DNA of 64,000 nt. It comes from Methanomassiliicoccaceae archaeon (GTDB lineage Archaea > Thermoplasmatota > Thermoplasmata > Methanomassiliicoccales > Methanomethylophilaceae). Position 1 is the stretch's first letter; each line of letters starts with the position of its first letter. The notes beneath the pieces were generated by a model. The model was not told where the DNA came from. It did not search any database and was given only the letters and a program-made list of their open reading frames with translations. Shown here in pieces: positions 1 through 64,000 of this stretch. The DNA lies in assembly GCA_016284295.1 (NCBI GenBank), contig JAEEOP010000031.1, positions 1-64,000 of the forward strand, read 5' to 3'. A program made the position numbers and the translations under genes.

Positions 1-1384
<1,384 letters not shown>

Positions 1385-1557
1385 TCATTTCACTCATACG
1401 ATAAAAAACAAACTTTTCTAAAGGGAAATCGGTAATTTTTTTGTTTTTTGGCGCACAAATTTGAAAAAGATGTGTCGGATGTCAATCAACGATTTATCTG
1501 AGAATCGAAATAGGACTGCGGAATCCGTAGCCGGAAATGCGACGGGAGCATGATATC

Positions 1558-2151
1558 ATGAAGAAGAAGGACCTTGAGATGGGGCTGCAGAGGGTGGCCA
1601 ACTTCATCGACCCCGATCCATCGCTAGAGCAGTACATGACGCCGGCCTCCATCGCATCGGACATACTGTTCGACGCCTACTCCAAAGGCGACATCGCCGG
1701 CCTAAAGGTCGTCGACCTCGGATGCGGGACTGGGATGTTCTCCATAGGATCGTGGATGCTCGGTGCGTCCCAGGTGATCGGATTCGACATATCGGAATCC
1801 GCACTGTCCGTCGCCGAGGAGAACAGGAAGAATCTGGAAGCGGAAGTGACGTTCATCAAGAGCGATATATTAGATGTAGAAGAAGGCGCAGACACCGTGT
1901 TCATGAACCCCCCGTTCGGATGCCAGAACAGGAATGCGGACAGGGCGTTCCTCGACAAGGCCATGGAACTGTCGGAATGCGTCTACTCCATACACATGGC
2001 CAACACACTGGATTTCGTGACCGGGTACTGCAGGAAAAGGGGTCGTGACGTGACCTATTATAAAATCTATAAGTACGAAATCCCTCATACATTCTCATTC
2101 CATACAAAGACGAAGAAGACGGTCGACGTCGCGGTCGTCAATATCAGGTGA
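1558..2151 (+). CDS. METTL5-like N6-adenine rRNA methyltransferase
   Basis: A 197-residue class I SAM methyltransferase. Visible motifs are VVDLGCGTGMFSIG (motif I, near residue 50), GFDIS (acidic end of strand 2), and NPPFG (motif IV, near 120), the N6-adenine signature. The N-terminal LEQYMTPASIASDIL segment is typical of the archaeal relatives of METTL5, which methylates a single adenine of the small-subunit rRNA in eukaryotes; that target is inferred here. Start ATG 1558 is chosen over an upstream in-frame ATG (1537) because the GGGAG ribosome-binding-like motif lies between them. The csl4 gene follows 6 bases downstream, suggesting a shared RNA-related transcript. Confidence 0.8.
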   Translation: MKKKDLEMGLQRVANFIDPDPSLEQYMTPASIASDILFDAYSKGDIAGLKVVDLGCGTGMFSIGSWMLGASQVIGFDISESALSVAEENRKNLEAEVTFIKSDILDVEEGADTVFMNPPFGCQNRNADRAFLDKAMELSECVYSIHMANTLDFVTGYCRKRGRDVTYYKIYKYEIPHTFSFHTKTKKTVDVAVVNIR

Positions 2152-2157
2152 ATTCCA

Positions 2158-2724
2158 ATGACAGAATCAAAATTCGTGTTCCCCGGAGAGGAGGTAGCGT
2201 CCGAAGAGGAGTACCTCGCTGCCGAGGGTACTTTCGCAGAGAACGGGATAGTCTATGCATCCCAGGTAGGAGAGCTCGTCCTGGACGACAGCGAGTGCGT
2301 CGCCAAGGTCATCTCCCCCAATCCCCCCAACGTCCTGGCCGTGGGCGACATCGTGTACGGTGTCGTCGGTGACATCAGAAGCACCATGGCCACAGCTGAC
2401 GTCTACGTCAAGGAGGGCGTCAACAGGAGGCTCGGAGGCGACACTTACGCCACGATCCATGTCTCCAAGATTTCCCAGGGCTACACCGACGACGTGGCGA
2501 AGGAGCTCAGGAAGGGAGATTACATCAGGGCCCGCGTCACCGCCATCAAACCCGCATTGCAGCTCACCACCAAGGACGATCACCTCGGTGTGATCAGGGC
2601 CCAGTGCGGCAAATGTAAGACTGAGATGGTCAGGAGCAAGAAGGGGGACGGTCTTTTCTGCCCCGAGTGCAGGTACGCCATGCCCAGGAAGCTCGCTGAC
2701 GATTACGGCGACGTTGAGCTCTGA
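2158..2724 (+). CDS. csl4: Exosome RNA-binding subunit Csl4
   Basis: Cap subunit of the archaeal RNA exosome, which binds RNA and recruits DnaG to the Rrp41/Rrp42 core. The 188 residues show the family order: an N-terminal strand domain starting KFVFPGEEVASEEEYLAAEGT, a central S1 RNA-binding domain (about 60-145, including VGDIVYGVV and GDYIRARVTAIKP), and a C-terminal zinc ribbon with CGKC and CPEC (about 151-172). It lies between a rRNA-methyltransferase-like gene and a PP-loop sulfurtransferase-like gene; its TGA overlaps the next ATG by one base, so translation is probably coupled. Confidence 0.92.
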   Translation: MTESKFVFPGEEVASEEEYLAAEGTFAENGIVYASQVGELVLDDSECVAKVISPNPPNVLAVGDIVYGVVGDIRSTMATADVYVKEGVNRRLGGDTYATIHVSKISQGYTDDVAKELRKGDYIRARVTAIKPALQLTTKDDHLGVIRAQCGKCKTEMVRSKKGDGLFCPECRYAMPRKLADDYGDVEL

Positions 2725-3350
2725 TGAAGCTGGTCGCCCTCATCTCCAACGGGATCGACTCCCCGGTGGCATCGTATCTCATGAGCTGCCGCGGGGCCGA
2801 TGTCATACTTCTCCACATGGACAACCGTCCGTACACCGATGACAGGTCGATCGAGAACGTCAAGGCTCTGGCGGACCGCCTCAGGGCGGAGACCGGTAAG
2901 GAATTCCCCCTGTACCTGGCGGACCACGGATCCAATCAGACCGCCATCAAGGACGGCTGCGACTATCATTATCAGTGCGTGATGTGCAAGCGCATCATGC
3001 AGAGGACGGCGAGGGAGCTCGCCAAGAGGCTGGGTGCAGAAGCACTGATCATGGGGGATTCCCTCGGACAGGTCGCATCCCAGACGCTCAAGAACATCAG
3101 GTCCGAGAACATCGGCCTGGATTTCCCTGTGCTCAGGCCCCTCATCGGCCTCGACAAGCTGGAGATCGAGACCATCGCCAAGAGGATCGGGACCTACGAG
3201 ATATCGATAAGGCCCACCGACGGCTGCCTTATAGTCCCCACTAGGCCCATAACAGAGGCCAATCCCGAGAAGGTCAGGTCGATGAGCGAGAAGATCGACG
3301 TCGACAGGCTGGCCTACGAGACCGCGCAGAAAGCGGTCCTGTTTTACTGA
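2724..3350 (+). CDS. Stand-alone PP-loop (ThiI C-domain-like) sulfurtransferase
   Basis: A 208-residue PP-loop ATPase related to the catalytic domain of ThiI, the enzyme that makes 4-thiouridine in tRNA and serves thiamine synthesis. The P-loop SNGIDSPVASYL sits at residues 8-19, a CVMCKRIMQ segment follows near 90, and GDSLGQVASQTL (a ThiI-type motif) near 110. The N-terminal ferredoxin-like and THUMP RNA-binding domains of full ThiI are absent, and there is no rhodanese tail. Such short versions occur in archaea; the substrate is not shown. It is coupled to csl4 by a one-base overlap. Its last bases overlap the convergent 3344-3625 gene by 7 bases. Confidence 0.8.
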   Translation: MKLVALISNGIDSPVASYLMSCRGADVILLHMDNRPYTDDRSIENVKALADRLRAETGKEFPLYLADHGSNQTAIKDGCDYHYQCVMCKRIMQRTARELAKRLGAEALIMGDSLGQVASQTLKNIRSENIGLDFPVLRPLIGLDKLEIETIAKRIGTYEISIRPTDGCLIVPTRPITEANPEKVRSMSEKIDVDRLAYETAQKAVLFY

Positions 3351-3625
3351 TTCTTGTTCCTGTACGCCCTGGAAGGGAATGCGGGACAGGAATCGATCTC
3401 ATCGTCGTCATAGACCATATCGATGGTGACCCTGGCGATATAGCGCGCGACGTATTGGGAAATATACAAAGTCTGGTCGCCGATCGGAATCCTGATGTCG
3501 GACTCCTTGGGGCCCTTGACCGAGGTGGGCACGAGCGCAGGTCCGAGACATGCGGTGCATACGCGGTAATCACATCCAGCATCCTTGATGAGCTGTTCGA
3601 CCTCAGGATCGACGGTTATCTCCAT
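3344..3625 (-). CDS. Small conserved-looking protein with a CTACLGP motif
   Basis: A 93-residue protein I do not recognise by name. It starts MEITVDPEVEQLIKDAG and has three cysteines close together (GCDYRVCTACLGP, residues 18-30) that could bind a metal or act in redox chemistry; a possible partner cysteine lies near residue 80 (SCPAF). The middle is strand-rich (IRIPIGDQTLYISQYVARYIARVTIDMV). It ends convergent with the PP-loop gene, overlapping it by 7 bases, and stops with TAA. ATG 3625 is the only good start. Function unknown. Confidence 0.65.
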   Translation of the reverse strand: MEITVDPEVEQLIKDAGCDYRVCTACLGPALVPTSVKGPKESDIRIPIGDQTLYISQYVARYIARVTIDMVYDDDEIDSCPAFPSRAYRNKNQ

Positions 3626-3654
3626 GCTCTGCTGTAAATATACTTGATAGATAA

Positions 3655-3715
3655 TCTTTGGGGATTGAACCCCCGTCCCGGGATCAGAACCCCTAACATC
3701 TGCGTGACATAGTTG
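3655..3715 (-). other. tRNA-like remnant (B-box-like arm and CTG anticodon-like loop)
   Basis: On the minus strand this stretch holds a perfect 4-bp stem with loop GTTCAAT (GGGG-GTTCAAT-CCCC), matching a tRNA T-arm/B box. Just upstream is a TTCTGAT loop that would give a CTG (Gln) anticodon, but only three pairs close its stem and no acceptor stem can be formed from the flanks. I therefore read it as a decayed tRNA 3' half or a chance hairpin, not as a functional tRNA. It lies between divergent genes, so it is not placed as a terminator. Confidence 0.25.
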
Positions 3716-3783
3716 GTCGGACAGAAACGGTTAAGTTTTCTCTAACCGTGATATTTTATTAACCGATAATCGCAGGCGATAAG

Positions 3784-4191
3784 ATGGATGTACGTGGATT
3801 CTGGAAGATAAAGAAACTGATGATGCTCACGGATGACGATGAGGACCCCTGGAAGACCGTGGAGTACGCCATGGAGGCCGATTTCCTGGACGACGACACG
3901 AAGGAATTCCTTCAGGGAAGATTCCTGTTCGCGGATGACGGCAAAGTGAAGGTCCTCGTGCCGATCCCTGAGGGCGCCACCCAGCAGGAAATTGACGAGG
4001 CCGTCGCGGCCGGAATCATAGAGGTCTACGATGAGAAGACCATGGTCGGAGGCGTATACGAGTGGAAGACCGAGGACGGGAAGATCTACGTGGACTCCGG
4101 TCTCCACAACGAGGGCGAACACGACTGGGGCGAGGTCACCGAGACCGACGGGATGCTGAACTTCCTCACGTACAAACTCGTCAGGGAGTGA
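3784..4191 (+). CDS. Hypothetical acidic protein
   Basis: A 135-residue soluble, acidic protein (MDVRGFWKIKKLMMLTDDDEDPW...) that I do not recognise. The central part, FADDGKVKVLVPIPEGATQQEIDEAVAAGIIEVYDEKTMVG, alternates strands and acidic turns, and the C-terminal half (YEWKTEDGKIYVDSG) resembles a small beta-sandwich, possibly lipocalin-like; this is only shape. No signal peptide or cysteines. A T-rich TATA element (3751-3761) about 25 bases before ATG 3784 suggests a leaderless transcript. A strong hairpin with a T-run follows at 4214. Confidence 0.65.
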   Translation: MDVRGFWKIKKLMMLTDDDEDPWKTVEYAMEADFLDDDTKEFLQGRFLFADDGKVKVLVPIPEGATQQEIDEAVAAGIIEVYDEKTMVGGVYEWKTEDGKIYVDSGLHNEGEHDWGEVTETDGMLNFLTYKLVRE

Positions 4192-4213
4192 ACTGCTCTC
4201 TGCGAATTCAACC

Positions 4214-4240
4214 GGGTCCGGAAGGACCCATTTTTCCCCT
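4214..4240 (+). terminator. Intrinsic-type terminator after the 3784 gene
   Basis: GGGTCC-GGAA-GGACCC is a perfect six-pair stem with a GGAA loop, followed directly by ATTTTTCCCC. It lies 22 bases after the TGA of the hypothetical gene and before the DoxX-like gene. Confidence 0.75.
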
Positions 4241-4325
4241 CAATAATTACTGCATGCGGCGTGTACGGATAGGCCTACCACTTTTTGTAAGGACTCTGGA
4301 TGATGGTACCGGGACGAATATCATT

Positions 4326-4841
4326 ATGTCAAAAGCCGATTACGTCCTCATGGAAAAGAACGAGATAGGCCTGAGGATACTGGCCGTCTTCCGCATACTG
4401 CTGGGCTGGATAATGCTCTGGCCCTTCTTCGACAAATTGCTCGGACTGGGCTTCTCCACCCCTGCAGGACAGGGCGTAATAGACGGCGGATCGCCATCGT
4501 CATTCGTGATTTATGTCACCGACGGCCTCCTGAAGGATTTCTATACGTCGATAGCGGGCAACGGCATCGTCGATGTCATAATGATGCTCGGACTGCTCGT
4601 CCTGGGGATCACCCTGATCACCGGCATAGCCGCGAAGCTGACCACGATTGGCATGACGGCATTCCTGCTGATCATGTGGTCACTGGTGCTGCCCCCGACG
4701 GACAACCCCGTGATCGATCACCGCATAATACTCGCAGTCGGACTGATCGCGACATACTTCCTCGGCGGTTTCGAGAGATACTCCCTCCACGGATGGTGGA
4801 AGGAGACCTGGCTGGTCAAAAGGTTCCCGATATTCGAGTGA
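4326..4841 (+). CDS. DoxX-like four-helix membrane protein
   Basis: A 171-residue integral membrane protein. Helices can be seen at about 17-35 (ILAVFRILLGWIMLWPFFD), 78-98 (VDVIMMLGLLVLGITLITGIA), 103-122 (TIGMTAFLLIMWSLVLP) and 130-150 (IILAVGLIATYFLGGFE). The order, the RILLGWIMLWPFFDKL segment and a polar loop between helices 1 and 2 fit the DoxX/TQO-small-subunit superfamily, whose members take part in quinone-linked or thiol redox reactions. The precise role here is not shown. ATG 4326 (MSKADYV) is chosen over in-frame codons that run through the terminator. It ends next to the convergent helicase gene. Confidence 0.75.
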   Translation: MSKADYVLMEKNEIGLRILAVFRILLGWIMLWPFFDKLLGLGFSTPAGQGVIDGGSPSSFVIYVTDGLLKDFYTSIAGNGIVDVIMMLGLLVLGITLITGIAAKLTTIGMTAFLLIMWSLVLPPTDNPVIDHRIILAVGLIATYFLGGFERYSLHGWWKETWLVKRFPIFE

Positions 4842-6710
4842 TCAGCGGGAGAAGAATTCCCTGACGGCCGCAGGTATGTCCTGGCAGAGCCCGGCATCGA
4901 TGCCCTTCAGCCCCGACACCCTGCGGTCCAGTATTATGGCGACACCTCTATCCGTCTCGGACCTGATCAGCCTTCCCATGGCCTGCCTCATCTTGCGGAC
5001 GGTCGGGATCACAGTGGTGAATCCGATACCGTCGCCGAAGCGGATGTCGTAATACCTGCGCATCGCACGCAGCTTGGCGGTAGGCTTCGGATATGGGATG
5101 CCTATCAGTACGACCATCTCCAGGGCCTTGTCCGGAAAGTCCAGTCCCTCGCTGATCCTGCCGCCTGTGACGCAGAACAGCACTCCGCCGTCGGATGTCT
5201 TGAAGTTCTCGAAGACGTTCATCAGCTCCGGCTGCGACATGCCCCTCTCCTCGTAGACGACATCGCGATTCAGCCTCTGGACCAGACCGTCGTCCACCAT
5301 CTTGTCCATGAAGGAATAGGACGGGAAGAACACGGCCGTGTTGACATGGACCGCATTCACGCATTCCACGACCATCTGCATCAGCTTGTCGTAATTCTGG
5401 GGGATGTCCCTCTCCTCGTATTTCATGGAGACCTTGTCCGTGTAGACCGACAGCATATTCTCCTTGGGGAAGATCCCGTCCAGACACAGCCTGTTGACCC
5501 TGCCGAGACCGAGCTCCTGCTCATACGCGGACAACGGTTGAAGTGTTCCGGACATGTGGATGGACGAGAAGCAGTCCACCAGCGGGTCGGCGGCCCCGGA
5601 TGCGTCCATGCAGTAGGCCTGGAACATGGGGTTGTCGCCCTCCTTGATCACCAGCCTGACATAGTTGTCCTCGTCGCCGTCTATCCAGGCGCGGATGAAC
5701 ATCGCCATCGAATGGATGTAGGAACGGGGCAGCTTCTTGCGCTCCTTCTTCTTCTCCATGATGCCGTCGCCGATCTCCTCCATGGCCTTGCACATCCTGG
5801 AAATGGTGACCGAGCTGACGCCCAGACGCGACATCAGCTCATCCTCCAGGAAGTACGGGGGAAGCATCCCGTCGTCGTCGATCAGGTACTCCTTCTCGGC
5901 GGAGGCCAGGATCTCCTTCATGACAGCGACGACATCTGTGACGCTTATGCCCTCATGGAGCTCGAAATCCCCATGGTCCTTGGCCTCCTTGGCCACCAGG
6001 TCCATCGCATGGCCGCTGTACTCGAAGGTCTGCACATCGCGGAGATAATCGGGCAGGTTGTGGGCCTCGTCGATGATCAGGATCATCTGCGACAGCGGGA
6101 CCCCGGTCCACTGGATGAAACGGTCGAGGATCATGGGCATGAACACGAACGGGTACGGCACGGCTATGACGTCCGCATACGGGAGAAGAAGCTTCGTGAA
6201 CTCGTACGGACAGAGCCCCGCATCCTCACACATCTGCACCAGGTCCTCGGGATCGGGGTGCTCGGTGCGTATCCTGGATGCCCATGATTCCACGTCGGTC
6301 TCCTCGATGGATGTGAAGAACCTGCACTGGCAGACGCCGTTCTTTTTCTTCTTGTACTCGGAGCAGAGCTTCGATATCTCCTCCGAGTTGCCGGCGGCCA
6401 GCTCCGGGTCGTCGCGCATCAGCGGGCAAGAGGATGCGGAGCGCCCCTGCATGGCGATGCAGAATATCTCATCCCCTATCGCCTCTGACTCCCTGACGAC
6501 CTGCTTCTGCTGGGATTTGGTGCGTGTGAGGTAGATGACCTTGATGCCGTGCTCCTTGGCATAGCCCAAGGTGCCGCATAGAGAAGTTATGGTCTTGCCG
6601 GTACCGGTACCGGCCTCGATGACCGCGCAGCGGCGGTCGCGTACCGCCCGGTCGATGAACTCCACGAGCTCCTTCTGACCGGGACGGTACTTGTAAGGGA
6701 AATAATCCAT
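4842..6710 (-). CDS. XPD/Rad3-type Fe-S DNA helicase
   Basis: A 622-residue superfamily 2 helicase. It shows Walker A EAGTGTGKT (about 32-40), the DEAH box LIIDEAHNLPDYL, and motif VI QAMGRLIRSETDRG near the C-terminus. The domain between motifs Ia and II has spaced cysteines (SSCPLM, KLC, GVCQC, GLCPYE) that match the 4Fe-4S cluster of XPD/DinG enzymes, although more than four cysteines are available. Known relatives unwind DNA 5' to 3' in repair. ATG 6710 is used because homology starts with MDYFPYKYRPGQ; an upstream in-frame extension overlaps the preceding gene. It lies 2 bases after the 6713-7108 gene, so the two are probably co-transcribed behind serA. Confidence 0.88.
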   Translation of the reverse strand: MDYFPYKYRPGQKELVEFIDRAVRDRRCAVIEAGTGTGKTITSLCGTLGYAKEHGIKVIYLTRTKSQQKQVVRESEAIGDEIFCIAMQGRSASSCPLMRDDPELAAGNSEEISKLCSEYKKKKNGVCQCRFFTSIEETDVESWASRIRTEHPDPEDLVQMCEDAGLCPYEFTKLLLPYADVIAVPYPFVFMPMILDRFIQWTGVPLSQMILIIDEAHNLPDYLRDVQTFEYSGHAMDLVAKEAKDHGDFELHEGISVTDVVAVMKEILASAEKEYLIDDDGMLPPYFLEDELMSRLGVSSVTISRMCKAMEEIGDGIMEKKKERKKLPRSYIHSMAMFIRAWIDGDEDNYVRLVIKEGDNPMFQAYCMDASGAADPLVDCFSSIHMSGTLQPLSAYEQELGLGRVNRLCLDGIFPKENMLSVYTDKVSMKYEERDIPQNYDKLMQMVVECVNAVHVNTAVFFPSYSFMDKMVDDGLVQRLNRDVVYEERGMSQPELMNVFENFKTSDGGVLFCVTGGRISEGLDFPDKALEMVVLIGIPYPKPTAKLRAMRRYYDIRFGDGIGFTTVIPTVRKMRQAMGRLIRSETDRGVAIILDRRVSGLKGIDAGLCQDIPAAVREFFSR

Positions 6711-6712
6711 CT

Positions 6713-7108
6713 TCAGGCTGCCCCGTCGCCGCCCCTCTGCCAGACGTCGTCCGGGAGATCGGCGTAGGTGAAGTCGTCGCCGGCGGTGCTGGCGGTCGAC
6801 GTCCTGGAGTTGACCATCAGGTCGGCGATCTTGTCCCTCTTGAACAGCCAGTAGTGGATCCTCCACTCCCTTCCGTCGTAAAGGGTGGTCTCCTCCCTCT
6901 CGGTCGTGAGGATGCCCGCGTCCTCCAGCATGTAGAACGCATCACGGTCCTCGGGCTCCAGGACGTTGTCGATGATCCTGTCGGAGTAGCCGAAGAAGTT
7001 GAGCACATGGTGGGCGAGCTCGTAGGCCTGCTCCTCCACCATAGCATGGGAATCGTCTATGCTGTTCTTGATCGCCTGCGTGAGGTCATCGACGGTGACT
7101 ATGCCCAT
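6713..7108 (-). CDS. Hypothetical winged-helix-like protein between serA and the helicase
   Basis: A 131-residue cytoplasmic protein (MGIVTVDDLTQAIKNSIDDSHAMVEEQAYELAHHVLNFFG...). The first 60 residues are helical, and residues 60-100 (DAFYMLEDAGILTTEREETTLYDGREWRIHYWLF) look like a winged-helix wing: a helix, then two strands. It resembles an archaeal family annotated as DUF6015, but I cannot confirm this. It starts 4 bases before the serA stop is cleared and ends 2 bases before the helicase ATG, so it sits inside a tight operon. Function unknown. Confidence 0.65.
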   Translation of the reverse strand: MGIVTVDDLTQAIKNSIDDSHAMVEEQAYELAHHVLNFFGYSDRIIDNVLEPEDRDAFYMLEDAGILTTEREETTLYDGREWRIHYWLFKRDKIADLMVNSRTSTASTAGDDFTYADLPDDVWQRGGDGAA

Positions 7109-7112
7109 GTTA

Positions 7113-8690
7113 TCACTCGAGCCTGATGTACACGACCTCTTCGGTGCCGATCTTGGCCTCCAGGGCCTTGATGACATCCTCGGACACGTCGTTGTCGATG
7201 GTCAGGAACATCATGGCGTTGCCATTGCCCCTTCCCACCGCCATGTGGGCGATGTTGATGCCGGCCTCGCCGATGGCGCTGCCGACCGCTCCGATGACGC
7301 CGGGGGTGTCCTTGTACTTGAGGAGGATCATCCTCTCTGCGAGGGAGATCTCGGTGACGAATCCGTCCATGCTGATGATCCTGGGGCTGCCTCCGATGAC
7401 CGTACCCCTGATGGAGCGGGTCTTTCCCTCGGATGTGAACTTCATGTCCACATAGCTGGCGTAGTCCTTGGCCGCATCGTTGCTGGATTCGAAGATCTCG
7501 AGTCCCTTGGACTTGGCGACGGGCAGCGCGTTGATGATGTTGGCGGACCCGATGATGTTCTCAAGGTATCCGATGACGGTGGTTACCGTGAGGAGCTTGG
7601 TCTGCTTCTTGGCCAGGTTTCCGCAGTAGGAGATCTCGAGCTTGTTAAGGGGGTGGTTGCCGACGATCTGCTGTATCATGGAACCCATGCTCTTGACGAG
7701 GGGGACGTAGGGCTCGGTGTCCGCATCGAGGGCTCCGCGGGGAGCGTTGATGGCGTTGGAGACGATTCCGTCCCTGAGGTACATGACCGCGTGCTCGGCG
7801 ACCTCGATGGCGACCCTCTCCTGGGCCTCCACGGTGGATGCTCCGAGGTGGGGTGTGGTGACGAGGTTGTCCAGCTCGAGGAGCTTCTTCTCGTCGTCCG
7901 TGAGGGGCTCGTTGCACCATACGTCAAATGCAGCTCCGGCGATGATCTTCTCCTTCAGCGCAGTGTAGAGGTCGTCCTCGTTGACGATTCCTCCGCGGGC
8001 GACGTTGGCAATCCTCGCGTTGGGCTTCATCATCTTGAACTGGGGCATGGAAATCATGTTCCTGGTCTCAGGCAGGAGCGGTGTGTGGATTGTCATGAAG
8101 TCAGCAGTGGTGATGACCTCCTCGAGGGTGGTGAGCCTGACGCCGAGGGAGTCCGCTACCTCCTTGGGGAGGAAGGGATCGTATCCGATCATGGTCATGT
8201 TGAAGGCCTTCATGCGCTTAGCGACCTCTCCTCCGACACGTCCGACACCGATGATTCCCAGGACCTTGCCGTTGAGCTCGACCCCGGTGTACTTGGATCT
8301 CTTCCACTCGCCCTTGTGCATGGACTCGTGGGCGAAGGGGATGTTCCTTGCGACTGCGAGCAGCATGGCGCAGGAGTGCTCCGCCGCGGACAGGATGTTC
8401 GCGGAGGGGGTGTTCATGACCAGGATACCCTTGTCCGTGGCGTAGGGGACGTCGATGTTGTCCACTCCGACACCGGCACGGCCGATGACGCGGAGCTTCT
8501 TCGCGGCATCGATGACCTTCTTGGTGACCTTGGTACCCGACCTGATGATCAGGGCATCATAGTCGCCAATCTTCGCGCACAGTTCGTCCTCTGTGAGTCC
8601 GGACACCTCGTCCACGGGGAATCCGGAGCTCTTCAGTATCTCGAGTCCCTCTGCATCCAGGGGATCCGAAACCAGAATCTTCGTTGTCAT
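7113..8690 (-). CDS. serA: D-3-phosphoglycerate dehydrogenase
   Basis: First enzyme of serine synthesis, oxidising 3-phosphoglycerate to 3-phosphohydroxypyruvate with NAD. The 525 residues are the long form: catalytic and NAD domains (VLGIIGVGRVGGEVAKRM near 145; the arginine of NVARGGIVNEDDL near 235; E and H of the catalytic triad in TTPHLGAS near 285), the intervening ASB domain (320-450), and a C-terminal ACT domain (about 452-525, IILKYKDTPGVIGAVGSAIGEAGINIAHM) that usually binds serine for feedback control. It lies 3 bases downstream of a class V aminotransferase gene that can supply the next step. Confidence 0.95.
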   Translation of the reverse strand: MTTKILVSDPLDAEGLEILKSSGFPVDEVSGLTEDELCAKIGDYDALIIRSGTKVTKKVIDAAKKLRVIGRAGVGVDNIDVPYATDKGILVMNTPSANILSAAEHSCAMLLAVARNIPFAHESMHKGEWKRSKYTGVELNGKVLGIIGVGRVGGEVAKRMKAFNMTMIGYDPFLPKEVADSLGVRLTTLEEVITTADFMTIHTPLLPETRNMISMPQFKMMKPNARIANVARGGIVNEDDLYTALKEKIIAGAAFDVWCNEPLTDDEKKLLELDNLVTTPHLGASTVEAQERVAIEVAEHAVMYLRDGIVSNAINAPRGALDADTEPYVPLVKSMGSMIQQIVGNHPLNKLEISYCGNLAKKQTKLLTVTTVIGYLENIIGSANIINALPVAKSKGLEIFESSNDAAKDYASYVDMKFTSEGKTRSIRGTVIGGSPRIISMDGFVTEISLAERMILLKYKDTPGVIGAVGSAIGEAGINIAHMAVGRGNGNAMMFLTIDNDVSEDVIKALEAKIGTEEVVYIRLE

Positions 8691-8693
8691 GTC

Positions 8694-9758
8694 TCATTCC
8701 TCCAATACGTCGTCCATTGCGGACAGCAGTTCCTTTATCATTGCGGGAGTGGTGTCCCCCATGTGTCCGATCCTGAAGGTCTTCTCCTTGATATCCCCGT
8801 AACCGTTGGAGATCTCATATCCCTTGGCCTTGAGTTTCGAACTGAATGAATCGAAGTCCATCTCGCCCTTGTTGAGCACACCGATGGAGTTGGACTGGTA
8901 GCCTTCCTCGGGGAACACCCCGTAGAGGTTCTTCTTTGCCCAGTTCCTGACCATGTCGGCCATCTCCTGGTGTCTTCTGTACCTTGTCTGCATTCCCTCC
9001 GCCAGAGCCTTGTCCAGCTGGTAGTCCAATGCGTACATGAGGGATACCGGCGGTGTCGTGAGGGCGTAATCGACGTCCGCCTGCTTCTTGATCTTGAGCA
9101 GATCTCCGTAGAATCCGCGGTTGGGAACGGTCTTCGCCTTGTCCAGCAGCCTCTCGGAGCAGAGCATGATGGCGAGTCCGGGAGGGAGGGCGAGGGCCTT
9201 CTGCGTACCGAAGACAATCGAATCGGCATCCAGCTCCTTGACCTTGAGGTCCATCGCGAATGCGGATGTGACCGCGTCGATCATGGTGAGAGCGTCGGGG
9301 TTCTGGGCCCTGATCTCCTTCGACAGGGCGAGAGAGTCGCTGAACACTCCGGTGGAGGACTCGTTGCTAACCCAGTGGACGGCCTCGATGTCCTTTGTGA
9401 CCTTTCCGGCGATGTGCTCGGGCTTCATGGCCTCGCCCCAGGGCACCTGGACCTTGGTGACGTTCTTGCCATTGAGCTCACCGAGCTCGATCGACCTGTT
9501 TCCGAAGGAACCGTTCGTTATTCCGAGGGAATTGCTGTTCACACCGTTCCTGATGGCGGCCTCCAGCATCACGGTGGCCGATCCTCCGACGAGGAAAACG
9601 TCCATATCCGTGCCGAGAGCCTTCTGTATCTTCTCGACGATGCCAGCATGGAGCTCCTTGTACTCCTTGCAGCGGTGTGTGATCATAGGCTTGGTCATTG
9701 CTTGAAGCGTCGCGGCCTCCACGTGGACAGGCCCGACGGTGAATAATGTTCTGCTCAA
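8694..9758 (-). CDS. Class V aminotransferase, probable phosphoserine/serine-pyruvate type
   Basis: PLP enzyme of the alanine-glyoxylate/serine-pyruvate aminotransferase family, 354 residues. The PLP lysine is in FGTQKALALPPG (about residue 189); MIDAVTSAFAMDL supplies the cofactor aspartate. The start is TTG 9758, preceded at 5 bases by GAGGGAT. Because it is directly upstream of serA and I see no classical SerC in the window, the likely job is transamination of 3-phosphohydroxypyruvate, as shown for class V enzymes in some methanogens; this is inference. A TATA element (TTTTATAG, near 9810) points to a promoter for the operon aminotransferase-serA-6713 gene-helicase. Confidence 0.85.
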   Translation of the reverse strand: MSRTLFTVGPVHVEAATLQAMTKPMITHRCKEYKELHAGIVEKIQKALGTDMDVFLVGGSATVMLEAAIRNGVNSNSLGITNGSFGNRSIELGELNGKNVTKVQVPWGEAMKPEHIAGKVTKDIEAVHWVSNESSTGVFSDSLALSKEIRAQNPDALTMIDAVTSAFAMDLKVKELDADSIVFGTQKALALPPGLAIMLCSERLLDKAKTVPNRGFYGDLLKIKKQADVDYALTTPPVSLMYALDYQLDKALAEGMQTRYRRHQEMADMVRNWAKKNLYGVFPEEGYQSNSIGVLNKGEMDFDSFSSKLKAKGYEISNGYGDIKEKTFRIGHMGDTTPAMIKELLSAMDDVLEE

Positions 9759-9889
9759 GATTAATCCCTCGATCGCCTAAGCGACATTGATTGTGTAACC
9801 TGACCCTCCTATAAAAGAAAGAGGTAAGCACGCACGCGCGAGAAATCGTGGCATGCTGGGAAAGGGCCATGATGGTCCAAAATGGTTTT

Positions 9890-9981
9890 CCCGCCGCCAT
9901 GCTTCGGGCGGCGGTCCGGCCTGCAAGGCCGGAAGAGTTTCAAGGTCCGACAGGCGGCCTCATCGAGGCCGCCATCTCGGG
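9890..9981. repeat. Three consecutive GC-rich hairpins
   Basis: Three inverted repeats follow one another: CCGCCGCC...GGGCGGCGG, CCGGCC-TGCAA-GGCCGG, and GGCGGCCT-CATCG-AGGCCGCC. No T-run follows. They precede the 9982 fragment and lie well upstream of the aminotransferase promoter. The remaining bases between 9759 and 9890 hold that promoter and nothing else I can name. Confidence 0.5.
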
Positions 9982-10215
9982 ATGGTCCTGGACCCACTGC
10001 TCGGCGAAGCCGATCACCCTCATCTGATCCATTCCATGATCGCTAGGACGGATGCCGGTGCGGAGAAGATCGTCACAGTGAACAGGATGGCCATACTCGG
10101 CTGCATGAACATGATCCGCGCCAACCTCGACAAGTCGGACGAGGAATGGTTGAAGATCAAAGAATCCATCGACAGGTACAACCAAGGCGGACTCAACATG
10201 CTGAACTTCGATTGA
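9982..10215 (+). CDS. Short protein or C-terminal remnant (DPLLGEADHPHL)
   Basis: A 77-residue frame beginning MVLDPLLGEADHPHLIHSM and ending ESIDRYNQGGLNMLNFD with TGA. Codon use and amino-acid composition look coding (charged, helical), but upstream in the same frame the sequence turns into GC-rich hairpins and Arg/Gly/Pro-rich nonsense, so I read it as the tail of a larger lost gene. A second fragment with the same DPLLG start lies on the other side of the aminotransferase gene (11441-11596). Product not recognised. Confidence 0.4.
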   Translation: MVLDPLLGEADHPHLIHSMIARTDAGAEKIVTVNRMAILGCMNMIRANLDKSDEEWLKIKESIDRYNQGGLNMLNFD

Positions 10216-10217
10216 GC

Positions 10218-11372
10218 TCAGAGGTCGGCCAGGGCCTTCTTGATCCTCGCGATGCCTTCCTGGATCTGGTCCTCGGATGTGGCGTACGAGATCCTGAAGA
10301 ATCCCTCCCCTCCGGGCCCGAATGCGGTACCGGGAGTGACCGCCACATGTCCCTCCTTGAGGAGGATCTCGGCGAGCTTCGCCGAGGGGATGTCCTTGTT
10401 GTATTTGGGGAACAGGTAGAACGCACCGTCGGGCGTGTTGCACTCCATCCCGGGGATGTCCCTGACGAGGTCGAGGGCGAGGTCGCGCCTCTTCCTGAAG
10501 GCCTTGACCATGTCCAGTTTGGACTGCTGGGGGCCGGTGAGGGCCTCCACCGCAGCCTTCTGGACGAATGACGTGCAGCATGAGATGGAATGGGACTGGA
10601 GCTTGTTGATGTTCTTGATGTCCTCTACCGGAGCGATGGCCCATCCCAGCCTCCAGCCGGTCATGGCGAAGGTCTTGGAGAGACCTGATATGAGGATGGT
10701 GTTGTCGAACATGCCCGGGAAGGATGCCATGGAGGTGTGCTTGCCCTCGTAGATGATGGCGCTGTAGATCTCGTCGGACATGACCTTGATGTTGTGCTGC
10801 ATCGCGATGTCGGCGATCTGCTTCAGCTTGTCCGCGGGTATTACGGCCCCGGTGGGGTTCGTGGGGGTGTTGAGGATGATCATCCTCGTCCTGGGGGTTA
10901 TGGCCGCCTCGATGAGGGCCGGGTCGACGATGAACCCGTCCTCGAACCTCGTGGGGATGTACACGGGCACACCGCCTGCAAGACGGACGCATGCCTCGTA
11001 GGAGACCCATGAAGGGTCGGGAAGGATGACCTCGTCACCGGGGTCGATGTACGCCAGGCAGGTCATGAAGATGGCCTGCTTGGTGGGTGTGACCAGGACG
11101 TTGGCGGCCTCGCAGGGGACGTTGTCGTTCTTCCTCGTGTAATCAGCGATGGCCTTCCTGAGCTCGGGTATTCCGGTGGAAGGCGTGTAATGGGTGAATC
11201 CCGCATGCAGGGAATCGCATGCGGCATCGATGATGTTGGAAGGTGTCGTGAAATCCGGTTCGCCCATCGAGAAGGACACGATATCGATGCCCTCTGCCTT
11301 CATCTGGCTGACAAGATTCGAAATGGCTATCGTTCCCGAAGCGGGAACAGTCTGCAGTCTCTGGGAAACCAT
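10218..11372 (-). CDS. Class I PLP aminotransferase (aspartate aminotransferase family)
   Basis: A 384-residue fold-type I aminotransferase, probably moving amino groups between aspartate (or aromatic/branched amino acids) and 2-oxoglutarate. Family motifs: SFSMGEPDFTTP near 35, PTNPTG near 170, the PLP lysine in SGLSKTFAMTGWRLGW near 230, and the substrate-carboxylate arginine in FFRISYA near 362. The start is ATG 11372. It is flanked by two remnants sharing a DPLLG motif. Substrate specificity cannot be read from the sequence; relatives are annotated AspC/AspB. Confidence 0.9.
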   Translation of the reverse strand: MVSQRLQTVPASGTIAISNLVSQMKAEGIDIVSFSMGEPDFTTPSNIIDAACDSLHAGFTHYTPSTGIPELRKAIADYTRKNDNVPCEAANVLVTPTKQAIFMTCLAYIDPGDEVILPDPSWVSYEACVRLAGGVPVYIPTRFEDGFIVDPALIEAAITPRTRMIILNTPTNPTGAVIPADKLKQIADIAMQHNIKVMSDEIYSAIIYEGKHTSMASFPGMFDNTILISGLSKTFAMTGWRLGWAIAPVEDIKNINKLQSHSISCCTSFVQKAAVEALTGPQQSKLDMVKAFRKRRDLALDLVRDIPGMECNTPDGAFYLFPKYNKDIPSAKLAEILLKEGHVAVTPGTAFGPGGEGFFRISYATSEDQIQEGIARIKKALADL

Positions 11373-11440
11373 GGTTAAACACCCTTCTTGAGACTCGCAT
11401 CCTGAATTATTTTAATAATAGTTTCGTGGGAAATCGATGA

Positions 11441-11596
11441 CGGTATCCGGGACGCCGTGCAGACCCATTGCTCGGCGACCGGAACCGTTGGCGGGCCACC
11501 ATCGATGGGCTGTCCGTCATGGAAGCCTTGTCATTCGCTCTTGTCCGCATCAAGGGATTGACACCCCTGGAAGCATCCGCTGCCATCGAGACATGA
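11441..11596 (+). pseudogene. Gene remnant sharing the DPLLG motif of 9982-10215
   Basis: A 51-residue open stretch without a start codon encodes RADPLLGDRNRW followed by ATIDGLSVMEALSFALVRIKG and ends at TGA 11594. It reads like genuine coding sequence (hydrophobic helix, biased codons). Its start matches the 9982 fragment: 17 bases around GACCCA(C/T)TGCTCGGCGA differ at one position. The rest of 11373-11709 (337 bases between two minus-strand genes) shows nothing else convincing. Confidence 0.35.
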
Positions 11597-11709
11597 CCGG
11601 GAAAGATGTCAGTGATTTCCGCGTATCCGTCTACGTGGTTCGCGACCGCCGCAAACTGGCGGAGAACGGATCGTTCTCCGGATCCGAGGACGGGATCACC
11701 CTGAAGCGA

Positions 11710-12783
11710 TCAGGACACAATCTCCTTTAGCTTCCCTTCCTTCGCGGCTTCCTTGATGTGCATGGCCATCCTGGCGCCGGTGCTCATTCCCGGATAGATC
11801 AGGTCGGCGTAAGGCGAACCGGAGATGAACGGGTTGGTACCGGCGACTATCCTGGTGGAGATCTCGAACGCCTTGAACTGGAGCTTGTCATTGACGACCG
11901 TCTCGAGGCAGAACGGGCCCCACATCCCTCCAAAGAGCTCGTAGGACTTGTCCACGACCCTCTCGGCCATGTCGAAGGCCTTCGGCAGGAGCGATTCCCT
12001 GAGGACGACGGGGGTGTTACCGGTCACGACGAACGACGGGTACATGCCGACCTTCTTCAGATCGTCGATGTTCCCGAGCTTGTACAGCTCATCGATGTTG
12101 GACTCGTCCCTGCGGTCCATGGACATAAGCTCTAGGGACCCTCCCTCGGCGCACTTGTAACCGTCATGCTTGAGCGGGTCGTAGAAGAAGTGCATGTAGT
12201 ACCTGGTACCCATGCAGTACTCCTGGATGTTGTATGACTCGTCGGGATCCACAGCGAGCTTGAATCCGTTGTAATCCATGGCGATGAAGTACCCTTTTCC
12301 GCCTTTTGCACCGTTGTACTTGACCATGACCGGCCTGTCGATGCTCTTGGGGTCGGTGATTATCTCGGGCATCGATACCCCTGCGCCCTCGATCCATTCC
12401 CTCTGCTTCTCCCTGCTGGACTCCCAGTTCAGGACCTCGCGGTTCCCGTAGGAGGGCACAGGGTAGTCCCCGAACCTCTCGGACCCCATGTACTCGACGA
12501 ACGAGCCGTGGGGGATGATGATGACGTTCCTATCGTACAACTCGTCGACGCGGGACTCCATGTCGTCGAAGTCCTTGTACTTGATGATCTCGTCGGGCTT
12601 TCCGAGGGGAAATGCATCGTAGTACTTCGTGCTGTGGGTTATGGTGAGACCCAAAGTCTTGAAACCCAGCTTCCTCGCCCCGTGGAAAATCTGGAGGGAC
12701 GAATGGGAACAAAGGGTAGCGATCGTTATCTCCTCGGGGTCGTAGCCGTCGAGGATGGCATCAATCTTGCTTTTGGGTACCAT
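11710..12783 (-). CDS. purP: FAICAR synthetase (formate-dependent) PurP
   Basis: Archaeal enzyme of step nine of purine synthesis: ATP- and formate-dependent formylation of AICAR to FAICAR, replacing folate-dependent PurH. The 357 residues fit the family. Markers include TIATLCSHSSLQIFHGA near 20, VMVKYNGAKGGKGYF near 155 (ATP-grasp), and the C-terminal FCLETVVNDKLQFKAFEISTRIVAGTN. Start ATG 12783 (MVPKSKIDAIL) matches the family; further upstream codons in frame are not family-like. Works with purSLQ (22.6-26.0 kb) and purM (63.5 kb). Confidence 0.93.
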   Translation of the reverse strand: MVPKSKIDAILDGYDPEEITIATLCSHSSLQIFHGARKLGFKTLGLTITHSTKYYDAFPLGKPDEIIKYKDFDDMESRVDELYDRNVIIIPHGSFVEYMGSERFGDYPVPSYGNREVLNWESSREKQREWIEGAGVSMPEIITDPKSIDRPVMVKYNGAKGGKGYFIAMDYNGFKLAVDPDESYNIQEYCMGTRYYMHFFYDPLKHDGYKCAEGGSLELMSMDRRDESNIDELYKLGNIDDLKKVGMYPSFVVTGNTPVVLRESLLPKAFDMAERVVDKSYELFGGMWGPFCLETVVNDKLQFKAFEISTRIVAGTNPFISGSPYADLIYPGMSTGARMAMHIKEAAKEGKLKEIVS

Positions 12784-12959
12784 ATAACTCAATGTTGGTA
12801 TCCGATATAAACAATTAGGTTCGACTGAATGTCTGGATGGTCTCAAAATGTGCTGTTCGATGGCCACCTGCAGTGCCCGGACCGGAATCCCCGCGGCACC
12901 GTTCCGGATAGAGCCAGATGTTACCGTAACATCCACTTTCGGACATCCCCTTCGAACCC

Positions 12960-12968
12960 TTTTATATT
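12960..12968 (+). promoter_or_regulatory. TATA box of the RPA operon
   Basis: TTTATATTC in a C/G-rich context, 48 bases before ATG 13016. With a start point about 25 bases downstream this leaves a short leader carrying the GAGGAGGGAG ribosome-binding site (12999-13008). Confidence 0.6.
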
Positions 12969-13015
12969 CGGAACAGAATCCGAAACCAACCTTCCGCGAG
13001 GAGGGAGTCGATACT

Positions 13016-14338
13016 ATGGAAATGGAAGAACTAACACCCCATATTCAGGAACTGCAAAGGGTGCTCGGAGACAAGATCGACGAAGATCAGATCGTTGAGG
13101 AACTGAACAAATACCTCAACGAGTACCACGTGGGCATTGATGCCGCCAAAAGGGGCATCATCAGGAAATACGGCGGGAGCGACACCATGGGCTTCGTCAC
13201 GGGGAACACCCTGACGAAGAAGATCGGCGAGCTCACCGGCTCGGAGCAGAACGTCGATATCACCGCCAAGGTCGTATTCGTGGACACCAAGGACATAACG
13301 GTCAAGGGCCTCCCGAAGAAGATCGTGTCGGGGATACTCGGGGACGAGACCGCCACGGCCTCATTCACCATCTGGGAACCGGGCGCGATGGTCCTGGCCA
13401 AGGGCTCTGTGTACAACTTCAGGAACTGCTACTGCAAGACCTGGAACGACAAGGTCCAGATCAACATTGGAAGCCGCGGACGCATCGAAGTGGCCGACGG
13501 CGTAAGGATCGACCTTCCGGAACGCCAGATATCCGCGTCCCCGACGGAGGTCAAGATCGGCAACATCAAGGACGGCATGGGAAGCGTCACCGTGACCGGC
13601 AAGGTCATATCCGTCGAAGCCAGGGAGATCACCGCCCGCGGAGAGCAGAAGACCGTCTACTCAGGAATGCTGGCGGACGACACTGGAAAGATACAGTTCT
13701 CCGCCTGGAGCGATTTCGGTATCAAGGAAGGGGAGTCGCTCTGCATCAGCAACGCATACATCAGGTCATGGAAGGGCATCCCCCAGCTGAACATGGGGGA
13801 CAGATGCGAGGTCAGCCGTGTCGATGCGATCACGGAAATAATCGACACATCGGCCAACAAGAAGACCGTCGATGAGATCACCAGGATCGGTGGCGGTCTG
13901 GACATCACCCTGGAGGGACTCGTCGTGGACGTCCGCCAGGGAAGCGGCATCATCAGGAGATGCCCGCAGTGCAACCGCTCCATGCTCAACGGCGCATGCA
14001 CCACCCACGGAATGGTGGAAGGCGTCATGGACCTGAGGCTCAAAGTCGTCCTGGACGACGGCACGGGCGCAATCGGCGCCATAATCAACCGTGCGGACAC
14101 CGAGAAGCTCACGGGCATAACCCTTCAGGCGGCACAGGGATTGGCGGCCGTCAAGGGAGAGTCCGTCGTGGGCAGGGAGATCACAGGGAAGATCCTCATG
14201 AAGAGGATAAGGGTCACAGGCAACGTCATGAGCGACGACTACGGCCCGAGCATCATAATCAAGAGCGCAGAGAACGTGGAAATCGACCTCGAGGCCGAGG
14301 CCAACAAGCTCCTCGAGGAAGTGGAGGCGGCGATATGA
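13016..14338 (+). CDS. Replication protein A large subunit (multi-OB, zinc finger)
   Basis: Single-stranded-DNA-binding protein of replication and repair, 440 residues. It begins with a helical region (MEMEELTPHIQELQRVLGDKI...) and then has several OB folds; the clearest are about 65-165 (TAKVVFVDTKDITVKGLPKKIVSG), 180-275 (VTGKVISVEAREIT...YSGMLADDTGKIQFSAW) and 290-420. The last OB contains a zinc-binding set CPQC...CTTH (about 320-337). Start ATG 13016 follows a strong GGAGGGAG site. The stop overlaps the next ATG (ATGA), coupling it to the RPA-associated gene. Confidence 0.9.
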   Translation: MEMEELTPHIQELQRVLGDKIDEDQIVEELNKYLNEYHVGIDAAKRGIIRKYGGSDTMGFVTGNTLTKKIGELTGSEQNVDITAKVVFVDTKDITVKGLPKKIVSGILGDETATASFTIWEPGAMVLAKGSVYNFRNCYCKTWNDKVQINIGSRGRIEVADGVRIDLPERQISASPTEVKIGNIKDGMGSVTVTGKVISVEAREITARGEQKTVYSGMLADDTGKIQFSAWSDFGIKEGESLCISNAYIRSWKGIPQLNMGDRCEVSRVDAITEIIDTSANKKTVDEITRIGGGLDITLEGLVVDVRQGSGIIRRCPQCNRSMLNGACTTHGMVEGVMDLRLKVVLDDGTGAIGAIINRADTEKLTGITLQAAQGLAAVKGESVVGREITGKILMKRIRVTGNVMSDDYGPSIIIKSAENVEIDLEAEANKLLEEVEAAI

Positions 14339-15243
14339 ACGCCAGGGAGACCGCATGGAGGGTGTTCGCCACCGAACTGAACTCGTCCACGCTGGAGATC
14401 AAGGCCACGGAAGAGAAAGCTCCTTCCTACATCGTCTCGCCCCTGGGCGCGAAGATCAACAGGGTGCTCATAGCCGGAGTCCTCACCGAGAAGGAGAAGA
14501 TGGAGTTCGGCGACGACGTCGCATGGAAGGGAAGGATACAGGACGTGTCCGGCAGCTTCTTCATCAACATCGGGAAGTATCAGCCCGAGGCGTCGGCCGC
14601 GATCGCAGACATAGAGGCGCCCAGCTTCGTCGCGGCGGTCGGAAGGGTCAGAGCCTACACCACGGACGACCAGAGGGTCTTCGTGTCCGTCAGACCGGAG
14701 AACATCGTGAACATCAGCGAGACCGTCCGCAAGGAATGGGTCCTGGAGACCGCGAAATCGACATGGAGGAGACTCTCCAACACCAAAAGGGTCCTGAGCA
14801 TGGGCGACGCGACCCAGGAGGATCTGGTGAAGGCCGGGATGACACCCACAGAGGCCTTCGGGATAACCTATGCATTGGACAACTACGGACAGATGCCCGA
14901 CTCCGCCCTCTACCTGAGGACGATCCAGGCCGCTCTTAGGACCTTGCTCCCCGACAGGGACGTCGACCTCGGATTCCCCGAGGACCTGTCCAACGAGCCC
15001 GACGAGATCGACATGCCCGAGGAGAACGGCAACAACGGAAGCAACGGCGCCCAGATCGAGGAGCTCATTCTCAACCTGCTGGAGGAGCTCGACACCGACG
15101 GCAAGGGAGCGCCCAGGGAGGAGCTCGAGAGAAGGGCCGAGGCCGAGGGCATCAGCAGCATCGAACTCGAAGAGGTGTCCAACATCCTGATGGACAAGGG
15201 ACTCGTCTACGAGCCCAACCTCAGATACCTCAAACGCATTTGA
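14335..15243 (+). CDS. RPA-associated OB-fold protein
   Basis: A 302-residue partner of archaeal RPA (COG3390-type). An OB fold spans about 40-135 (VSPLGAKINRVLIAGVLTEKE...FVAAVGRVRAYTTDDQRVFVSVRPENI), followed by helical segments. The C-terminal 80 residues (QIEELILNLLEELDTDGKGAPREELERRAEAEG) look like a winged helix of the type found at RPA32 C-termini. Known partners form a complex with RPA on single-stranded DNA. ATG 14335 overlaps the RPA stop by 4 bases, which fixes the start. Confidence 0.88.
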   Translation: MNARETAWRVFATELNSSTLEIKATEEKAPSYIVSPLGAKINRVLIAGVLTEKEKMEFGDDVAWKGRIQDVSGSFFINIGKYQPEASAAIADIEAPSFVAAVGRVRAYTTDDQRVFVSVRPENIVNISETVRKEWVLETAKSTWRRLSNTKRVLSMGDATQEDLVKAGMTPTEAFGITYALDNYGQMPDSALYLRTIQAALRTLLPDRDVDLGFPEDLSNEPDEIDMPEENGNNGSNGAQIEELILNLLEELDTDGKGAPREELERRAEAEGISSIELEEVSNILMDKGLVYEPNLRYLKRI

Positions 15244-15245
15244 AG

Positions 15246-15280
15246 AGGGACGGGGGCCTCCCCCTTCCCGTTTCATTTCT
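15246..15280 (+). terminator. Terminator of the RPA operon
   Basis: GGGGG-CCT-CCCCC directly after the TGA at 15243, followed by TTCCCGTTTCATTTC. Confidence 0.7.
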
Positions 15281-15362
15281 AGAACTGTTACGCCGCGGGC
15301 ATCATGGCCGCATAATGCAAACGGTCGAAGAATCATCTTTCGTACGAATGATGCAAAAAGAA

Positions 15363-15381
15363 GACTCTTGAGGAAAGAGTC
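15363..15381. promoter_or_regulatory. Perfect inverted repeat GACTCTT-N5-AAGAGTC
   Basis: Seven-base arms around GAGGA, followed by CATAATAATATG. It lies in the gap between the RPA terminator and the 3' end of the DUF3795-like gene. It could be a second terminator for that minus-strand gene or a small structured RNA. Nothing else is visible in 15280-15446. Confidence 0.3.
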
Positions 15382-15446
15382 ATAATAATATGTCGATCAC
15401 CCTTAACGGAGATGACTGAGCTTCCAATTATCCAAGATTGTCGAAT

Positions 15447-16006
15447 TCAGAGCCTTATGCCGTTAGCATCCGCGAAAGAAGTCAGCGCCCTTTTGATGTA
15501 TCCGGTCCGTTCCGGCAGCGCCATGCCCGCAGTCTCGGATTCGGCCCTGTCGAGTATCGATGCCATGTCTCCACGGAGAGCATGTTCACGGCCGTGCAGA
15601 AGAACACCTGGCTGTGACCGTCGTCATAGCCCTCTATCAGCCTGTTCAGGAGCCCGACCTTACGCCGCTGTTCGGCAAGGTAGGCATCGATGCCGATCTC
15701 CTTGGCCTTCTGCATGTCCCTGCGCTGATTGCGGTGCAGCACAAGGGTATCGTAGCTGTCGAAACCGTAGTAATGCCTGCACGGGTACTCGGGGCATTCA
15801 AAGCAGTATTGCAGGTTGCCGTGCCTGATGCTGCATGGGACTCTAGGACAGGAGACCGCGCAGAAGCTGTCCTTGAAACACCCGTTGCAACTGCCCTGAA
15901 GGCGGAATCCGCACAGTCCGCAGTTGAGTCCGCACAGCGAGAATAGCCCGTCGGTCCTTTCGAAGTTCTCCAGACCGGGATCGGCCCCTTGTCCCTTATC
16001 GCCCAT
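15447..16006 (-). pseudogene. Cys-rich DUF3795-like protein with a frameshift near its 3' end
   Basis: The N-terminal 130 residues carry many cysteines in a DUF3795-like pattern (LCGLNCGLCGFRLQGSCNGC, CAVSCPRVPC, YCFECPEYPCRHY), which suggests metal binding; function unknown. In the open frame the protein runs to a TGA at 15482 after a Trp/Arg-rich tail that does not look coding. Shifting frame at about 15566-15573, after NMLSVE, continues with MASILDRAESETAGM...FADANGIRL and a TGA at 15447. The whole interval is 560 bases, so one missing base would give a 186-residue protein. This is either a real frameshift or a sequence error. Confidence 0.7.
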
Positions 16007-16279
16007 ATTTTTACCAGATTCGTATCACCTTATGCGTTTTCAAGCTTATGTCGCTCGTATCGTCCGACCGACGGTCACCACGCACCATGTCGGGAATCGG
16101 CACACAGGCCGCTGGACTGGGAGTATGAGCCCATCCAAGGCGGATGTTTCCAGTACTACTAAGAAGAGAAGGCGATCATATCATCTGGGGCCGAGGCGAA
16201 AGGGATTGAAGAGATGTAGACGGTAGGTAAGATACTGAAGGGGTTCTTCCGGGATTTGGTTTGAAACGGAAAGACCAAG

Positions 16280-16306
16280 AGTCAAAAAGAATGCCCCCGA
16301 AGGGGC
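16280..16306 (-). terminator. Terminator of the rpoK-rps2 operon
   Basis: On the minus strand GCCCC-TTCG-GGGGC is followed by ATTCTTTTTG, just downstream of the rps2 stop. The rest of the 16007-16280 gap holds only the upstream region of the DUF3795-like gene and no gene I can support. Confidence 0.7.
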
Positions 16307-16321
16307 TAATGGATTTGAAAC

Positions 16322-16951
16322 TCAGATGAGCTTGGCTTCGAAGTCGTCGATGGACATCTGGAAGTCGTTGGGGTCCTTCAGGTCTCCGCGCTTGGTGAGG
16401 ACTTCCCTTGCGAGGATCCAGTAGACGCATGCGAGAGCACGCCTTCCCTTGTTGTTGGTGGGGATAACGAGATCGACGTTCCTGGTCTCGTTGTTCGCAT
16501 CGCACAGTGCGACGATGGGGATTCCCAGGTTGAGGGCCTCGTTGAGAGCCTGCTTGTCGGCTGCGGGGTCGGTGACGACCAGGACCTCGGGCTCAATGAA
16601 CGCGGGGTTCATGGGGTTGGTGAGGGTTCCGGGGACGAAACGGCCTGCGAATGCGGGTGCTCCGATTGCCTTGGAGAACTCCCTTGCGGGCTTCTGTCCG
16701 TACTGCCTTGCAGAGACGACGAGGATCCTCTTGGAATCGAACCTTGCGAGGAATGCGGCCGCATCCCTGAGCCTGTCGTCGGTCTTCTTGACATCGAGGA
16801 CGTACAGTCCGTCCTGCCTGACCTTGTAGATGAAATCCTTCATGTCGGCAGACTTCTGCTGTGTTCCGATGTGAACACCAGATGTCAGGTAGATGTCCTC
16901 TTCAACCAGGAGTTCGGTTCCCGGTGCTATGTATGTTTCCTCTTCGCTCAT
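16322..16951 (-). CDS. rps2: 30S ribosomal protein S2 (uS2)
   Basis: Universal small-subunit protein, 209 residues. It has the archaeal/eukaryotic S2 pattern: [21 protein letters not shown] near 26, [17 protein letters not shown] near 75, [10 protein letters not shown] near 105, and [27 protein letters not shown] near 130. It starts 16 bases after rpoK, the usual archaeal order (rpoK-rps2), and a hairpin terminator follows. Confidence 0.96.
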
Positions 16952-16967
16952 TTTGAAACCTCTTTGA

Positions 16968-17147
16968 TCAGTTCTTGACGACGGAGATCGGTACGAGATC
17001 CGCGTCGAATTCCAGCATGGCGATATCGATCGGGTCGAGCATATCCTCCGGGTAGTCCACCAACACGGGAGCTCCGTAAGAGATCTGCAGCGCCCTCGCT
17101 CCGATGATCCTCGCTTTCTCGAATCTTGTGTACTTATCGTTTACCAT
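16968..17147 (-). CDS. rpoK: DNA-directed RNA polymerase subunit K (Rpo6)
   Basis: Small assembly subunit of archaeal RNA polymerase, equivalent to RPB6/omega. The 59 residues include the family core [29 protein letters not shown] choose ATG 17147 ([10 protein letters not shown]) because GGTGA sits 5 bases before it; the in-frame ATG at 17159 overlaps that site. It heads a two-gene operon with rps2. Confidence 0.93.
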
Positions 17148-17296
17148 ATAAGTCACCATACAGGATACTGCCGAGTAGTTGGGTCTCGATTATAAACCTT
17201 TCCCAGCCCTTATTTTTACTGTTAGTATGTAATCAAAAAACGCGCGCGCGAGGGAGGCCCAAAAAAGGCTTATCATGGCTACGGGATTCGGGTACC

Positions 17297-17791
17297 ATGG
17301 CCGATGAGTTCACCGTCTGCGCGGCTGCGTTCTTCCGCAGCATAGGTAAGGATGTCACCACCTCCGACGAGTTCGTGATGATATCGTCCCTGGAGCTCAA
17401 ATGGATGTCCCCGTCGGAATCGAAGATCCTGCTGAAGGCGCTTCTGGACAGAGGGGTGCTAGTGAAGAAGGGAGATTTCATACGCCCCACTGCGGACCTC
17501 AGCGGAATGGACCTGCCATTGGCGTTCAAGCCTTCGCCCGCTCTGATGGAGGCCATACGCTCCAAGCCCGCCCCAGCGAAGACGGAGTCCTCCCCGGACA
17601 TGTTCCATGTCCTCATGGACGTGGCGAAGCAGAACGGGATCGAGACCAGGGCCTTCGTGCCTGCGAGCACCCGCATACAGAAGAGATTGGACATAGACAT
17701 AGCAGCGGCCGCATTGCTGGTCCTGAGAGACAGCGGAGTGGACATATCCGACCTCTCCGAGAAGGTGTACGCAAGCGTGCGTTCCATGTGA
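17297..17791 (+). CDS. DUF2240-family protein
   Basis: A 164-residue archaeal protein (MADEFTVCAAAFFRSIGKDVTTSDEFVMISSLELKWMSPSES...) resembling DUF2240. It appears to have two helical parts: residues 1-70, winged-helix-like with KILLKALLDRGVLVKKGDFIRPT, and residues 105-160 (FHVLMDVAKQNGIETRAF...). No enzymatic motif is visible. Start ATG 17297 is chosen because the sequence before it contains a CG-rich run and no ribosome-binding site. It stands alone, divergent from rpoK and convergent with MBF1. Confidence 0.75.
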   Translation: MADEFTVCAAAFFRSIGKDVTTSDEFVMISSLELKWMSPSESKILLKALLDRGVLVKKGDFIRPTADLSGMDLPLAFKPSPALMEAIRSKPAPAKTESSPDMFHVLMDVAKQNGIETRAFVPASTRIQKRLDIDIAAAALLVLRDSGVDISDLSEKVYASVRSM

Positions 17792-17837
17792 GTTCTTGAT
17801 AAAAACGGAAAGTGGCGGGGGATGTACCCCACGCCGT

Positions 17838-18326
17838 TCATTCCTTCCTGATGAAGTTGCCTAGGGTCATCTTGTTGTTGGTGTTACCGCCACCGACGGT
17901 GACGCCGGACTGGACGACCTCAGTGAGCTTGATGCCGAGTGCCTTCTCGATCTTCTTGATCAGCTTGTCATCGGGGACCAGCGCTCCGGCCTCCACCTTG
18001 GAGAGGGTTCCCTTCTTCTCGAGGATCGATGCCGCGAACTGCTCAAGGTCCATTCCCTTCGCCTCGCGGGCCTCCCTGATCACGGTGCCGTAGTCGTCGA
18101 TGAGCTCTGTCGAGGATGATCCGGAGTAGATGTCCTTGGTCTTCATCCTCTTCTCCCTCTTCTCGAGCCTCTGCTCGATGACCGAGGAGGAGATGGGCGC
18201 ACCGCTCTGGCTGGCTCTGTAGTCCTCGCCGAACCTGGAGCAGTTGGGACAGACATTCAACCTGCTTCCCTCCACGATGACCGTCTTGGTCTGAGGGACC
18301 TCTTTTCCACACATCTCGCAGATCAT
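17838..18326 (-). CDS. mbf1: Multiprotein bridging factor 1 homologue (zinc ribbon-HTH)
   Basis: Archaeal MBF1-type regulator, 162 residues. An N-terminal zinc ribbon (MICEMCGKEVPQ...NVCPNCSRFG, residues 1-30) is followed by a basic linker (EQRLEKREKRMKTK) and a cro/C1-type HTH (about 80-135, IREAREAKGMDLEQFAASILEKKGTLSKVEAGALVP). In eukaryotes MBF1 bridges TBP and activators and guards the ribosome against frameshifting; the archaeal role is less clear. It is divergent from the proteasome ATPase gene. Confidence 0.93.
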   Translation of the reverse strand: MICEMCGKEVPQTKTVIVEGSRLNVCPNCSRFGEDYRASQSGAPISSSVIEQRLEKREKRMKTKDIYSGSSSTELIDDYGTVIREAREAKGMDLEQFAASILEKKGTLSKVEAGALVPDDKLIKKIEKALGIKLTEVVQSGVTVGGGNTNNKMTLGNFIRKE

Positions 18327-18464
18327 AACCGTCCTATGCGACCATGTTGTAAATAAGGATAGTGACGGAACAATCGACCTGGGTGCAAGGGCTTAGATGC
18401 CTCTTTGCCGATGATCGCGGATGCCCGGACACCTGACGGATAATCCGTACAGCCATGCGCACAG

Positions 18465-18472
18465 TATTTATC
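18465..18472 (+). promoter_or_regulatory. TATA box of pan
   Basis: TATTTATC lies 18-25 bases before the ATG at 18490, so the transcript would be leaderless or nearly so. Confidence 0.5.
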
Positions 18473-18489
18473 ATCCACCCACATAACCG

Positions 18490-19740
18490 ATGACGATGAG
18501 CAACGACGAAACCATCATAAGCAGGAAGAGCTCCGACGAATCTTTCACTGATGAAGTGGCCGAACTCAAGGCCAAAATCGTCACACTGGAGGACAGGAAT
18601 GTCAGACTCGTCGAGGATCTGAGGAACGCTGAGAACGAGAAGCGCTACGCCGAAGGGGAACTCTTCAGACTGCAGAAGGACCTGGCCAGGATCAGGGGAG
18701 AGATGGAGAGGCTCAAGACCCCTCCGCTGATCGTGGGTTCCCTCAGGGACGTCCTTCCCAACAACCGCGTGGTGGTCAAGAGCTCCACAGGACCGGATTT
18801 CGTTGTGGCGGTCTCCGACTACATCAGCCCCGAGCAGCTGATCCCCGGATCCAGGGTCACGATGAACAAGCAGACCCTGGCCGTCATGGAGGTCATCCAA
18901 TCCTCCGTGGACCCGATAGTCTCCGGTGCGGAGGTCGTGGACAAGCCCAAGGTCACCTACGACGACATCGGAGGACTCAAGCAGCAGATGCTGGAGCTCC
19001 GCGAGGCAGTCGAGGACCCGTTGCTCAGGCCCGAGCTGTACACCAAGGTCGGTATCGAACCCCCGAAGGGTGTCCTTCTAGTGGGTCCCCCGGGAACCGG
19101 AAAGACCCTGATGGCCAAGGCGGTCGCCAACGCGACCAACGCCACGTTCATCAGACTGGTCGGATCCGAGCTCGTGCAGAAGTACATCGGAGAGGGTGCC
19201 AGACTGGTCCGCGACCTGTTCGAGCTGGCCAAGGAGAAGGCGCCCAGCATCATATTCATCGACGAACTGGACTCCGTCGGAGCGAAGAGGCTCGACGTGG
19301 CCACCTCGGGAGACAGGGAGGTCCAGAGGACCCTCATGCAGCTGCTCGCCGAGCTGGACGGTTTCACCGCGATCCACAACGTCAAGATCATCGGAGCCAC
19401 CAACAGGCCGGACATCCTGGACGATGCCCTGCTAAGACCCGGCAGATTCGACCGTATCATCGACGTCGGGCTTCCGGACGTTGATGCCAGGACTCAGATC
19501 TTCGAGATCAACATCAGGCACATGAACGTCGAGAAGAAGGTCTCGGCGAAGGCTCTTGCGGACAGCACTGACGGCCTTTCCGGAGCGGAGATCAAGAACC
19601 TCTGTACCGAGGCCGGTATGCTGGCCATCAGGGACGGACGCGACAAGGTCACCATGAAGGACTTCATAGCCGCGAAAGAGAAGGCCAAGGACGCTGGCAG
19701 GAACAAGACCAACCCGGCGCCTGCCAACATGTTCCAGTGA
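18490..19740 (+). CDS. pan: Proteasome-activating nucleotidase PAN
   Basis: Hexameric AAA+ ATPase that unfolds substrates for the 20S proteasome, 416 residues. An N-terminal coiled coil (about 15-65) is followed by an OB domain (75-140) and an AAA module with Walker A GPPGTGKT near 200, Walker B IIFIDELDSVGAKR near 255, and the arginine finger region RPGRFDRII near 320. The C-terminus ends NMFQ, so the proteasome-docking HbYX motif would read M-F-Q, with Phe in place of Tyr. ATG 18490 or 18496 could start. A terminator follows at 19749. Confidence 0.95.
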   Translation: MTMSNDETIISRKSSDESFTDEVAELKAKIVTLEDRNVRLVEDLRNAENEKRYAEGELFRLQKDLARIRGEMERLKTPPLIVGSLRDVLPNNRVVVKSSTGPDFVVAVSDYISPEQLIPGSRVTMNKQTLAVMEVIQSSVDPIVSGAEVVDKPKVTYDDIGGLKQQMLELREAVEDPLLRPELYTKVGIEPPKGVLLVGPPGTGKTLMAKAVANATNATFIRLVGSELVQKYIGEGARLVRDLFELAKEKAPSIIFIDELDSVGAKRLDVATSGDREVQRTLMQLLAELDGFTAIHNVKIIGATNRPDILDDALLRPGRFDRIIDVGLPDVDARTQIFEINIRHMNVEKKVSAKALADSTDGLSGAEIKNLCTEAGMLAIRDGRDKVTMKDFIAAKEKAKDAGRNKTNPAPANMFQ

Positions 19741-19748
19741 AAACATCG

Positions 19749-19775
19749 GGGGCCCTCCCCCACTTTTCTTCTTAC
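19749..19775 (+). terminator. Terminator of pan
   Basis: GGGGG-CCCT-CCCCC then ACTTTTCTTCTT, 8 bases after the stop. Confidence 0.75.
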
Positions 19776-19799
19776 ACGAATCCTATCGGATTGCGACTT

Positions 19800-19898
19800 T
19801 TAAAACTTGCACAGGCTCTTGGAGATGGTCCAGAGACCCGACAGAATCGAGAAGATGGCATATGAGGGGCAGGCCTTGATGATGCCCAATCGCCTCAT
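19800..19898 (-). CDS. Possible 32-residue hydrophobic/basic peptide or gene tail
   Basis: The frame MRRLGIIKACPSYAIFSILS... ends KSLCKF-TAA. Upstream in the same frame the reading continues without a stop (HPLRYGRKGVKH) back to the TGA of the GPN GTPase gene. It may be the tail of a lost gene, for example a transposase, or a small peptide gene. I see no ribosome-binding site. Low confidence. Confidence 0.2.
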   Translation of the reverse strand: MRRLGIIKACPSYAIFSILSGLWTISKSLCKF

Positions 19899-19964
19899 AT
19901 GTTTCACGCCTTTCCTGCCATAGCGCAGCGGATGACGATCGTCCCTGCGCCGGCCTTGGAAGGG

Positions 19965-20729
19965 TCACTCCCTCATGGTGTCCTCGCCGCCAAAGAATGA
20001 CAGTTGGGCGGCAGCGTAGATCTCCTCCAGACCGATACCGGTCTCCGACGATACCGAACGTATCTCGCCGAATACACCGGTGTTCTCCATGGCCTTGAAC
20101 AGCTCCATTCCGACCACGGTCTCGGGATTCATGTCCGCATCGAGGAGGTCCCCGTACAGCGCATCGGGAACGGAATACCAGTCTAGCATCCTCTGCTCAT
20201 CCTCCTCCGAAAGGGTGTCCGCCTTGGACAGGAGGTTCATCATCGGGAGCTGGAGCCTGAACTGAGCCAGCGCTCCAAGCACCATGGCCGTCACGAACCC
20301 GTTGGGCGACTTGCACAGGGACGGGTCGGACAGGTAGATGAGCATCGAATCCTCCCTTCCGAACGAATCCACCAGGACGTTCGACGACTCCCTGAACGCG
20401 AACAGCTCCAGCTGTCCGGGCGTGTCCACCAGAACGTAGTCCGTGTCGTAATCGGCGATCACATCCTGCATCTTCTTGATGTTGACGGCCATGAGGTCCG
20501 CCGCCACGATCTGTGCTCCGTTGGGACCGAGGTTGTACTCCTTCATGACCTCGTCGAGGGATATCCATTCCCTTATGTCCACATCGGGGGTATACGGGAG
20601 GGCGTCCGCCCCGGGATCCATATTGACCACGGTGGCATCGACGTTGGAGTCATCGCACCATTGCTTGAAGGCTCCGACCAGAGTGCTCTTTCCGCTGCCA
20701 GCGGTTCCGATGAAAAACAGGAATTTCAA
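19965..20729 (-). CDS. GPN-loop GTPase
   Basis: A 254-residue P-loop GTPase of the GPN family, whose eukaryotic members assemble RNA polymerase II. Walker A FIGTAGSGKSTL is near the N-terminus, NMDPGADALPYTPDVDIREWI follows, the signature GPNGA is near 80, Walker B VLVDTPGQLELFAFR near 105, and NLLSKADTLS (base recognition) near 165. I place the start at TTG 20729 because GGTGAT lies 3 bases before it and family members begin right before the P-loop; GTG 20759 is the alternative. It is divergent from the DUF998-like gene. Confidence 0.88.
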   Translation of the reverse strand: MKFLFFIGTAGSGKSTLVGAFKQWCDDSNVDATVVNMDPGADALPYTPDVDIREWISLDEVMKEYNLGPNGAQIVAADLMAVNIKKMQDVIADYDTDYVLVDTPGQLELFAFRESSNVLVDSFGREDSMLIYLSDPSLCKSPNGFVTAMVLGALAQFRLQLPMMNLLSKADTLSEEDEQRMLDWYSVPDALYGDLLDADMNPETVVGMELFKAMENTGVFGEIRSVSSETGIGLEEIYAAAQLSFFGGEDTMRE

Positions 20730-20768
20730 GTGATCACCACAATATTCGGATGATAACACTGGAAATCA

Positions 20769-20776
20769 ATATAAAA
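20769..20776 (+). promoter_or_regulatory. TATA box for the 20798 gene
   Basis: ATATAAAA 22 bases before ATG 20798, predicting a leaderless mRNA and supporting that start over the in-frame codons at 20750. Confidence 0.55.
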
Positions 20777-20797
20777 GCCATACGCAATCACAGACGC

Positions 20798-21370
20798 ATG
20801 GTTACTAAGCAGAAGAGTGCAGCACCCTTCACGATGGCCGGTATCTTGGCTGGGGCCCTCCTGCCCCTGGCGTTCGCCGTCGCCATATTCGCCGACGGGA
20901 ACTGGACGTTCAACGTCAACACACTGTCGGACCTCGGAATCTCCAGCGTGGAGTTCGCTGCCAAATTGTTCAACTGCGCCTGCATCGTAGGCGGCGCACT
21001 CATCCTGATCTTCGGTATCGGGAAGGCCTATACCAAAAAGAACCTCGATGCCGCAAGCGGCCTCTTCATGGCCGTCGGCGGAATCTGTCTCGCACTGGTC
21101 GGTATCGCCAACAAGGGCGACGACTACGAGATCCACGTCCTCGTGGCAACCATCTTCTTCACCCTCTGTTTCATCTCCATCATCCTCTCGATGGCGAGCG
21201 ATGCGATGCACGGAAGGAAGTTCACCGTAGCAATGAGCGCGGCTGTCCTGGTGACCGTCCTCATGGTCATCCCCGGATTCGCTTTCCCCGGCGTCGAAGT
21301 CATCGGAGTCGTGGCGTTATGCATCTGGTTGATCGCACAGGCCATGTCCCTGTCTTTCAGTAAGGATTAA
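20798..21370 (+). CDS. DUF998-like six-helix membrane protein
   Basis: A 190-residue integral membrane protein. Hydrophobic helices lie at about 12-30 (MAGILAGALLPLAFAVAIF), 57-77 (LFNCACIVGGALILIFGIG), 85-103 (ASGLFMAVGGICLALVGIA), 113-133 (HVLVATIFFTLCFISIILSM), 144-160 and 165-185. The NTLSDLGISSVEFAAKLFN segment after helix 1 is the DUF998 pattern. Function of the family is unknown. A 122-residue membrane protein follows 32 bases later and may be co-transcribed. Confidence 0.75.
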   Translation: MVTKQKSAAPFTMAGILAGALLPLAFAVAIFADGNWTFNVNTLSDLGISSVEFAAKLFNCACIVGGALILIFGIGKAYTKKNLDAASGLFMAVGGICLALVGIANKGDDYEIHVLVATIFFTLCFISIILSMASDAMHGRKFTVAMSAAVLVTVLMVIPGFAFPGVEVIGVVALCIWLIAQAMSLSFSKD

Positions 21371-21402
21371 AACAGGTAACCAGATAACAGGACGGTAATA
21401 AA

Positions 21403-21771
21403 ATGAGCGATATGCCCAACACAATGAAAGTCGGGATGGCCGTCGGATTCATCGGCGCCATCATTGCGTTGGTCGCCATGTCCATGACATGGGCCGGAAC
21501 AGTCGATTCCGCAGCCCTCGTCGGACTCGATATGGCGGCGGCAATGATGTTCTTCGCAGTGGCTGGAACGATGTCCTCGTACAGCCCCGTGAAGGCCAGC
21601 ACCATCGTGGTGCTCTCCGCGATCGCCATCGCGTTCTCCGTTGTGGCCTCGATCTACGGTGCGATGGAGCCTATCTGCGGTGTCATCCTCGTCATCTGCG
21701 GAATCGTCTGCGTTGCTGTCGGCGGAATGCCCAGCACCTCCGAGTACGTCGAGACCAACAGAGTCATCTGA
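21403..21771 (+). CDS. Small four-helix membrane protein
   Basis: A 122-residue hydrophobic protein I do not recognise. Four helices can be seen: about 10-30 (VGMAVGFIGAIIALVAMSMTW), 38-56, 65-85 (STIVVLSAIAIAFSVVASIYG) and 88-107 (EPICGVILVICGIVCVAVGG). The C-terminus STSEYVETNRVI is polar. It follows the DUF998-like gene in the same direction and ends before a hairpin terminator. Function unknown. Confidence 0.65.
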   Translation: MSDMPNTMKVGMAVGFIGAIIALVAMSMTWAGTVDSAALVGLDMAAAMMFFAVAGTMSSYSPVKASTIVVLSAIAIAFSVVASIYGAMEPICGVILVICGIVCVAVGGMPSTSEYVETNRVI

Positions 21772-21781
21772 AAACATAACC

Positions 21782-21814
21782 AAGGTCCGGAAGGTCCTTA
21801 TTTTCCTCTTCTTC
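21782..21814 (+). terminator. Terminator after the small membrane protein gene
   Basis: AAGGTCC-GGAA-GGTCCTT (one mismatch) followed by ATTTTCCTCTTCTT. Confidence 0.65.
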
Positions 21815-21877
21815 AAACATTATTTGCAAGCAGGTTCCATCGAAGAATCGCGTTCCAACCAAAGATAACATAGTTAA

Positions 21878-21886
21878 CTTTTTATT
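21878..21886 (+). promoter_or_regulatory. TATA box of ribK
   Basis: CTTTTTATT about 26 bases before ATG 21912, giving a leaderless transcript. Confidence 0.5.
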
Positions 21887-21887
21887 T

Positions 21888-21911
21888 GGTAGTTCATGAT
21901 ACCGTACTACC
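21888..21911. promoter_or_regulatory. Palindromic operator-like site abutting the ribK start codon
   Basis: GGTAGT-N12-ACTACC, with six-base perfect arms, lies between the TATA box and the ATG and ends at the base before the ATG. The product begins with an HTH domain, so autoregulation is a natural reading. Confidence 0.6.
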
Positions 21912-22568
21912 ATGGATGGCAAATATGCTTACGCCCTGCGCAAACTGGCTTTGATGGGAGCTCTTGACGACTATATCTCCATATCATCCAGGGAATTGGG
22001 CGAGGCTCTGGACATGAGCCAGCAGTCTGCATCCAAATGGATTCTGGAACTCATCGACTGCCAGTACATCATGAGGGATCTCGGCACCAGGAAGCAGCGT
22101 ATAAAGATAACCCACAAGGGTGTCGAGCTGATGAAGAAGGAATACACCGAGTACCGCCGCATCTTCGAGCGCACCGACCACATCAACATCCGCGGCGAGG
22201 TCGCCTCGGGCATGGGCGAGGGCGGATACTACATCTGTCAGGAAGGATACCTCAAGCAGTTCGAGTCCAAGCTGGGCTTCGTACCCTTCCAGGGAACCTT
22301 CAACGTTCGCATATACCCCGAGGAGATAGGGAAACTCGACATCATCAGGAGCACCGTCGGGATAATGATAGAGGGATTCACCACCGAGGGCAGGAGCTTC
22401 GGCAACGTCATCGCATACAAGTGCAAGATCCACAACATCAACTGCGCCATCCTGGTCCCGGAGAGGTCCCACTACGTGGACATACTGGAGATCATAGCGC
22501 CCTGCAGCATGAGGAGGACCCTCAGCCTCAGCGACGGCGACAGGGTCGACGTGAAAGTTAATCTGTGA
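21912..22568 (+). CDS. ribK: CTP-dependent riboflavin kinase with N-terminal HTH (RbkR type)
   Basis: Bifunctional archaeal protein, 218 residues. The N-terminal 85 residues form a MarR-like winged helix (SSRELGEALDMSQQSASKWILELIDCQYI). The C-terminal DUF120 domain phosphorylates riboflavin to FMN using CTP, shown by HINIRGEVASGMGEGGYYI near 93, LGFVPFQGTFNVRIYPEE near 120, and CAILVPERSHYVDILEIIAP near 180. Family members of this architecture (RbkR) are known to be both kinase and regulator of riboflavin genes. The palindrome at the start codon fits that role. A bidirectional terminator separates it from purQ. Confidence 0.93.
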   Translation: MDGKYAYALRKLALMGALDDYISISSRELGEALDMSQQSASKWILELIDCQYIMRDLGTRKQRIKITHKGVELMKKEYTEYRRIFERTDHINIRGEVASGMGEGGYYICQEGYLKQFESKLGFVPFQGTFNVRIYPEEIGKLDIIRSTVGIMIEGFTTEGRSFGNVIAYKCKIHNINCAILVPERSHYVDILEIIAPCSMRRTLSLSDGDRVDVKVNL

Positions 22569-22570
22569 GA

Positions 22571-22600
22571 CGGGGGAGGACCCCCGCCCACATTGTTTTT
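22571..22600. terminator. Bidirectional terminator between ribK and purQ
   Basis: CGGGGG-AGGA-CCCCCG followed on the plus strand by CCCACATTGTTTTT. It sits between the convergent stops of ribK and purQ. Confidence 0.75.
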
Positions 22601-22601
22601 C

Positions 22602-23420
22602 TCAGAACTTCTCGAGATGTTTCATGACCGATTCGAAGACGCACTTGCCGTCTCCGTCCTCGGAATCGTAACCCCTGGTCCAATCAGGATGGGTGAACCT
22701 CGTCATGACACGCTCCGGGTGGGGCATCATGCCGAGCACGTTCCCGGCAGGGTTGCATATCCCCGCGATGTCCGACTTGGATCCATTGGGGTTCCACGGG
22801 TAATCCGCATCGGAACCGTCCGGACGCACATACCTGAACACGACCTGGTCGTTGTCCTCCAGCCTCTGAACGAAGTCCTCGTCCATGCTCAGGAGGTTAC
22901 CCTCTCCGTGTGCGGAGGGGATCATCAGGGTCTTCTTGGCGGGTATGGTGCTGGTGAACAGGCACTTTCCCCTGTTGTCGTTCCTCAGGACCGTGGGACG
23001 GCACTCGAACCTTCCGGACACGTTGTTGTACAGCGCGGCCCTGGGCTCGTCCGACATGACCTCGTCGAATGCCGGGAGCAGTCCGAGCTCCACAAGGATC
23101 TGGAATCCGTTGCACACGCCCAGAACGGGCTTGCCGGACTCGACGAACCTCTTGACATCCCCGCCGATGGCGGATTTGATCCTGGCGGCGAAGATGGCCC
23201 CTGCGCGGACGTAATCGCCTGCGGAGAATCCTCCGGGGAAGGCGAGCACGTCGTAGTCCTCGAGGGACCTCCTCATGTCCGCCGGCGCCTGGCCGATCAG
23301 CTGCTTGAGGTGGACCTTCTCGGCCTGCGCACCGACCATCCTGAACGCGTTGGCCATCTCATCCTCGCAGTTGGTACCCTCTATGCGTATGACGCAAACC
23401 TTGACATCCTCTGCCTTCAT
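22602..23420 (-). CDS. purQ: FGAM synthase subunit PurQ (glutamine amidotransferase)
   Basis: Class I glutaminase subunit that feeds ammonia to PurL in step four of purine synthesis, 272 residues. The nucleophile cysteine is in KPVLGVCNGFQIL (about 98), and the His-Glu pair is in GMMPHPERVM near 235. The N-terminus KVCVIRIEGTNCEDEMANAF is typical. Its ATG overlaps the purL stop by four bases (ATGA). It is the last gene of purS-purL-purQ. Confidence 0.96.
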   Translation of the reverse strand: MKAEDVKVCVIRIEGTNCEDEMANAFRMVGAQAEKVHLKQLIGQAPADMRRSLEDYDVLAFPGGFSAGDYVRAGAIFAARIKSAIGGDVKRFVESGKPVLGVCNGFQILVELGLLPAFDEVMSDEPRAALYNNVSGRFECRPTVLRNDNRGKCLFTSTIPAKKTLMIPSAHGEGNLLSMDEDFVQRLEDNDQVVFRYVRPDGSDADYPWNPNGSKSDIAGICNPAGNVLGMMPHPERVMTRFTHPDWTRGYDSEDGDGKCVFESVMKHLEKF

Positions 23421-25744
23421 TCGGAAACACCTCCCATGATCTTCCAGATAGGGTCGTTCCAGGCCTTCCTCATCTCCTCCACGGAGATTGTGGTGCCGTT
23501 GTCCTTAATGACGAGCGAATCGCCCTTCGTGATACCGATGATCTGGGCGTCGTCGCCCATGATCTTTGTGAACTCAGTGACATCCTTTCCGTCGACCTCG
23601 ACGATCCAGCGGCTGTTACTCTCGGAGTACAGCTTGGTCCTAAGGTCCCCGTCCATGGCGGACAGGTCGATCTGCGCTCCGATCTGACCGGATATGCACA
23701 TCTCTGCGACGGCGATGGCCAGTCCTCCGTCCGAACAGTCATGGCAGCTGAGGACGAGCCTCTTGTCCATGGCCTTCAGGAGGTTCGCCATGTTCCTCTT
23801 GAGCGCGGGTATGTCCACTCCGGGGACGTCTCCCTCCACCCCTCCGAACTTGCGGAACAGGAGCGATGCTCCCATCTCGTCCTTCGTCCTTCCGACGATG
23901 AAGATGCAGCTTCCGGCCCTCTTGAAGTCGGCGGTGACCGCCTTGGACACATCGTCGATGATACCGCATCCGAGGAGCATGGGGGTGGGCAGGATGTGCT
24001 TCCCTCCGGGCGCCTCGTTGTAGAGACTGACGTTCCCTGACGGGATCGGGATGTTGAGCTCCCTGGCGATCTCGCCGAGGCCCCTTACGGCCTCCCTGAA
24101 CACTCCGAGCCTCTCCGGGATCTCGGGGTTGCCGAAGTTGAGGCAGTCCGTGAACGCGTTGGGCATGGCGCCGACAGCGACGATGTTCCTGCACGTCTCG
24201 TCGATCGCGGCCATCCCTCCCTTGTAGGGGTCGGCCTCGCAGAACCAAGGGTTGCATCCGATGGCTGCCGCCAGCCCTCTCCTGCTGCCGGGTACCGGGA
24301 GGAGCACCGATGCGTCCCCGGGACCAGTCTTGTTGAGCTCTCCCACCATTGGGTGTATGGCGGTGCCGGCGCGGACCTCGTGGTCGTACTGCCTGATGGC
24401 CCACTCCTTCGAGGCCACGTTGAAATCCGAAAGCATGGTGAGGATGACCTCCTTGTCCGAGGGGAGATCGGGGAACTTCTCGTTCTTCTTGGAGGAGACC
24501 TTGGGCAGGACGTACGGCCTGTTGTAGACCGGCCCTCCGGTGAGGAACTCCAGGTCCATGTCGAAGATGAGCTCCCCGTTCCAGAACAGGCGGGTGCGCT
24601 TCCTGTCGGTGGTCCTGGCGATAGGTGTCGCGATGACATCCCACATGTCGAAGACCTCCAGCACCTTCTCCACGTTCTCGGGCTTGCAGGTGCACATCAT
24701 ACGCTCCTGCGACTCCGAGACCCATATCTCCCAGGGTGCGAGACCGGGCTCCTTGAGCGGGACCTTCTCCAGGTCCACATCGGCTCCGCAGCCTGCCTCC
24801 AGCGCCATCTCGCCGACGACGCAGCTCAGACCTCCTCCTCCGAGGTCCTTCATACCCGTGATCAGGTGCTTCGCGTTGACCTCGAAGCATGCGTGCATCA
24901 CAGGCTCCTTCGTGATTGGGTCGCCCAGCTGGACGGCACCCCTGGAATCCTCATCCGATGTGGCTGTAAGGTCAGCGGATGCGAAGTTGACTCCGTGGAT
25001 ACCGTCGCGTCCCGTGCGGCCGCCTATGAGTATCATGACCTCGCCGGGCCCTCCGGCGAAGTTGTTGGCCAGGTCCTTCCTCTTGACGATGCCCAGGCAT
25101 GCGACGTTCACCAGACAGTTCCCGGTGTACTTCTCGTCGAAGAAGAACCCTCCTGTTATGGTGGGGATACCGCAGCGGTTACCGTAGTCCCTGATACCGG
25201 ACACGACGCCGTTCACCAAGTACCTGGGGTGCTTGGTCCCCGGGGGGATCTCACCCTTGTAGTCGATTGGACCGAAGCAGAGCGGATCCGCCAGTCCGAT
25301 GGGCTGCGCTCCCATGCAGACCACATCCCTCAGGATGCCTCCGATACCGGTGGCTGCGCCTCCGTATGGCTCCACCGCGGAGGGGTGGTTGTGGCTCTCT
25401 ATCCTCAAACAGTATCCGTAGTCGTCGTCGAACACCATGACGCCGGCATCCCCTCTGGAGAGGATGTCCTCCCTGTCAAGCCCGAACACGAACTCCTTGA
25501 GGATCGGCTTGCTGCTCTTGTAGCAGCAGTGCTCGCTCCATGCCTGTCCGAGGGACTGGAGTTCCACGTCCGTGGGGTTCCTGCCCTCCTTCTTGAAATA
25601 GTCGCGGACGACCTTCATCTCGTCCACGGAGAGCCCCAGGGCCATGTCCGAGGACACCTGTGCGAGCTGCTCGTCGGTGGCATCGAGGATGGCCACGTCG
25701 TAGAGCGGGAACGGGACGTCGCGCTTGATCATCAGGTCTGCCAT
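23417..25744 (-). CDS. purL: FGAM synthase subunit PurL
   Basis: ATP-dependent amidation subunit of FGAM synthase, 775 residues, the small-PurL type that needs PurS and PurQ. Markers: QSLGQAWSEHCCYKSSKP near 65, IESHNHPSAVEPYGGAATGIGGILRDV near 118 (catalytic His), and the second AIRM-like half with CHDCSDGGLAIAVAEM near 670. It starts 4 bases after the purS stop and overlaps purQ by 4 bases. Confidence 0.97.
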   Translation of the reverse strand: MADLMIKRDVPFPLYDVAILDATDEQLAQVSSDMALGLSVDEMKVVRDYFKKEGRNPTDVELQSLGQAWSEHCCYKSSKPILKEFVFGLDREDILSRGDAGVMVFDDDYGYCLRIESHNHPSAVEPYGGAATGIGGILRDVVCMGAQPIGLADPLCFGPIDYKGEIPPGTKHPRYLVNGVVSGIRDYGNRCGIPTITGGFFFDEKYTGNCLVNVACLGIVKRKDLANNFAGGPGEVMILIGGRTGRDGIHGVNFASADLTATSDEDSRGAVQLGDPITKEPVMHACFEVNAKHLITGMKDLGGGGLSCVVGEMALEAGCGADVDLEKVPLKEPGLAPWEIWVSESQERMMCTCKPENVEKVLEVFDMWDVIATPIARTTDRKRTRLFWNGELIFDMDLEFLTGGPVYNRPYVLPKVSSKKNEKFPDLPSDKEVILTMLSDFNVASKEWAIRQYDHEVRAGTAIHPMVGELNKTGPGDASVLLPVPGSRRGLAAAIGCNPWFCEADPYKGGMAAIDETCRNIVAVGAMPNAFTDCLNFGNPEIPERLGVFREAVRGLGEIARELNIPIPSGNVSLYNEAPGGKHILPTPMLLGCGIIDDVSKAVTADFKRAGSCIFIVGRTKDEMGASLLFRKFGGVEGDVPGVDIPALKRNMANLLKAMDKRLVLSCHDCSDGGLAIAVAEMCISGQIGAQIDLSAMDGDLRTKLYSESNSRWIVEVDGKDVTEFTKIMGDDAQIIGITKGDSLVIKDNGTTISVEEMRKAWNDPIWKIMGGVSE

Positions 25745-25748
25745 TGGA

Positions 25749-25988
25749 TCATCTCACTGTGACCTTGTAATTCTGGATCACGGGGTTCGCCAGGAGCTTC
25801 CTGCACATCTCCTCGCCGGCCTTCTTGGCCTCCTCAGGGGGCAGATCCACCTCGACCTCGAAGAGCTTGACAAACTTGACCTCGCCCAGTCCCTTGAATC
25901 CCAAGGATTCCAATGTCTTCTTAGTGTTGCTTCCCTCAGGATCGGCGACGCCTTTCTTGAGTTCGATTCTGATCTCTAATACAGCCAT
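25749..25988 (-). CDS. purS: FGAM synthase subunit PurS
   Basis: A 79-residue structural subunit that bridges PurL and PurQ. The sequence MAVLEIRIELKKGVADPEG and the ALSSLGF-like segment ESLGFKGLGEVKFVKLFEV are the family pattern. ATG 25988 is chosen by that homology; the in-frame region before it is Arg-rich and not family-like. It heads the purSLQ operon. Confidence 0.93.
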   Translation of the reverse strand: MAVLEIRIELKKGVADPEGSNTKKTLESLGFKGLGEVKFVKLFEVEVDLPPEEAKKAGEEMCRKLLANPVIQNYKVTVR

Positions 25989-26187
25989 ACTTTGCCCTAT
26001 CGCGTGCGTGGATAAAAGGCTCTCTTTGGAATCGGCCCTACGATGGCGTACAATCGCCCTACGACGTCGTACGCGTGCCTTGCTGGACGCATCCCCGGAG
26101 TCGGACGCCGTACGACCACAGGATAAGGTCATCGAACGTTAGTGAGCATGACAGACTTTATGAGCGACATCCATCATTCATATCCCG

Positions 26188-28386
26188 ATGTCGGATTCTG
26201 TTGTCCTCAAGGTTGCGATGTCCCAGCGCCAGAGCGAATCGGGATACGGTCGTGCGAGGATCGACGCAAAGACCCGCCGGGAGCTGGGCGTAGATATAGG
26301 CGACGTCATAGAGATCACCGGCAAGAGGAGCGTTGTTGCCAAGGTATTCCCCGGACCCATCGAGGACGAGGGCAGGGGGATCATCGGCATAGACGGTCTC
26401 ACCAGGACCAATGCCGGAGTGAGCATAGACGAGAGCGTCACTGTGAAGAGGTGCGTCCCGAAGGAGGCCGAGAAGGTCGTACTCGCTCCGAACATCCCCG
26501 AGGGGAAGAAGGTCAACTTCGGGAAGGACATCGAAGGGCTCATCGCCAGCGGCCTCAACACCAGGCCTCTCATCGTGGGCACAGACCTTATAGTTCCGAA
26601 CATAGCGCTGGTCGGGACCAGGACAACATTCAAGGTGGTGTCAACGACGCCCAAGGGCGCGGTCATCGTCACGAAGAACACCAAGGTCTCCGTCAACGAC
26701 TCCGCCCATTACCAGAAGACCAGCCCGACACAGGGCAAGCAGATCACGTACGACGACGTCGGCGGACTGGACGACGAGCTGAAGAGGATAAGGGAGATGA
26801 TCGAGCTCCCTCTGAAACACCCGGAGCTCTTCGAGAGGCTGGGCATAGGGGCGCCCAAGGGCGTGCTCCTGTACGGCCCGCCGGGAACAGGCAAGACACT
26901 CATAGCAGAGGCCGTGGCCAGCGAGTCCGGAGCATCACTCTTCTCGGTCCGCGGACCGGAGATCATCGGACAGTACTACGGGCAGAGCGAGGAGAGGCTG
27001 AGGGAGATATTCAAGCAGGCCTCCGAGAACGCCCCGTCCATCGTCTTCCTGGACGAGATAGATTCCATAGCCCCCAACAGGGACAAGGTGTACGGAGAAG
27101 TGGAGAGGCGCGTCGTGGCGCAGCTCCTCACACTCATGGACGGTCTCGGAGACAGGGGGAACGTGATAGTGGTGGGTGCCACCAACAGGGAGGATTCCAT
27201 AGACCCCGCGCTCAGGAGGCCCGGAAGGTTCGACAGGGAGATCGAGATAGGCATCCCCGGAAGGGAGGCCCGTACAGATATCCTCGGAGTCCACATAAGG
27301 GGCATGCCCCTGACGGAGGATGTTTCCCTGGATACGCTGGCAGCAATGACACAAGGCTATGTCGGAGCTGATCTGGCAGCCCTCTGCAGGGAGGCGGCCA
27401 TGAAATGCGTGAGGGCCCGCATGAAGGACCTGGACCTGGACAAGCCGATCCCCGGTTCCGTGCTCGAGGAGATGAAGGTGTCCATGGCGGATTTCAAGGA
27501 AGCCCTGTCCGACGTGGAGCCCAGCGGAATGAGGGAGGTCCTTGTGGAGATACCCAAGGTCACATGGGACGATGTCGGAGGACTCGACGACGTGCGGAGG
27601 CAGATCGAGGAGGCTTTCATCCCCGAGGAAGGCAACAGGGACTACGAGAGGCTCGGCATCGAGCCTGCCAGAGGAGTGCTTCTGTACGGCCCTCCGGGCA
27701 CCGGAAAGACGCTTATAGCGAAGGCGATAGCCAACGAGGCCGGGTCCAACTTCATCACCGTGAACGGCCCCGAGATCGCCAGCAAATGGTTCGGCGAGAG
27801 CGAGAAGGCCATCCGCCAGATCTTCAAGAGGGCCAAGCAGATGGCCCCATGCATCATATTCTTCGACGAGATAGATTCGATTGCGCCGATCCGCGGCAAC
27901 GGCAACAGCAACCCATGGGAGAAGGTCGTGGCCCAGCTGCTGACATCCATGGATGGGGTCGAGAGCCTGAACAACGTCACCGTCATGGCGGCGACCAACA
28001 GACCGGACATGATCGACCCTGCACTGCTCAGGCCCGGAAGATTCGACAAGCTCGTGCTGGTCGGCCAGCCCGACAGCGAGGCCCGCCTGGGCATCCTGAA
28101 GGTGCACACCAGGAAGATGCCGCTGAAAGATGTGGACCTCGAATCGATAGCGGCGAGGACCGACGGATTCGTCGGTGCCGATCTGTACGCCCTGTGCAGG
28201 GAAGCTGGCCTCACAGCATACCGCGAGGACCATGGATCGGAGAGCATCACGATGGCCCATTTCAAGAGCGCGCTCGGCAGGATATCCCCGTCGGTGGATC
28301 AGAACACTCTCAAGGAATACGACAGGATCGAAAAGAGCATCAAGAAGCGCCGCAGCGGATGGGACAACGTGCCCTTCTACGGATGA
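26188..28386 (+). CDS. cdc48: CDC48/p97-family AAA+ ATPase
   Basis: A 732-residue double-AAA unfoldase (VCP-like, VAT). The N domain (1-180) has the double-psi barrel start SESGYGRARIDAKTRRELGVDIGDVIEI. D1 contains LLYGPPGTGKTLIAEA near 232 and FLDEIDSIAPNRDK near 288; D2 contains LLYGPPGTGKTLIAKA near 505 and FFDEIDSIAPIRGN near 562. The C-terminus ends in GWDNVPFYG. Known relatives hand substrates to the archaeal proteasome; PAN is encoded 6 kb away. It converges with elp3 with no gap. Confidence 0.95.
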   Translation: MSDSVVLKVAMSQRQSESGYGRARIDAKTRRELGVDIGDVIEITGKRSVVAKVFPGPIEDEGRGIIGIDGLTRTNAGVSIDESVTVKRCVPKEAEKVVLAPNIPEGKKVNFGKDIEGLIASGLNTRPLIVGTDLIVPNIALVGTRTTFKVVSTTPKGAVIVTKNTKVSVNDSAHYQKTSPTQGKQITYDDVGGLDDELKRIREMIELPLKHPELFERLGIGAPKGVLLYGPPGTGKTLIAEAVASESGASLFSVRGPEIIGQYYGQSEERLREIFKQASENAPSIVFLDEIDSIAPNRDKVYGEVERRVVAQLLTLMDGLGDRGNVIVVGATNREDSIDPALRRPGRFDREIEIGIPGREARTDILGVHIRGMPLTEDVSLDTLAAMTQGYVGADLAALCREAAMKCVRARMKDLDLDKPIPGSVLEEMKVSMADFKEALSDVEPSGMREVLVEIPKVTWDDVGGLDDVRRQIEEAFIPEEGNRDYERLGIEPARGVLLYGPPGTGKTLIAKAIANEAGSNFITVNGPEIASKWFGESEKAIRQIFKRAKQMAPCIIFFDEIDSIAPIRGNGNSNPWEKVVAQLLTSMDGVESLNNVTVMAATNRPDMIDPALLRPGRFDKLVLVGQPDSEARLGILKVHTRKMPLKDVDLESIAARTDGFVGADLYALCREAGLTAYREDHGSESITMAHFKSALGRISPSVDQNTLKEYDRIEKSIKKRRSGWDNVPFYG

Positions 28387-29928
28387 TCAGAACATCTTCC
28401 GCATGTACGGCAGGGCCTTCTCGAATCCAAGCGATGCGTAATATCTTCTGACGCCGACCCCGCTGGTCACGCGTATCCCGGCCTTGCCATTCTCCTTCGC
28501 GATGCGCTCGGCCTCGGCGACCAATGCCTTCCCATATCCCCTGTGCTGCCAGTCGTCGCCGTCCTCGCCTATGGAGACGATCTTTCCGAAGACCTTCAGC
28601 TCCCTTATCGTGGCCACCTCGTTGGAGTCGATCCTCACACGCACATAGCCGACGATGGAATCCTCGTACTCCAATGCGACGAAGTACTCATGACCGCCGC
28701 TGGCGTAGTATTCGGTGATCTTGAAGGCGACCTTGTCCGGATCGTCGAGCCTTATCCCCCTGTGGCCGACCTCCCTGCAGCGGATGCATCTGCACTCCTC
28801 CCCGCGGCGGGCGAGCTCGTCCGCGACCAATTGGCGGATGTTGCTCTTCATGATCCCCGCGGTGATCTGCGGGACGGGGATGTCCCTCTGGATGCGCTGT
28901 ATCCTCACGTACTCAGGGACGATGGTCTTCATCCTGCACAGCAGATCCACGGCCTCGTCCGTGTCCAGAGGCTTGTAACTCCCTTCCTTCCACCAGTCGA
29001 GCACCTTGGTGCCCTCGACGACCAGCGTCGGATAGAACTTCAGCATGTCCGGGCGGAAATCAGAGTCGTCGAAGACCTTCCTGAAGCATTCCAGGTCGTG
29101 ATCCGGTGAGGATCCCGGCAGACCGGGCATCAGATGGTAGCATACCTTCAGGCCGTGGTCCTTGCACCTCTTCGTGCAGTCGCGGACGGCATCCGTCCTG
29201 TGGCCCCTGTCGACCCTGTCGAGAATGTCGTCGTCCAGTATCTGGACGCCGAGCTCGACCCTGGTCGCACCGAGCCTCATGGACCTCTCGATCTGGGCAT
29301 CGTCGAAGACGTCCGGGCGGGTCTCAACGGTCAATCCGACGCATCTGTGCTCGGATATCTCGTTGAGAGCCTGCGCCTCGCCCAATGTGGTGGAATCCAC
29401 GCCGTTCATGGCGTCGAAGCATCTGCGGACGAACCATTCCTGATATTCCGGGTCCCTGCACGTGAACGTGCCTCCCATGACGATCAGATCGATCTTGTCC
29501 GTCTGGTGACCTATGTCGGTTAGCTGCTTGATCCTGTCCTGTACCTGCCTGAACGGATCGAACTCGTTCCTTCCCGCACGTCTGGCGGCGGGCTCCTTAC
29601 CTGTGTAGGACTGAGGTGAATTGTTGGACACCCCTCCGGGGCAGTATGCGCACTTGCCGTGGGGACAGTCGAAGGGCGACGTCATCACGGCGACGACCGC
29701 CACTCCGCTCATGGTCCTCATCGGCTTCTTGATGAGGAAAGGGGTCAGGAGCTTGCGGTCCTCCGGTCCGACGTTCGCGAGGATCTCCGAGCTCTTCGGG
29801 ACCTGTTTGAGGTCGTACTTCTTGCAGAGCTTCAGTTTGAGGTTCTGGAGTTCGTCGCGGTCGGTGACGCGCTGCGTCTTCACCGCATCGATGATCTCCA
29901 AAGAAAGCGCACGGACGCTGTCATCCAT
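28387..29928 (-). CDS. elp3: Elp3 tRNA U34 carboxymethyl transferase (radical SAM-GNAT)
   Basis: Catalytic subunit that adds the carboxymethyl group at wobble uridine 34 of tRNAs, 513 residues. The radical-SAM cluster motif is CPHGKCAYCPGG (near 90); TCRDPEYQEWF follows. A GNAT acetyl-CoA domain occupies about 370-513 (EDGDDWQHRGYGKALVAEAERIA). Archaea have a stand-alone Elp3 without the rest of Elongator. The start overlaps the preceding small gene by 8 bases. Confidence 0.95.
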   Translation of the reverse strand: MDDSVRALSLEIIDAVKTQRVTDRDELQNLKLKLCKKYDLKQVPKSSEILANVGPEDRKLLTPFLIKKPMRTMSGVAVVAVMTSPFDCPHGKCAYCPGGVSNNSPQSYTGKEPAARRAGRNEFDPFRQVQDRIKQLTDIGHQTDKIDLIVMGGTFTCRDPEYQEWFVRRCFDAMNGVDSTTLGEAQALNEISEHRCVGLTVETRPDVFDDAQIERSMRLGATRVELGVQILDDDILDRVDRGHRTDAVRDCTKRCKDHGLKVCYHLMPGLPGSSPDHDLECFRKVFDDSDFRPDMLKFYPTLVVEGTKVLDWWKEGSYKPLDTDEAVDLLCRMKTIVPEYVRIQRIQRDIPVPQITAGIMKSNIRQLVADELARRGEECRCIRCREVGHRGIRLDDPDKVAFKITEYYASGGHEYFVALEYEDSIVGYVRVRIDSNEVATIRELKVFGKIVSIGEDGDDWQHRGYGKALVAEAERIAKENGKAGIRVTSGVGVRRYYASLGFEKALPYMRKMF

Positions 29929-30172
29929 AGTACACGCTGCCCGATTCCCTCTTCTTGGCGGGAACCTTCTGGCCGGCCTCGACGAGATCCAGATAGATGA
30001 TCTGTGCCAGGTTCACGAAGCGGAGCGTGCCATCGGCGAGCTCGAACACCATGGCGGTCTCGGTGCCCATGGCCGAATAGCCTTTGAAAATACCCTCGGT
30101 AAGCTCCTCGTCCCCGTGGTTCACACGGTACTTGGACCCCACTGATACGACGAACTCCCCCTCCAAGGTCAT
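29921..30172 (-). CDS. Small strand-rich (Sm/SH3-like) protein upstream of elp3
   Basis: An 83-residue protein (MTLEGEFVVSVGSKYRVNHGDEELTEG...) made almost wholly of strands (IFKGYSAMGTETAMVFELADGTLRFVNLAQIIYLDLVE), then a basic tail (AKKRESGSVYYG). The arrangement resembles an Sm-like or SH3 barrel, but I cannot assign a family. Its ATG overlaps the stop of the regulator gene (ATGA), and its end overlaps the elp3 start by 8 bases, so the three are translationally coupled. A role with tRNA modification is inference from position only. Confidence 0.6.
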   Translation of the reverse strand: MTLEGEFVVSVGSKYRVNHGDEELTEGIFKGYSAMGTETAMVFELADGTLRFVNLAQIIYLDLVEAGQKVPAKKRESGSVYYG

Positions 30173-30639
30173 CCCTTCTGAGACATTAGTTCCTGGAAAT
30201 GCATAATGGTCTTGCGGTAGTTCTCCATGGCCATCGTGACGTTGGCCTCGGTGAAACTCCATGCCTTCACGATGTCCCCGAACCTGATGCGGTATCCCTT
30301 ACGGATCTGCTCGTTGAATTCGACATCCATGGCCTCGAGGAGGTCCATGGATTTCAGCTTGTTTATGTGCCTGTAAATGGTGGGCTTGGTGGTCTCGAGA
30401 AGGACCGCGAGCTCCTCCACCGTCCATGCCTTGGACGGGTAGGCCATGAGATAGTCCATGAAAAGACGGTATGGGACGCTCTCACGTATGGTGGCCGCTC
30501 CTGTCTTTGGATCGTAACCCTTCGGCAGATAACCTATCTGGACCAGCAGCGTCTCGGCAACTACGTTGACGTCCGTGACGCCGCTCATCGGGGTATTACT
30601 GACCACCTGTAATTCGAACATCTGTACCGCGAACTCCAT
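30169..30639 (-). CDS. Winged-helix regulator upstream of elp3
   Basis: A 156-residue DNA-binding-type protein. The centre has an ArsR/GntR-like winged helix (about 75-115, WTVEELAVLLETTKPTIYRHINKLKSMDLLEAM). The N-terminal 60 residues (FELQVVSNTPMSGVTDVNVVAETLLVQIGYLPKGYD) are strand-rich, and the C-terminal helix (ANVTMAMENYRKTIMHFQELM) may dimerise. It is coupled to the next gene by ATGA. Ligand and target unknown. Confidence 0.7.
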   Translation of the reverse strand: MEFAVQMFELQVVSNTPMSGVTDVNVVAETLLVQIGYLPKGYDPKTGAATIRESVPYRLFMDYLMAYPSKAWTVEELAVLLETTKPTIYRHINKLKSMDLLEAMDVEFNEQIRKGYRIRFGDIVKAWSFTEANVTMAMENYRKTIMHFQELMSQKG

Positions 30640-30673
30640 AGCTGTTGGTGTTTTTAATGGTTAAGGTAGCACG

Positions 30674-31279
30674 TTAAATCATCCAAGCCGACGCATTAAA
30701 AAAGGGACGAAAAATAGTAACAAAATCGTTGTGAGAACCGTCTCTGACAGTCGCTCCGCGGACCCGTCGGAAGCCGTCCGTGAGATCCTCGATGGCCTTG
30801 TGGATGCTCGTCGTGGGGATCACGCGGGACACCGGTATGGAGAGGATCTTCTCCACCGTGGGGGCGACGATGGGAGCGCATACGAGCCCTATCGCCCCGT
30901 CCCTCTCGGCGCGGACCGCGGCGATGATCGCATCCTCCAATGTAGCTGCGGGATATTCGCGCACCCTTATGGTGTTCCCTCTGACCGTGATACTGCGGGG
31001 GACGTTCTCCAATGCCGTGGATGCCGCGATTATCGCGATAAAACGGGAATCCTCGGGTATCTCAATCAGCCTGATGGCCTTGACGATCTGGCGGACGGTC
31101 CTGAGGTTCGGTTCCCTGTCCCCTCCCAGGACCTTGTACAAAGTGCTCAGCGGGATGCCAGATGCCTGGGAGAACTCGTTGAGGGTCATCTTCAACTCGT
31201 CCTCCAGGATGCTGCGGAAGGCAGACTGGAATCCGCCTTCCTCCCTCAGCATCCCTGTTATCAGGTCATCGACCGTCAT
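30674..31279 (-). CDS. XRE-type regulator downstream of trxB
   Basis: A 201-residue protein with an HTH of the cro/C1 type at about 33-60 (LNEFSQASGIPLSTLYKVLGGDREPNLRTVRQIV) and a C-terminal domain of alternating strands and helices (AIIAAVRAERDGAIGLVCAPIVAPTVEKIL...) of unknown ligand. It starts 3 bases after the trxB stop, so it belongs to the thioredoxin operon and may respond to redox state or a small metabolite; that is inference. Confidence 0.7.
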   Translation of the reverse strand: MTVDDLITGMLREEGGFQSAFRSILEDELKMTLNEFSQASGIPLSTLYKVLGGDREPNLRTVRQIVKAIRLIEIPEDSRFIAIIAASTALENVPRSITVRGNTIRVREYPAATLEDAIIAAVRAERDGAIGLVCAPIVAPTVEKILSIPVSRVIPTTSIHKAIEDLTDGFRRVRGATVRDGSHNDFVTIFRPFFNASAWMI

Positions 31280-31282
31280 GGA

Positions 31283-32161
31283 TCAGTTCCCGTTGACAAA
31301 ATCGGCCGCGTTGAGACCGGCCACACATCCCTGCCCGACCGCCTTCGCGACCTGCCAGGGCTTTCCGGTGACGTCCCCGCATGCGAACACGCCGGGGACC
31401 TCGGTCCTGCACTCGGCATCCACTTTAATGGTGGAATCCACCTGGGGCATGACCCCGATGTCCAGAGCGATGTCCATGGCGGACTTGGCCCCGAGCTCGA
31501 TGAAGACACCATCTGTGGGGATCACCGTGCCGTCCTCGAGCCTGAGGGACTGTACCTTGCCCTCTCCCTCGATGGCCACCGGCCTGGACGAATACATCGT
31601 GACGCCTGCGTCCTTGGCCTTCTGGACCACTACGTCGTTGGCTGTCAGGTCCCATGCGACCCAGGATGTCTCCGATGCGTAGGATGTCATCATCGCCGCC
31701 GAAACGGCGGCCTCGGACTCGTTGCCCACGAGCACGGCCCTGCGGCCCTTGTAGAAGTTGCAGTCGCATATGGCGCAGTAACTGACCCCTTTGCCGAAGA
31801 GCTCCTTCTCGCCCGGGATCCCCAGCTTCTTCCTGGATATCCCCGTGGCGATGATGACCGCCTTGGCGGTTATCTCGGTGCCGTCATCGACGCCGAACAC
31901 GAAGGAGCCGTTCTCGGAGCGGGCGGATATGACGTTCTGCTCCAGGAACTCGGCCCCGAAGGACCTGGCCTGCTCCACGGCGTTCGACAGGATGCTGTCG
32001 CCGTCATCGACCGCGCCTAGGTAGTTCTCTATCTCGGTGCCGTGCATGGCGCTGTTTATCGTCTTTCCGACCACCACCGTCCTCACCTTCTTGCGTGAGG
32101 CGTGAATGGCCGCCTGCAGCCCCGCTGGACCGCAGCCTATGATTAATACATCGGTCTCCAT
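31283..32161 (-). CDS. trxB: Thioredoxin reductase-like flavoprotein
   Basis: A 292-residue FAD protein of the thioredoxin reductase family. FAD-binding motif IIGCGPAGLQAAIHASR is at the N-terminus, the redox-active pair is CAIC (near 132), and the C-terminal FAD motif is VFACGDVTGKPWQVAKAVGQG. The second nucleotide motif reads LVGNESEAAVSAA, without the usual glycine-rich GGG, and the HRRxxFRA motif that binds the NADPH phosphate is absent (SWVAWDLTANDV). That suggests an electron donor other than NADPH, as known for some archaeal enzymes. It lies 2 bases after the thioredoxin gene, so trxA-trxB-regulator form an operon. Confidence 0.9.
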   Translation of the reverse strand: METDVLIIGCGPAGLQAAIHASRKKVRTVVVGKTINSAMHGTEIENYLGAVDDGDSILSNAVEQARSFGAEFLEQNVISARSENGSFVFGVDDGTEITAKAVIIATGISRKKLGIPGEKELFGKGVSYCAICDCNFYKGRRAVLVGNESEAAVSAAMMTSYASETSWVAWDLTANDVVVQKAKDAGVTMYSSRPVAIEGEGKVQSLRLEDGTVIPTDGVFIELGAKSAMDIALDIGVMPQVDSTIKVDAECRTEVPGVFACGDVTGKPWQVAKAVGQGCVAGLNAADFVNGN

Positions 32162-32163
32162 GG

Positions 32164-32475
32164 TCAGAGGGAGTTGATGTACTCAAGGATGCTCTCCTTG
32201 GGCCTGAGTCCGACCAATGCGTCGACGAGGACGTTGTCCTTGAAGACGAGGATGGTGGGGATTGCGTTGATCTGGAACCTTGCCGCGATGCCCTGGTTGT
32301 CATCGGTGTTGAGCTTGGCCACTCCGACCTTTCCTGCCAGGTCGTTGGAGAGCTCCTCGATGATGGGTCCCATCGCCCTGCAGGGTCCGCACCAGGGAGC
32401 CCAGCAGTCGACGATCGCGATCTTGTTGTCCTCTACGAATTTATCGAACGTGTTCTCGTTGAGTTCGGTCACCAT
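32164..32475 (-). CDS. trxA: Thioredoxin
   Basis: A 103-residue thioredoxin with the active site WAPWCGPCRAMGP at about 28-40, the cis-proline in AIPTILVFK near 75, and a standard C-terminus. It is cytoplasmic and has no signal peptide. It is the first gene of the operon with trxB, which should reduce it. Two hairpins between it and the upstream HD gene suggest its own promoter. Confidence 0.96.
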   Translation of the reverse strand: MVTELNENTFDKFVEDNKIAIVDCWAPWCGPCRAMGPIIEELSNDLAGKVGVAKLNTDDNQGIAARFQINAIPTILVFKDNVLVDALVGLRPKESILEYINSL

Positions 32476-32539
32476 TTGAAATCACTGAGGAATGATAATC
32501 GTCCTCTGATAAAAAGAGACCACATAACGGGTCTGGGTT

Positions 32540-32574
32540 ACTTCGGAAAGTCCGAAGTCCCCCGTTAGGGGGAC
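32540..32574 (-). terminator. Two adjacent hairpins after the HD-domain gene
   Basis: ACTTCGGA-AAG-TCCGAAGT (8-bp arms) and GTCCCCC-GTTA-GGGGGAC (7-bp arms) share their boundary bases. On the minus strand they lie just after the HD gene and before trxA. No T-run follows, so termination is likely but not proven. Confidence 0.5.
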
Positions 32575-32589
32575 CGGTTCCGGGACGTC

Positions 32590-33165
32590 TCATTCCAGGT
32601 CGAACTCGTCTATGACCTTGAGCTTGGGGTACTCGCCGATCCTCTTCGGAAGGACGTCCAGGTCCTTGCCGTAGAGGTCCGAGAGCTCCATATGGAGCAT
32701 CTCCACCCTGTCCGCTCCGCGGAATGCGCCCTTGTTAATCAGTTTGGAGACGGAATGGTTGTGGTCCACCACCCTGTTGTCGCTCACCAGGTTGTCGGCG
32801 TGGGCGACGATCTTCTCCTCGATGGTGCGGGGGATGTAATCTCCCGGAGGGAGGCCCATCTCCTCGACGTCCTCCTTGTCGAGACCGGCACCGGTATGCT
32901 TGCGGACTATCTCCACCAGCTGCTCCGGCAGGCCGTATTCCCTGACCATCTCCGACCCTATGTAGGCGTGGAAGATCGTGTGGTCCTTGGCGCGGCCGAT
33001 GTCGTGGAGCAGCGCTCCCGCCACCACCAGGTCCTCATCGGCGTCTATCTTCGTGAGCATCTCGTCCGCCACCGCCCTCACGGTGCAGCAGTGGATGATG
33101 ACCCTCTTCTTGCAACCGGCGTCGATGAGATACTCTATACACTCACGGTCAGTCGGAATTGACAA
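32590..33165 (-). CDS. HD-domain phosphohydrolase (TIGR00295-like)
   Basis: A 191-residue HD-superfamily protein. Metal ligands are visible in VIIHCCTVRAVADEM (His), AGALLHDIGRAK (His-Asp) and IFHAYIGSEMV (His), with IVAHADNLV supplying the last Asp. Such archaeal proteins are annotated TIGR00295, with phosphatase or phosphodiesterase activity presumed. Its start overlaps the trm56 end by 17 bases, so the two are translationally linked. Confidence 0.85.
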   Translation of the reverse strand: MSIPTDRECIEYLIDAGCKKRVIIHCCTVRAVADEMLTKIDADEDLVVAGALLHDIGRAKDHTIFHAYIGSEMVREYGLPEQLVEIVRKHTGAGLDKEDVEEMGLPPGDYIPRTIEEKIVAHADNLVSDNRVVDHNHSVSKLINKGAFRGADRVEMLHMELSDLYGKDLDVLPKRIGEYPKLKVIDEFDLE

Positions 33166-33664
33166 CCGTCTTCCCCCTTTCGTTGGGTATGACCGTCATC
33201 TTGCCGTGGCGGTCCTCATACAGGGCCTTCCCCTCGGTGAAACGGTCAAGGAATATCGCCAGGGCGGCGATCTCCGAATGCGGCTGGTTCCCGACGGAGA
33301 CGTTGAAGTCCGCACGCTCGTAGACCTCGAATGGGACCTTCGAAGCACCGACGATGATCATTATATCCTCGTCCTTAGGGATCTTCGGGATGGCATCAAC
33401 CACCTGCTGACCGTACATCGTCAGATGCACGACCTTCCCCTTGAAATCCTTCGTCGCCTCCTTCCAGGTGACTCCTGTCTTTATGGTGTAATCGCCGCCG
33501 AAGCGGTCGACCACGCTGCGGATGTTCTCCTCCAGGACCGGATCGTAGGTGTCCACGTATATGCCCTTGGCACCCAGCGCCCTCGACGAGAGGGCCACAT
33601 GGGTCGTCACCCTCTTGTCCCTCTCGGGACGGTGACCTATCCTCATGATCCAAATGTCGGACAT
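33149..33664 (-). CDS. trm56: tRNA (cytidine(56)-2'-O)-methyltransferase Trm56
   Basis: Archaea-specific SPOUT methyltransferase that 2'-O-methylates C56 in the tRNA T-loop. The 171 residues match: MRIGHRPERDKRVTTHVALSSRALGAKGI at the start, VVHLTMYGQ near 100, and the knot region IMIIVGASKVPFEVYERADFNVSVGNQPHSEIAALAIFLDRF. It starts 3 bases after the preceding regulator and overlaps the HD gene. Confidence 0.93.
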   Translation of the reverse strand: MSDIWIMRIGHRPERDKRVTTHVALSSRALGAKGIYVDTYDPVLEENIRSVVDRFGGDYTIKTGVTWKEATKDFKGKVVHLTMYGQQVVDAIPKIPKDEDIMIIVGASKVPFEVYERADFNVSVGNQPHSEIAALAIFLDRFTEGKALYEDRHGKMTVIPNERGKTVVNSD

Positions 33665-33667
33665 CTC

Positions 33668-34168
33668 TCAGTCTTCTTTGATGAGCTCTATCCTGTGCCC
33701 GCGGTAGTCCATCTTCACGGATCTGCGAACCAGGCTCTTCAGCATCGTCGAGGACAGACCCAGAGTCTCTGCGACATCTCCTGAGAACTTCCCGTCCTTG
33801 CCGACTGCCTCAAGGATCTTGGACTCAATCTCGGAGTACTCCTCTTCACTCATCATGGCGGCCGTGAGGACATCGCTGATCTCGTAGACCGGCCACTGAG
33901 CATTGATATTGAACGAGGTGTAGTATGTATGGTAGGACTTCTCGGGATAGTTCCCGTCCTTGGACAGCCATCTCATCTCGACGAGCTTCATCTTCTCGAA
34001 GAAGGTGATAGCGTCCCTGCCTTCGCGACCGTACTTCTGCTCGATCTCGTCGGCTGTTCTCCATTCCAAGGTCACCTCTTTCAACACCTCTCTCTTGATT
34101 GGTGTGTCAACGGACCTGAGCATCGGCACGAGCTCGGACGGTTCGTTGATGACCTTTATCTTGTTCAT
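33668..34168 (-). CDS. Two-part winged-helix regulator
   Basis: A 166-residue ArsR-like regulator. The first winged helix (about 20-75) reads TPIKREVLKEVTLEWRTADEIEQKYG; a second helical unit (about 115-150) reads ESKILEAVGKDGKFSGDVAETLGLSSTMLKSLVRRS. Between them lies an aromatic stretch (YPEKSYHTYYTSFNINAQWPVYE). ATG 34168 is chosen because a TATA element (34191-34200, reverse) precedes it by about 25 bases. A 14-base palindrome lies just upstream of that TATA. It leads the trm56-HD operon. Confidence 0.75.
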   Translation of the reverse strand: MNKIKVINEPSELVPMLRSVDTPIKREVLKEVTLEWRTADEIEQKYGREGRDAITFFEKMKLVEMRWLSKDGNYPEKSYHTYYTSFNINAQWPVYEISDVLTAAMMSEEEYSEIESKILEAVGKDGKFSGDVAETLGLSSTMLKSLVRRSVKMDYRGHRIELIKED

Positions 34169-34208
34169 GAACCAACTTAATGACGTTATCCGTATATATT
34201 GAAATTTG

Positions 34209-34222
34209 AACATGGGCATGTT
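34209..34222. promoter_or_regulatory. Operator-like palindrome AACATGGGCATGTT
   Basis: Perfect six-base arms around GG, just upstream (on the minus strand) of the TATA element for the winged-helix gene at 34168. It may bind that regulator. The rest of 34223-34387 is AT-rich promoter DNA for the 34388 gene. Confidence 0.45.
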
Positions 34223-34387
34223 AAATACTTAAAAATTGCCTCAACAATTACTTTGGTGTATATTTCTGTCTAATTTACAGAAATGTTAACCGTCAAACGT
34301 GCTGTATCGAAAACACCTGTCCAGAGCATGCGGGTCCATGAAGTTCGGACACAAAGACTTATTAACCGACTTCCTAATCCACACTGC

Positions 34388-34555
34388 ATGAAACAGACCA
34401 AGGAACCCGAACTGAGGTGGCAGTGTCTCAACTGCTACAAGGTCTACAAGGGTGCTGAGGGAGAGCAGAAGGCTCTCGACTGCTGCGGATCGCTCATCCA
34501 GGGATGGTGGACGAACTACGGCAAGTGGGGCAAGCAGAACTGGTACGGCAGATGA
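34388..34555 (+). CDS. 55-residue zinc-ribbon-like protein
   Basis: Small protein MKQTKEPELRWQCLNCYKVYKG...LDCCGSLIQGWWTNYGKWG. The CxxC plus CC arrangement (residues 13-16 and 32-33) suggests a single zinc site, and the Trp/Tyr/Lys-rich tail could bind nucleic acid. Not recognised as a named family. ATG 34388 is the last in-frame start before the conserved-looking part; upstream codons fall in the promoter. Confidence 0.5.
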   Translation: MKQTKEPELRWQCLNCYKVYKGAEGEQKALDCCGSLIQGWWTNYGKWGKQNWYGR

Positions 34556-34624
34556 GCCCGTACCTCTTCTAAACCCCCACCAACCCAATTTCTTTAATGT
34601 TCTAGTTGATACTTGGTAAATATC

Positions 34625-34930
34625 ATGACCGATGAGAAAGAGCCTATAGGATCCATATCCGAAGAGTTCGCCCTCCTTGAGAGACACATACTCATCCTCA
34701 AGACCGTGAAGTACAACCAGCCCGTCGGTCTCATCAGGCTATCGGAGATGACCGGGATCCCGAAGCACAAGGTCAGGTATTCTTTGAAGCTCCTCGAAAA
34801 GGAGGGCATCATCAAGGCCACCAGCGAGGGCGCCACCGTCACCGCCCTCTACGACGACTTCCTGAAGAACATTTCAGAGTATGTGAGGGGCCTCTACACG
34901 AAAGTGGAGGAGCTCCTGTCCCAAATCTGA
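34625..34930 (+). CDS. Small winged-helix protein
   Basis: A 101-residue HTH protein: residues 20-75 (LLERHILILKTVKYNQPVGLIRLSEMTGIPKHKVRYSLKLLEKEGIIKATSEG) form a winged helix of the kind annotated as a predicted transcriptional regulator in methanogens. A C-terminal helix (NISEYVRGLYTKVEELLSQI) probably dimerises. It starts at ATG 34625, preceded by AT-rich DNA. Target unknown. Confidence 0.7.
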   Translation: MTDEKEPIGSISEEFALLERHILILKTVKYNQPVGLIRLSEMTGIPKHKVRYSLKLLEKEGIIKATSEGATVTALYDDFLKNISEYVRGLYTKVEELLSQI

Positions 34931-34984
34931 ACTGAGCCTACGAATGGTTTTAATATAAGTCTATCATTCCGAGCCATACAACAA

Positions 34985-35060
34985 GCCGCTGTAGCTCAGT
35001 AGGTAGAGCGTGTGACTGTTAATCACAAGGTCCTCGGTTCAAATCCGTGCGGCGGCGCCA
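34985..35060 (+). tRNA. tRNA-Asn (GTT), CCA encoded
   Basis: The acceptor stem GCCGCTG pairs with CGGCGGC (one G-U), the D-loop reads TAGCTCAGTAGGTAGAGC, the anticodon loop is CTGTTAA within a five-pair TGTGA/TCACA stem, and the T-loop is TTCAAAT. Discriminator G and CCA are in the DNA. A TATA element (TTTTAATATAAG, near 34948) lies about 30 bases before it. One U-U mismatch sits in the T stem. Confidence 0.95.
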
Positions 35061-35212
35061 TTCTTCCATTGATAATTGACCAGTGCGAACCATGATCTCC
35101 ATCTTGATGCGATGTTCTCGCCCCACGGTCGCTCATTTGTCTCGAAAAGGACGTAGATGAGGAAGTTGGATTCAGAATTAGAGAAAAAGGGGCTCTGAAA
35201 GGAAAGGCCCCA

Positions 35213-35408
35213 TCAATCCCTTTTGTTTGATAGGTTGTCCCCGCGGAATTTAACGAATGTCTCCTTGGCATGAGGGTTGGTGTAACTTGTGAAATCTTCG
35301 TCGCAACCGGCAAGATGTTCCTTTATGGTCTTATGTAGTCGAGTAAGGCTGCGAAAACGATTAGGTTTTAGTGGAGCTTGGAGGGGTTTCCAGGGGCATT
35401 AGTGATGT
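35213..35408 (-). pseudogene. C-terminal remnant of an unknown gene
   Basis: A start-less open stretch encodes RFRSLTRLHKTIKEHLAGCDED, then FTSYTNPHAKETFVKFRGDN and NLSNKRD with a TGA at 35213. It looks coding but is cut upstream by TAA. It may be part of a lost mobile gene that used the tRNA-Asn region. The rest of the 35061-35506 gap holds a GGGGC...GCCCC hairpin (35189-35212) and no gene I can support. Confidence 0.3.
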
Positions 35409-35445
35409 AATGCAAGAAGTGTGTTCATCCAAGGTTGAATAGAAC

Positions 35446-35465
35446 CCTGGGAGATGGCTCCCAGG
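35446..35465 (-). terminator. Hairpin after the first LRR gene
   Basis: CCTGGGAG-ATGG-CTCCCAGG, a perfect eight-pair stem 41 bases after the stop of the minus-strand gene. Confidence 0.6.
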
Positions 35466-35506
35466 ATTCAGGGTTTGCAATCAGGTTTCAGTTAGATCGC
35501 TTATGA

Positions 35507-38500
35507 TCAGAACCACTTGAACAGATGTTTCAGGATAGCGACCGTGATGACAGCGTAGATCACCACTTTCTCTGGAATGGTGCATCCAGAGGACCAGTGG
35601 GCGAATACAATCGTATCGCTGCTGAACACAACGGTATCCTTGATCTTATCTCCACCGTCCTTCTCGGTGAACCATCCTACGAACTCACGGTCGCCGTTCT
35701 TCGGTGCATCTGGGAATGCAGGTATCTTGCCGTTCTTATCCGCGACCAGCACGGTGCTCGACGGCTCTCCGCCGTTCGCATCGAACGTAACGACCTTGTT
35801 GGACGTACTCAGCTTCTTGTCACCGGAGCCTATCCATGACGCTCCTGCGATCAGATTCTGTATAGTCGGTTCCACTTCGGTGACTCCGGCACAGAACGTC
35901 AGGCCACCGAAGGCCGAAACGCCTAGCGAGGACAGGGATACAGGAACGGTAAGTGATGCGAGACCGGTACAACCGTTGAATGCATATCCGCCGATGGACA
36001 TGACATCCGACGGGATATCCGCTGCCGTCAGGGATGTGCAGTTCTCGAAGGAATGGCTACCTATCGTTGTGAGTGTCGCAGGCAATTCCGCAGATATGAG
36101 CGAGGTACAGGATCTGAACGCATAGTCCCCTATGTTCGCCACTCCTTCTCCCACTGATACGCTCGTTACGATGGATCTGGCCCAGGGGGCAGGAACGGAT
36201 TCACTGTAATCGTTCATCATCGCAGTGAGTGCGTAGCCGGACACCGAGATCTGAAGGCTGTTATCGGAATAGTATATCCAGATGACACCGTCACCGCAGG
36301 TGCCCTCATCCACGATTGTGACAACAGGGGACTGTCTGACCATCTTGTTCACATTGCCTGTGTATCTGTAACCGGGAAGCTCATCGTATGTCAGTTCGGT
36401 GGTGCCGTCGTTGTCGAAGAATCTGATGCCACTGAACGCACCTTCGCCTATGGAGGTTACCGATGACGGTATCTCGACTGTATCGAGGAACGTAAGTCCT
36501 AAGCCGCCGACACCATTGTTCTCGAACGCGTAGTCGCCTATCGTCGTGACCGATCCCGGTATGATGATCTCTTTCATCAGCACACAGTCGGAGAAGGCCT
36601 TCTCGCCGACGGTCATGAGCCCGTTCGGGAGTGTGAGTTCCGAGAGATACTTGCAGTCCGCGAACGCATAACCGGGGATATCGGTCACGCCTGCGGGTAT
36701 GGTCAGTCCGGCGAGATCGGAACAGCCGTAGAACGCATATGCGCCTATAGACGTCAGTACTGACGAGAGTTCCAGATGGACAAGATCAGTGCATCTGTAG
36801 AATGCGCTGTCGCAGATCCTCATCACTCCGGGCATGGTGACGGCCGTGAGGCTGCTGCATCCGCTGAATGCCTCTTCGCTTATCACGGAAACACCGGAAG
36901 GTATAGTGGCGGACCCAAGTTTCTGGCAGTCCTTGAATGCGGCGGGACCGATGGTTCTCAGACCGGACGGCATCTCAACAGATGTGAGTACCGAGCAGAA
37001 ATAGAATGCTCTCTCTGGTATCGTATCCATCTTGGACGACAGTTTCGCGGTAACCATGTATTTGCACGAACTGAATGCACCGTCACCTATGGAGATGACG
37101 GTGTCGGGAAGCACCAGTTCAGTTATGTCAGTGGATTCGAATGCATTCGCACCTATGGTCACCAGGCCATCATGGATTATTAATGATTCAAGGTCCCAAT
37201 TGCTCTTGAACGCACCGTTACCTATCGTTCTCACAGAACCCGGTACCTCTACAGCGACCAGATCGGCGGATGCGAATGCCGAGTCGCCGATGGCCTCCAA
37301 TCCGTCCGGGAAGATCATGGTCTCCAGATCCATGCAATCGCTGAATGCCCTGTCCCCTATCGTTATAAGCGTGGAAGGCAGTGTAACGGATGCGAGGCTC
37401 CAGCACATCTCAAAAGCGCTTTCGCCTATGGAGGTCACGCCTTCGGATATGATGACAGTCTCCAGATCGCTGCCTTTGAATGCTTCTTTTCCCCATTCCT
37501 TAATTCCGGATGGGATGACTATCTCCTTCACACCGATGTCCGAGAACGCCCCGTCCCCCATGGATTCCAGGGTGGAGGGAAGATTCAACGATCCGAGTCT
37601 TCTGCACATATCCGTGACTTTGCTACCGACGGACACCACTCCTTCCGGGATCGTGAGATCCTTGAGAGACATGCATAGCGAGAATGCACCATCGCCGATG
37701 GATATGACCGATGAGGGTATGAATACGGACGACATGGAAGCGCATGCATAGAACGAATTGTCGCCTATGTATGTCACGCCATCCCCTATGACCGCCGATA
37801 GGACGGGGTGGCCCTCGATCAGCCACGGTACCTTGTTATCTTTGGTGTCGTAATCATTCATGGCACCAGTGCCGTCACCATCCTTTGAGATCTCTAGACT
37901 GCCGTCGTCATACAGCGTCCATATGACACCGTCACCGCATCCTCCTCCTGCCACAGGGTCAGTACCTCTGCTACCGGTGTATCTTACAAGTTTATCATCC
38001 CCCCTGAAAACATATCCGGGCAGTTGATCGTATGTCAGTTCGGTGGTACCGTCGGTATCGTAGAACGGCTGTTCGAAAGCATGATCCCCGATCTCAGTGA
38101 CCGTTGACGGGATGTAGACGAATGTGAGTCCGCCCGTCATGTAGAAAGCAAGCTCCGGTATGGATGTCACACCTTCTTTGAATATCGCATCCATCATGCT
38201 CGGATTATTGCAGAATGCACAGGGACCTATCGTTCTAACAGTGGAAGGTACGATCACATACATGAGCGAATCGCATGAACAGAAAGCCTGTTCACCTATC
38301 TCCTTCAGTCCTTCAGGAAGATCGAAACCATTGATGGATGCACATCCGTAGAAGGCGTCCTCGCCTATGGATTCGATAGAATCCGGGAATGTCACATTTA
38401 TCAGATCGGTGCATTTGAGGAATGTTGCGGCATCTATCTCTGTCACTCCGGGCGGGATGGTAATGGTATAAAGCTTGGAGCAAAGAGCGAATGCACCGTA

Positions 38501-38884
38501 ACCAATCGATGTGACGGAATCAGGGATGTCTATGGTGGTCATCTTACCGCTGCGGAATGCGTAGTCGCCGATGGAAACGACACCGTCACCTATCTCGACC
38601 ATAGAATAGTCCATTCCGTACCATGGCGGTTTGTTATCGCTGTCGAAATCGTTCATCACACCTGTACCAGTGCCTGTTATCTGGATACTCAGGATGCCGG
38701 CTGTAATGTCCCAGGTGACACCGTCACCGCATGTCCCGCTGCCGTCCGCCTGGATGTCTGCGGCATCGGTAACCGTGACAATCATACCGACCGCAAGCGA
38801 TGCCAATGCGAACAGGGACACCATAAGAATGAGGGCCGTTCTGGTTGAGGCCCCCCTGTTTTTGATTGAACTTGAATCTTTCAT
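35507..38884 (-). CDS. Giant BspA-like leucine-rich-repeat surface protein
   Basis: A 1125-residue cell-surface protein. A signal/membrane segment lies at about 16-38 (TALILMVSLFALASLAVGMI). Many LRR_5 repeats of about 23 residues follow, with the core (I/V)TSIG..AF..C..L..(V/I)..P. Three copies of a CGDGV-W entry module are seen near 55, 315 and 863, each starting a block of repeats. An InlB/Flg_new repeat (VTFDANGG...FVGWFTEKDGG) is near 1029-1095, and a C-terminal helix (KVVIYAVITVAILKHLFKWF) probably anchors it. BspA proteins in bacteria mediate adhesion to host or bacteria; that role here is inference. ATG 38884 is preferred over in-frame TTG 38896 because GGGGATAGAG precedes it. Confidence 0.88.
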   Translation of the reverse strand: MKDSSSIKNRGASTRTALILMVSLFALASLAVGMIVTVTDAADIQADGSGTCGDGVTWDITAGILSIQITGTGTGVMNDFDSDNKPPWYGMDYSMVEIGDGVVSIGDYAFRSGKMTTIDIPDSVTSIGYGAFALCSKLYTITIPPGVTEIDAATFLKCTDLINVTFPDSIESIGEDAFYGCASINGFDLPEGLKEIGEQAFCSCDSLMYVIVPSTVRTIGPCAFCNNPSMMDAIFKEGVTSIPELAFYMTGGLTFVYIPSTVTEIGDHAFEQPFYDTDGTTELTYDQLPGYVFRGDDKLVRYTGSRGTDPVAGGGCGDGVIWTLYDDGSLEISKDGDGTGAMNDYDTKDNKVPWLIEGHPVLSAVIGDGVTYIGDNSFYACASMSSVFIPSSVISIGDGAFSLCMSLKDLTIPEGVVSVGSKVTDMCRRLGSLNLPSTLESMGDGAFSDIGVKEIVIPSGIKEWGKEAFKGSDLETVIISEGVTSIGESAFEMCWSLASVTLPSTLITIGDRAFSDCMDLETMIFPDGLEAIGDSAFASADLVAVEVPGSVRTIGNGAFKSNWDLESLIIHDGLVTIGANAFESTDITELVLPDTVISIGDGAFSSCKYMVTAKLSSKMDTIPERAFYFCSVLTSVEMPSGLRTIGPAAFKDCQKLGSATIPSGVSVISEEAFSGCSSLTAVTMPGVMRICDSAFYRCTDLVHLELSSVLTSIGAYAFYGCSDLAGLTIPAGVTDIPGYAFADCKYLSELTLPNGLMTVGEKAFSDCVLMKEIIIPGSVTTIGDYAFENNGVGGLGLTFLDTVEIPSSVTSIGEGAFSGIRFFDNDGTTELTYDELPGYRYTGNVNKMVRQSPVVTIVDEGTCGDGVIWIYYSDNSLQISVSGYALTAMMNDYSESVPAPWARSIVTSVSVGEGVANIGDYAFRSCTSLISAELPATLTTIGSHSFENCTSLTAADIPSDVMSIGGYAFNGCTGLASLTVPVSLSSLGVSAFGGLTFCAGVTEVEPTIQNLIAGASWIGSGDKKLSTSNKVVTFDANGGEPSSTVLVADKNGKIPAFPDAPKNGDREFVGWFTEKDGGDKIKDTVVFSSDTIVFAHWSSGCTIPEKVVIYAVITVAILKHLFKWF

Positions 38885-39110
38885 CTCTATCCCCAACCGT
38901 TGACAACGGACGATAATATCTGACAGTACCGTTCGCTGTCATCTTGAATAAAGGTCTTTGAAAATGGATGCCGGGGTGAAGTAAAAACGTTTATCGCACA
39001 GTATCGGATGAACGGTCATTATATGGTGACGGACGGCATAGATCTCTTTCATGGTCCAGTCTGGAACTGATGAGTGATTATTATGCCTGGATATACGAAA
39101 TAGTTTGGCG

Positions 39111-39128
39111 GACCCGGTGCCCCGGGTC
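39111..39128 (-). terminator. Hairpin after the second LRR gene
   Basis: GACCCGG-TGCC-CCGGGTC directly downstream of the minus-strand stop at 39137. The 38885-39110 stretch otherwise holds only the promoter of the first LRR gene. Confidence 0.55.
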
Positions 39129-39136
39129 CTGCCGGA

Positions 39137-41623
39137 TCACTGCTGTTTCTTCTTGTAGAAGTAGAATCCGACTCCGCCTGCTATGGCGATTACCGCTATG
39201 ATAATGATGATCCAAGGGAAACCGCCGCTGTCTCCGCCGCCACCCGGTGTCGGTGAGGGACCGTCCTCGTTCACGGAAACCTCGCAAGTCGCAGTGTATC
39301 CTCCGCTAACGGTCGTTACTGTTATCACCGTCTTACCGATACTGTTGGCGATTACAAGACCGTACTCACTGACAGATGCCACCGACGGATCGGATGATTT
39401 CCACGTAACGTTCTTGTTGGGTGCGTCGGAAGGCGTAACCGTAGCGACGAGCGTGAACTTCCCGCCAACATCTATCGTGTTGCTGGTCTTGTCCAGGCTA
39501 ACTCCTGTGACCACTCCGGGGGTGTACTCCCAATCTGCATACACGTTGCTGTCCTTCGTGAAGACGGTATCCGTGGTCACCTGTACTCCGCCGGGGATGG
39601 ATGTCCACCACCCGTCGAACGTGTATCCGGGGTTGTCCGGGGGAGTCGGCATGGCTTCCGACAGTTTGCCGTAGTTGTTGGTCTGTATCTCCTTCACGAT
39701 GGAACCCTCGGATCTGAAGGTTACCGTGAAATGGACGCTGTCGAAGTAGTAAAGGCTGGCAATATTCCCAGTCTTGCCGTTACCGCACCACATCTTCCCT
39801 TTGAGGATCTCCGCGGTCTGGGATATCTCTGTGGACGTATCGTTGTAGTAGAAGTCGAGACAGTAGGCGACCACACTTTCGACAGTGGTCAGGGAATCCG
39901 GGAATGAGATGGATTTCAGGTAACATTGCAGGATCGCATGTTCTTCGATGGTCGTCACGCCTTCTGGTATGGTGATGTTCTCCAGATACGGATTGTCCAT
40001 GAACGCTCTGTTACCGATTGCCGTCACATTCGTAGCAGACACCTGGGATGGGATTGAGAATGACACATCGGTCTTTCCCTGAGGGTAGAGGCAGAGCTTT
40101 GATCCGCCATCGGAATAGAGTACCCCATCAGCTGTACAGAAATTCGGATTGCCGGAGGCAACGGTGAATTCCGACAATGCAGGACAGTTCTGGAAGGGCC
40201 TGTATTCACCGAAGCTCTTCAGCCCCTTACCTATGTTCACGGTAGTGAGATTCTCACAGTAACCGAAATATTCCAGCTCGGTGACACTATCCGGCAGCGT
40301 AACCACTGTGAATGCACATGAATTGAATCCAGAGATCGTCTTTACACCTTCTTGGATGGTTAGCGAGGACAGCTTAACACAGCCGTTGAATGTATAGTCG
40401 ATCTCCTTGACGTTGCCGGGTATGGTAACGGACTTCAGGGATTGCAGACCGTCGAACGCTGTGAACGGTATCTTGGAGATCCCGGTACCAATGGTCAGGG
40501 TGGTCACACTCTTACAGTCCTCGAAACAGGAATCCCCGATAGACGTTACGGAATCGGGAATGACGATGGATGTCAGTCCAGCGCATCCCTCAAATGCGCT
40601 GCCGCCGATCATTTTCACACCGTCTGGTATGGTGGCGGACTTCAATGACGAACAGTCCTCGAATGCGCTGCCACCGATCGTCTTGACATCCTTCGGGATC
40701 TCGATCGAAGAGAGTTTCGCACATCCGTCGAACAGGCCGTACGGGATTTCCGTCAAACCGCCGTTCAGCTTGACGGTCGTCAAACTCGCACATCCCCAGA
40801 ACACCTCATCGTACAGCTTAGTCACGTTGGACAGATCGATGCTGGTGATGGCCGTCCTCGCGAAGGAGGCATATCCCAAAGAGGTCACGGTGGACGGGAA
40901 GTTGAACGTCGCCAGCTTCGAACAGTTGCTGAATGCGCTGCCTTCGAACGCGGTGACCTTCGAAGAGGAACCGAATGTGACGGTAGTAAGGCTTTCGCAA
41001 TCCTCGAACGTGGCCTGCTCTATGACGGTGACCCCGCTCGGGATGTTGATCGAGGTGAGACTGTAGCATTCCTCGAACGCGAACCTGCCTATGCTGGTGA
41101 CCCCGTCGGGGATGGTGATCGTCGTCAGTTTGGGACAATGGAGGAAAGATGATCCGCCCACGGTCGTGAGCTTCGAATCCGATCCGAATGTGACGGTAGC
41201 AAGGGTATCGCACGATGCGAAGCACCTCCATTCCAGACCGGTGACACTGCTCGGGATGTTTATCGAGGTCAACTTCTCACAATTCTCGAATGCGTGCTCT
41301 CCGATGGCCTTGATCCCTTCCGGGATGGTGACCGACACCACATCCTTGTTCGCGAATGCGGCGTCGCAGATCCTCACGATGCTGTAACTCTTCCCCTCAT
41401 AGCTGACGGAGTTGGGGATACTCACCGTCTGATCCGTCCCGGTGTACGCATATACTCCGGCCGTCGTGCCTGCTGTGTCTATCGAATATACGAAGTCGCC
41501 TATCTCCGGATAGACCTCCTTCGCATCCGTGTCCGCCGATACGGAGGTCAAGGCGAACAGGAAGCCTGCAATGATGACCGCGGACATCAGCAGATATCTG
41601 TTTCTAATGTTCATTGATGACAT
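39137..41623 (-). CDS. BspA-like LRR protein with Ig-like and InlB domains
   Basis: An 828-residue surface protein. Order: signal segment about 10-32 (YLLMSAVIIAGFLFALTSVSA), LRR_5 repeats to about 610, an InlB-type repeat near 631-696 (VTFRSEGSIVKEI...YTFDGWW), a Big_2 immunoglobulin-like domain near 703-787 (VSLDKTSNTIDVGGKFTLVATVTPSDA), a Pro/Gly linker (PSPTPGGGGDSGG), and a C-terminal helix followed by KKKQQ, a classic stop-transfer tail. It should stand on the outside, anchored in the cytoplasmic membrane. Start ATG 41623; ATG 41614 or GTG 41629 are possible. Confidence 0.9.
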   Translation of the reverse strand: MSSMNIRNRYLLMSAVIIAGFLFALTSVSADTDAKEVYPEIGDFVYSIDTAGTTAGVYAYTGTDQTVSIPNSVSYEGKSYSIVRICDAAFANKDVVSVTIPEGIKAIGEHAFENCEKLTSINIPSSVTGLEWRCFASCDTLATVTFGSDSKLTTVGGSSFLHCPKLTTITIPDGVTSIGRFAFEECYSLTSINIPSGVTVIEQATFEDCESLTTVTFGSSSKVTAFEGSAFSNCSKLATFNFPSTVTSLGYASFARTAITSIDLSNVTKLYDEVFWGCASLTTVKLNGGLTEIPYGLFDGCAKLSSIEIPKDVKTIGGSAFEDCSSLKSATIPDGVKMIGGSAFEGCAGLTSIVIPDSVTSIGDSCFEDCKSVTTLTIGTGISKIPFTAFDGLQSLKSVTIPGNVKEIDYTFNGCVKLSSLTIQEGVKTISGFNSCAFTVVTLPDSVTELEYFGYCENLTTVNIGKGLKSFGEYRPFQNCPALSEFTVASGNPNFCTADGVLYSDGGSKLCLYPQGKTDVSFSIPSQVSATNVTAIGNRAFMDNPYLENITIPEGVTTIEEHAILQCYLKSISFPDSLTTVESVVAYCLDFYYNDTSTEISQTAEILKGKMWCGNGKTGNIASLYYFDSVHFTVTFRSEGSIVKEIQTNNYGKLSEAMPTPPDNPGYTFDGWWTSIPGGVQVTTDTVFTKDSNVYADWEYTPGVVTGVSLDKTSNTIDVGGKFTLVATVTPSDAPNKNVTWKSSDPSVASVSEYGLVIANSIGKTVITVTTVSGGYTATCEVSVNEDGPSPTPGGGGDSGGFPWIIIIIAVIAIAGGVGFYFYKKKQQ

Positions 41624-41688
41624 ATTCACAACTCTTTCTTACAGACCCGCCTATTGTGCGGACCCGTCTGAGTCTTCAGTTGTGTTGA

Positions 41689-41905
41689 TTATATTTCTGG
41701 ATTCATATCCGCATCGTGACGGACGGTCGCCACGTCCCGACGGACGGTAATAGTGGGGTATGCATTGTACTCCTTGCCGGAACGTCTCCTTTCTAGCGAC
41801 TCGTTGATCCTCCTTATCTCTGCCCTGTATGATGTGTACGCCGAGAACCATATCATCACGTACAGGCGGTCAGAATGATAAGAAACATCAGCGGTTCCTG
41901 CAGTA
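41689..41905 (-). pseudogene. Transposase-like debris (minus strand)
   Basis: A start-less frame reads SYHSDRLYVMIWFSAYTSYR, then AEIRRINESLERRRSGKEYN, and ends MNPEI-TAA. Its basic, helical character and biased codons look like part of an old coding region, perhaps a transposase. Family not recognised. It sits upstream of the second LRR gene. Confidence 0.3.
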
Positions 41906-42074
41906 ATCGCCGAACCTCACGGATTCCGCCTACGACGTCAAATGGTCCATTGACAAGGTTGAGACCTCTCTGAGCTACAGGCACCGCAGACGTCCGATGA
42001 AGGAGAAGGCGGAGAAACCTAAGAGGCCCAGGGGAAAGCCGAGAAAGAATCCTCTCCCGGAGCAGTCAGTTTAA
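41906..42074 (+). pseudogene. Lys/Arg-rich C-terminal remnant (plus strand)
   Basis: After a TAA (41904-41906) a frame runs SPNLTDSAYDVKWSIDKVET, SLSYRHRRRPMKEKAEKPKR and ends KNPLPEQSV-TAA. The basic tail resembles transposase C-termini. No start codon. The remaining part of the 41624-42299 gap holds the promoter of the toxin-antitoxin pair. Confidence 0.3.
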
Positions 42075-42265
42075 GAGTATAGTGTAGCGATTTGGGAATT
42101 CATTATTCTACGGGTGCTCCAATTACGCATTCAGAGGGTGCAGGTTCACCCACAAGATATGTGTCGGACCCCGGAATCAGAATTGAGAGCGATCCCGGGG
42201 TTTGAAAGGGTTTAGGCCTGTCAGTCAGTGATTTCCGTCGATAGTGTTGTCTATAAATATAATAT

Positions 42266-42281
42266 TGATAAAATATTATCA
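42266..42281. promoter_or_regulatory. Palindrome in the toxin-antitoxin promoter
   Basis: TGATAA-AATA-TTATCA overlaps the TATA-like AAATATAATATTGA and lies 19 bases before the antitoxin ATG. Antitoxins of this family usually repress their own promoter through such sites. Confidence 0.5.
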
Positions 42282-42299
42282 GATTTTGAGGTGTTCTAA

Positions 42300-42557
42300 A
42301 TGATTGTAGTGCCCAGTTCCGAATTGAGAAACAGATACACGGAGCTTACAGATAAGTATCTCGCTTCCGGGGAACCGATCTATCTGACCAAGAACGGCCA
42401 CGGTCACGCCGTCCTTCTGAGCATCGAGGAATACGAGAGGCTCAGAAGGGATGATTTGGTCAACAAGATACATATCGGCATCCAGGCTGCCAAGGAAGAC
42501 CGTGTCAGATCTATAGACGAGGCGGAACGGTACATCAGGAAGGAACTCGGTCTATGA
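42300..42557 (+). CDS. Phd/YefM-type antitoxin
   Basis: An 85-residue antitoxin. The N-terminal half (IVVPSSELRNRYTELTDKYLASGEPIYLTKNGHGHAVLLSIEEYERL) is the Phd/YefM DNA-binding fold; the C-terminal half (HIGIQAAKEDRVRSIDEAERYIRKELGL) is the toxin-binding helix. ATG 42300 follows a palindromic promoter. The stop overlaps the toxin's original ATG (ATGA at 42554). Confidence 0.9.
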   Translation: MIVVPSSELRNRYTELTDKYLASGEPIYLTKNGHGHAVLLSIEEYERLRRDDLVNKIHIGIQAAKEDRVRSIDEAERYIRKELGL

Positions 42558-42875
42558 CATACGATGTGGTCATCACCGATCCGGCTCGATGATGTCATAG
42601 AGATCGTAGGTTACATAAGGAAACTAACAGGTAGTGACGATATTTCGGACGGATACATGATGGACATACTCCAGACCGCGAAGTCCCTAGATGTCATGCC
42701 GCACAGGTTCCCGATTTCGGGAGACCCTCCTTTGGCGGAACTCGCGGTCAGGATGGCCCCGTACAAGGATTTTCTGATAGCTTACGGTATAGACGAGGAT
42801 GCATCCACTGTTTTTGCATACAGAGTACTCTATTCCAAGTCCGATATCAAGAAACGGTATTTTGACAAGATATAA
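42554..42875 (+). pseudogene. RelE/ParE-type toxin with an early frameshift
   Basis: The coupled ATG at 42554 starts MTYDVVITDPA, the expected toxin N-terminus, but hits TGA after 12 codons. One base fewer near 42585-42590 would join it to DDVIEIVGYIRKLTGSDDIS and a full toxin body ending VLYSKSDIKKRYFDKI (107 codons in total). As written, only an ATG at 42564 in the shifted frame could make a 103-residue protein with a wrong N-terminus (MWSSPIRL). RelE toxins cut mRNA on ribosomes; this copy is probably inactive, or is a sequence error. Confidence 0.75.
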
Positions 42876-42888
42876 ACTCAAATGTTCC

Positions 42889-42894
42889 TTGTAT
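42889..42894. repeat. Target-site duplication, left copy (TTGTAT)
   Basis: TTGTAT directly before the left inverted repeat; the same six bases follow the right inverted repeat at 44622-44627. Confidence 0.8.
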
Positions 42895-42924
42895 CCTCAC
42901 TTATGCATCGAATTGATAACAAGG
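42895..42924 (+). repeat. Left terminal inverted repeat of the IS
   Basis: Thirty bases starting CCTCACTTATGCA and ending TTGATAACAAGG; matches the right end (44592-44621, reverse) at 26 of 30 positions. Confidence 0.88.
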
Positions 42925-42935
42925 CAAACATAACT

Positions 42936-44507
42936 TCATTGAATCTTGACTCCGAGGGCCTCGAACAGTTCCCTTTGGGCCTTGGTCACCTCATTCAGTC
43001 TCCATTTCCCGCCGATGCACGAGATCTTCAGCTTCTTCAGCGTGTTGATCACGTCCGGAACCCAGTAGTTTCCTGCCATACCCTTCTCCTTGAGCAGGTT
43101 TATCAGGGTCAGCCTGAGCCTCAGGGACAAGAAGTTGACCAGAAGTCCGCCTTCGGCGGAGTTCTGATCCGATTTGCCCGTTATGCCCACATAGAGGTCC
43201 GACTGCAGCTGGGAGAAGTCATATTCCACCCCGTTCCTCAGGCGGTACTGGGCCAACAGGTCCAGCCAGTGCTTGTTAGATGTGGTGACGACTGCGAACC
43301 TTCCGCAGGCGTTCTCCTTCGCAGAGATGGCGTTGCGCTTCCTGGTAACCACCGTCTTCCCATCTTCATCCTCGCTGAATTCCAGCAGATCGGCGATCTG
43401 CTGCTCCTTGCGCGTGAGCTTCTTCTTGGCGAAACGGTCGAACTTCTTGCCCGATAACCTGTTCTCCAGTTCACCTATCCTGGAGTACAGCGTGGCTATC
43501 TCCTTCGTACGCCTGGAATCGTCCTGGAACACCACTGCCCTTATGGCCCCTTCGTCATCTTTCAAAGCCTTAACCATATCATCGTCCTCCAGTCTGACGA
43601 ACGTCTCGTATCCCCTCACCACGGATCTGGCCAGGTAGTCCGTGTTCAGAGGAGAGTCGATATCTCTGACGCTTTCGGAGAGCAGCAGTTTGGAGATGTT
43701 CACCCGTGCCGGCACCGGCACGGTGAACCCCATGTTGCGCTCCAGCATCATCTGGACATTCCCTATGCTGAAGAAACCCCTGTCCATCTCCAGTTCGATG
43801 GGCGAGCAATCCATCGTCTTCAGATCAGAGACGATGTTGTCCAAGGTCGATACATCGGCCACCGAACCAGGATAGGTCCGGTAGCAGAAAGGAAGGTGGT
43901 CCTCCATCGAATGGACCATCCCCAGATTGAATTGCCTGGAACCTGTCAGGTGCGTCTTCCTCCCGACCTCCGAATACTCCAGATCCTCCGAATCGGTACC
44001 GAGGCACACTATGTCGAAGATCACGCATCCGCTCTTCGGAGCCAGTTCCTTGAACAGAAGCTCCCTCTGTTCGGAACCGTGTCCGACGGTCTGCAGGAAC
44101 CTGCAGACCGATGACTGTTCGAACTCCCATTCGACATCCAGAATCTCCCTCAGATAAGTGTCCTCCATCACACTCTCCATCTGGTTTACGGTCACCGGGT
44201 CTACAACACCTAATATGGCCATTGCCAGCAACCTTCTACCATCCCTCTTGCCGTACACGTCGTCCAGAGCGGACATCAGTCCGCTCTTCTCTGCCAGCTG
44301 TACGAACAGCTGGTACGGGCCATAGACGGGACTGCAGCTGATGGTCCTGTTCCTGGTAGGTTCCTTCAGCAGATTCCCTTCTTCATCGCATACTCCCAGA
44401 TACTTCCTTGTCTGTCTGGAGTTCTTCTTGACGGGATCCCACACGCCTGTGACCTCATAGAGGTAGTATCTTCCGTTCTTCTGCTTCTGGACGACTTTGT
44501 AACTCAT
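42936..44507 (-). CDS. IS1634-like DDE transposase
   Basis: A 523-residue transposase of the IS4 superfamily. It begins with a strand-rich region (YKVVQKQKNGRYYLYEVTGVWD). Likely catalytic acidic residues are in VIFDIVCLGTD (first D, near 170) and IELEMDRGFFS (second D, near 245), with a C-terminal E in the helical region near 450. QFNLGMVHSMEDHLPF and GKSDQNSAEGGLLVNFLSL are the family pattern. The frame is uninterrupted and TGA lies 12 bases inside the left repeat. Codon use is AT-richer than that of the neighbours. Confidence 0.9.
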   Translation of the reverse strand: MSYKVVQKQKNGRYYLYEVTGVWDPVKKNSRQTRKYLGVCDEEGNLLKEPTRNRTISCSPVYGPYQLFVQLAEKSGLMSALDDVYGKRDGRRLLAMAILGVVDPVTVNQMESVMEDTYLREILDVEWEFEQSSVCRFLQTVGHGSEQRELLFKELAPKSGCVIFDIVCLGTDSEDLEYSEVGRKTHLTGSRQFNLGMVHSMEDHLPFCYRTYPGSVADVSTLDNIVSDLKTMDCSPIELEMDRGFFSIGNVQMMLERNMGFTVPVPARVNISKLLLSESVRDIDSPLNTDYLARSVVRGYETFVRLEDDDMVKALKDDEGAIRAVVFQDDSRRTKEIATLYSRIGELENRLSGKKFDRFAKKKLTRKEQQIADLLEFSEDEDGKTVVTRKRNAISAKENACGRFAVVTTSNKHWLDLLAQYRLRNGVEYDFSQLQSDLYVGITGKSDQNSAEGGLLVNFLSLRLRLTLINLLKEKGMAGNYWVPDVINTLKKLKISCIGGKWRLNEVTKAQRELFEALGVKIQ

Positions 44508-44591
44508 TGTTTATAATGATAACAATGATTGTATATAAAACCTGCTAAAAATTCATAGAAGCCAGCATATCAAAGAACGAGATCACAATGA

Positions 44592-44621
44592 CCTTGTTAT
44601 CAAGTCATTGCGTAAGTGAGG
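44592..44621 (-). repeat. Right terminal inverted repeat of the IS
   Basis: Reverse complement begins CCTCACTTACGCA and ends TTGATAACAAGG, pairing with 42895-42924. Confidence 0.88.
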
Positions 44622-44627
44622 TTGTAT
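44622..44627. repeat. Target-site duplication, right copy (TTGTAT)
   Basis: Same six bases as 42889-42894, directly after the right inverted repeat. Confidence 0.8.
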
Positions 44628-44670
44628 CCTGCCATATATGTAAGCTGAATAACCGGTATGGATGGAGAAG

Positions 44671-44747
44671 TGGTGGGCCCTACCGGGTTCGAACCAGTGA
44701 CCACTCGGTTATGAGCCGAGCGCTCTACCTGACTAAGCTAAGAGCCC
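44671..44747 (-). tRNA. tRNA with CAT anticodon (elongator Met or Ile2), CCA encoded
   Basis: Reverse strand: acceptor GGGCTCT pairs with AGGGCCC (one G-U), D-loop TAGCTTAGTCAGGTAGAGC, anticodon loop CTCATAA with five-pair CGGCT/AACCG-type stem, T-loop TTCGAAC, discriminator A and CCA. The GGGCTC acceptor and lack of initiator-type stem pairs argue against initiator tRNA; Met versus Ile2 (lysidine-like agmatidine) cannot be decided by eye. AT-rich promoter DNA lies at 44768-44785. Confidence 0.92.
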
Positions 44748-44883
44748 ATCGCTCGAGGTTAAACTGATTATACATAATAAATTATCGAATAGTTGCAACA
44801 TCTCGGCGTTCCAGATATCGTGCCTCATTCGTACCAGCCCATCCATCATTAATATACCGAATCCAATCGGGATTCAAACAGGA

Positions 44884-46077
44884 GTGTGCCCGTTGTTCGA
44901 TAATGTTGCGGATAGTTCGCAGAGTGCCAGGATACCGATGTTCACGCTGACGCTTTATGTCGTGCTCCTAGCCGCTGCGCTAGTGATCTCCGCTATCGAC
45001 ATAACCCTGGGAAGGATCAATCAGCTTCTCCTCTCGCTGCCGATCGCCTTCATGCTGATGGTGGCGATAATATCGGACCGCAAGGTAGCGCACATCCCTC
45101 CGTTGCTGATCATCAGCATGGTGGTCGCTCTGGCACTGGCCGCCGTGTCCGATTTCCTGGATTTCCACCAATTCTTCTCGACGCTGTCCAGCATTCTGAC
45201 CGGCGTGAGTCTGATGATGATGGGACTCGTCTTCGTATACACGATGATTCATTCGTATCCCCGCCTGTACACCGAGAGCCGCTTCTTCATCTACGTCTCG
45301 GCGTTCTCGATCGCCATGACCGTGCTGCTGGTGATGTTCATCGTGCAGCTGGTCTACTACCACATGATATCATACGAGGGATTCGAGATGTGGATCGCCA
45401 CGGAATATGTGATCATGGCCATGCTGGGTGCGATCCTGATGATGGCACTGACCGAGCTGGGTCTGGAGAAGTTCCTGATAAACAGCGATCTGAACAGGAA
45501 GCTCGAATCCTACGTTCCGGAAGTCTATTCCAATGAGAAGGCAAGGGACGGCATTCTGGAGATCATAAAGGCAGGGGAATCCGAGAAGCTCGAGTTCAAG
45601 TCCACCATAACGACAAACATCGCCACCGGTGAGAACGACAAGAGGATGGAGAAGGCTGTTCTGAAAACTATTGTGGCGTTCCTCAACACGTCCGGTGGGA
45701 TCCTTCTCATAGGGGTCTCCGACGACGGCTCGATCTACGGCGTGGACGAGGACCAGTTCCCGTCCAGGGACAAGATGAATCAGCACCTCTCCCACATGAT
45801 CTCGTCGAAGATCGGATCGGAGTTCTTCGCTTACCTGTCCTTCACCATCGTCGACATGGAGGAGGGAAAGGCTGTCGTACGTGTGGACTGTGACAAGAGC
45901 AAGAAGCCCGTGTTCCTCAAGGACGGCAAGGCGGAGGAGTTCTATGTCCGCTCCGGACCTGCCAGCATCGAACTCACCGGGTCCAGTCTGGTTAACTACG
46001 TCAACAACAAGTCAGCCACCACCAAGAGGGATATCGTCAAGCAGGTGGAGTCCACCCTGTACGAAGGAAAGGAGTGA
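44884..46077 (+). CDS. Membrane protein with a C-terminal AlbA_2 (Schlafen-like) domain
   Basis: A 397-residue protein in two parts. The first 185 residues contain six hydrophobic helices (for example FTLTLYVVLLAAALVISAID, LLSLPIAFMLMVAIIS, IPPLLIISMVVALALAAVS). The rest is cytoplasmic and carries an AlbA_2 domain near 230-350 (ESEKLEFKSTITTN...VAFLNTSGGILLIGVSDDGSIYGVDEDQF), a fold found in Schlafen-type and putative nucleic-acid-binding proteins. Start is uncertain: GTG 44884, or TTG 44893 with GGAG 8 bases before it. It stands between tRNA-CAT and a decayed LRR gene. Function unknown; membrane-tethered nucleic-acid sensing is speculation. Confidence 0.75.
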   Translation: MCPLFDNVADSSQSARIPMFTLTLYVVLLAAALVISAIDITLGRINQLLLSLPIAFMLMVAIISDRKVAHIPPLLIISMVVALALAAVSDFLDFHQFFSTLSSILTGVSLMMMGLVFVYTMIHSYPRLYTESRFFIYVSAFSIAMTVLLVMFIVQLVYYHMISYEGFEMWIATEYVIMAMLGAILMMALTELGLEKFLINSDLNRKLESYVPEVYSNEKARDGILEIIKAGESEKLEFKSTITTNIATGENDKRMEKAVLKTIVAFLNTSGGILLIGVSDDGSIYGVDEDQFPSRDKMNQHLSHMISSKIGSEFFAYLSFTIVDMEEGKAVVRVDCDKSKKPVFLKDGKAEEFYVRSGPASIELTGSSLVNYVNNKSATTKRDIVKQVESTLYEGKE

Positions 46078-46227
46078 TCCGTCCTTCTGAGCAGAGATCA
46101 ATGATCGATTCGACAGATCCCTGAGCGATACGCAATTCATGAACGGTCTGAGAAAGCAAAGGCTCCGATGAGATCCGGGTTGCCCTCGACGATCGTCTCT
46201 GTAACGGGTGTTTCCCCAAAGGATTGA

Positions 46228-46420
46228 TTAGTCGCTGCAATTATACATATCGCCAGACCCGGATGTTGTCAGCTTCCCGTTGTTCAGTTCCCATGTCATA
46301 TTATCGCCGCATTTGCCGCTTGATACATCCGAATCTCTGCAAGAGCGAAAACGGCGATGAAGACGAGAGCGAACAGTATGGATGCGATGAGCGATCCCTT
46401 AAGATGATTGCGGCCCCGAC
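46228..46420 (-). pseudogene. Decayed N-terminus of a BspA-like LRR gene
   Basis: On the minus strand, one frame encodes a signal-peptide-like GSLIASILFALVFIAVFALA; after a frameshift the next reads DSDVSSGKCGDNMTWELNNG, KLTTSGSGDMYNCSD-TAA. The CGDN-TWEL...SGSGDMY sequence is the entry module of BspA-like proteins, as at the starts of the intact genes in this window. Nothing of the repeat body remains. The rest of the 46078-46457 gap shows no gene I can support. Confidence 0.6.
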
Positions 46421-46457
46421 CGCATCGAATGACGGAACCGCCTGCCATCGGATCAGG

Positions 46458-47765
46458 TCACATATCGTTGACGGAAAGCCCCTGATAAACCACCTGGTAT
46501 CCTTTCAGATCTCCTTTCAGGTACTCCGCCTTCATCCTCAGTTTACATTCATCCAGCTTATCTGGATTCCTCTTGACCTCTATGATCCTGGCGGTCCTCT
46601 CGATGTCGTCCACGACGACTATGTCTATCTCGACATCCCCCTTGCGGTTCCAGAACCCGCCTACCCTGGTATAGGTGTCCTCCTCCCTAATCCTTCTCGT
46701 GAAGTACTCTTCCAGGACCCTGCCCTCGTAATCGGGAATGGCGTTGAGCATATATCTGCGCAGAAGGTCATATCTCCCTGATTCCAGATAGTCCGATGCC
46801 GGCAGGATCATCCTGAAGTAGAAGCGGAGGTACATGTCGGTGATCCTCCAACGGGTGTTCTTGGTGTCGGGGTCCGAGAATATCGGGGCCACGGTGTCGA
46901 CAAATCTGTACTCCTTCTTCAGACGGTCCAGATACGGTCCGGTCTCCATCCGGAGGACGTCCTCGATCTCCGAGCGGCGCTCCTTCCCGGAAGCTATCAG
47001 CTGCAGTATGGAGAAGTACGTCCTGTAATCCTTGCCGAACTCGGTGACCAATATGTCCCTCCCATCCCTCAGGAATATCGAATCAGGGGATGCGACCTTA
47101 TCAATCATACTCTGCGAATCGAAGGCTCCTCCATCCATCAGCACCTCGATGTACAGGGGCGTCCCGCCGGTGAGCATGTACAGGGTGAGAAGGTCCTTGT
47201 TCGTATACCCGGGATTGTGGTCTTTCAGGATATCCTTCATCAGACATATCGGCAGCGGCTGAAGGGACATCTTGGATGTCGGGCGGTTGAACAGCGGCTG
47301 CCTCTCATCCTCGAACAGGCGAGTCATCATGGTATGCACGGAACCGCTGACTATGAGATTCAGCCTAGTTGTGTCCTTGTAAAGGTCCCAGACCTCCTGG
47401 ATGTCCGAATAGATCGATGGATTGACATAGGAGAGGTCCTGGAACTCGTCGATGATCAGCGTGATCGGATGTTCCCTGGAATGGATCATCACTGCCTTGA
47501 GGATGTCCCGGAACCTTGAGATCTCCCCTGCTATGTCGATCCCCGATTCGTGCAGGGTGTTCTGCATATTACGGCAGAGGATCGGTTCGTTCACACGCGT
47601 CACGAAAAGATAGACGAAGGGATGGCCCTCGACGGACCTCAATGCCAGCACCGTCTTTCCTATACGGCGCCTCCCTAAGATGACGGTGAATCTGCTTGAT
47701 GTCTCCGAGATCGCCCTAACGCTCTCCAAAGCATGGAGTTCCTCCTCACGACCGTAGAATCTCAT
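46458..47765 (-). CDS. Archaeal STAND-like ATPase with C-terminal nuclease-like domain
   Basis: A 435-residue ATPase of the archaeal family (AAA with DUF234-like C-terminus). Walker A VILGRRRIGKTVLAL is near 29-43, Walker B ITLIIDEFQDLSYV near 100, and a sensor-like LIVSGSVHTMM near 140. The C-terminal part (GDVEIDIVVVDDIERTARIIEVKRNPD, near 375-400) has the D...E-x-K spacing of a PD-(D/E)XK nuclease. Such genes are frequent and variable in archaea, with unknown roles that may include defence. ATG 47765 is chosen because the family starts (M)RFYGREEEL; TTG/GTG codons upstream lie in AT-rich promoter DNA. Confidence 0.85.
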   Translation of the reverse strand: MRFYGREEELHALESVRAISETSSRFTVILGRRRIGKTVLALRSVEGHPFVYLFVTRVNEPILCRNMQNTLHESGIDIAGEISRFRDILKAVMIHSREHPITLIIDEFQDLSYVNPSIYSDIQEVWDLYKDTTRLNLIVSGSVHTMMTRLFEDERQPLFNRPTSKMSLQPLPICLMKDILKDHNPGYTNKDLLTLYMLTGGTPLYIEVLMDGGAFDSQSMIDKVASPDSIFLRDGRDILVTEFGKDYRTYFSILQLIASGKERRSEIEDVLRMETGPYLDRLKKEYRFVDTVAPIFSDPDTKNTRWRITDMYLRFYFRMILPASDYLESGRYDLLRRYMLNAIPDYEGRVLEEYFTRRIREEDTYTRVGGFWNRKGDVEIDIVVVDDIERTARIIEVKRNPDKLDECKLRMKAEYLKGDLKGYQVVYQGLSVNDM

Positions 47766-47945
47766 GAGGATTTGAAGGACATAATAGTAATTAAAATTAC
47801 GGTAATTTGAATTACTGTTATTCAAAGCGGATTCATTCCAGATTCCGGTCAACCGATCACCTGGGCTATCACCCGGATCATCCACAATCTAAAATCTGTC
47901 CGACATCTACTCCGAAGATCTGATAACGCCTATGATCCCATCATA

Positions 47946-48056
47946 TGTTCGTTCACAGCATCACTGCCCTGTGCAATTTCCTGGAAAGCGACTATGTCGA
48001 TGATGCCCTCGACGGCTGGATGTCGCCGCACTATACTCAGATCACCACGGTGTAGG
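47946..48056 (+). other. Possible 36-codon remnant
   Basis: The frame MFVHSITALCNFLESDYVDD, ALDGWMSPHYTQITTV ends TAG and runs over the last bases of the opposite gene. It looks like coding sequence but has no ribosome-binding site or relatives I recognise. The rest of the 47766-48036 gap is promoter-like AT-rich DNA for the ATPase gene. Confidence 0.2.
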
Positions 48057-49884
48057 ACTTGCCCGGGTAATACTCCGAATCCAGGAAGTACGACCTCATC
48101 TTGGACGGGATGTCCCCTACCTTGTAGTTGAGCGCCGTGGTCTCACCGTAAAAATATCCGTAGGGATTGGCTTCCCCGCTGATGGAATCGGTCTTGACGG
48201 CTGCGCTCATATGACCGGGCATTATCTGCAGTGCAATACCGTATTCGATGCCGAGCTTGGGCATGATCTCATGCGCCAATGCAGCGTACAGGATCGCCGT
48301 GTCCTCGCAGTCCCCTCCCTCATCGAACAGTGTCTCCAGCGGGAACTTCCAGTATTCCGTGTAGCCCATGTACTCCTCATCGGTCTGATACGGTATGTTC
48401 TGCGTGAAGGCCAGCAGGTAGTTCAGATAATCCTTGGCGACCAGGCTCTGATGCTTCTCCATATAGGCATCGAGGAGCGAATCTGACAGTTGGGTCAGAT
48501 AGGGCTTCATCCGGACGTCCTCGTAGCTCATGGTCACGAACGTCCTGTCGCGGATGTGGTCGGGTTTGCTCTGGCGCCTCTCATCCACATCGTAGATCTT
48601 CTTCGCATATGCATAATCGTCGTAGTCTATGCCGAGGCTCACCGAATAGCTGTTCCCGCCCCACTTCCATGAGTATTTGTGCTCCACCAGACCGCCGATC
48701 TGCATCAGGCTGACCAGCCGTTCGTCCGAAGGGGTCCTGGCGGTTATCATGTAGAATCCGCTGTCGAGACCGGTGTATGTGGGGGTATTCCATGTCGCAG
48801 TGGATATGATATTTCCGTTCAGATGTGCGGAGTACATGGTCCTCTCTGGGGTGTGGAACACCGAGGAGAGGTCGATGACATCGTCGTCATGATAATGCTT
48901 GACTATGTCCAGCGAGTTCATGGCATACACGGTCTGATCGAACCCCGCCTCGAATACGTACGTCGTATCCGTGCTCAGCAGACGCAGATTGGGCCCGTAC
49001 CAGCCGCTGAAGGTCACCCCGGGATCGACCTCGGCCGTGAGTGTGACAAGCTCCCCCGGTTTGTAGATGCCCTTGTTGCCGGTGACGGTGATGCCGATGC
49101 CCGCGTACGTCCTTACAGTATATTCGTCTGTGAGTGTGGCCTTTTCATGGCTACTGTAGGTCCTGGTAATATGCATGCTTTTCACATCCGAGTCCTCGTT
49201 GCCCACGAGCTCGTAGTACTGCTTGTAGACGATCCCGGCATCATCGATCCAGCGGGTCTCCGTGGCGCTGTCGCCATATGTATGGACGTACACCTCGCAG
49301 ACCTTCTCCCCTGAGATGGTGTCTATGGTCTCCGTCCCCTTGTACGCCCAGTCCCCCAGGCCGGGACCCCATCCCTCGTCCTGGGTGGAACTGATGTAGG
49401 TGTCATGGATCTCGTAATAATCGTAGGCAAGGAGGTCGACCGTCACGGTGTGCATCAGGCCGCTCCTGGTGCTTTGGGTGTCGCAGTACACCGCCCTCTG
49501 GCCGCTCAGATTGTAAGAGGACATGCTCCTGTCGCAATCGCCCTCCACGTTGTACCATACCATCAGCCCGATCGGCGACGGCGCCCATCTGGCGTAGAGC
49601 TTCAGCGGACCCTGGAGGCCATGGGTGTCGCCATCGAAGAATACGGTCCTGTCCGCATCCGTGTACCAGCCCGCGAACGCCTTGTCGTCCTTGATCGGAT
49701 ACTGGAGGTCCACCTTGTCCCCGGACCTGTATGACTCCGCGGGATCGGCGCAGAACTCACCCCCATCCAGATCGTACTCGACGGGATAACGCACGTCCTG
49801 CGTGGTGACGAAGAGGACGATGCCTACGGCCGCAGCTATGACCAATACCGCTGCTGCGATCATCGGTATCCTGTTGGCCGCCAT
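48037..49884 (-). CDS. Membrane-anchored transglutaminase-like protein with InlB-type repeats
   Basis: A 615-residue exported protein. An N-terminal anchor (about 6-27, MIAAAVLVIAAAVGIVLFV) is followed by an InlB/Flg_new repeat (YPVEYDLDGGEFCA...FAGWYTDADRTVFFDG, about 32-100), a strand-rich middle, and a second GWY-containing repeat. The C-terminal domain (from about 445) resembles transglutaminase-like cysteine peptidases: the likely nucleophile is in LFDEGGDCEDTAILYAALA (Cys near 520), and the His in IMPGHMSAAV near 555. Family members cross-link or cleave surface proteins; the target is unknown. ATG 49884 is preferred to GTG 49893. Confidence 0.75.
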   Translation of the reverse strand: MAANRIPMIAAAVLVIAAAVGIVLFVTTQDVRYPVEYDLDGGEFCADPAESYRSGDKVDLQYPIKDDKAFAGWYTDADRTVFFDGDTHGLQGPLKLYARWAPSPIGLMVWYNVEGDCDRSMSSYNLSGQRAVYCDTQSTRSGLMHTVTVDLLAYDYYEIHDTYISSTQDEGWGPGLGDWAYKGTETIDTISGEKVCEVYVHTYGDSATETRWIDDAGIVYKQYYELVGNEDSDVKSMHITRTYSSHEKATLTDEYTVRTYAGIGITVTGNKGIYKPGELVTLTAEVDPGVTFSGWYGPNLRLLSTDTTYVFEAGFDQTVYAMNSLDIVKHYHDDDVIDLSSVFHTPERTMYSAHLNGNIISTATWNTPTYTGLDSGFYMITARTPSDERLVSLMQIGGLVEHKYSWKWGGNSYSVSLGIDYDDYAYAKKIYDVDERRQSKPDHIRDRTFVTMSYEDVRMKPYLTQLSDSLLDAYMEKHQSLVAKDYLNYLLAFTQNIPYQTDEEYMGYTEYWKFPLETLFDEGGDCEDTAILYAALAHEIMPKLGIEYGIALQIMPGHMSAAVKTDSISGEANPYGYFYGETTALNYKVGDIPSKMRSYFLDSEYYPGKSYTVVI

Positions 49885-49944
49885 GGGTATCACATCCTCC
49901 GTAAGGTCGCAAATGCATTCGGAGTTTTAGAAGAATCGTGGAAT

Positions 49945-49965
49945 AATTGGGGGTGTGAACCCCCG
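49945..49965 (-). terminator. Hairpin after the third LRR gene
   Basis: GGGGG-TGTGAA-CCCCC just downstream of the minus-strand stop at 49977. Confidence 0.55.
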
Positions 49966-49976
49966 TTATGTTTGTA

Positions 49977-51194
49977 TCAGGGTCTCCTGAAGTGGACGAT
50001 CAGCAGGGTGAGCAGCACACCGAGGATGAATGCGACGGGGGTCGCGATCATCCACACGTTGGTCTCTTTGGTGGGCTCCTCGGGCTTGTCCGGGATGTCC
50101 TCATCTGTCTGGCTGATCCTCTTCAGCTCCCCGTCCTTACCTTCGAAGACGTATCCCTTGAACTGATCGGCGGTCTCCTCGCTCAGAACGAGCTCCTTTC
50201 CCTCCTCATCGAAGAACTTGATGCCGTCGAATGCGGTGGGGGCCAGGTTCTGGATGTTCTTCCCCAGGGTCACCTTGGTGAGCCCGGTGCATCCTGCGAA
50301 GGCGTAATCCTCCAATCCATATCCCTGGAGGATCTTCACGCTGGTGATGCCGGTACAGTCCTTGAATCCGGCCTCCTGCACCATGGCGAAGATGTTGTCC
50401 GTGAGGATTATATCCCCGGTCAGTCCGCTGCAGCCTTCGAATGCTCTCGGCTGCACCCCCATGGATAATTGACCGGTGAAAGTCGGTGTGCCGGTGAGGC
50501 CGGAGCATCCTCTGAATGTGTCGGAGCCTATCTGCATGTATTCCCCGATCCTCAGTTCCCCTGTAAGGGAGGAGCAGCCATCGAAAGTGCCGAATTGGGA
50601 GATCCCGGAAGGAATCTCCACGCTGCCCTGCATCTTCGAACAGTTCTGGAAAGCGAACCAGCCAAGGCTCTTTATGCCCTTGGGGGTGGCCAGGGTTCCG
50701 GTCAACGACGTGCAGTCCTGGAACGCGCAGTACCCTATCTTCTCCACGCCCGCGGGGATGCTAAACTCCGTCATCGAGGTGCATCCCTGGAATGCGTAGT
50801 CGCCGATGGTCTTGAGCTTGCTGTCCTCGGCGAAGACCAGTTTAGTTATGCCTGTTGTCGTGAAAGCGGATGCGCCGATCTTCTCCAAGCTACTGGGGAT
50901 CACTATCTCGCCTGTCAGGTACGGGAAATGGCCAAAACATTCCTTGCCCAGCGATGTGATGCCTTCACCCAGCTCGATGTACTTCACCTTGTACAGACTG
51001 TTGACGTACCAGGGATAAGTGATCAGTCCTGTGTATTCCCACATATCACCGGTACCCCAAATCTTCAGGGTTCCGCCGGTTATCTCCCAGTACAGGTCGT
51101 CCCCTATCATCGATGGGGAAGCATCGTTATCCTGCGAGTCCGATGCGATGATGAAGGCTCCGGCGGCCAGCATCAGCACCGATGCCATGAGCAT
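49977..51194 (-). CDS. BspA-like LRR membrane protein (short)
   Basis: A 405-residue surface protein. A hydrophobic start (MLMASVLMLAAGAFIIAS) serves as signal segment. The entry module (LYWEITGGTLKIWGTGDMWEY) is followed by about ten LRR_5 repeats and a C-terminal helix (VWMIATPVAFILGVLLTLLIV) ending HFRRP. It lacks InlB and Ig-like modules. The start is uncertain: in frame upstream of ATG 51194 the DNA encodes a basic stretch (LRSPFSRKGKA), typical of a signal-peptide n-region, but no ATG, GTG or TTG is present there. Confidence 0.82.
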   Translation of the reverse strand: MLMASVLMLAAGAFIIASDSQDNDASPSMIGDDLYWEITGGTLKIWGTGDMWEYTGLITYPWYVNSLYKVKYIELGEGITSLGKECFGHFPYLTGEIVIPSSLEKIGASAFTTTGITKLVFAEDSKLKTIGDYAFQGCTSMTEFSIPAGVEKIGYCAFQDCTSLTGTLATPKGIKSLGWFAFQNCSKMQGSVEIPSGISQFGTFDGCSSLTGELRIGEYMQIGSDTFRGCSGLTGTPTFTGQLSMGVQPRAFEGCSGLTGDIILTDNIFAMVQEAGFKDCTGITSVKILQGYGLEDYAFAGCTGLTKVTLGKNIQNLAPTAFDGIKFFDEEGKELVLSEETADQFKGYVFEGKDGELKRISQTDEDIPDKPEEPTKETNVWMIATPVAFILGVLLTLLIVHFRRP

Positions 51195-51386
51195 TGCTTT
51201 TCCTTTTCGGGAGAACGGAGACCTTAACCCTGTGCTACCGGAATCTCCTTTCCTTTCATAGGTGTTAAGACGTATGATGACCTTATGAAAGTGATGTGAA
51301 GATTGTCAGATTATCGCTACGATACTCCTCTATTTACCCGTCCGATCGTGCCTTGGAACGACAGGAGCGGATGATGGATTCCGCCT

Positions 51387-52572
51387 TCAGGCGGACCCTT
51401 CTTCCGATCCATTACCCGTCAGTTTCGCCAGGATCCTCGGACGTATCCTGCGATATATGTGCGCCATGACGAGTATGATCGCTATGGTCGCCAACGTCAC
51501 CCCGATCGCCGGAAGGAATTCCAGCGGGATCTCGTACGTATCCACGAGCTGAACGAACGGTGCGACCAGAACCTTGGCCACCGCGATGTGTAGCAGGAAC
51601 AGGTAAAGGATGTTCGCGCCCATCAGCGCGAACACATGCGACAGACCGGGTATCTTCGACAGGATGACTACGATGTATACCTGTACGAATCCGCAGGACA
51701 GGGTCGTCAGGGCGAACGTGAATCCGGTGAACAGCCCGTAGTCCCCGATGTTGAGCCTCCTTAGATTGGTGGCGGCAGGGAACGCCATCAGGCATACCGC
51801 CGCGATGACGATGAGCGCGGCCAGCGTTATCCAGTACCATCTGTTGCGCAATCCGTTCTCCAAGAACTCCACGAAATGATGCTTTCCGAGCAGGGCACCA
51901 AGCAGGAGGAACGCCGCGACCATGGGATACAGATGTATGTAGAACGGCAACTGGATGTGGACGAACCCTATGTACACGGATTCCACGGCCAGCAGCACCA
52001 GTATGGACAGCACCGCGACCCTCCAGCCCTTGAGAGCACGTTCGGCGATCGCATAGAAGATCAGGTATCCTCCGGAGAGGATGATCAGATAGTACAGCGC
52101 TATGCTCGTGGAGAACAGAGCACCGTGATCCATTATATCGATGAACTCGGGGCTGTTCACGTCAAGGAAGCACCCCTCCCCTATGACAGCATCGCCCAGC
52201 TCGGCCAGCAGGCTGTACTGGGACAGGTCGTATCCCAACGCCAGAAGGTAGAGGTACAACAGAACGGTCAGTACTACTCCGCTAAGAACATAGATCACAA
52301 CCAGCGGGAGCACACGTCTCCTGACATTCTCGACGTAACCCCTTCCTGGCCTGTAGAACAGACCAGATATGACCATGAACATTATCAGCCCTGAGAACAG
52401 GAACTGCACCCACGACGATACCCCGGACCCGTCCGTCCCGTTCTGCATCAGAACAAGATGGGTCGCTATGACGCCCAGTATCGCCAGTCCCTTGTAGACG
52501 CCGATATATCTGAACGCTCTGTATTCCTTTCAGATGCGATGGCCTCTGCCATGTATGAACGACGAAATCCAC
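51387..52572 (-). pseudogene. Acyltransferase-3 family membrane protein with an N-terminal frameshift
   Basis: Ten-helix acyltransferase-3 (OafA-like) protein that would O-acylate a surface glycan. In the main frame, homologous sequence extends upstream of the first ATG (52448): KEYRAFRYIGVYKGLAILG, VIATHLVL, the usual first helix. It is closed by TGA at 52530 and has no start codon. A GTG at 52572 in another frame (VDFVVHTWQRPSHLK) meets it if one of three A/T bases at 52528-52530 is removed, giving a 394-residue protein. The homopolymer makes a sequencing error possible; otherwise the gene is disabled. Confidence 0.75.
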
Positions 52573-52597
52573 GTTATTAGTAGGTTTTCATAGCAGT

Positions 52598-52948
52598 TCA
52601 TTCCGTCGAAGGCTCCTCGACCGAGAGCTTGAGCAGTTCCTCGACCTTCTCCAGGATATCCGCATCCTCGACGTCTAGCCTTCCGTAGTACAGCTCATGG
52701 CTAAGCTTCACCATCTGCGTGAAAATGCGGCCCTTTTCTGTGAGGATGTAATGAACGGTCTTCCTCCCCTTGTCGGGCAGATAATAATCCACAAGACCGT
52801 CATCCGACAGTTTCCTCATGCGTTCGGTCAGCGGGGACCAGGAGGCGTATTCCCTCATCTCGGTTGCGGTCGCGGATCCATTCTCCAGGATGTACTCCAA
52901 AGATTGTATGCAGATTGGATCGTACGGCGTGGGGGGAACCTTGTTCAT
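52598..52948 (-). CDS. HxlR-type winged-helix regulator
   Basis: A 116-residue regulator with one winged helix of the HxlR/PadR kind: ICIQSLEYILENGSATATEMREYAS, LTERMRKLSDDGLVDYYLPDKGRKTVHYILTEKG, with a C-terminal dimerisation helix. ATG 52948 is preferred to an in-frame TTG at 52972. A 24-base inverted repeat lies 38 bases upstream. The acyltransferase gene follows 25 bases downstream and the transporter gene is divergent. Confidence 0.8.
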   Translation of the reverse strand: MNKVPPTPYDPICIQSLEYILENGSATATEMREYASWSPLTERMRKLSDDGLVDYYLPDKGRKTVHYILTEKGRIFTQMVKLSHELYYGRLDVEDADILEKVEELLKLSVEEPSTE

Positions 52949-52985
52949 AACCGTGGTAAAGAATCTTAACAAATAGTAATTCTCT

Positions 52986-53009
52986 AAATCAAGCTGAAAC
53001 GCTTGATTT
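52986..53009. promoter_or_regulatory. Operator-like inverted repeat between divergent genes
   Basis: AAATCAAGC-TGAAAC-GCTTGATTT has perfect nine-base arms and lies between the HxlR-type regulator and the transporter gene; a partial repeat TTTGATTTTG follows. Confidence 0.55.
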
Positions 53010-53083
53010 TGAATGAGATATTTGATTTTGACTGTATCTCAGAAGTATACTGTAGAATGGCCTTTAACTAAATTATTAGTAGA

Positions 53084-54004
53084 ATGCTGACCTCATCCCA
53101 GATGATGAGGAGTGCATATCTGCCGGCGGCGTATGTGATCGCTGGAGCGTCCCTGTGGGGGATAATAGGGGTGTTCACCCGTGCCCTGTACGGATCGGGG
53201 CTCTCCCCGATGCAGATAACCCTGTCCAGATGCTTCATCACGATGGTCGCCATGGCGCTGGTGATACTCGTTGCGGACAGGAAGAGCCTCCGCATCGACC
53301 CGAAGGACATATGGATGTTCATCGGAACCGGTCTGCTCAGCATCGTGTTCTTCAACGTGATGTATTTCACGACCCAGCAGATGGTCTCCCTGTCCACCGC
53401 ATCGGTGCTCCTGTACACGGCACCGTGCTTCGTCATGGTCATGTCCATGGTGCTCTTCAGGGAGAGGCTCACCAGGAACAAGCTGCTGGCCCTGCTGCTG
53501 GCGTTCATAGGATGCATCTTCACCACCGGGCTGGGATTCGGCGACGTGAACATCGGCGTCCTGTTCGGGGTCCTTGCCGGACTCGGATATGCGCTATACT
53601 CCATATTCGCCAAGTTCGCATTGAGGAAATACGGCCTCTTGACAATACTGTTCTACACGTTCCTGATAGCCACGATCTGCCTGGCCCCATTCTGCGATGT
53701 GCCTTACATGATAGAGATGAGCGGCGATTCGGATGTCATCCTGAACATGCTCGGCCTGGGCGTCATATCCACCGTGCTGCCGTACTACTTCTATACGGTA
53801 GGGCTGAACGGGATGGATGCCGGGAAGGCGTCGATCATAGCCTTCGTGGAACCCATGGTGGCCACGATCGTGAGCCTGATCGTAGGGGACCCTTTCGGAT
53901 GGACCAACATCGTCGGCATAGCCCTGATCCTGGGCTCGGTCATCCTGCTGAACGTGTCCGAAAAGAGCGGAAAAGGGAACGGTACGGACGAAGGACCTGC
54001 CTAA
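53084..54004 (+). CDS. EamA/DMT-family transporter
   Basis: A 306-residue ten-helix transporter of the drug/metabolite superfamily, built of two EamA halves. The first half starts YVIAGASLWGIIGVFTRALYGSGLSPMQ and the second GVLAGLGYALYSIFAKFALRKYG; ASIIAFVEPMVATIVSLIVGDP is the conserved last part. The substrate cannot be told. ATG 53084 follows AT-rich promoter DNA. It is divergent from the HxlR-type regulator and shares its operator-like repeat. Confidence 0.88.
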   Translation: MLTSSQMMRSAYLPAAYVIAGASLWGIIGVFTRALYGSGLSPMQITLSRCFITMVAMALVILVADRKSLRIDPKDIWMFIGTGLLSIVFFNVMYFTTQQMVSLSTASVLLYTAPCFVMVMSMVLFRERLTRNKLLALLLAFIGCIFTTGLGFGDVNIGVLFGVLAGLGYALYSIFAKFALRKYGLLTILFYTFLIATICLAPFCDVPYMIEMSGDSDVILNMLGLGVISTVLPYYFYTVGLNGMDAGKASIIAFVEPMVATIVSLIVGDPFGWTNIVGIALILGSVILLNVSEKSGKGNGTDEGPA

Positions 54005-54009
54005 GAGAT

Positions 54010-55179
54010 TCAGAGCAGAATGTAACGGGCGGAACGGGTGCTGCCCTCGGCCTTCGCAATCCTGCCTTCCTTCCTGAGATTCTGCAGTATGTTCGTCGCT
54101 TTGACCGACAGCTGCTCGTCGGTCAGCCCCTTCCTGTCGCGGAACCTCAGCATGTTCACCACGTCGGAGCGCGTGACCGAACCGTTGTCCTTAATCAACT
54201 GCATAACCGCATCGTGGTCCGAGCCCTTGCTGAACCTGGCCGAAGGATCCTCGTAGGACAGGTTTATGCACGGAACACCGTCATAGACCGTGACGAGCCC
54301 GCTGGAGATCAGCGACTCCATCCTCTTGTCGGAGAGATACCTGCCGGAATCCAGCCTGTCCAGGTCCAGGATGTCCTGTATCTCCATGTTCCTGTGGATG
54401 TCCAGCGCCCTGGCCATGGGGCCCTCCCTCCTGCCAGGGAACGTCACCGACACGGAATCGTCCGTTATCGCGAACCTGGGAAGGGGGAAGCGCTTGTGTA
54501 TCTGGGACAGGTAGAAGTTGCGTATGCCCGCTCCCGAATTGGGCACCAGTCCGATCTCGGCCATCGCCTTGATCAGGAAACCGTTCCTCCCCGCGATTGT
54601 CTGGTTCTGCCCCTTGACGAATGATTCCGGCCTGACATCGGGGAAGCTCCCCCTGCTGACCACGGTCACAGATTCATTCTCCCTCTCGAGGACCTCTATC
54701 GTCCCTCCCATCGTGTAATCCTGGTGCTGAAGGGCGTTGAACATCGCCTCCGTGAGGGATGCCACACGGTAGGTGCTGACGAAGATCGGTCCTTCTGGAC
54801 CCTCGATCTTGACCGTGGAGTTGCTTATGAGGGACGCCACCTTCCTTATCGCCAGGACCATGGATCCGTTGATGACACGGGAATCGGCCTCTGTGCCGTC
54901 TATGTCGAAGAGCCTCCATTTGACACAGACCGACTGCGGGATCACCCTCTCGGAGGACTTGCCCATGAGGATCATGGCGGCCACAGTGATCTTCCCCCTT
55001 TTGAGCACGCCCACATGTGCCAGGAATGTCTGGTCGTCCATCTCGGAGACCCTCTCGCGGTCGCTGTAATGCTCAGAAAGATAGGTGGCCCTGACTGCCC
55101 TGACCGCCTCCGGGTCCAGGCTCCTAATGTCGGCATCCGGGATCACGTTCCCGGTCCAGTCGTCATAGACGCTCTTCAT
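54010..55179 (-). CDS. HATPase-type (RecG-like C-terminal) protein lacking its AlbA_2 domain
   Basis: A 389-residue protein matching the second and third parts of the widespread AlbA_2-HATPase family. The GHKL-type ATP site is suggested by SLTEAMFNALQHQDY (N box near 140) and NSGAGIRNFYLSQ (near 217); the C-terminal 80 residues are a winged helix (SVTRSDVVNMLRFRDRKGLTDEQLSVKATNILQNL). Relatives carry a 100-residue AlbA_2 domain before the DDWTG-ipDA segment; here translation starts right at MKSVYDDWTGNVIPDADI, and the 158 bases upstream do not encode it. It seems 5'-truncated. Confidence 0.75.
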   Translation of the reverse strand: MKSVYDDWTGNVIPDADIRSLDPEAVRAVRATYLSEHYSDRERVSEMDDQTFLAHVGVLKRGKITVAAMILMGKSSERVIPQSVCVKWRLFDIDGTEADSRVINGSMVLAIRKVASLISNSTVKIEGPEGPIFVSTYRVASLTEAMFNALQHQDYTMGGTIEVLERENESVTVVSRGSFPDVRPESFVKGQNQTIAGRNGFLIKAMAEIGLVPNSGAGIRNFYLSQIHKRFPLPRFAITDDSVSVTFPGRREGPMARALDIHRNMEIQDILDLDRLDSGRYLSDKRMESLISSGLVTVYDGVPCINLSYEDPSARFSKGSDHDAVMQLIKDNGSVTRSDVVNMLRFRDRKGLTDEQLSVKATNILQNLRKEGRIAKAEGSTRSARYILL

Positions 55180-55337
55180 CGGTCCGCGTCATGCGATGCG
55201 ACGATATAATCTCATTTATTCTCATTACGCCTTGTCCGAAGGAATGGTATGCCCCGATTCTTCCCTATAATCATTAAATAACACGAAACGGTCGAACTCC
55301 CATTACATCCGGAGCCCCCGCTCCAAGAGGAATAGAG

Positions 55338-56567
55338 ATGCCGAAATTACTGAACAAGACGATCATCAACATGCCTCAGATCGCACAGGAGCTCACACAG
55401 TGCGTCCAGTGCGGATACTGTATCGACGTGTGCGAGGCGCACAACCAGACACCTTGGGATTCCGTCACACCCAGGGGAAAGATCTACTACCTCAAGCAGC
55501 TCGACCTGAAGGCCCTCGGAGCCATGGACAAAGTCCTCGGAAGGCCCGTCGCCCTCAGCCCCGAGTTCGTCGACGCCATGTACAAATGCACAGGATGCGG
55601 AAACTGCGAGGTAGTCTGCCACGCAAAGATCCGCCTGGTCGACCTTTGGGAGACCATGAGGAAATGGATGGTCGAGATCGGCATCGGACCCATGCCCGCA
55701 GCCGTCGCCATGGGAAAGAGCATCCACAAGAACCACAACCCCTACAACGAGCCCGACTCGAAGAGGGATGCATGGTGGCCCGCGGACGTCGAGAGGCACA
55801 TCCCCGCCAACGTCATCTTCTTCGCAGGATGCACCGGTTCCTACAGGATGCAGCACATCGCTCAGGCCGGAGTCAGGGTCCTGGACCGTGCAGGCGTCAA
55901 GATGAACTGCCTCGGACCCGACGAGTGGTGCTGTTCCTCTCCCCTCATAAGGACAGGAAACGAGAAGGAATCCACCGCATGCGCACAGCACAACGTCGAG
56001 AAGGCGGACGGACTCGGGGGAAAGGACATGGTCATGACCTGCTCCGGTTGCTACAAGACCGTCTCCTGCGACTTCGGAAGGTTCTACGCAAAGGCCGGAC
56101 AGAACGTCTACCACTTCTCCCAGTACGTGGAGAACCTGATCAACGACAGGAAGCTCCCCCTCAACAACGAGTTCAACCACAAGGTCACCTATCACGACCC
56201 CTGCCACCTCGGAAGGCACTCCGGAGTCTACGACGCTCCCAGGAACGTCATCAAGAAGATCAAGGGTGTCGAGTTCGTCGAGATGGAGAGGTCCAGGGAG
56301 AACTCCAGGTGCTGCGGTGCAGGAGGAGGTTACAAGAGCACGTACCCCGACTTCGCACTCAACATCGGTATCGAGAGGATCCACGATGCAGAGGCCACCG
56401 GAGCTGAGGTCCTCATCAGCTGCTGTCCCTTCTGCGTCCTTAACCTGACGCAGGCGGCCAAGAAGATCGGCTCCAACATCAAGGTCATGGATCTGTCGCA
56501 GGTCCTCCTCGAGGTCACCGCGCCGAAGGCCCCCGCCGAGCCCGCAGCGGATGCTGCGAAGGCCTGA
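55338..56567 (+). CDS. hdrD: Heterodisulfide reductase subunit D
   Basis: Catalytic subunit that reduces CoM-S-S-CoB in the last step of methanogenesis, 409 residues. Two 4Fe-4S motifs lie at the N-terminus (CVQCGYCIDVC near 22, CTGCGNCEVVC near 87). Two cysteine-rich CCG domains follow (WCCSSPL, CSGCYKT, then DPCHLGRHSG, SRCCGAGGG, SCCPFC), binding the noncubane clusters at the active site. The C-terminus is Ala/Pro-rich. Methanomassiliicoccales use HdrD with an Fpo-like complex; no hdrE is adjacent. A strong terminator follows, so the gene is monocistronic. Confidence 0.93.
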   Translation: MPKLLNKTIINMPQIAQELTQCVQCGYCIDVCEAHNQTPWDSVTPRGKIYYLKQLDLKALGAMDKVLGRPVALSPEFVDAMYKCTGCGNCEVVCHAKIRLVDLWETMRKWMVEIGIGPMPAAVAMGKSIHKNHNPYNEPDSKRDAWWPADVERHIPANVIFFAGCTGSYRMQHIAQAGVRVLDRAGVKMNCLGPDEWCCSSPLIRTGNEKESTACAQHNVEKADGLGGKDMVMTCSGCYKTVSCDFGRFYAKAGQNVYHFSQYVENLINDRKLPLNNEFNHKVTYHDPCHLGRHSGVYDAPRNVIKKIKGVEFVEMERSRENSRCCGAGGGYKSTYPDFALNIGIERIHDAEATGAEVLISCCPFCVLNLTQAAKKIGSNIKVMDLSQVLLEVTAPKAPAEPAADAAKA

Positions 56568-56582
56568 AACCCGAACAATCAT

Positions 56583-56610
56583 GGGGCCTCGGCCCCTTCC
56601 CCTTCTTTTC
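56583..56610 (+). terminator. Terminator of hdrD
   Basis: GGGGCC-TC-GGCCCC followed by TTCCCCTTCTTTTC. It ends at the base before the helicase ATG (56611), so that start would lie in the terminator's T-rich tail. Confidence 0.7.
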
Positions 56611-59355
56611 ATGCCGTTCCCAGAACTCTGCCCGGACATCGTGCGCGTCCTGTCGTCCAAGGGCATAACCGAACCCACTCCCCCGCAGGCCGATTCCATC
56701 CCCCGCATCATCGGAGGTGAGAACCTCCTGCTCGTGGCGCCCACCGGCATAGGCAAAACGGAGGCCGCGATCCTTCCAGTTCTAGAGATGATAATGCGCA
56801 CCAAGGGCAGGCCGGGCATCAGATGCATCTACATCACCCCCCTCAGGGCCCTGAACAGGGACATGCTGAAGAGGATGCAGGAATACGGGAAGGAGCTCGG
56901 GATCACAGTCGGCGTGAGGCACGGCGACACCCCGCAGGGCGAGAGGAACAGGCAGTCCGAGCATCCCCCTGAAATACTGATCACCACACCCGAGACCCTT
57001 CAGGTCATGTTCACCGGCAAGAGGCTGGTGCAGCACATGAAGCATGTGGAGTGGGTCATCGTGGACGAGATCCACGAGCTCGCCAACACCGAGAGGGGCG
57101 CCCAGATGAGCGTCGCACTTGAGAGGCTGGTCCTTCTGGCGGGCAACTACCAGAGGATAGGACTGTCCGCGACCGTGGGCAACATCGAGAACGTCGCCAG
57201 GTTCCTGGCCGGGAACAACAGGCAGGTCGTCATCAGGAAGCACGACACGCACAGGGACTTCGACATCATGGTCGAGAGCCCCGCTCCGGACACGGAGGAT
57301 TCAAAACTATTGGACAAGCTGCAGAGCGACCCGGACATCCTCGCCGTCATGAAGAGGGCGAGGGAGATAGTCGAGAACGGGAACTCCACGCTCTTCTTCG
57401 TCAACACCAGGGAGACGGCCGAATGGCTGGCCGCCCGCTACCACATCTGGGACAATGACATCTCCATCGAGGTCCACCACGGATCGCTCTCCAAAGAGAA
57501 CAGGATGGAGATGGAGGACCGTTTCAAGAGGGGTGAGGTGAAGTGCCTGATATGCACATCGTCCCTGGAGCTGGGAATCGACGTCGGTACGACCGAGATG
57601 GTCATCCAGTACAACTCCCCAAGGCAGGTGTCCCGCATGATACAGCGCGCGGGCAGGGCTGGGCACAGGATAGGGGAGACCATAAGGGCCAAGATAATCG
57701 CCACCGCCCCGGACGAGGTGGCCGAGGCCATGGTCGTCGCCCGCAGGTCCGACTCCAAGGAGCTGGAGTACTTCGAGGGACGCGAATCCCCGCTCACGGT
57801 TGTCGCCAACCAGCTGATAGCCATGACCATGACCGGGGCCATGGACAAGGAGCTGGCGTTCAAGATGATACACAACGCCTATCCGTTCAGGAACCTGACG
57901 ATGGGCCAGATGCTGGATGTCCTGGAGCAGCTGAAGAGCATCAAGATGGTGTTCGACGACGGCGAGAAGTTCAAGCGCTCCAAGAAGGGTATGAACTACT
58001 TCTACGAGAACATCTCGATGATCCCGGACGAGCGCACGTACATGGTCCGCGACATAGGAACCAGGGCCATCATAGGCACGCTGGACGAGAGCTTCGTGGC
58101 ATCCTTCGCAGAGGAATATGCGATGTTCATCGCCAAGGGCAGGACGTGGCGCATAGTGGAGATGAGGGAGGACGAGATCCTGGTCGAGGAGGCCAAGGAG
58201 GTCGGCTCCGTCCCCAATTGGGTAGGATCGGACATACCCGTACCATTCTAGATCGCGATGGAGGTCGGCCGTATGAGGAGGCTCAGGAACTTCCCGGATT
58301 ATCCCGGCGACGAGGGGTGCGTCAGGGTGCTGAAGGAGTACTTCGCATCCCAGGACGAGAAGTCGGTCATGCCCACCGACAAGGTCGTGACCGTTGAGGT
58401 CGCCGACCGCATGGCCATAGTCAACTGCTGCTTCGGGACCAAGGTCAACGAGACCCTCGGCAAGATCTACTCCGCACTCCTCACTGCGCGCCTGGGCGAA
58501 TCCATCGGCGTCACCGTGGACCCATACCGCATCATAATGGAGCTCCCGCGCGACGTGGAGAAGGATGTGATAGTCGGCACCATGAGATCGGTGAAACCGG
58601 GCAGCGTGGAGGCGCTGTGCAGGATGACGATCCTGAACTCCTCCTTCCTCAGATGGAGGTTCGTCTACGTGGCGAAGAAGTTCGGCATAGTTGAGAAGGA
58701 GGCGGACCATCGCTTCATGAACTTCGGGAGGCTGTTCGAGCTCCACAAGGACACCCCTGCATATGCAGAGGCGATAAACAAGGTCCTCTGGGAGGACCTG
58801 GACATACCGAACACCGAAAAGGTAGTCTCGATGATCTCCAACGGGGAGATCGAGCTGGTGACGGGGAGGCTCTCGGCCATCGGGCTGGAAGGGATCACCA
58901 GGTCCAAGGAGCTCATGCAGCCGGTCCGTGCGGACCACTCCATCCTCATGGCCCTGAAGAAGAGGCTGGAGGACGAGATTCTCTTCGCATCATGCATGCA
59001 TTGCGGATCCCAATCCAGATTCAGAGTGGGGGATGCCCCCAAGAAATTCATATGCCCCCAGTGCGGAGGCGTGATGATAGCGGTCCTGAAGAACTACGAG
59101 AGGGATACGGTCAAGCTGATCAAGGAGCCTGCCCTCTCCAAGCAGGAAAGGATGGATCTTCAGAAGATGAGCAAGAATGCCAACCTGGTCTACGAGCAGG
59201 GTCGGCGTGCGGTGCTGGTCCTTGCCGGAAGGGGTATCGGACCGGACACTGCAGCAAGGATACTCCGCACGCTCCACTCCGAAGAGGACGAGTTCCTCAG
59301 GGACATCATGAACGCAGAGATACTCTTCGCGAAGAACAAGAGGTTCTGGGACTGA
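56611..59355 (+). CDS. lhr: Lhr-type superfamily 2 helicase with an in-frame TAG codon
   Basis: A 914-residue helicase when TAG codon 547 (58249-58251) is read as an amino acid. Motifs before it: APTGIGKTEA (Walker A near 50), IVDEIHEL (DEIH near 150), LSATVGNIEN, and MIQRAGRAGH near 350, then the winged-helix part. The frame reads SDIPVPF-TAG-IAMEVGRMRR, where relatives have an unbroken chain, and continues for 367 residues through the Lhr core's tail domain, including zinc-finger-like CMHC...CPQC (near 792-813). The total equals a normal Lhr. If TAG stopped translation, a 546-residue product and a second ORF starting at ATG 58258 would result. Archaeal Lhr works in repair. Confidence 0.8.
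58249..58251 (+). other. In-frame TAG (probable pyrrolysine or read-through codon) in the helicase
   Basis: Codon 547 of the helicase frame, with TTC before and ATC after. No hairpin is obvious right after it. Confidence 0.6.
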
Positions 59356-59403
59356 AGCACGACTGCGTTCAAGATACGATCAGGCGGTAACACAAATTGG
59401 CGA

Positions 59404-60366
59404 TTAGGTTGCGGATCGGACCGTATGGCCATCCGCTTCTGAATCGGATTCCATTTCCTTTTTGACAGCCTCGAACGCCTCCAGGAAGTCCGGCATGGAC
59501 CTTTCATCGACCTTGATAATGGATAATGCTTTTTCCATTGTCCACCCTTCCTCAGTTATTAGGGCGTAAGCATACTATGCCATACCCTTCATTTTGCCCA
59601 TGTATTCAAGATATTCGAAATACTGTTCATCCAGGTCAGACATTCTATCCGACAATGGTTTGTCGATATGGATATTATACACTTTCGTCAGCCTGTCGCT
59701 GATGGCCTCTGATTCCTTCAGCCTACTGAACAGCAGTTTGAGTATCTCCATGGCGCCCTCCTGCACAACATCCCCGTATCCGGGGACCGTGACCTCCAGG
59801 ATCTCCACCTTATCGAACGCCCCGTCGTCGGAACCGATCTTCGGATCATCGGGTGACCTCCTCATGATGGCATATCTCTTGATGCGGTTCGTATCATTGG
59901 TACGGGGCCTCAGCATGATGAAGATGACATAGCATTTCCTGAGACGGCTGTATTCTAGACGTTCGTAACCTGACATCTGCTCATCTATCATGCGGGCCAT
60001 GTAGCAGGTCATGCGATCATGGATGTCGTATCCGGGGCTGTTGGAGATCTGACCTTCCATGTCTATGAAGCATGAGATCTCCTCCTGACCGGGTGCCCTG
60101 ATACGGAAATAGTTGTCGAGCACGAAGGAGGTCTTCCCGACGAAGAGATGCGTGTCCAATGACTGCACACGGCCGTTGTCCCCTATGTCCAGGCACTGCC
60201 AGATCTGCTCCGGTTCCATGTCCTTGAGTTCCTCTATCCAATCCTTGAGGAGATTGGAAAGGACATCTGGATTCCTCACAACCTCTTTGAAAATCGGATC
60301 CAGTATCCTGCTGTTGTTCCTACCGGTTCCGATGCCGTCCGCATGCATGTTTGACATGGGACGCAT
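59404..60366 (-). CDS. Rpn/PD-(D/E)XK transposase-like protein with an in-frame TAG codon
   Basis: Protein of the PD-(D/E)XK nuclease-family transposase (Rpn-like) group. Conserved acidic positions are in RILDPIFKEVV (near 20), CFIDMEGQI (E-x-Q, near 100) and the helix YDIHDRMTCYMARM. The frame runs 263 codons to TAG at 59575, then continues without another stop for 56 codons (YAYALITEEGWTMEKALSII, KVDERSMPDFLEAFEAVKKE...) to TAA 59404. The tail matches the usual C-terminal helix of such proteins (EEGWTMEKAL). Read through, it has 320 residues; stopped at TAG, 263. These proteins are mobile or recombination-linked and common in gut archaea. Confidence 0.7.
59575..59577 (-). other. In-frame TAG in the Rpn-like gene
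   Basis: Codon 264 of the frame, between GMA and YAYALI. The coding look of the sequence beyond it is the main reason to treat it as sense. Confidence 0.55.
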
Positions 60367-60464
60367 GTTTTTCGGTCACTGTACTATAAAGTAAACCGCT
60401 ACGGTAACATTACCTTTCGGGACGGCCGGGTATCCGAGCCTTCTCTACCCCGATTCGGCGGACC

Positions 60465-61091
60465 TCACTCGGAGGCCACGGTGTTGGTCAGCGTCCCCAC
60501 GTTCTGTATCCTGGCGACGACGACATCCCCGGGCCTGATCTCTGACACGCCCTCGGGGGTGCCGGTGATCAAAATATCGCCCTCCTCCATAGTGATGTAC
60601 CTTGAAACGTACGAGACCAGCCAGGGCAGGGTGAAGATCATGTTAGCAGTATTGCCCTTCTGCCTGACCTCCCCGTTGACAGTGAGCTCCAATTCCAGAT
60701 TCTGCAGGTCTCCGGCCTTCTCCACAGGGACGGGTTCGGACATCGGGCCGAATGTGTCCATCCCTTTGGCGAGGTCCCATGTGTTGCCCTCGTCGCGGGC
60801 CTTCCACTGCATGTCCCTTGCGGAGACGTCGTTGAAGACGGCCACGTGGGAGATGAATCCCATGGCATCCTCCTCGGCCGCATGTTTGCATTCCCTGCCG
60901 TAGATCAAAGCGAGCTCCACTTCGTGCTGGACGTTGGTGACACCCTTCGGGATGATTATCTCGTCACCGTCCCCGATCAGGCAGCTCGGAGGCTTGAAGA
61001 ATATCGTAGGGACCTCCGGAAGCTTGGATTTCAGTTCGGACACGTGGGATCTGTAGTTCCATCCGATGCAGACTATCTTGGAAGGCCTCAT
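60465..61091 (-). CDS. Fumarylacetoacetate hydrolase-family protein
   Basis: A 208-residue member of the FAH superfamily, metal-dependent hydrolases and decarboxylases of beta-keto or dienoic acids. Metal-ligand region: NVQHEVELALIYGREC (Glu pair near 57-59) and ISHVAVFNDVSARDMQW (Asp near 88); FGPMSEP and GDILITGTPEGVSEIRPGD are the conserved tail. ATG 61091 is fixed by the ATGA-like overlap with rlmE. Substrate unknown; relatives include acylpyruvate hydrolase and oxaloacetate decarboxylase. Confidence 0.85.
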   Translation of the reverse strand: MRPSKIVCIGWNYRSHVSELKSKLPEVPTIFFKPPSCLIGDGDEIIIPKGVTNVQHEVELALIYGRECKHAAEEDAMGFISHVAVFNDVSARDMQWKARDEGNTWDLAKGMDTFGPMSEPVPVEKAGDLQNLELELTVNGEVRQKGNTANMIFTLPWLVSYVSRYITMEEGDILITGTPEGVSEIRPGDVVVARIQNVGTLTNTVASE

Positions 61092-61771
61092 ATGAACCCG
61101 CCCTTCACAGTGAACTCGGGTTTCTTCTCCTTCTCGGTAACATCCTTGAGCGGCACGGTCCTGCCGTAGAATCCCTGGCAGATGACGTAGACCTCCGAGG
61201 ATGTGGGCCTGGACGCATCCGGGGAGTGGACCTTCACCGACTGGAAGCGCTTCTCCAGCTCGGATTTCAGCGAATCGAACATGTCCCCCATGAAGACCTT
61301 CATGACCAGCTTGCCCTCCTTCTTGAGGATGCGGTCGCATACATCCACGGCGAACATGCACAGGTTTATGGACCTGGCATGGTCCGTCGAGTAATGGCCG
61401 GCGATGTTCGGAGCCATGTCCGACAGGATGACGTCCGCCTTGCCGTTGAACCTCTCGAGCAGCTCCCTCATCGTGGAGTCCTCCGTGATGTCCCCGATGA
61501 TGAATTCCACCCCGTCCATGGGCTTGATGTACCTGAGGTCGACACCGATGACATGACCGTTGGGCCATGTCCTCTCCTTGGCCACCTGACACCATCCGCC
61601 GGGGCAGGCACCCAGGTCCACGACCGAGTCGCCTTCCTTGAAGATGCCGAAGCGCTCGTCGATCTGGATGAGCTTGAAGGATGCCCTGGAACGATAGTTG
61701 AGCTTCTTCGCGAGCTTGTAGTAATGCTCGTTCCTCCTCTCAGCGACCCAGCGGTCGTGTAGATCGGCCAT
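61088..61771 (-). CDS. rlmE: 23S rRNA 2'-O-methyltransferase (RlmE/FtsJ family)
   Basis: A 227-residue SAM enzyme that methylates the ribose of U2552 in the 23S A-loop (inferred from family). SAM motif VVDLGACPGGWCQVA is near 49; the K-D-K-E catalytic tetrad is visible: K in YRSRASFKLIQI (near 33), D in LSDMAPNIAGHYS (near 117), K in LVMKVFMGDMF (near 157) and E in SSEVYVICQGF (near 191). A 25-residue tail (KEKKPEFTVKGGFI) is extra. The next gene overlaps by 4 bases. Confidence 0.94.
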   Translation of the reverse strand: MADLHDRWVAERRNEHYYKLAKKLNYRSRASFKLIQIDERFGIFKEGDSVVDLGACPGGWCQVAKERTWPNGHVIGVDLRYIKPMDGVEFIIGDITEDSTMRELLERFNGKADVILSDMAPNIAGHYSTDHARSINLCMFAVDVCDRILKKEGKLVMKVFMGDMFDSLKSELEKRFQSVKVHSPDASRPTSSEVYVICQGFYGRTVPLKDVTEKEKKPEFTVKGGFI

Positions 61772-61913
61772 ATTAGCGGTTACGGTCTTCTGTTATAAAG
61801 GGATTAGTCAGACCGAGGTGCTGGACGGATATCAGGAAACGGGCGACATACTAATATCCGACCACATCATCATCAGTGGTACAGCGTCCAATGGGCAGCC
61901 AGAGGCAGTGAAG

Positions 61914-62417
61914 ATGAAGAAACTAATATCCCTCTTGATAGTGATCGTCACGGTCATCATATTCATTGTGATAATCATCGGTGCTCTGAACTACGCCAAC
62001 GAGCATCCGAAGGACTATCAGGTCGAATACAACAGCTCGGAAGGCATCATAACCATAGTGTTCGACAACCCGATCCCTTCGGCCGATTGGGCGGCGTCGG
62101 TGGGCTGCGACGAGGACAGGGACGGCCACCATTCCTGGGTCATCATCACGAAGAATGCACAGGTCTCGCTATCCGAGGACTGCAGGACCGCCACGGTGAC
62201 CGACAAATCCGGTGCCCTGATAAATCTGCACAACAACTCATACCAGGTCGAACTGTATTCGATGAGCGGATCCGAGACCAGCATCCAATGCTCATTCACA
62301 TTCAACGGCCATGAGTACTCCACAGGCGAATGGATCGGGATAGGCCTCGCTGTGGCGTTCATCGTCGGCGTATTCGCACTGGGGCTCATCAGGAGACTGG
62401 TCCGCGGCCGCTGGTGA
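61914..62417 (+). CDS. Membrane protein with a large outside domain
   Basis: A 167-residue protein with an N-terminal helix (about 3-24, LISLLIVIVTVIIFIVIIIG), an extracytoplasmic strand-rich domain (about 30-135, VEYNSSEGIITIVFDNPIPSADW...), and a second helix (about 140-160, WIGIGLAVAFIVGVFALGLI) followed by a basic end. Function unknown. ATG 61914 is chosen; an upstream GTG (61908) is possible. A flavoprotein gene follows 13 bases downstream. Confidence 0.6.
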   Translation: MKKLISLLIVIVTVIIFIVIIIGALNYANEHPKDYQVEYNSSEGIITIVFDNPIPSADWAASVGCDEDRDGHHSWVIITKNAQVSLSEDCRTATVTDKSGALINLHNNSYQVELYSMSGSETSIQCSFTFNGHEYSTGEWIGIGLAVAFIVGVFALGLIRRLVRGRW

Positions 62418-62430
62418 TGGAGGGAAAGGA

Positions 62431-62940
62431 ATGTCCAACATAATCATACTGAACGCATCGCCCAGGAAGAACGGCAACACGTCCGCTCTGGTCAAGGCCT
62501 TCATCGAAGGGGCCAGCTCTAACGGCAACGAGGTGAAGGAGTTCTACCTCCAGACGATGACGATCCGCGGATGCCTCGCATGCATGGGATGCGCCCGCAA
62601 CGCGGACCCCTGCACACAGAGGGACGAGATGTCTCCGATATACGACGCATTCAAGACATGCGACGTGGTCGTCCTGGCATCCCCTATCTACTTCCTGGGG
62701 GTCGCCGGACCTCTGAAGACCACCGTGGACCGTCTGTTCGCGCTCTTCCAGAAATACGGGTTCGAGAGCTGCCAGAGGGATTGCGCCCTGCTGATGACGA
62801 GCGAGGACCCCACCTATGATGCCGCAGTCAAATGGTACAGCGACTTCACGGACAGCGTGGGATGGAACAGCATCGGCGAGATCCTCGGCTCCGGAAGGAC
62901 CGATGAGGCGAAAGCGCTGGGAGCGTCCATACAGCGATGA
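62431..62940 (+). CDS. Flavodoxin-fold NADPH:FMN reductase / iron-sulfur flavoprotein-like
   Basis: A 169-residue flavoprotein. The FMN phosphate loop is NASPRKNGNTSAL (near 8-20), and ASPIYFLGVAGPLKTTVDRL (near 90) is the usual second motif. Cysteines in CLACMGCARNADPC (near 48-61) have the spacing of the compact 4Fe-4S motif of archaeal iron-sulfur flavoproteins. It may reduce quinones or serve in oxygen or oxidant defence; physiological partner unknown. Co-directional with the membrane gene before it. Confidence 0.82.
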   Translation: MSNIIILNASPRKNGNTSALVKAFIEGASSNGNEVKEFYLQTMTIRGCLACMGCARNADPCTQRDEMSPIYDAFKTCDVVVLASPIYFLGVAGPLKTTVDRLFALFQKYGFESCQRDCALLMTSEDPTYDAAVKWYSDFTDSVGWNSIGEILGSGRTDEAKALGASIQR

Positions 62941-62970
62941 CGTCACGACCCTGATGCAAGGGGATGTGGC

Positions 62971-63423
62971 ATGAACGGTCTGGACGACAGGTGCAGAGAG
63001 ATCGAGTGCATGGACCCCGATGAGCTCTCCGAAAGGATAGCGACTTTGTCGGCGAAGATAGCCGATGAGCTCGAAGATTTCAGCACGGAGGAAGTATCCG
63101 GGAAGGAGGTTTGCGTATTCTTCATGATGACCGCCATCTCCGCCGACGGCGCCATGAACAGGAAGGAGTACCAATACGTCAGCCCTGCGATAGAGGCGCT
63201 TTTCGGCGAGGAAGTGACGTTCGAGGGCATGCAGGCCGAGGCCGAAGAGGGCGTGAAGTTGCTGGAGGACAACGGGTCCGTGGTCGGATTCCTGGATGAC
63301 ATCGCAGAACAGACCTCGAACGATGTCAGGGACGATATCATCCAACTGACGATCCTCATCAGCGCCGTCGACGGAGAGATATCGGAGAAGGAGAAGGACT
63401 GGATCGGGAAACTGATGGGATGA
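62971..63423 (+). CDS. TerB-like protein
   Basis: A 150-residue helical protein. Two internal TerB-type segments with D-G-x(4)-E pattern are seen: MTAISADGAMNRKEYQYVSPAI (near 52) and TILISAVDGEISEKEKDWIGKLM (near 130). TerB domains bind metal ions and occur with tellurite-resistance or phage-related systems; the role of a single one is unknown. It lies 30 bases after the flavoprotein gene. Confidence 0.7.
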   Translation: MNGLDDRCREIECMDPDELSERIATLSAKIADELEDFSTEEVSGKEVCVFFMMTAISADGAMNRKEYQYVSPAIEALFGEEVTFEGMQAEAEEGVKLLEDNGSVVGFLDDIAEQTSNDVRDDIIQLTILISAVDGEISEKEKDWIGKLMG

Positions 63424-63520
63424 CTTTTCCAGACCCAGACGGACACCTGCACCCTCTTTTGACCGCTGACGACCGAATCCCTAAATTACTGGGGCATCAT
63501 ACTGAGGATAGAGGATCAAC

Positions 63521-64000
63521 ATGAGCGGGTGGACCTACGAGAAATCAGGCGTAAGCATAGACCAGAAATCCAGTGCTATCAAGGCACTCGTGGACAAATT
63601 GGAGTACAAGAGGAGCGGCATCGGGCAGAACGTCCGCCTTCCGGGCCTCTTCGCGAGCCTGATCGACTTCGGCGACAAGTACATCACACTGGCCACCGAC
63701 GGAGTTGGGACCAAGCTCATGATCGCGGAGGCCCTGAACAAGTGGGACACGGTCGGTATCGACTGCATCGCCATGAACGTCAACGACACCATCTGCGTCA
63801 ACGCCGAGCCCACCTCATTCGTAGACTACATCGCCATAGACAAGCCCAACGAGGAGATCACCCGCGAGATCGGAAAGGGGCTCCAGAAGGGAGCGGAACT
63901 GTCCAACATGGAGATCGTCGGCGGAGAGATCGCCGTCCTTCCGGAGATCGTCAACGGCGTGGACCTGTCGGGAACCTGCCTCGGGTACGTCGCGAAGGAC
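63521..64000 (+). CDS. purM: Phosphoribosylformylglycinamidine cyclo-ligase (3' end outside)
   Basis: The first 160 residues of PurM, which closes the imidazole ring in AIR synthesis with ATP. The markers are WTYEKSGVSIDQKSSAIKAL, TLATDGVGTKLMIA near 66, and CIAMNVNDTICVNAEPTSFVDYIA near 86. A TATA-like CTAAATTAC lies about 35 bases before ATG 63521. With purP and purSLQ it completes much of de novo purine synthesis in this segment. The gene is cut by the window end. Confidence 0.95.
   Translation, partial: MSGWTYEKSGVSIDQKSSAIKALVDKLEYKRSGIGQNVRLPGLFASLIDFGDKYITLATDGVGTKLMIAEALNKWDTVGIDCIAMNVNDTICVNAEPTSFVDYIAIDKPNEEITREIGKGLQKGAELSNMEIVGGEIAVLPEIVNGVDLSGTCLGYVAKD

Follow-up and report, generated by a model that had tools for sequence, protein, structure and literature searches.

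The window analysed here, a 64,000-nucleotide stretch of a Methanomassiliicoccales genome, carries a gene for an Lhr-type superfamily 2 (SF2) helicase whose reading frame is interrupted once, by a TAG at codon 547 (Table 1). The initial annotation had described two open stretches split solely by this triplet, and the sequence bears this out: the TAG is followed by ATC GCG ATG, and a single frame runs on both sides of it. Read as sense, the TAG gives a protein of 914 residues; read as stop, it leaves one of 546. An alternative ATG lies upstream at 56551, and the alignment of relatives begins at the ATG at 56611.

Table 1 Features of the helicase gene and of other TAG-bearing genes in the same genome (G000). 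Positions are those of the window unless a locus (L) or contig (C) is named.
Feature	Position	Strand	Evidence
aLhr1-type SF2 helicase gene, 914 codons + TGA, one in-frame TAG	56611..59355	+	ORFs, Pfam, homologues
RecA1 (DEAD), residues 23-194	56677..57192	+	Pfam PF00270
RecA2 (Helicase_C), residues 251-351	57361..57663	+	Pfam PF00271
Lhr winged-helix (WH_Lhr), residues 382-530	57754..58200	+	Pfam PF19306
Trp537 codon, invariant; aligns with Trp of mycobacterial Lhr motif FWRG	58219..58221	+	alignments
TAG in frame at codon 547, most likely decoded as pyrrolysine; nearly every relative has Glu	58249..58251	+	alignments
ATG (in-frame Met550), usable by a reinitiating ribosome; part of a conserved motif in relatives	58258..58260	+	alignment
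DEAD_assoc (part of Lhr Domain 4), residues 587-752	58369..58866	+	Pfam PF08494
CxxC...CxxC pair (Cys795, 798, 815, 818), aLhr1 cysteine-rich motif	58993..59064	+	sequence, alignment
Citrate synthase paralogue with TAG	L056:3360-4709 = G000:C36:23360-24709	minus	
Second citrate synthase paralogue with TAG, at yet another site	L259:1644-3020, G000:C21	minus	
Adenylate kinase-like gene (putative name)	G000:C33:112924-113457, L041	minus	

The domain content matches the annotated division into an SF2 part (DEAD, Helicase_C and WH_Lhr) before the TAG and tail domains after it. DEAD_assoc lies entirely downstream, and the TAG itself falls between WH_Lhr and DEAD_assoc, near the domain border and outside the RecA domains. 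The four cysteines of the CxxC...CxxC pair are invariant across 26 aligned rows; a C-terminal cysteine-rich motif is what separates aLhr1 from aLhr2 according to PMC8301817. With its SF2 core, Lhr winged helix, DEAD_assoc/Domain 4 region and cysteine motif, the predicted protein is of the aLhr1 type, having RecA1, RecA2, winged helix, Domain 4 region and C-terminal cysteine motif in common with the archaeal aLhr1 group as set out there; unlike the other aLhr1 genes examined, it has a TAG where they have a sense codon. The helicase is related to, although not named by, the NCBIfam equivalog PRK13767, whose cut-off it misses (455 bits versus 849). Its predicted structure (mean pLDDT 76) has its best PDB match in mycobacterial Lhr (5v9x, TM 0.65/0.75); pLDDT is below 50 over most of residues 469-541, directly preceding codon 547, and residue 547 is placed in the first turn of a helix spanning 546-558.

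An open frame after the TAG is weak evidence alone, because at least 367 codons free of TAA and TGA follow 52 of the 1229 TAG triplets of this contig, in any frame or strand. Homology across the TAG indicates that the continuation of the reading frame is more than chance, and Pfam and homologues support a predicted 914-residue Lhr-type protein whose frame runs to the usual end of the family. The second part might instead be a 365-residue protein of its own that starts at the ATG at 58258 and reassembles with the first. That ATG lies 6 bases past the TAG and its open reading frame is listed, but Met550 sits within a motif conserved in relatives that have the whole gene, and no purine-rich ribosome-binding site was seen by eye in bases 58238-58257. 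We regard such a gene pair as extremely improbable.

Alignment of the orthologous column, a check proposed with the initial annotation, places Glu at codon 547 in nearly all relatives examined. Across 51 loci (30 whole-genome loci including the present one and 21 contig-database loci, with organisms partly shared), the column holds Glu in 48, Asp in one and TAG in one, the present gene, and is not covered in one; all 29 other whole-genome loci and 20 of the 21 contig-database loci align across the site, the last ending before it. Over 26 rows from across the phylum, the counts are Glu 21, Ser 2, Asp 1, Gly 1 and the single TAG, and approximately 35% of alignment columns are as conserved as codon 547 or more so. 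Trp537, Gly539, Pro543, Pro545, Glu551, Val552, Gly553 and Arg556 nearby are invariant in the same rows, and mycobacterial Lhr has Glu at the equivalent position, ten residues past the motif Trp. Among the rows listed, aLhr1 has a match in 97 of 102 family genomes, some as pieces without codon 547, and the present copy alone has an internal stop; a search of 145 genomes of the phylum likewise gave no internal stop in any other aLhr1 among the matches listed. The TAG is thus not conserved in orthologues, a conservation that holds for the methyltransferases and is not required of neutral cases. Codon 547 is a conserved but replaceable slot that follows the W...G...P.P motif of Lhr Domain 4. Because Glu547 hardly varies within the family, its replacement may cost activity.

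The coding sequence is constrained on both sides of the TAG. Ka/Ks between this aLhr1 and eight relatives is 0.05-0.08 before the TAG and 0.06-0.09 after it, compared with approximately 0.04-0.10 and 0.03-0.09, respectively, among the relatives themselves (one near-identical pair excluded). The value for the present gene is higher after the TAG than before it in seven of the eight pairs and equal in one, and lineage-specific changes amount to 9 of 445 upstream of it and 12 of 295 downstream (p = 0.12; seven close sequences). No otherwise invariant column has changed on either side (0 of 196 before, 0 of 100 after, 0 of 296 in total, counted without three fragment rows). By these comparisons, purifying selection on the region downstream of the TAG is strong and similar to that upstream, with a slight relaxation possible. 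The constraint data exclude an old loss of the second part and are compatible with a recent one.

A recent loss of function would be one form of an explanation in which the TAG terminates translation; another would be a 546-residue core helicase, with an intact aLhr2 covering the function in either case. The genome does encode an aLhr2 of 1786 residues with no stop, the truncation point is near a domain border and changes are slightly more frequent after the TAG. The 546-residue product would be without nearly all of Domain 4, and by analogy with a paralogue, the aLhr2 of T. barophilus, it might keep part of its activity: without Domain 4 that enzyme shows reduced ATPase and nucleic-acid binding while its unwinding and annealing are no more than residual, and the enzyme requires its conserved Trp577 (PMC8301817). 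The unchanged invariant columns after the TAG, the frame open to the usual end of the family, the full pyl set and the small number of TAG stops argue against termination, which we consider very unlikely.

The genome has a complete set of pyrrolysine genes, as the initial annotation had suggested looking for: a tRNA-Pyl (pylT) with anticodon CTA (CUA in RNA), together with pylS, pylB, pylC and pylD. PylS scores 261 bits against an NCBIfam curated cut-off of 178, and PylB, PylC and PylD are likewise above their curated cut-offs. The pyl genes directly follow mtmB, a TAG-bearing gene matched by Pfam PF05369 (692 bits) as a single stretch, 7-458, across the TAG at its codon 202; NCBIfam profiles gave no match for this mtmB. 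PylS was detected in 75 of the 102 family genomes. In MtmB, MtbB and MttB the TAG is read as pyrrolysine, always in the active site according to PMC8211752, whereas the aLhr1 TAG occurs in this genome alone among those searched and lies outside the RecA domains. No unusually stable PYLIS-type RNA structure was found within 100 bases downstream of the helicase TAG (z -0.56, compared with -0.81 for mtmB of the same genome); pyrrolysine decoding needs no such cis element in the same source.

That source also proposes that UAG decoding competes with release factors, a mechanism by which termination and tRNA-Pyl would share the codon and yield both core and full-length helicase, in a ratio that follows the supply of pyrrolysine (methylamine). 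The position of the TAG between Pfam domains would suit such an arrangement. However, the TAG is absent from every relative examined, leaving no selected switch visible, and the rarity of TAG stops here agrees with efficient decoding. We consider a regulated mixture rather unlikely; it overlaps the reading of the codon as pyrrolysine because part of the protein would still carry the residue.

Stop-codon usage in the same genome was surveyed over approximately 455 kb, about a quarter of the genome, with a simple purpose-made gene caller. Among 393 genes, TGA was called as the stop in 344, TAA in 39 and TAG in 10. Five of the ten TAG ends continue in frame as strong coding sequence; the other five continuations are short or weakly coding, given which some TAGs may still terminate. 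Coding continuation was dropped as stand-alone evidence, because tandem genes that share a frame produce it after 28 of 344 TGA and 6 of 39 TAA stops as well. The TAG share of stops was also rejected as a separator of genomes with and without pyl genes, since this genome (10 of 393), the pyl-bearing relative G055 (3 of 192) and G060, in which no pylS was found (2 of 182), are not set apart by it; G060 may nevertheless have a pylS that its assembly lacks. As a separate observation, G060 has a transposon protein with a TAG inside its DRDxNAA motif (L115, G060:C1:140001-160000, approximately 7805-8905, minus strand), which we call TnpB-like from our reading of that motif.

Homology spanning the stop was then compared with G055 (1.4 of its 1.66 Mb covered) for the 211 genes that stay open for 20 codons or more past their stop, spanning being defined as one alignment with 20 or more residues and no less than 35% identity on both sides. 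The alignment spans the stop in 38 of the 211 genes, and a single uninterrupted G055 reading frame corresponds to three of four TAG genes, one of four TAA genes and none of 30 TGA genes. The three TAG genes that are whole in G055 encode aLhr1, a citrate synthase and a TPR protein, and the fourth is mtmB, which has its TAG in G055 as well. The difference between 3 of 4 for TAG and 1 of 34 for other stops has a hypergeometric chance of approximately 0.002 (computed by hand). The TAA case is a conserved 231-residue protein of unknown function (G000:C36:74398-75096, minus), broken 581 bases from the contig end; the G055 gene is whole, with GAG in place of the TAA, a difference of two bases. Premature stops other than TAG therefore occur in the sampled quarter of the assembly.

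These counts bear on an assembly or sequencing error, in which the true codon would be GAG or another sense codon and the gene an ordinary aLhr1. The TAG is private to one 45-contig assembly among the genomes searched, GAG and TAG differ by one base, and the TAA-broken gene is another conserved gene interrupted in the sample. Errors would be expected to produce TAA and TGA breaks too, against the proportions seen relative to G055; moreover, conserved genes of other species have in-frame TAG, with no internal TAA or TGA in four genus searches, and the site is not close to either end of its 120,147-base contig (C33). We consider an assembly error quite unlikely; the TAG could also be of very recent origin.

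In the genus searches, rows with an internal stop numbered 9 of 38 for citrate synthase, 1 of 40 for aLhr2 (35 of the 40 rows being aLhr2 itself), 2 of 24 for the TPR protein and 3 of 21 for a PDDEXK gene, the present genome's copies included, and every internal stop was TAG. Each of the two citrate synthases found in the genome has an in-frame TAG at a site of its own, and neither would remain whole if TAG were strictly a stop. The citrate synthase TAGs occupy three columns of 20 aligned rows: one in two genomes (otherwise Cys, Arg, His, Ala, Ser or Lys), one in three genomes (otherwise Val, Ile, Thr, Glu, Lys or Arg) and one in the present genome (otherwise Lys or Arg). The aLhr2 of the sister species G058 (L080, G058:C35:22500-30500) is alignable across its in-frame TAG over 1786 residues; the three genomes set beside it have Ser or Gln in that column. 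Separate gains of TAG at replaceable sites, with no TAA or TGA among the rows of these searches, are expected from drift where TAG is sense.

The gene next to the helicase (59404-60366, minus) also has an in-frame TAG, at 59575-59577, followed by 56 open codons; it has a weak PD-(D/E)XK nuclease/transposase match, below cut-off, and its relatives have internal TAGs in two other genomes. An adenylate kinase-like gene, the terminal TAG of which is kept in 27 of 31 genus rows and replaced by a Leu or Ser codon in four genomes, was rejected as a case of conserved pyrrolysine: the TAG overlaps the start of the next gene ATGGTTCTAGAC, which can explain the conservation of the TAG and of the bases after it.

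Taken together, we consider it very probable that the gene encodes a 914-residue aLhr1 in which the PylS and tRNA-Pyl of the cell itself read UAG 547 as pyrrolysine. We infer the translation of the TAG, the residue inserted and its near-neutrality from comparative data; translation, already proposed in the initial annotation, finds support in the pyl set, the spanning homology and the constraint after the TAG. Most likely, a single G-to-T change turned a GAG (Glu) codon into TAG on this lineage, after which PylS and tRNA-Pyl would read UAG 547 and insert pyrrolysine, giving full-length helicase. The residue at slot 547 is probably tolerated by near-neutral drift and not selected, and the supply of full-length helicase would then depend on pyrrolysine. 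A near-neutral change from Glu to pyrrolysine is thus the most likely history, with an assembly error and a recent loss as possible alternatives. Whether the residue is neutral or tunes the enzyme had been left open; the occurrence of Asp, Ser and Gly in nature, the private TAG and the scattered TAG sites of the genus favour near-neutrality and lend tuning no support.

There is precedent for pyrrolysine in a non-methyltransferase enzyme in the Thg1 (tRNA-His guanylyltransferase) of Methanosarcinales, which is a different enzyme in a different order. A 2009 paper by Heinemann reportedly describes this case, and its title calls it neutral evolution. Closer in lineage is Ca. Methanomethylophilus alvus, which belongs to the same order and likewise combines a full pyl set with few TAG stops and with in-frame TAG in conserved genes that have none in relatives (PMC4153887). 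There, TAG ends 1.6% of genes, an in-frame TAG was argued to be a stable mutation, and 16 non-methyltransferase pyrrolysine candidates, one a phage-like helicase, were predicted in 2014 (PMC4153887). Unlike in the present genome, none of the 20 proteins of Table 7 in that paper is named as Lhr or citrate synthase, several being hypothetical. The candidates of Ca. M. alvus, one of them helicase-like, lessen the surprise that the initial annotation saw in a pyrrolysine-containing helicase.

A literature search found no paper joining pyrrolysine, Lhr and helicase, and one covering 2024 onwards found nothing for pyrrolysine with 'Pyl code'. A 2025 report is said to describe archaea in which every TAG codon is decoded as pyrrolysine; if it holds, the general phenomenon is already known. 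We take the phenomenon as known and the aLhr1 as a new example of it.

The wider question is whether TAG in this genus has effectively become a sense codon for pyrrolysine, with genes of central metabolism and DNA repair having drifted into needing it; both citrate synthases and the aLhr1 of this genome and the aLhr2 of a sister species are the examples behind this reading, to which we give about an even chance. Gene callers split such genes when they take TAG for a stop, and the annotation of this group of archaea can consequently be wrong there. The likely pyrrolysine proteins gain a DNA-repair-type helicase and two citrate synthases of one organism. Setting TAG against TAA and TGA within the conserved genes of 31 genomes from a single genus offers a natural test series, which would show how far a stop codon has become a sense codon. 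If the reading is true, an amino acid originally retained for the use of methylamines would now be necessary for general functions of the cell.
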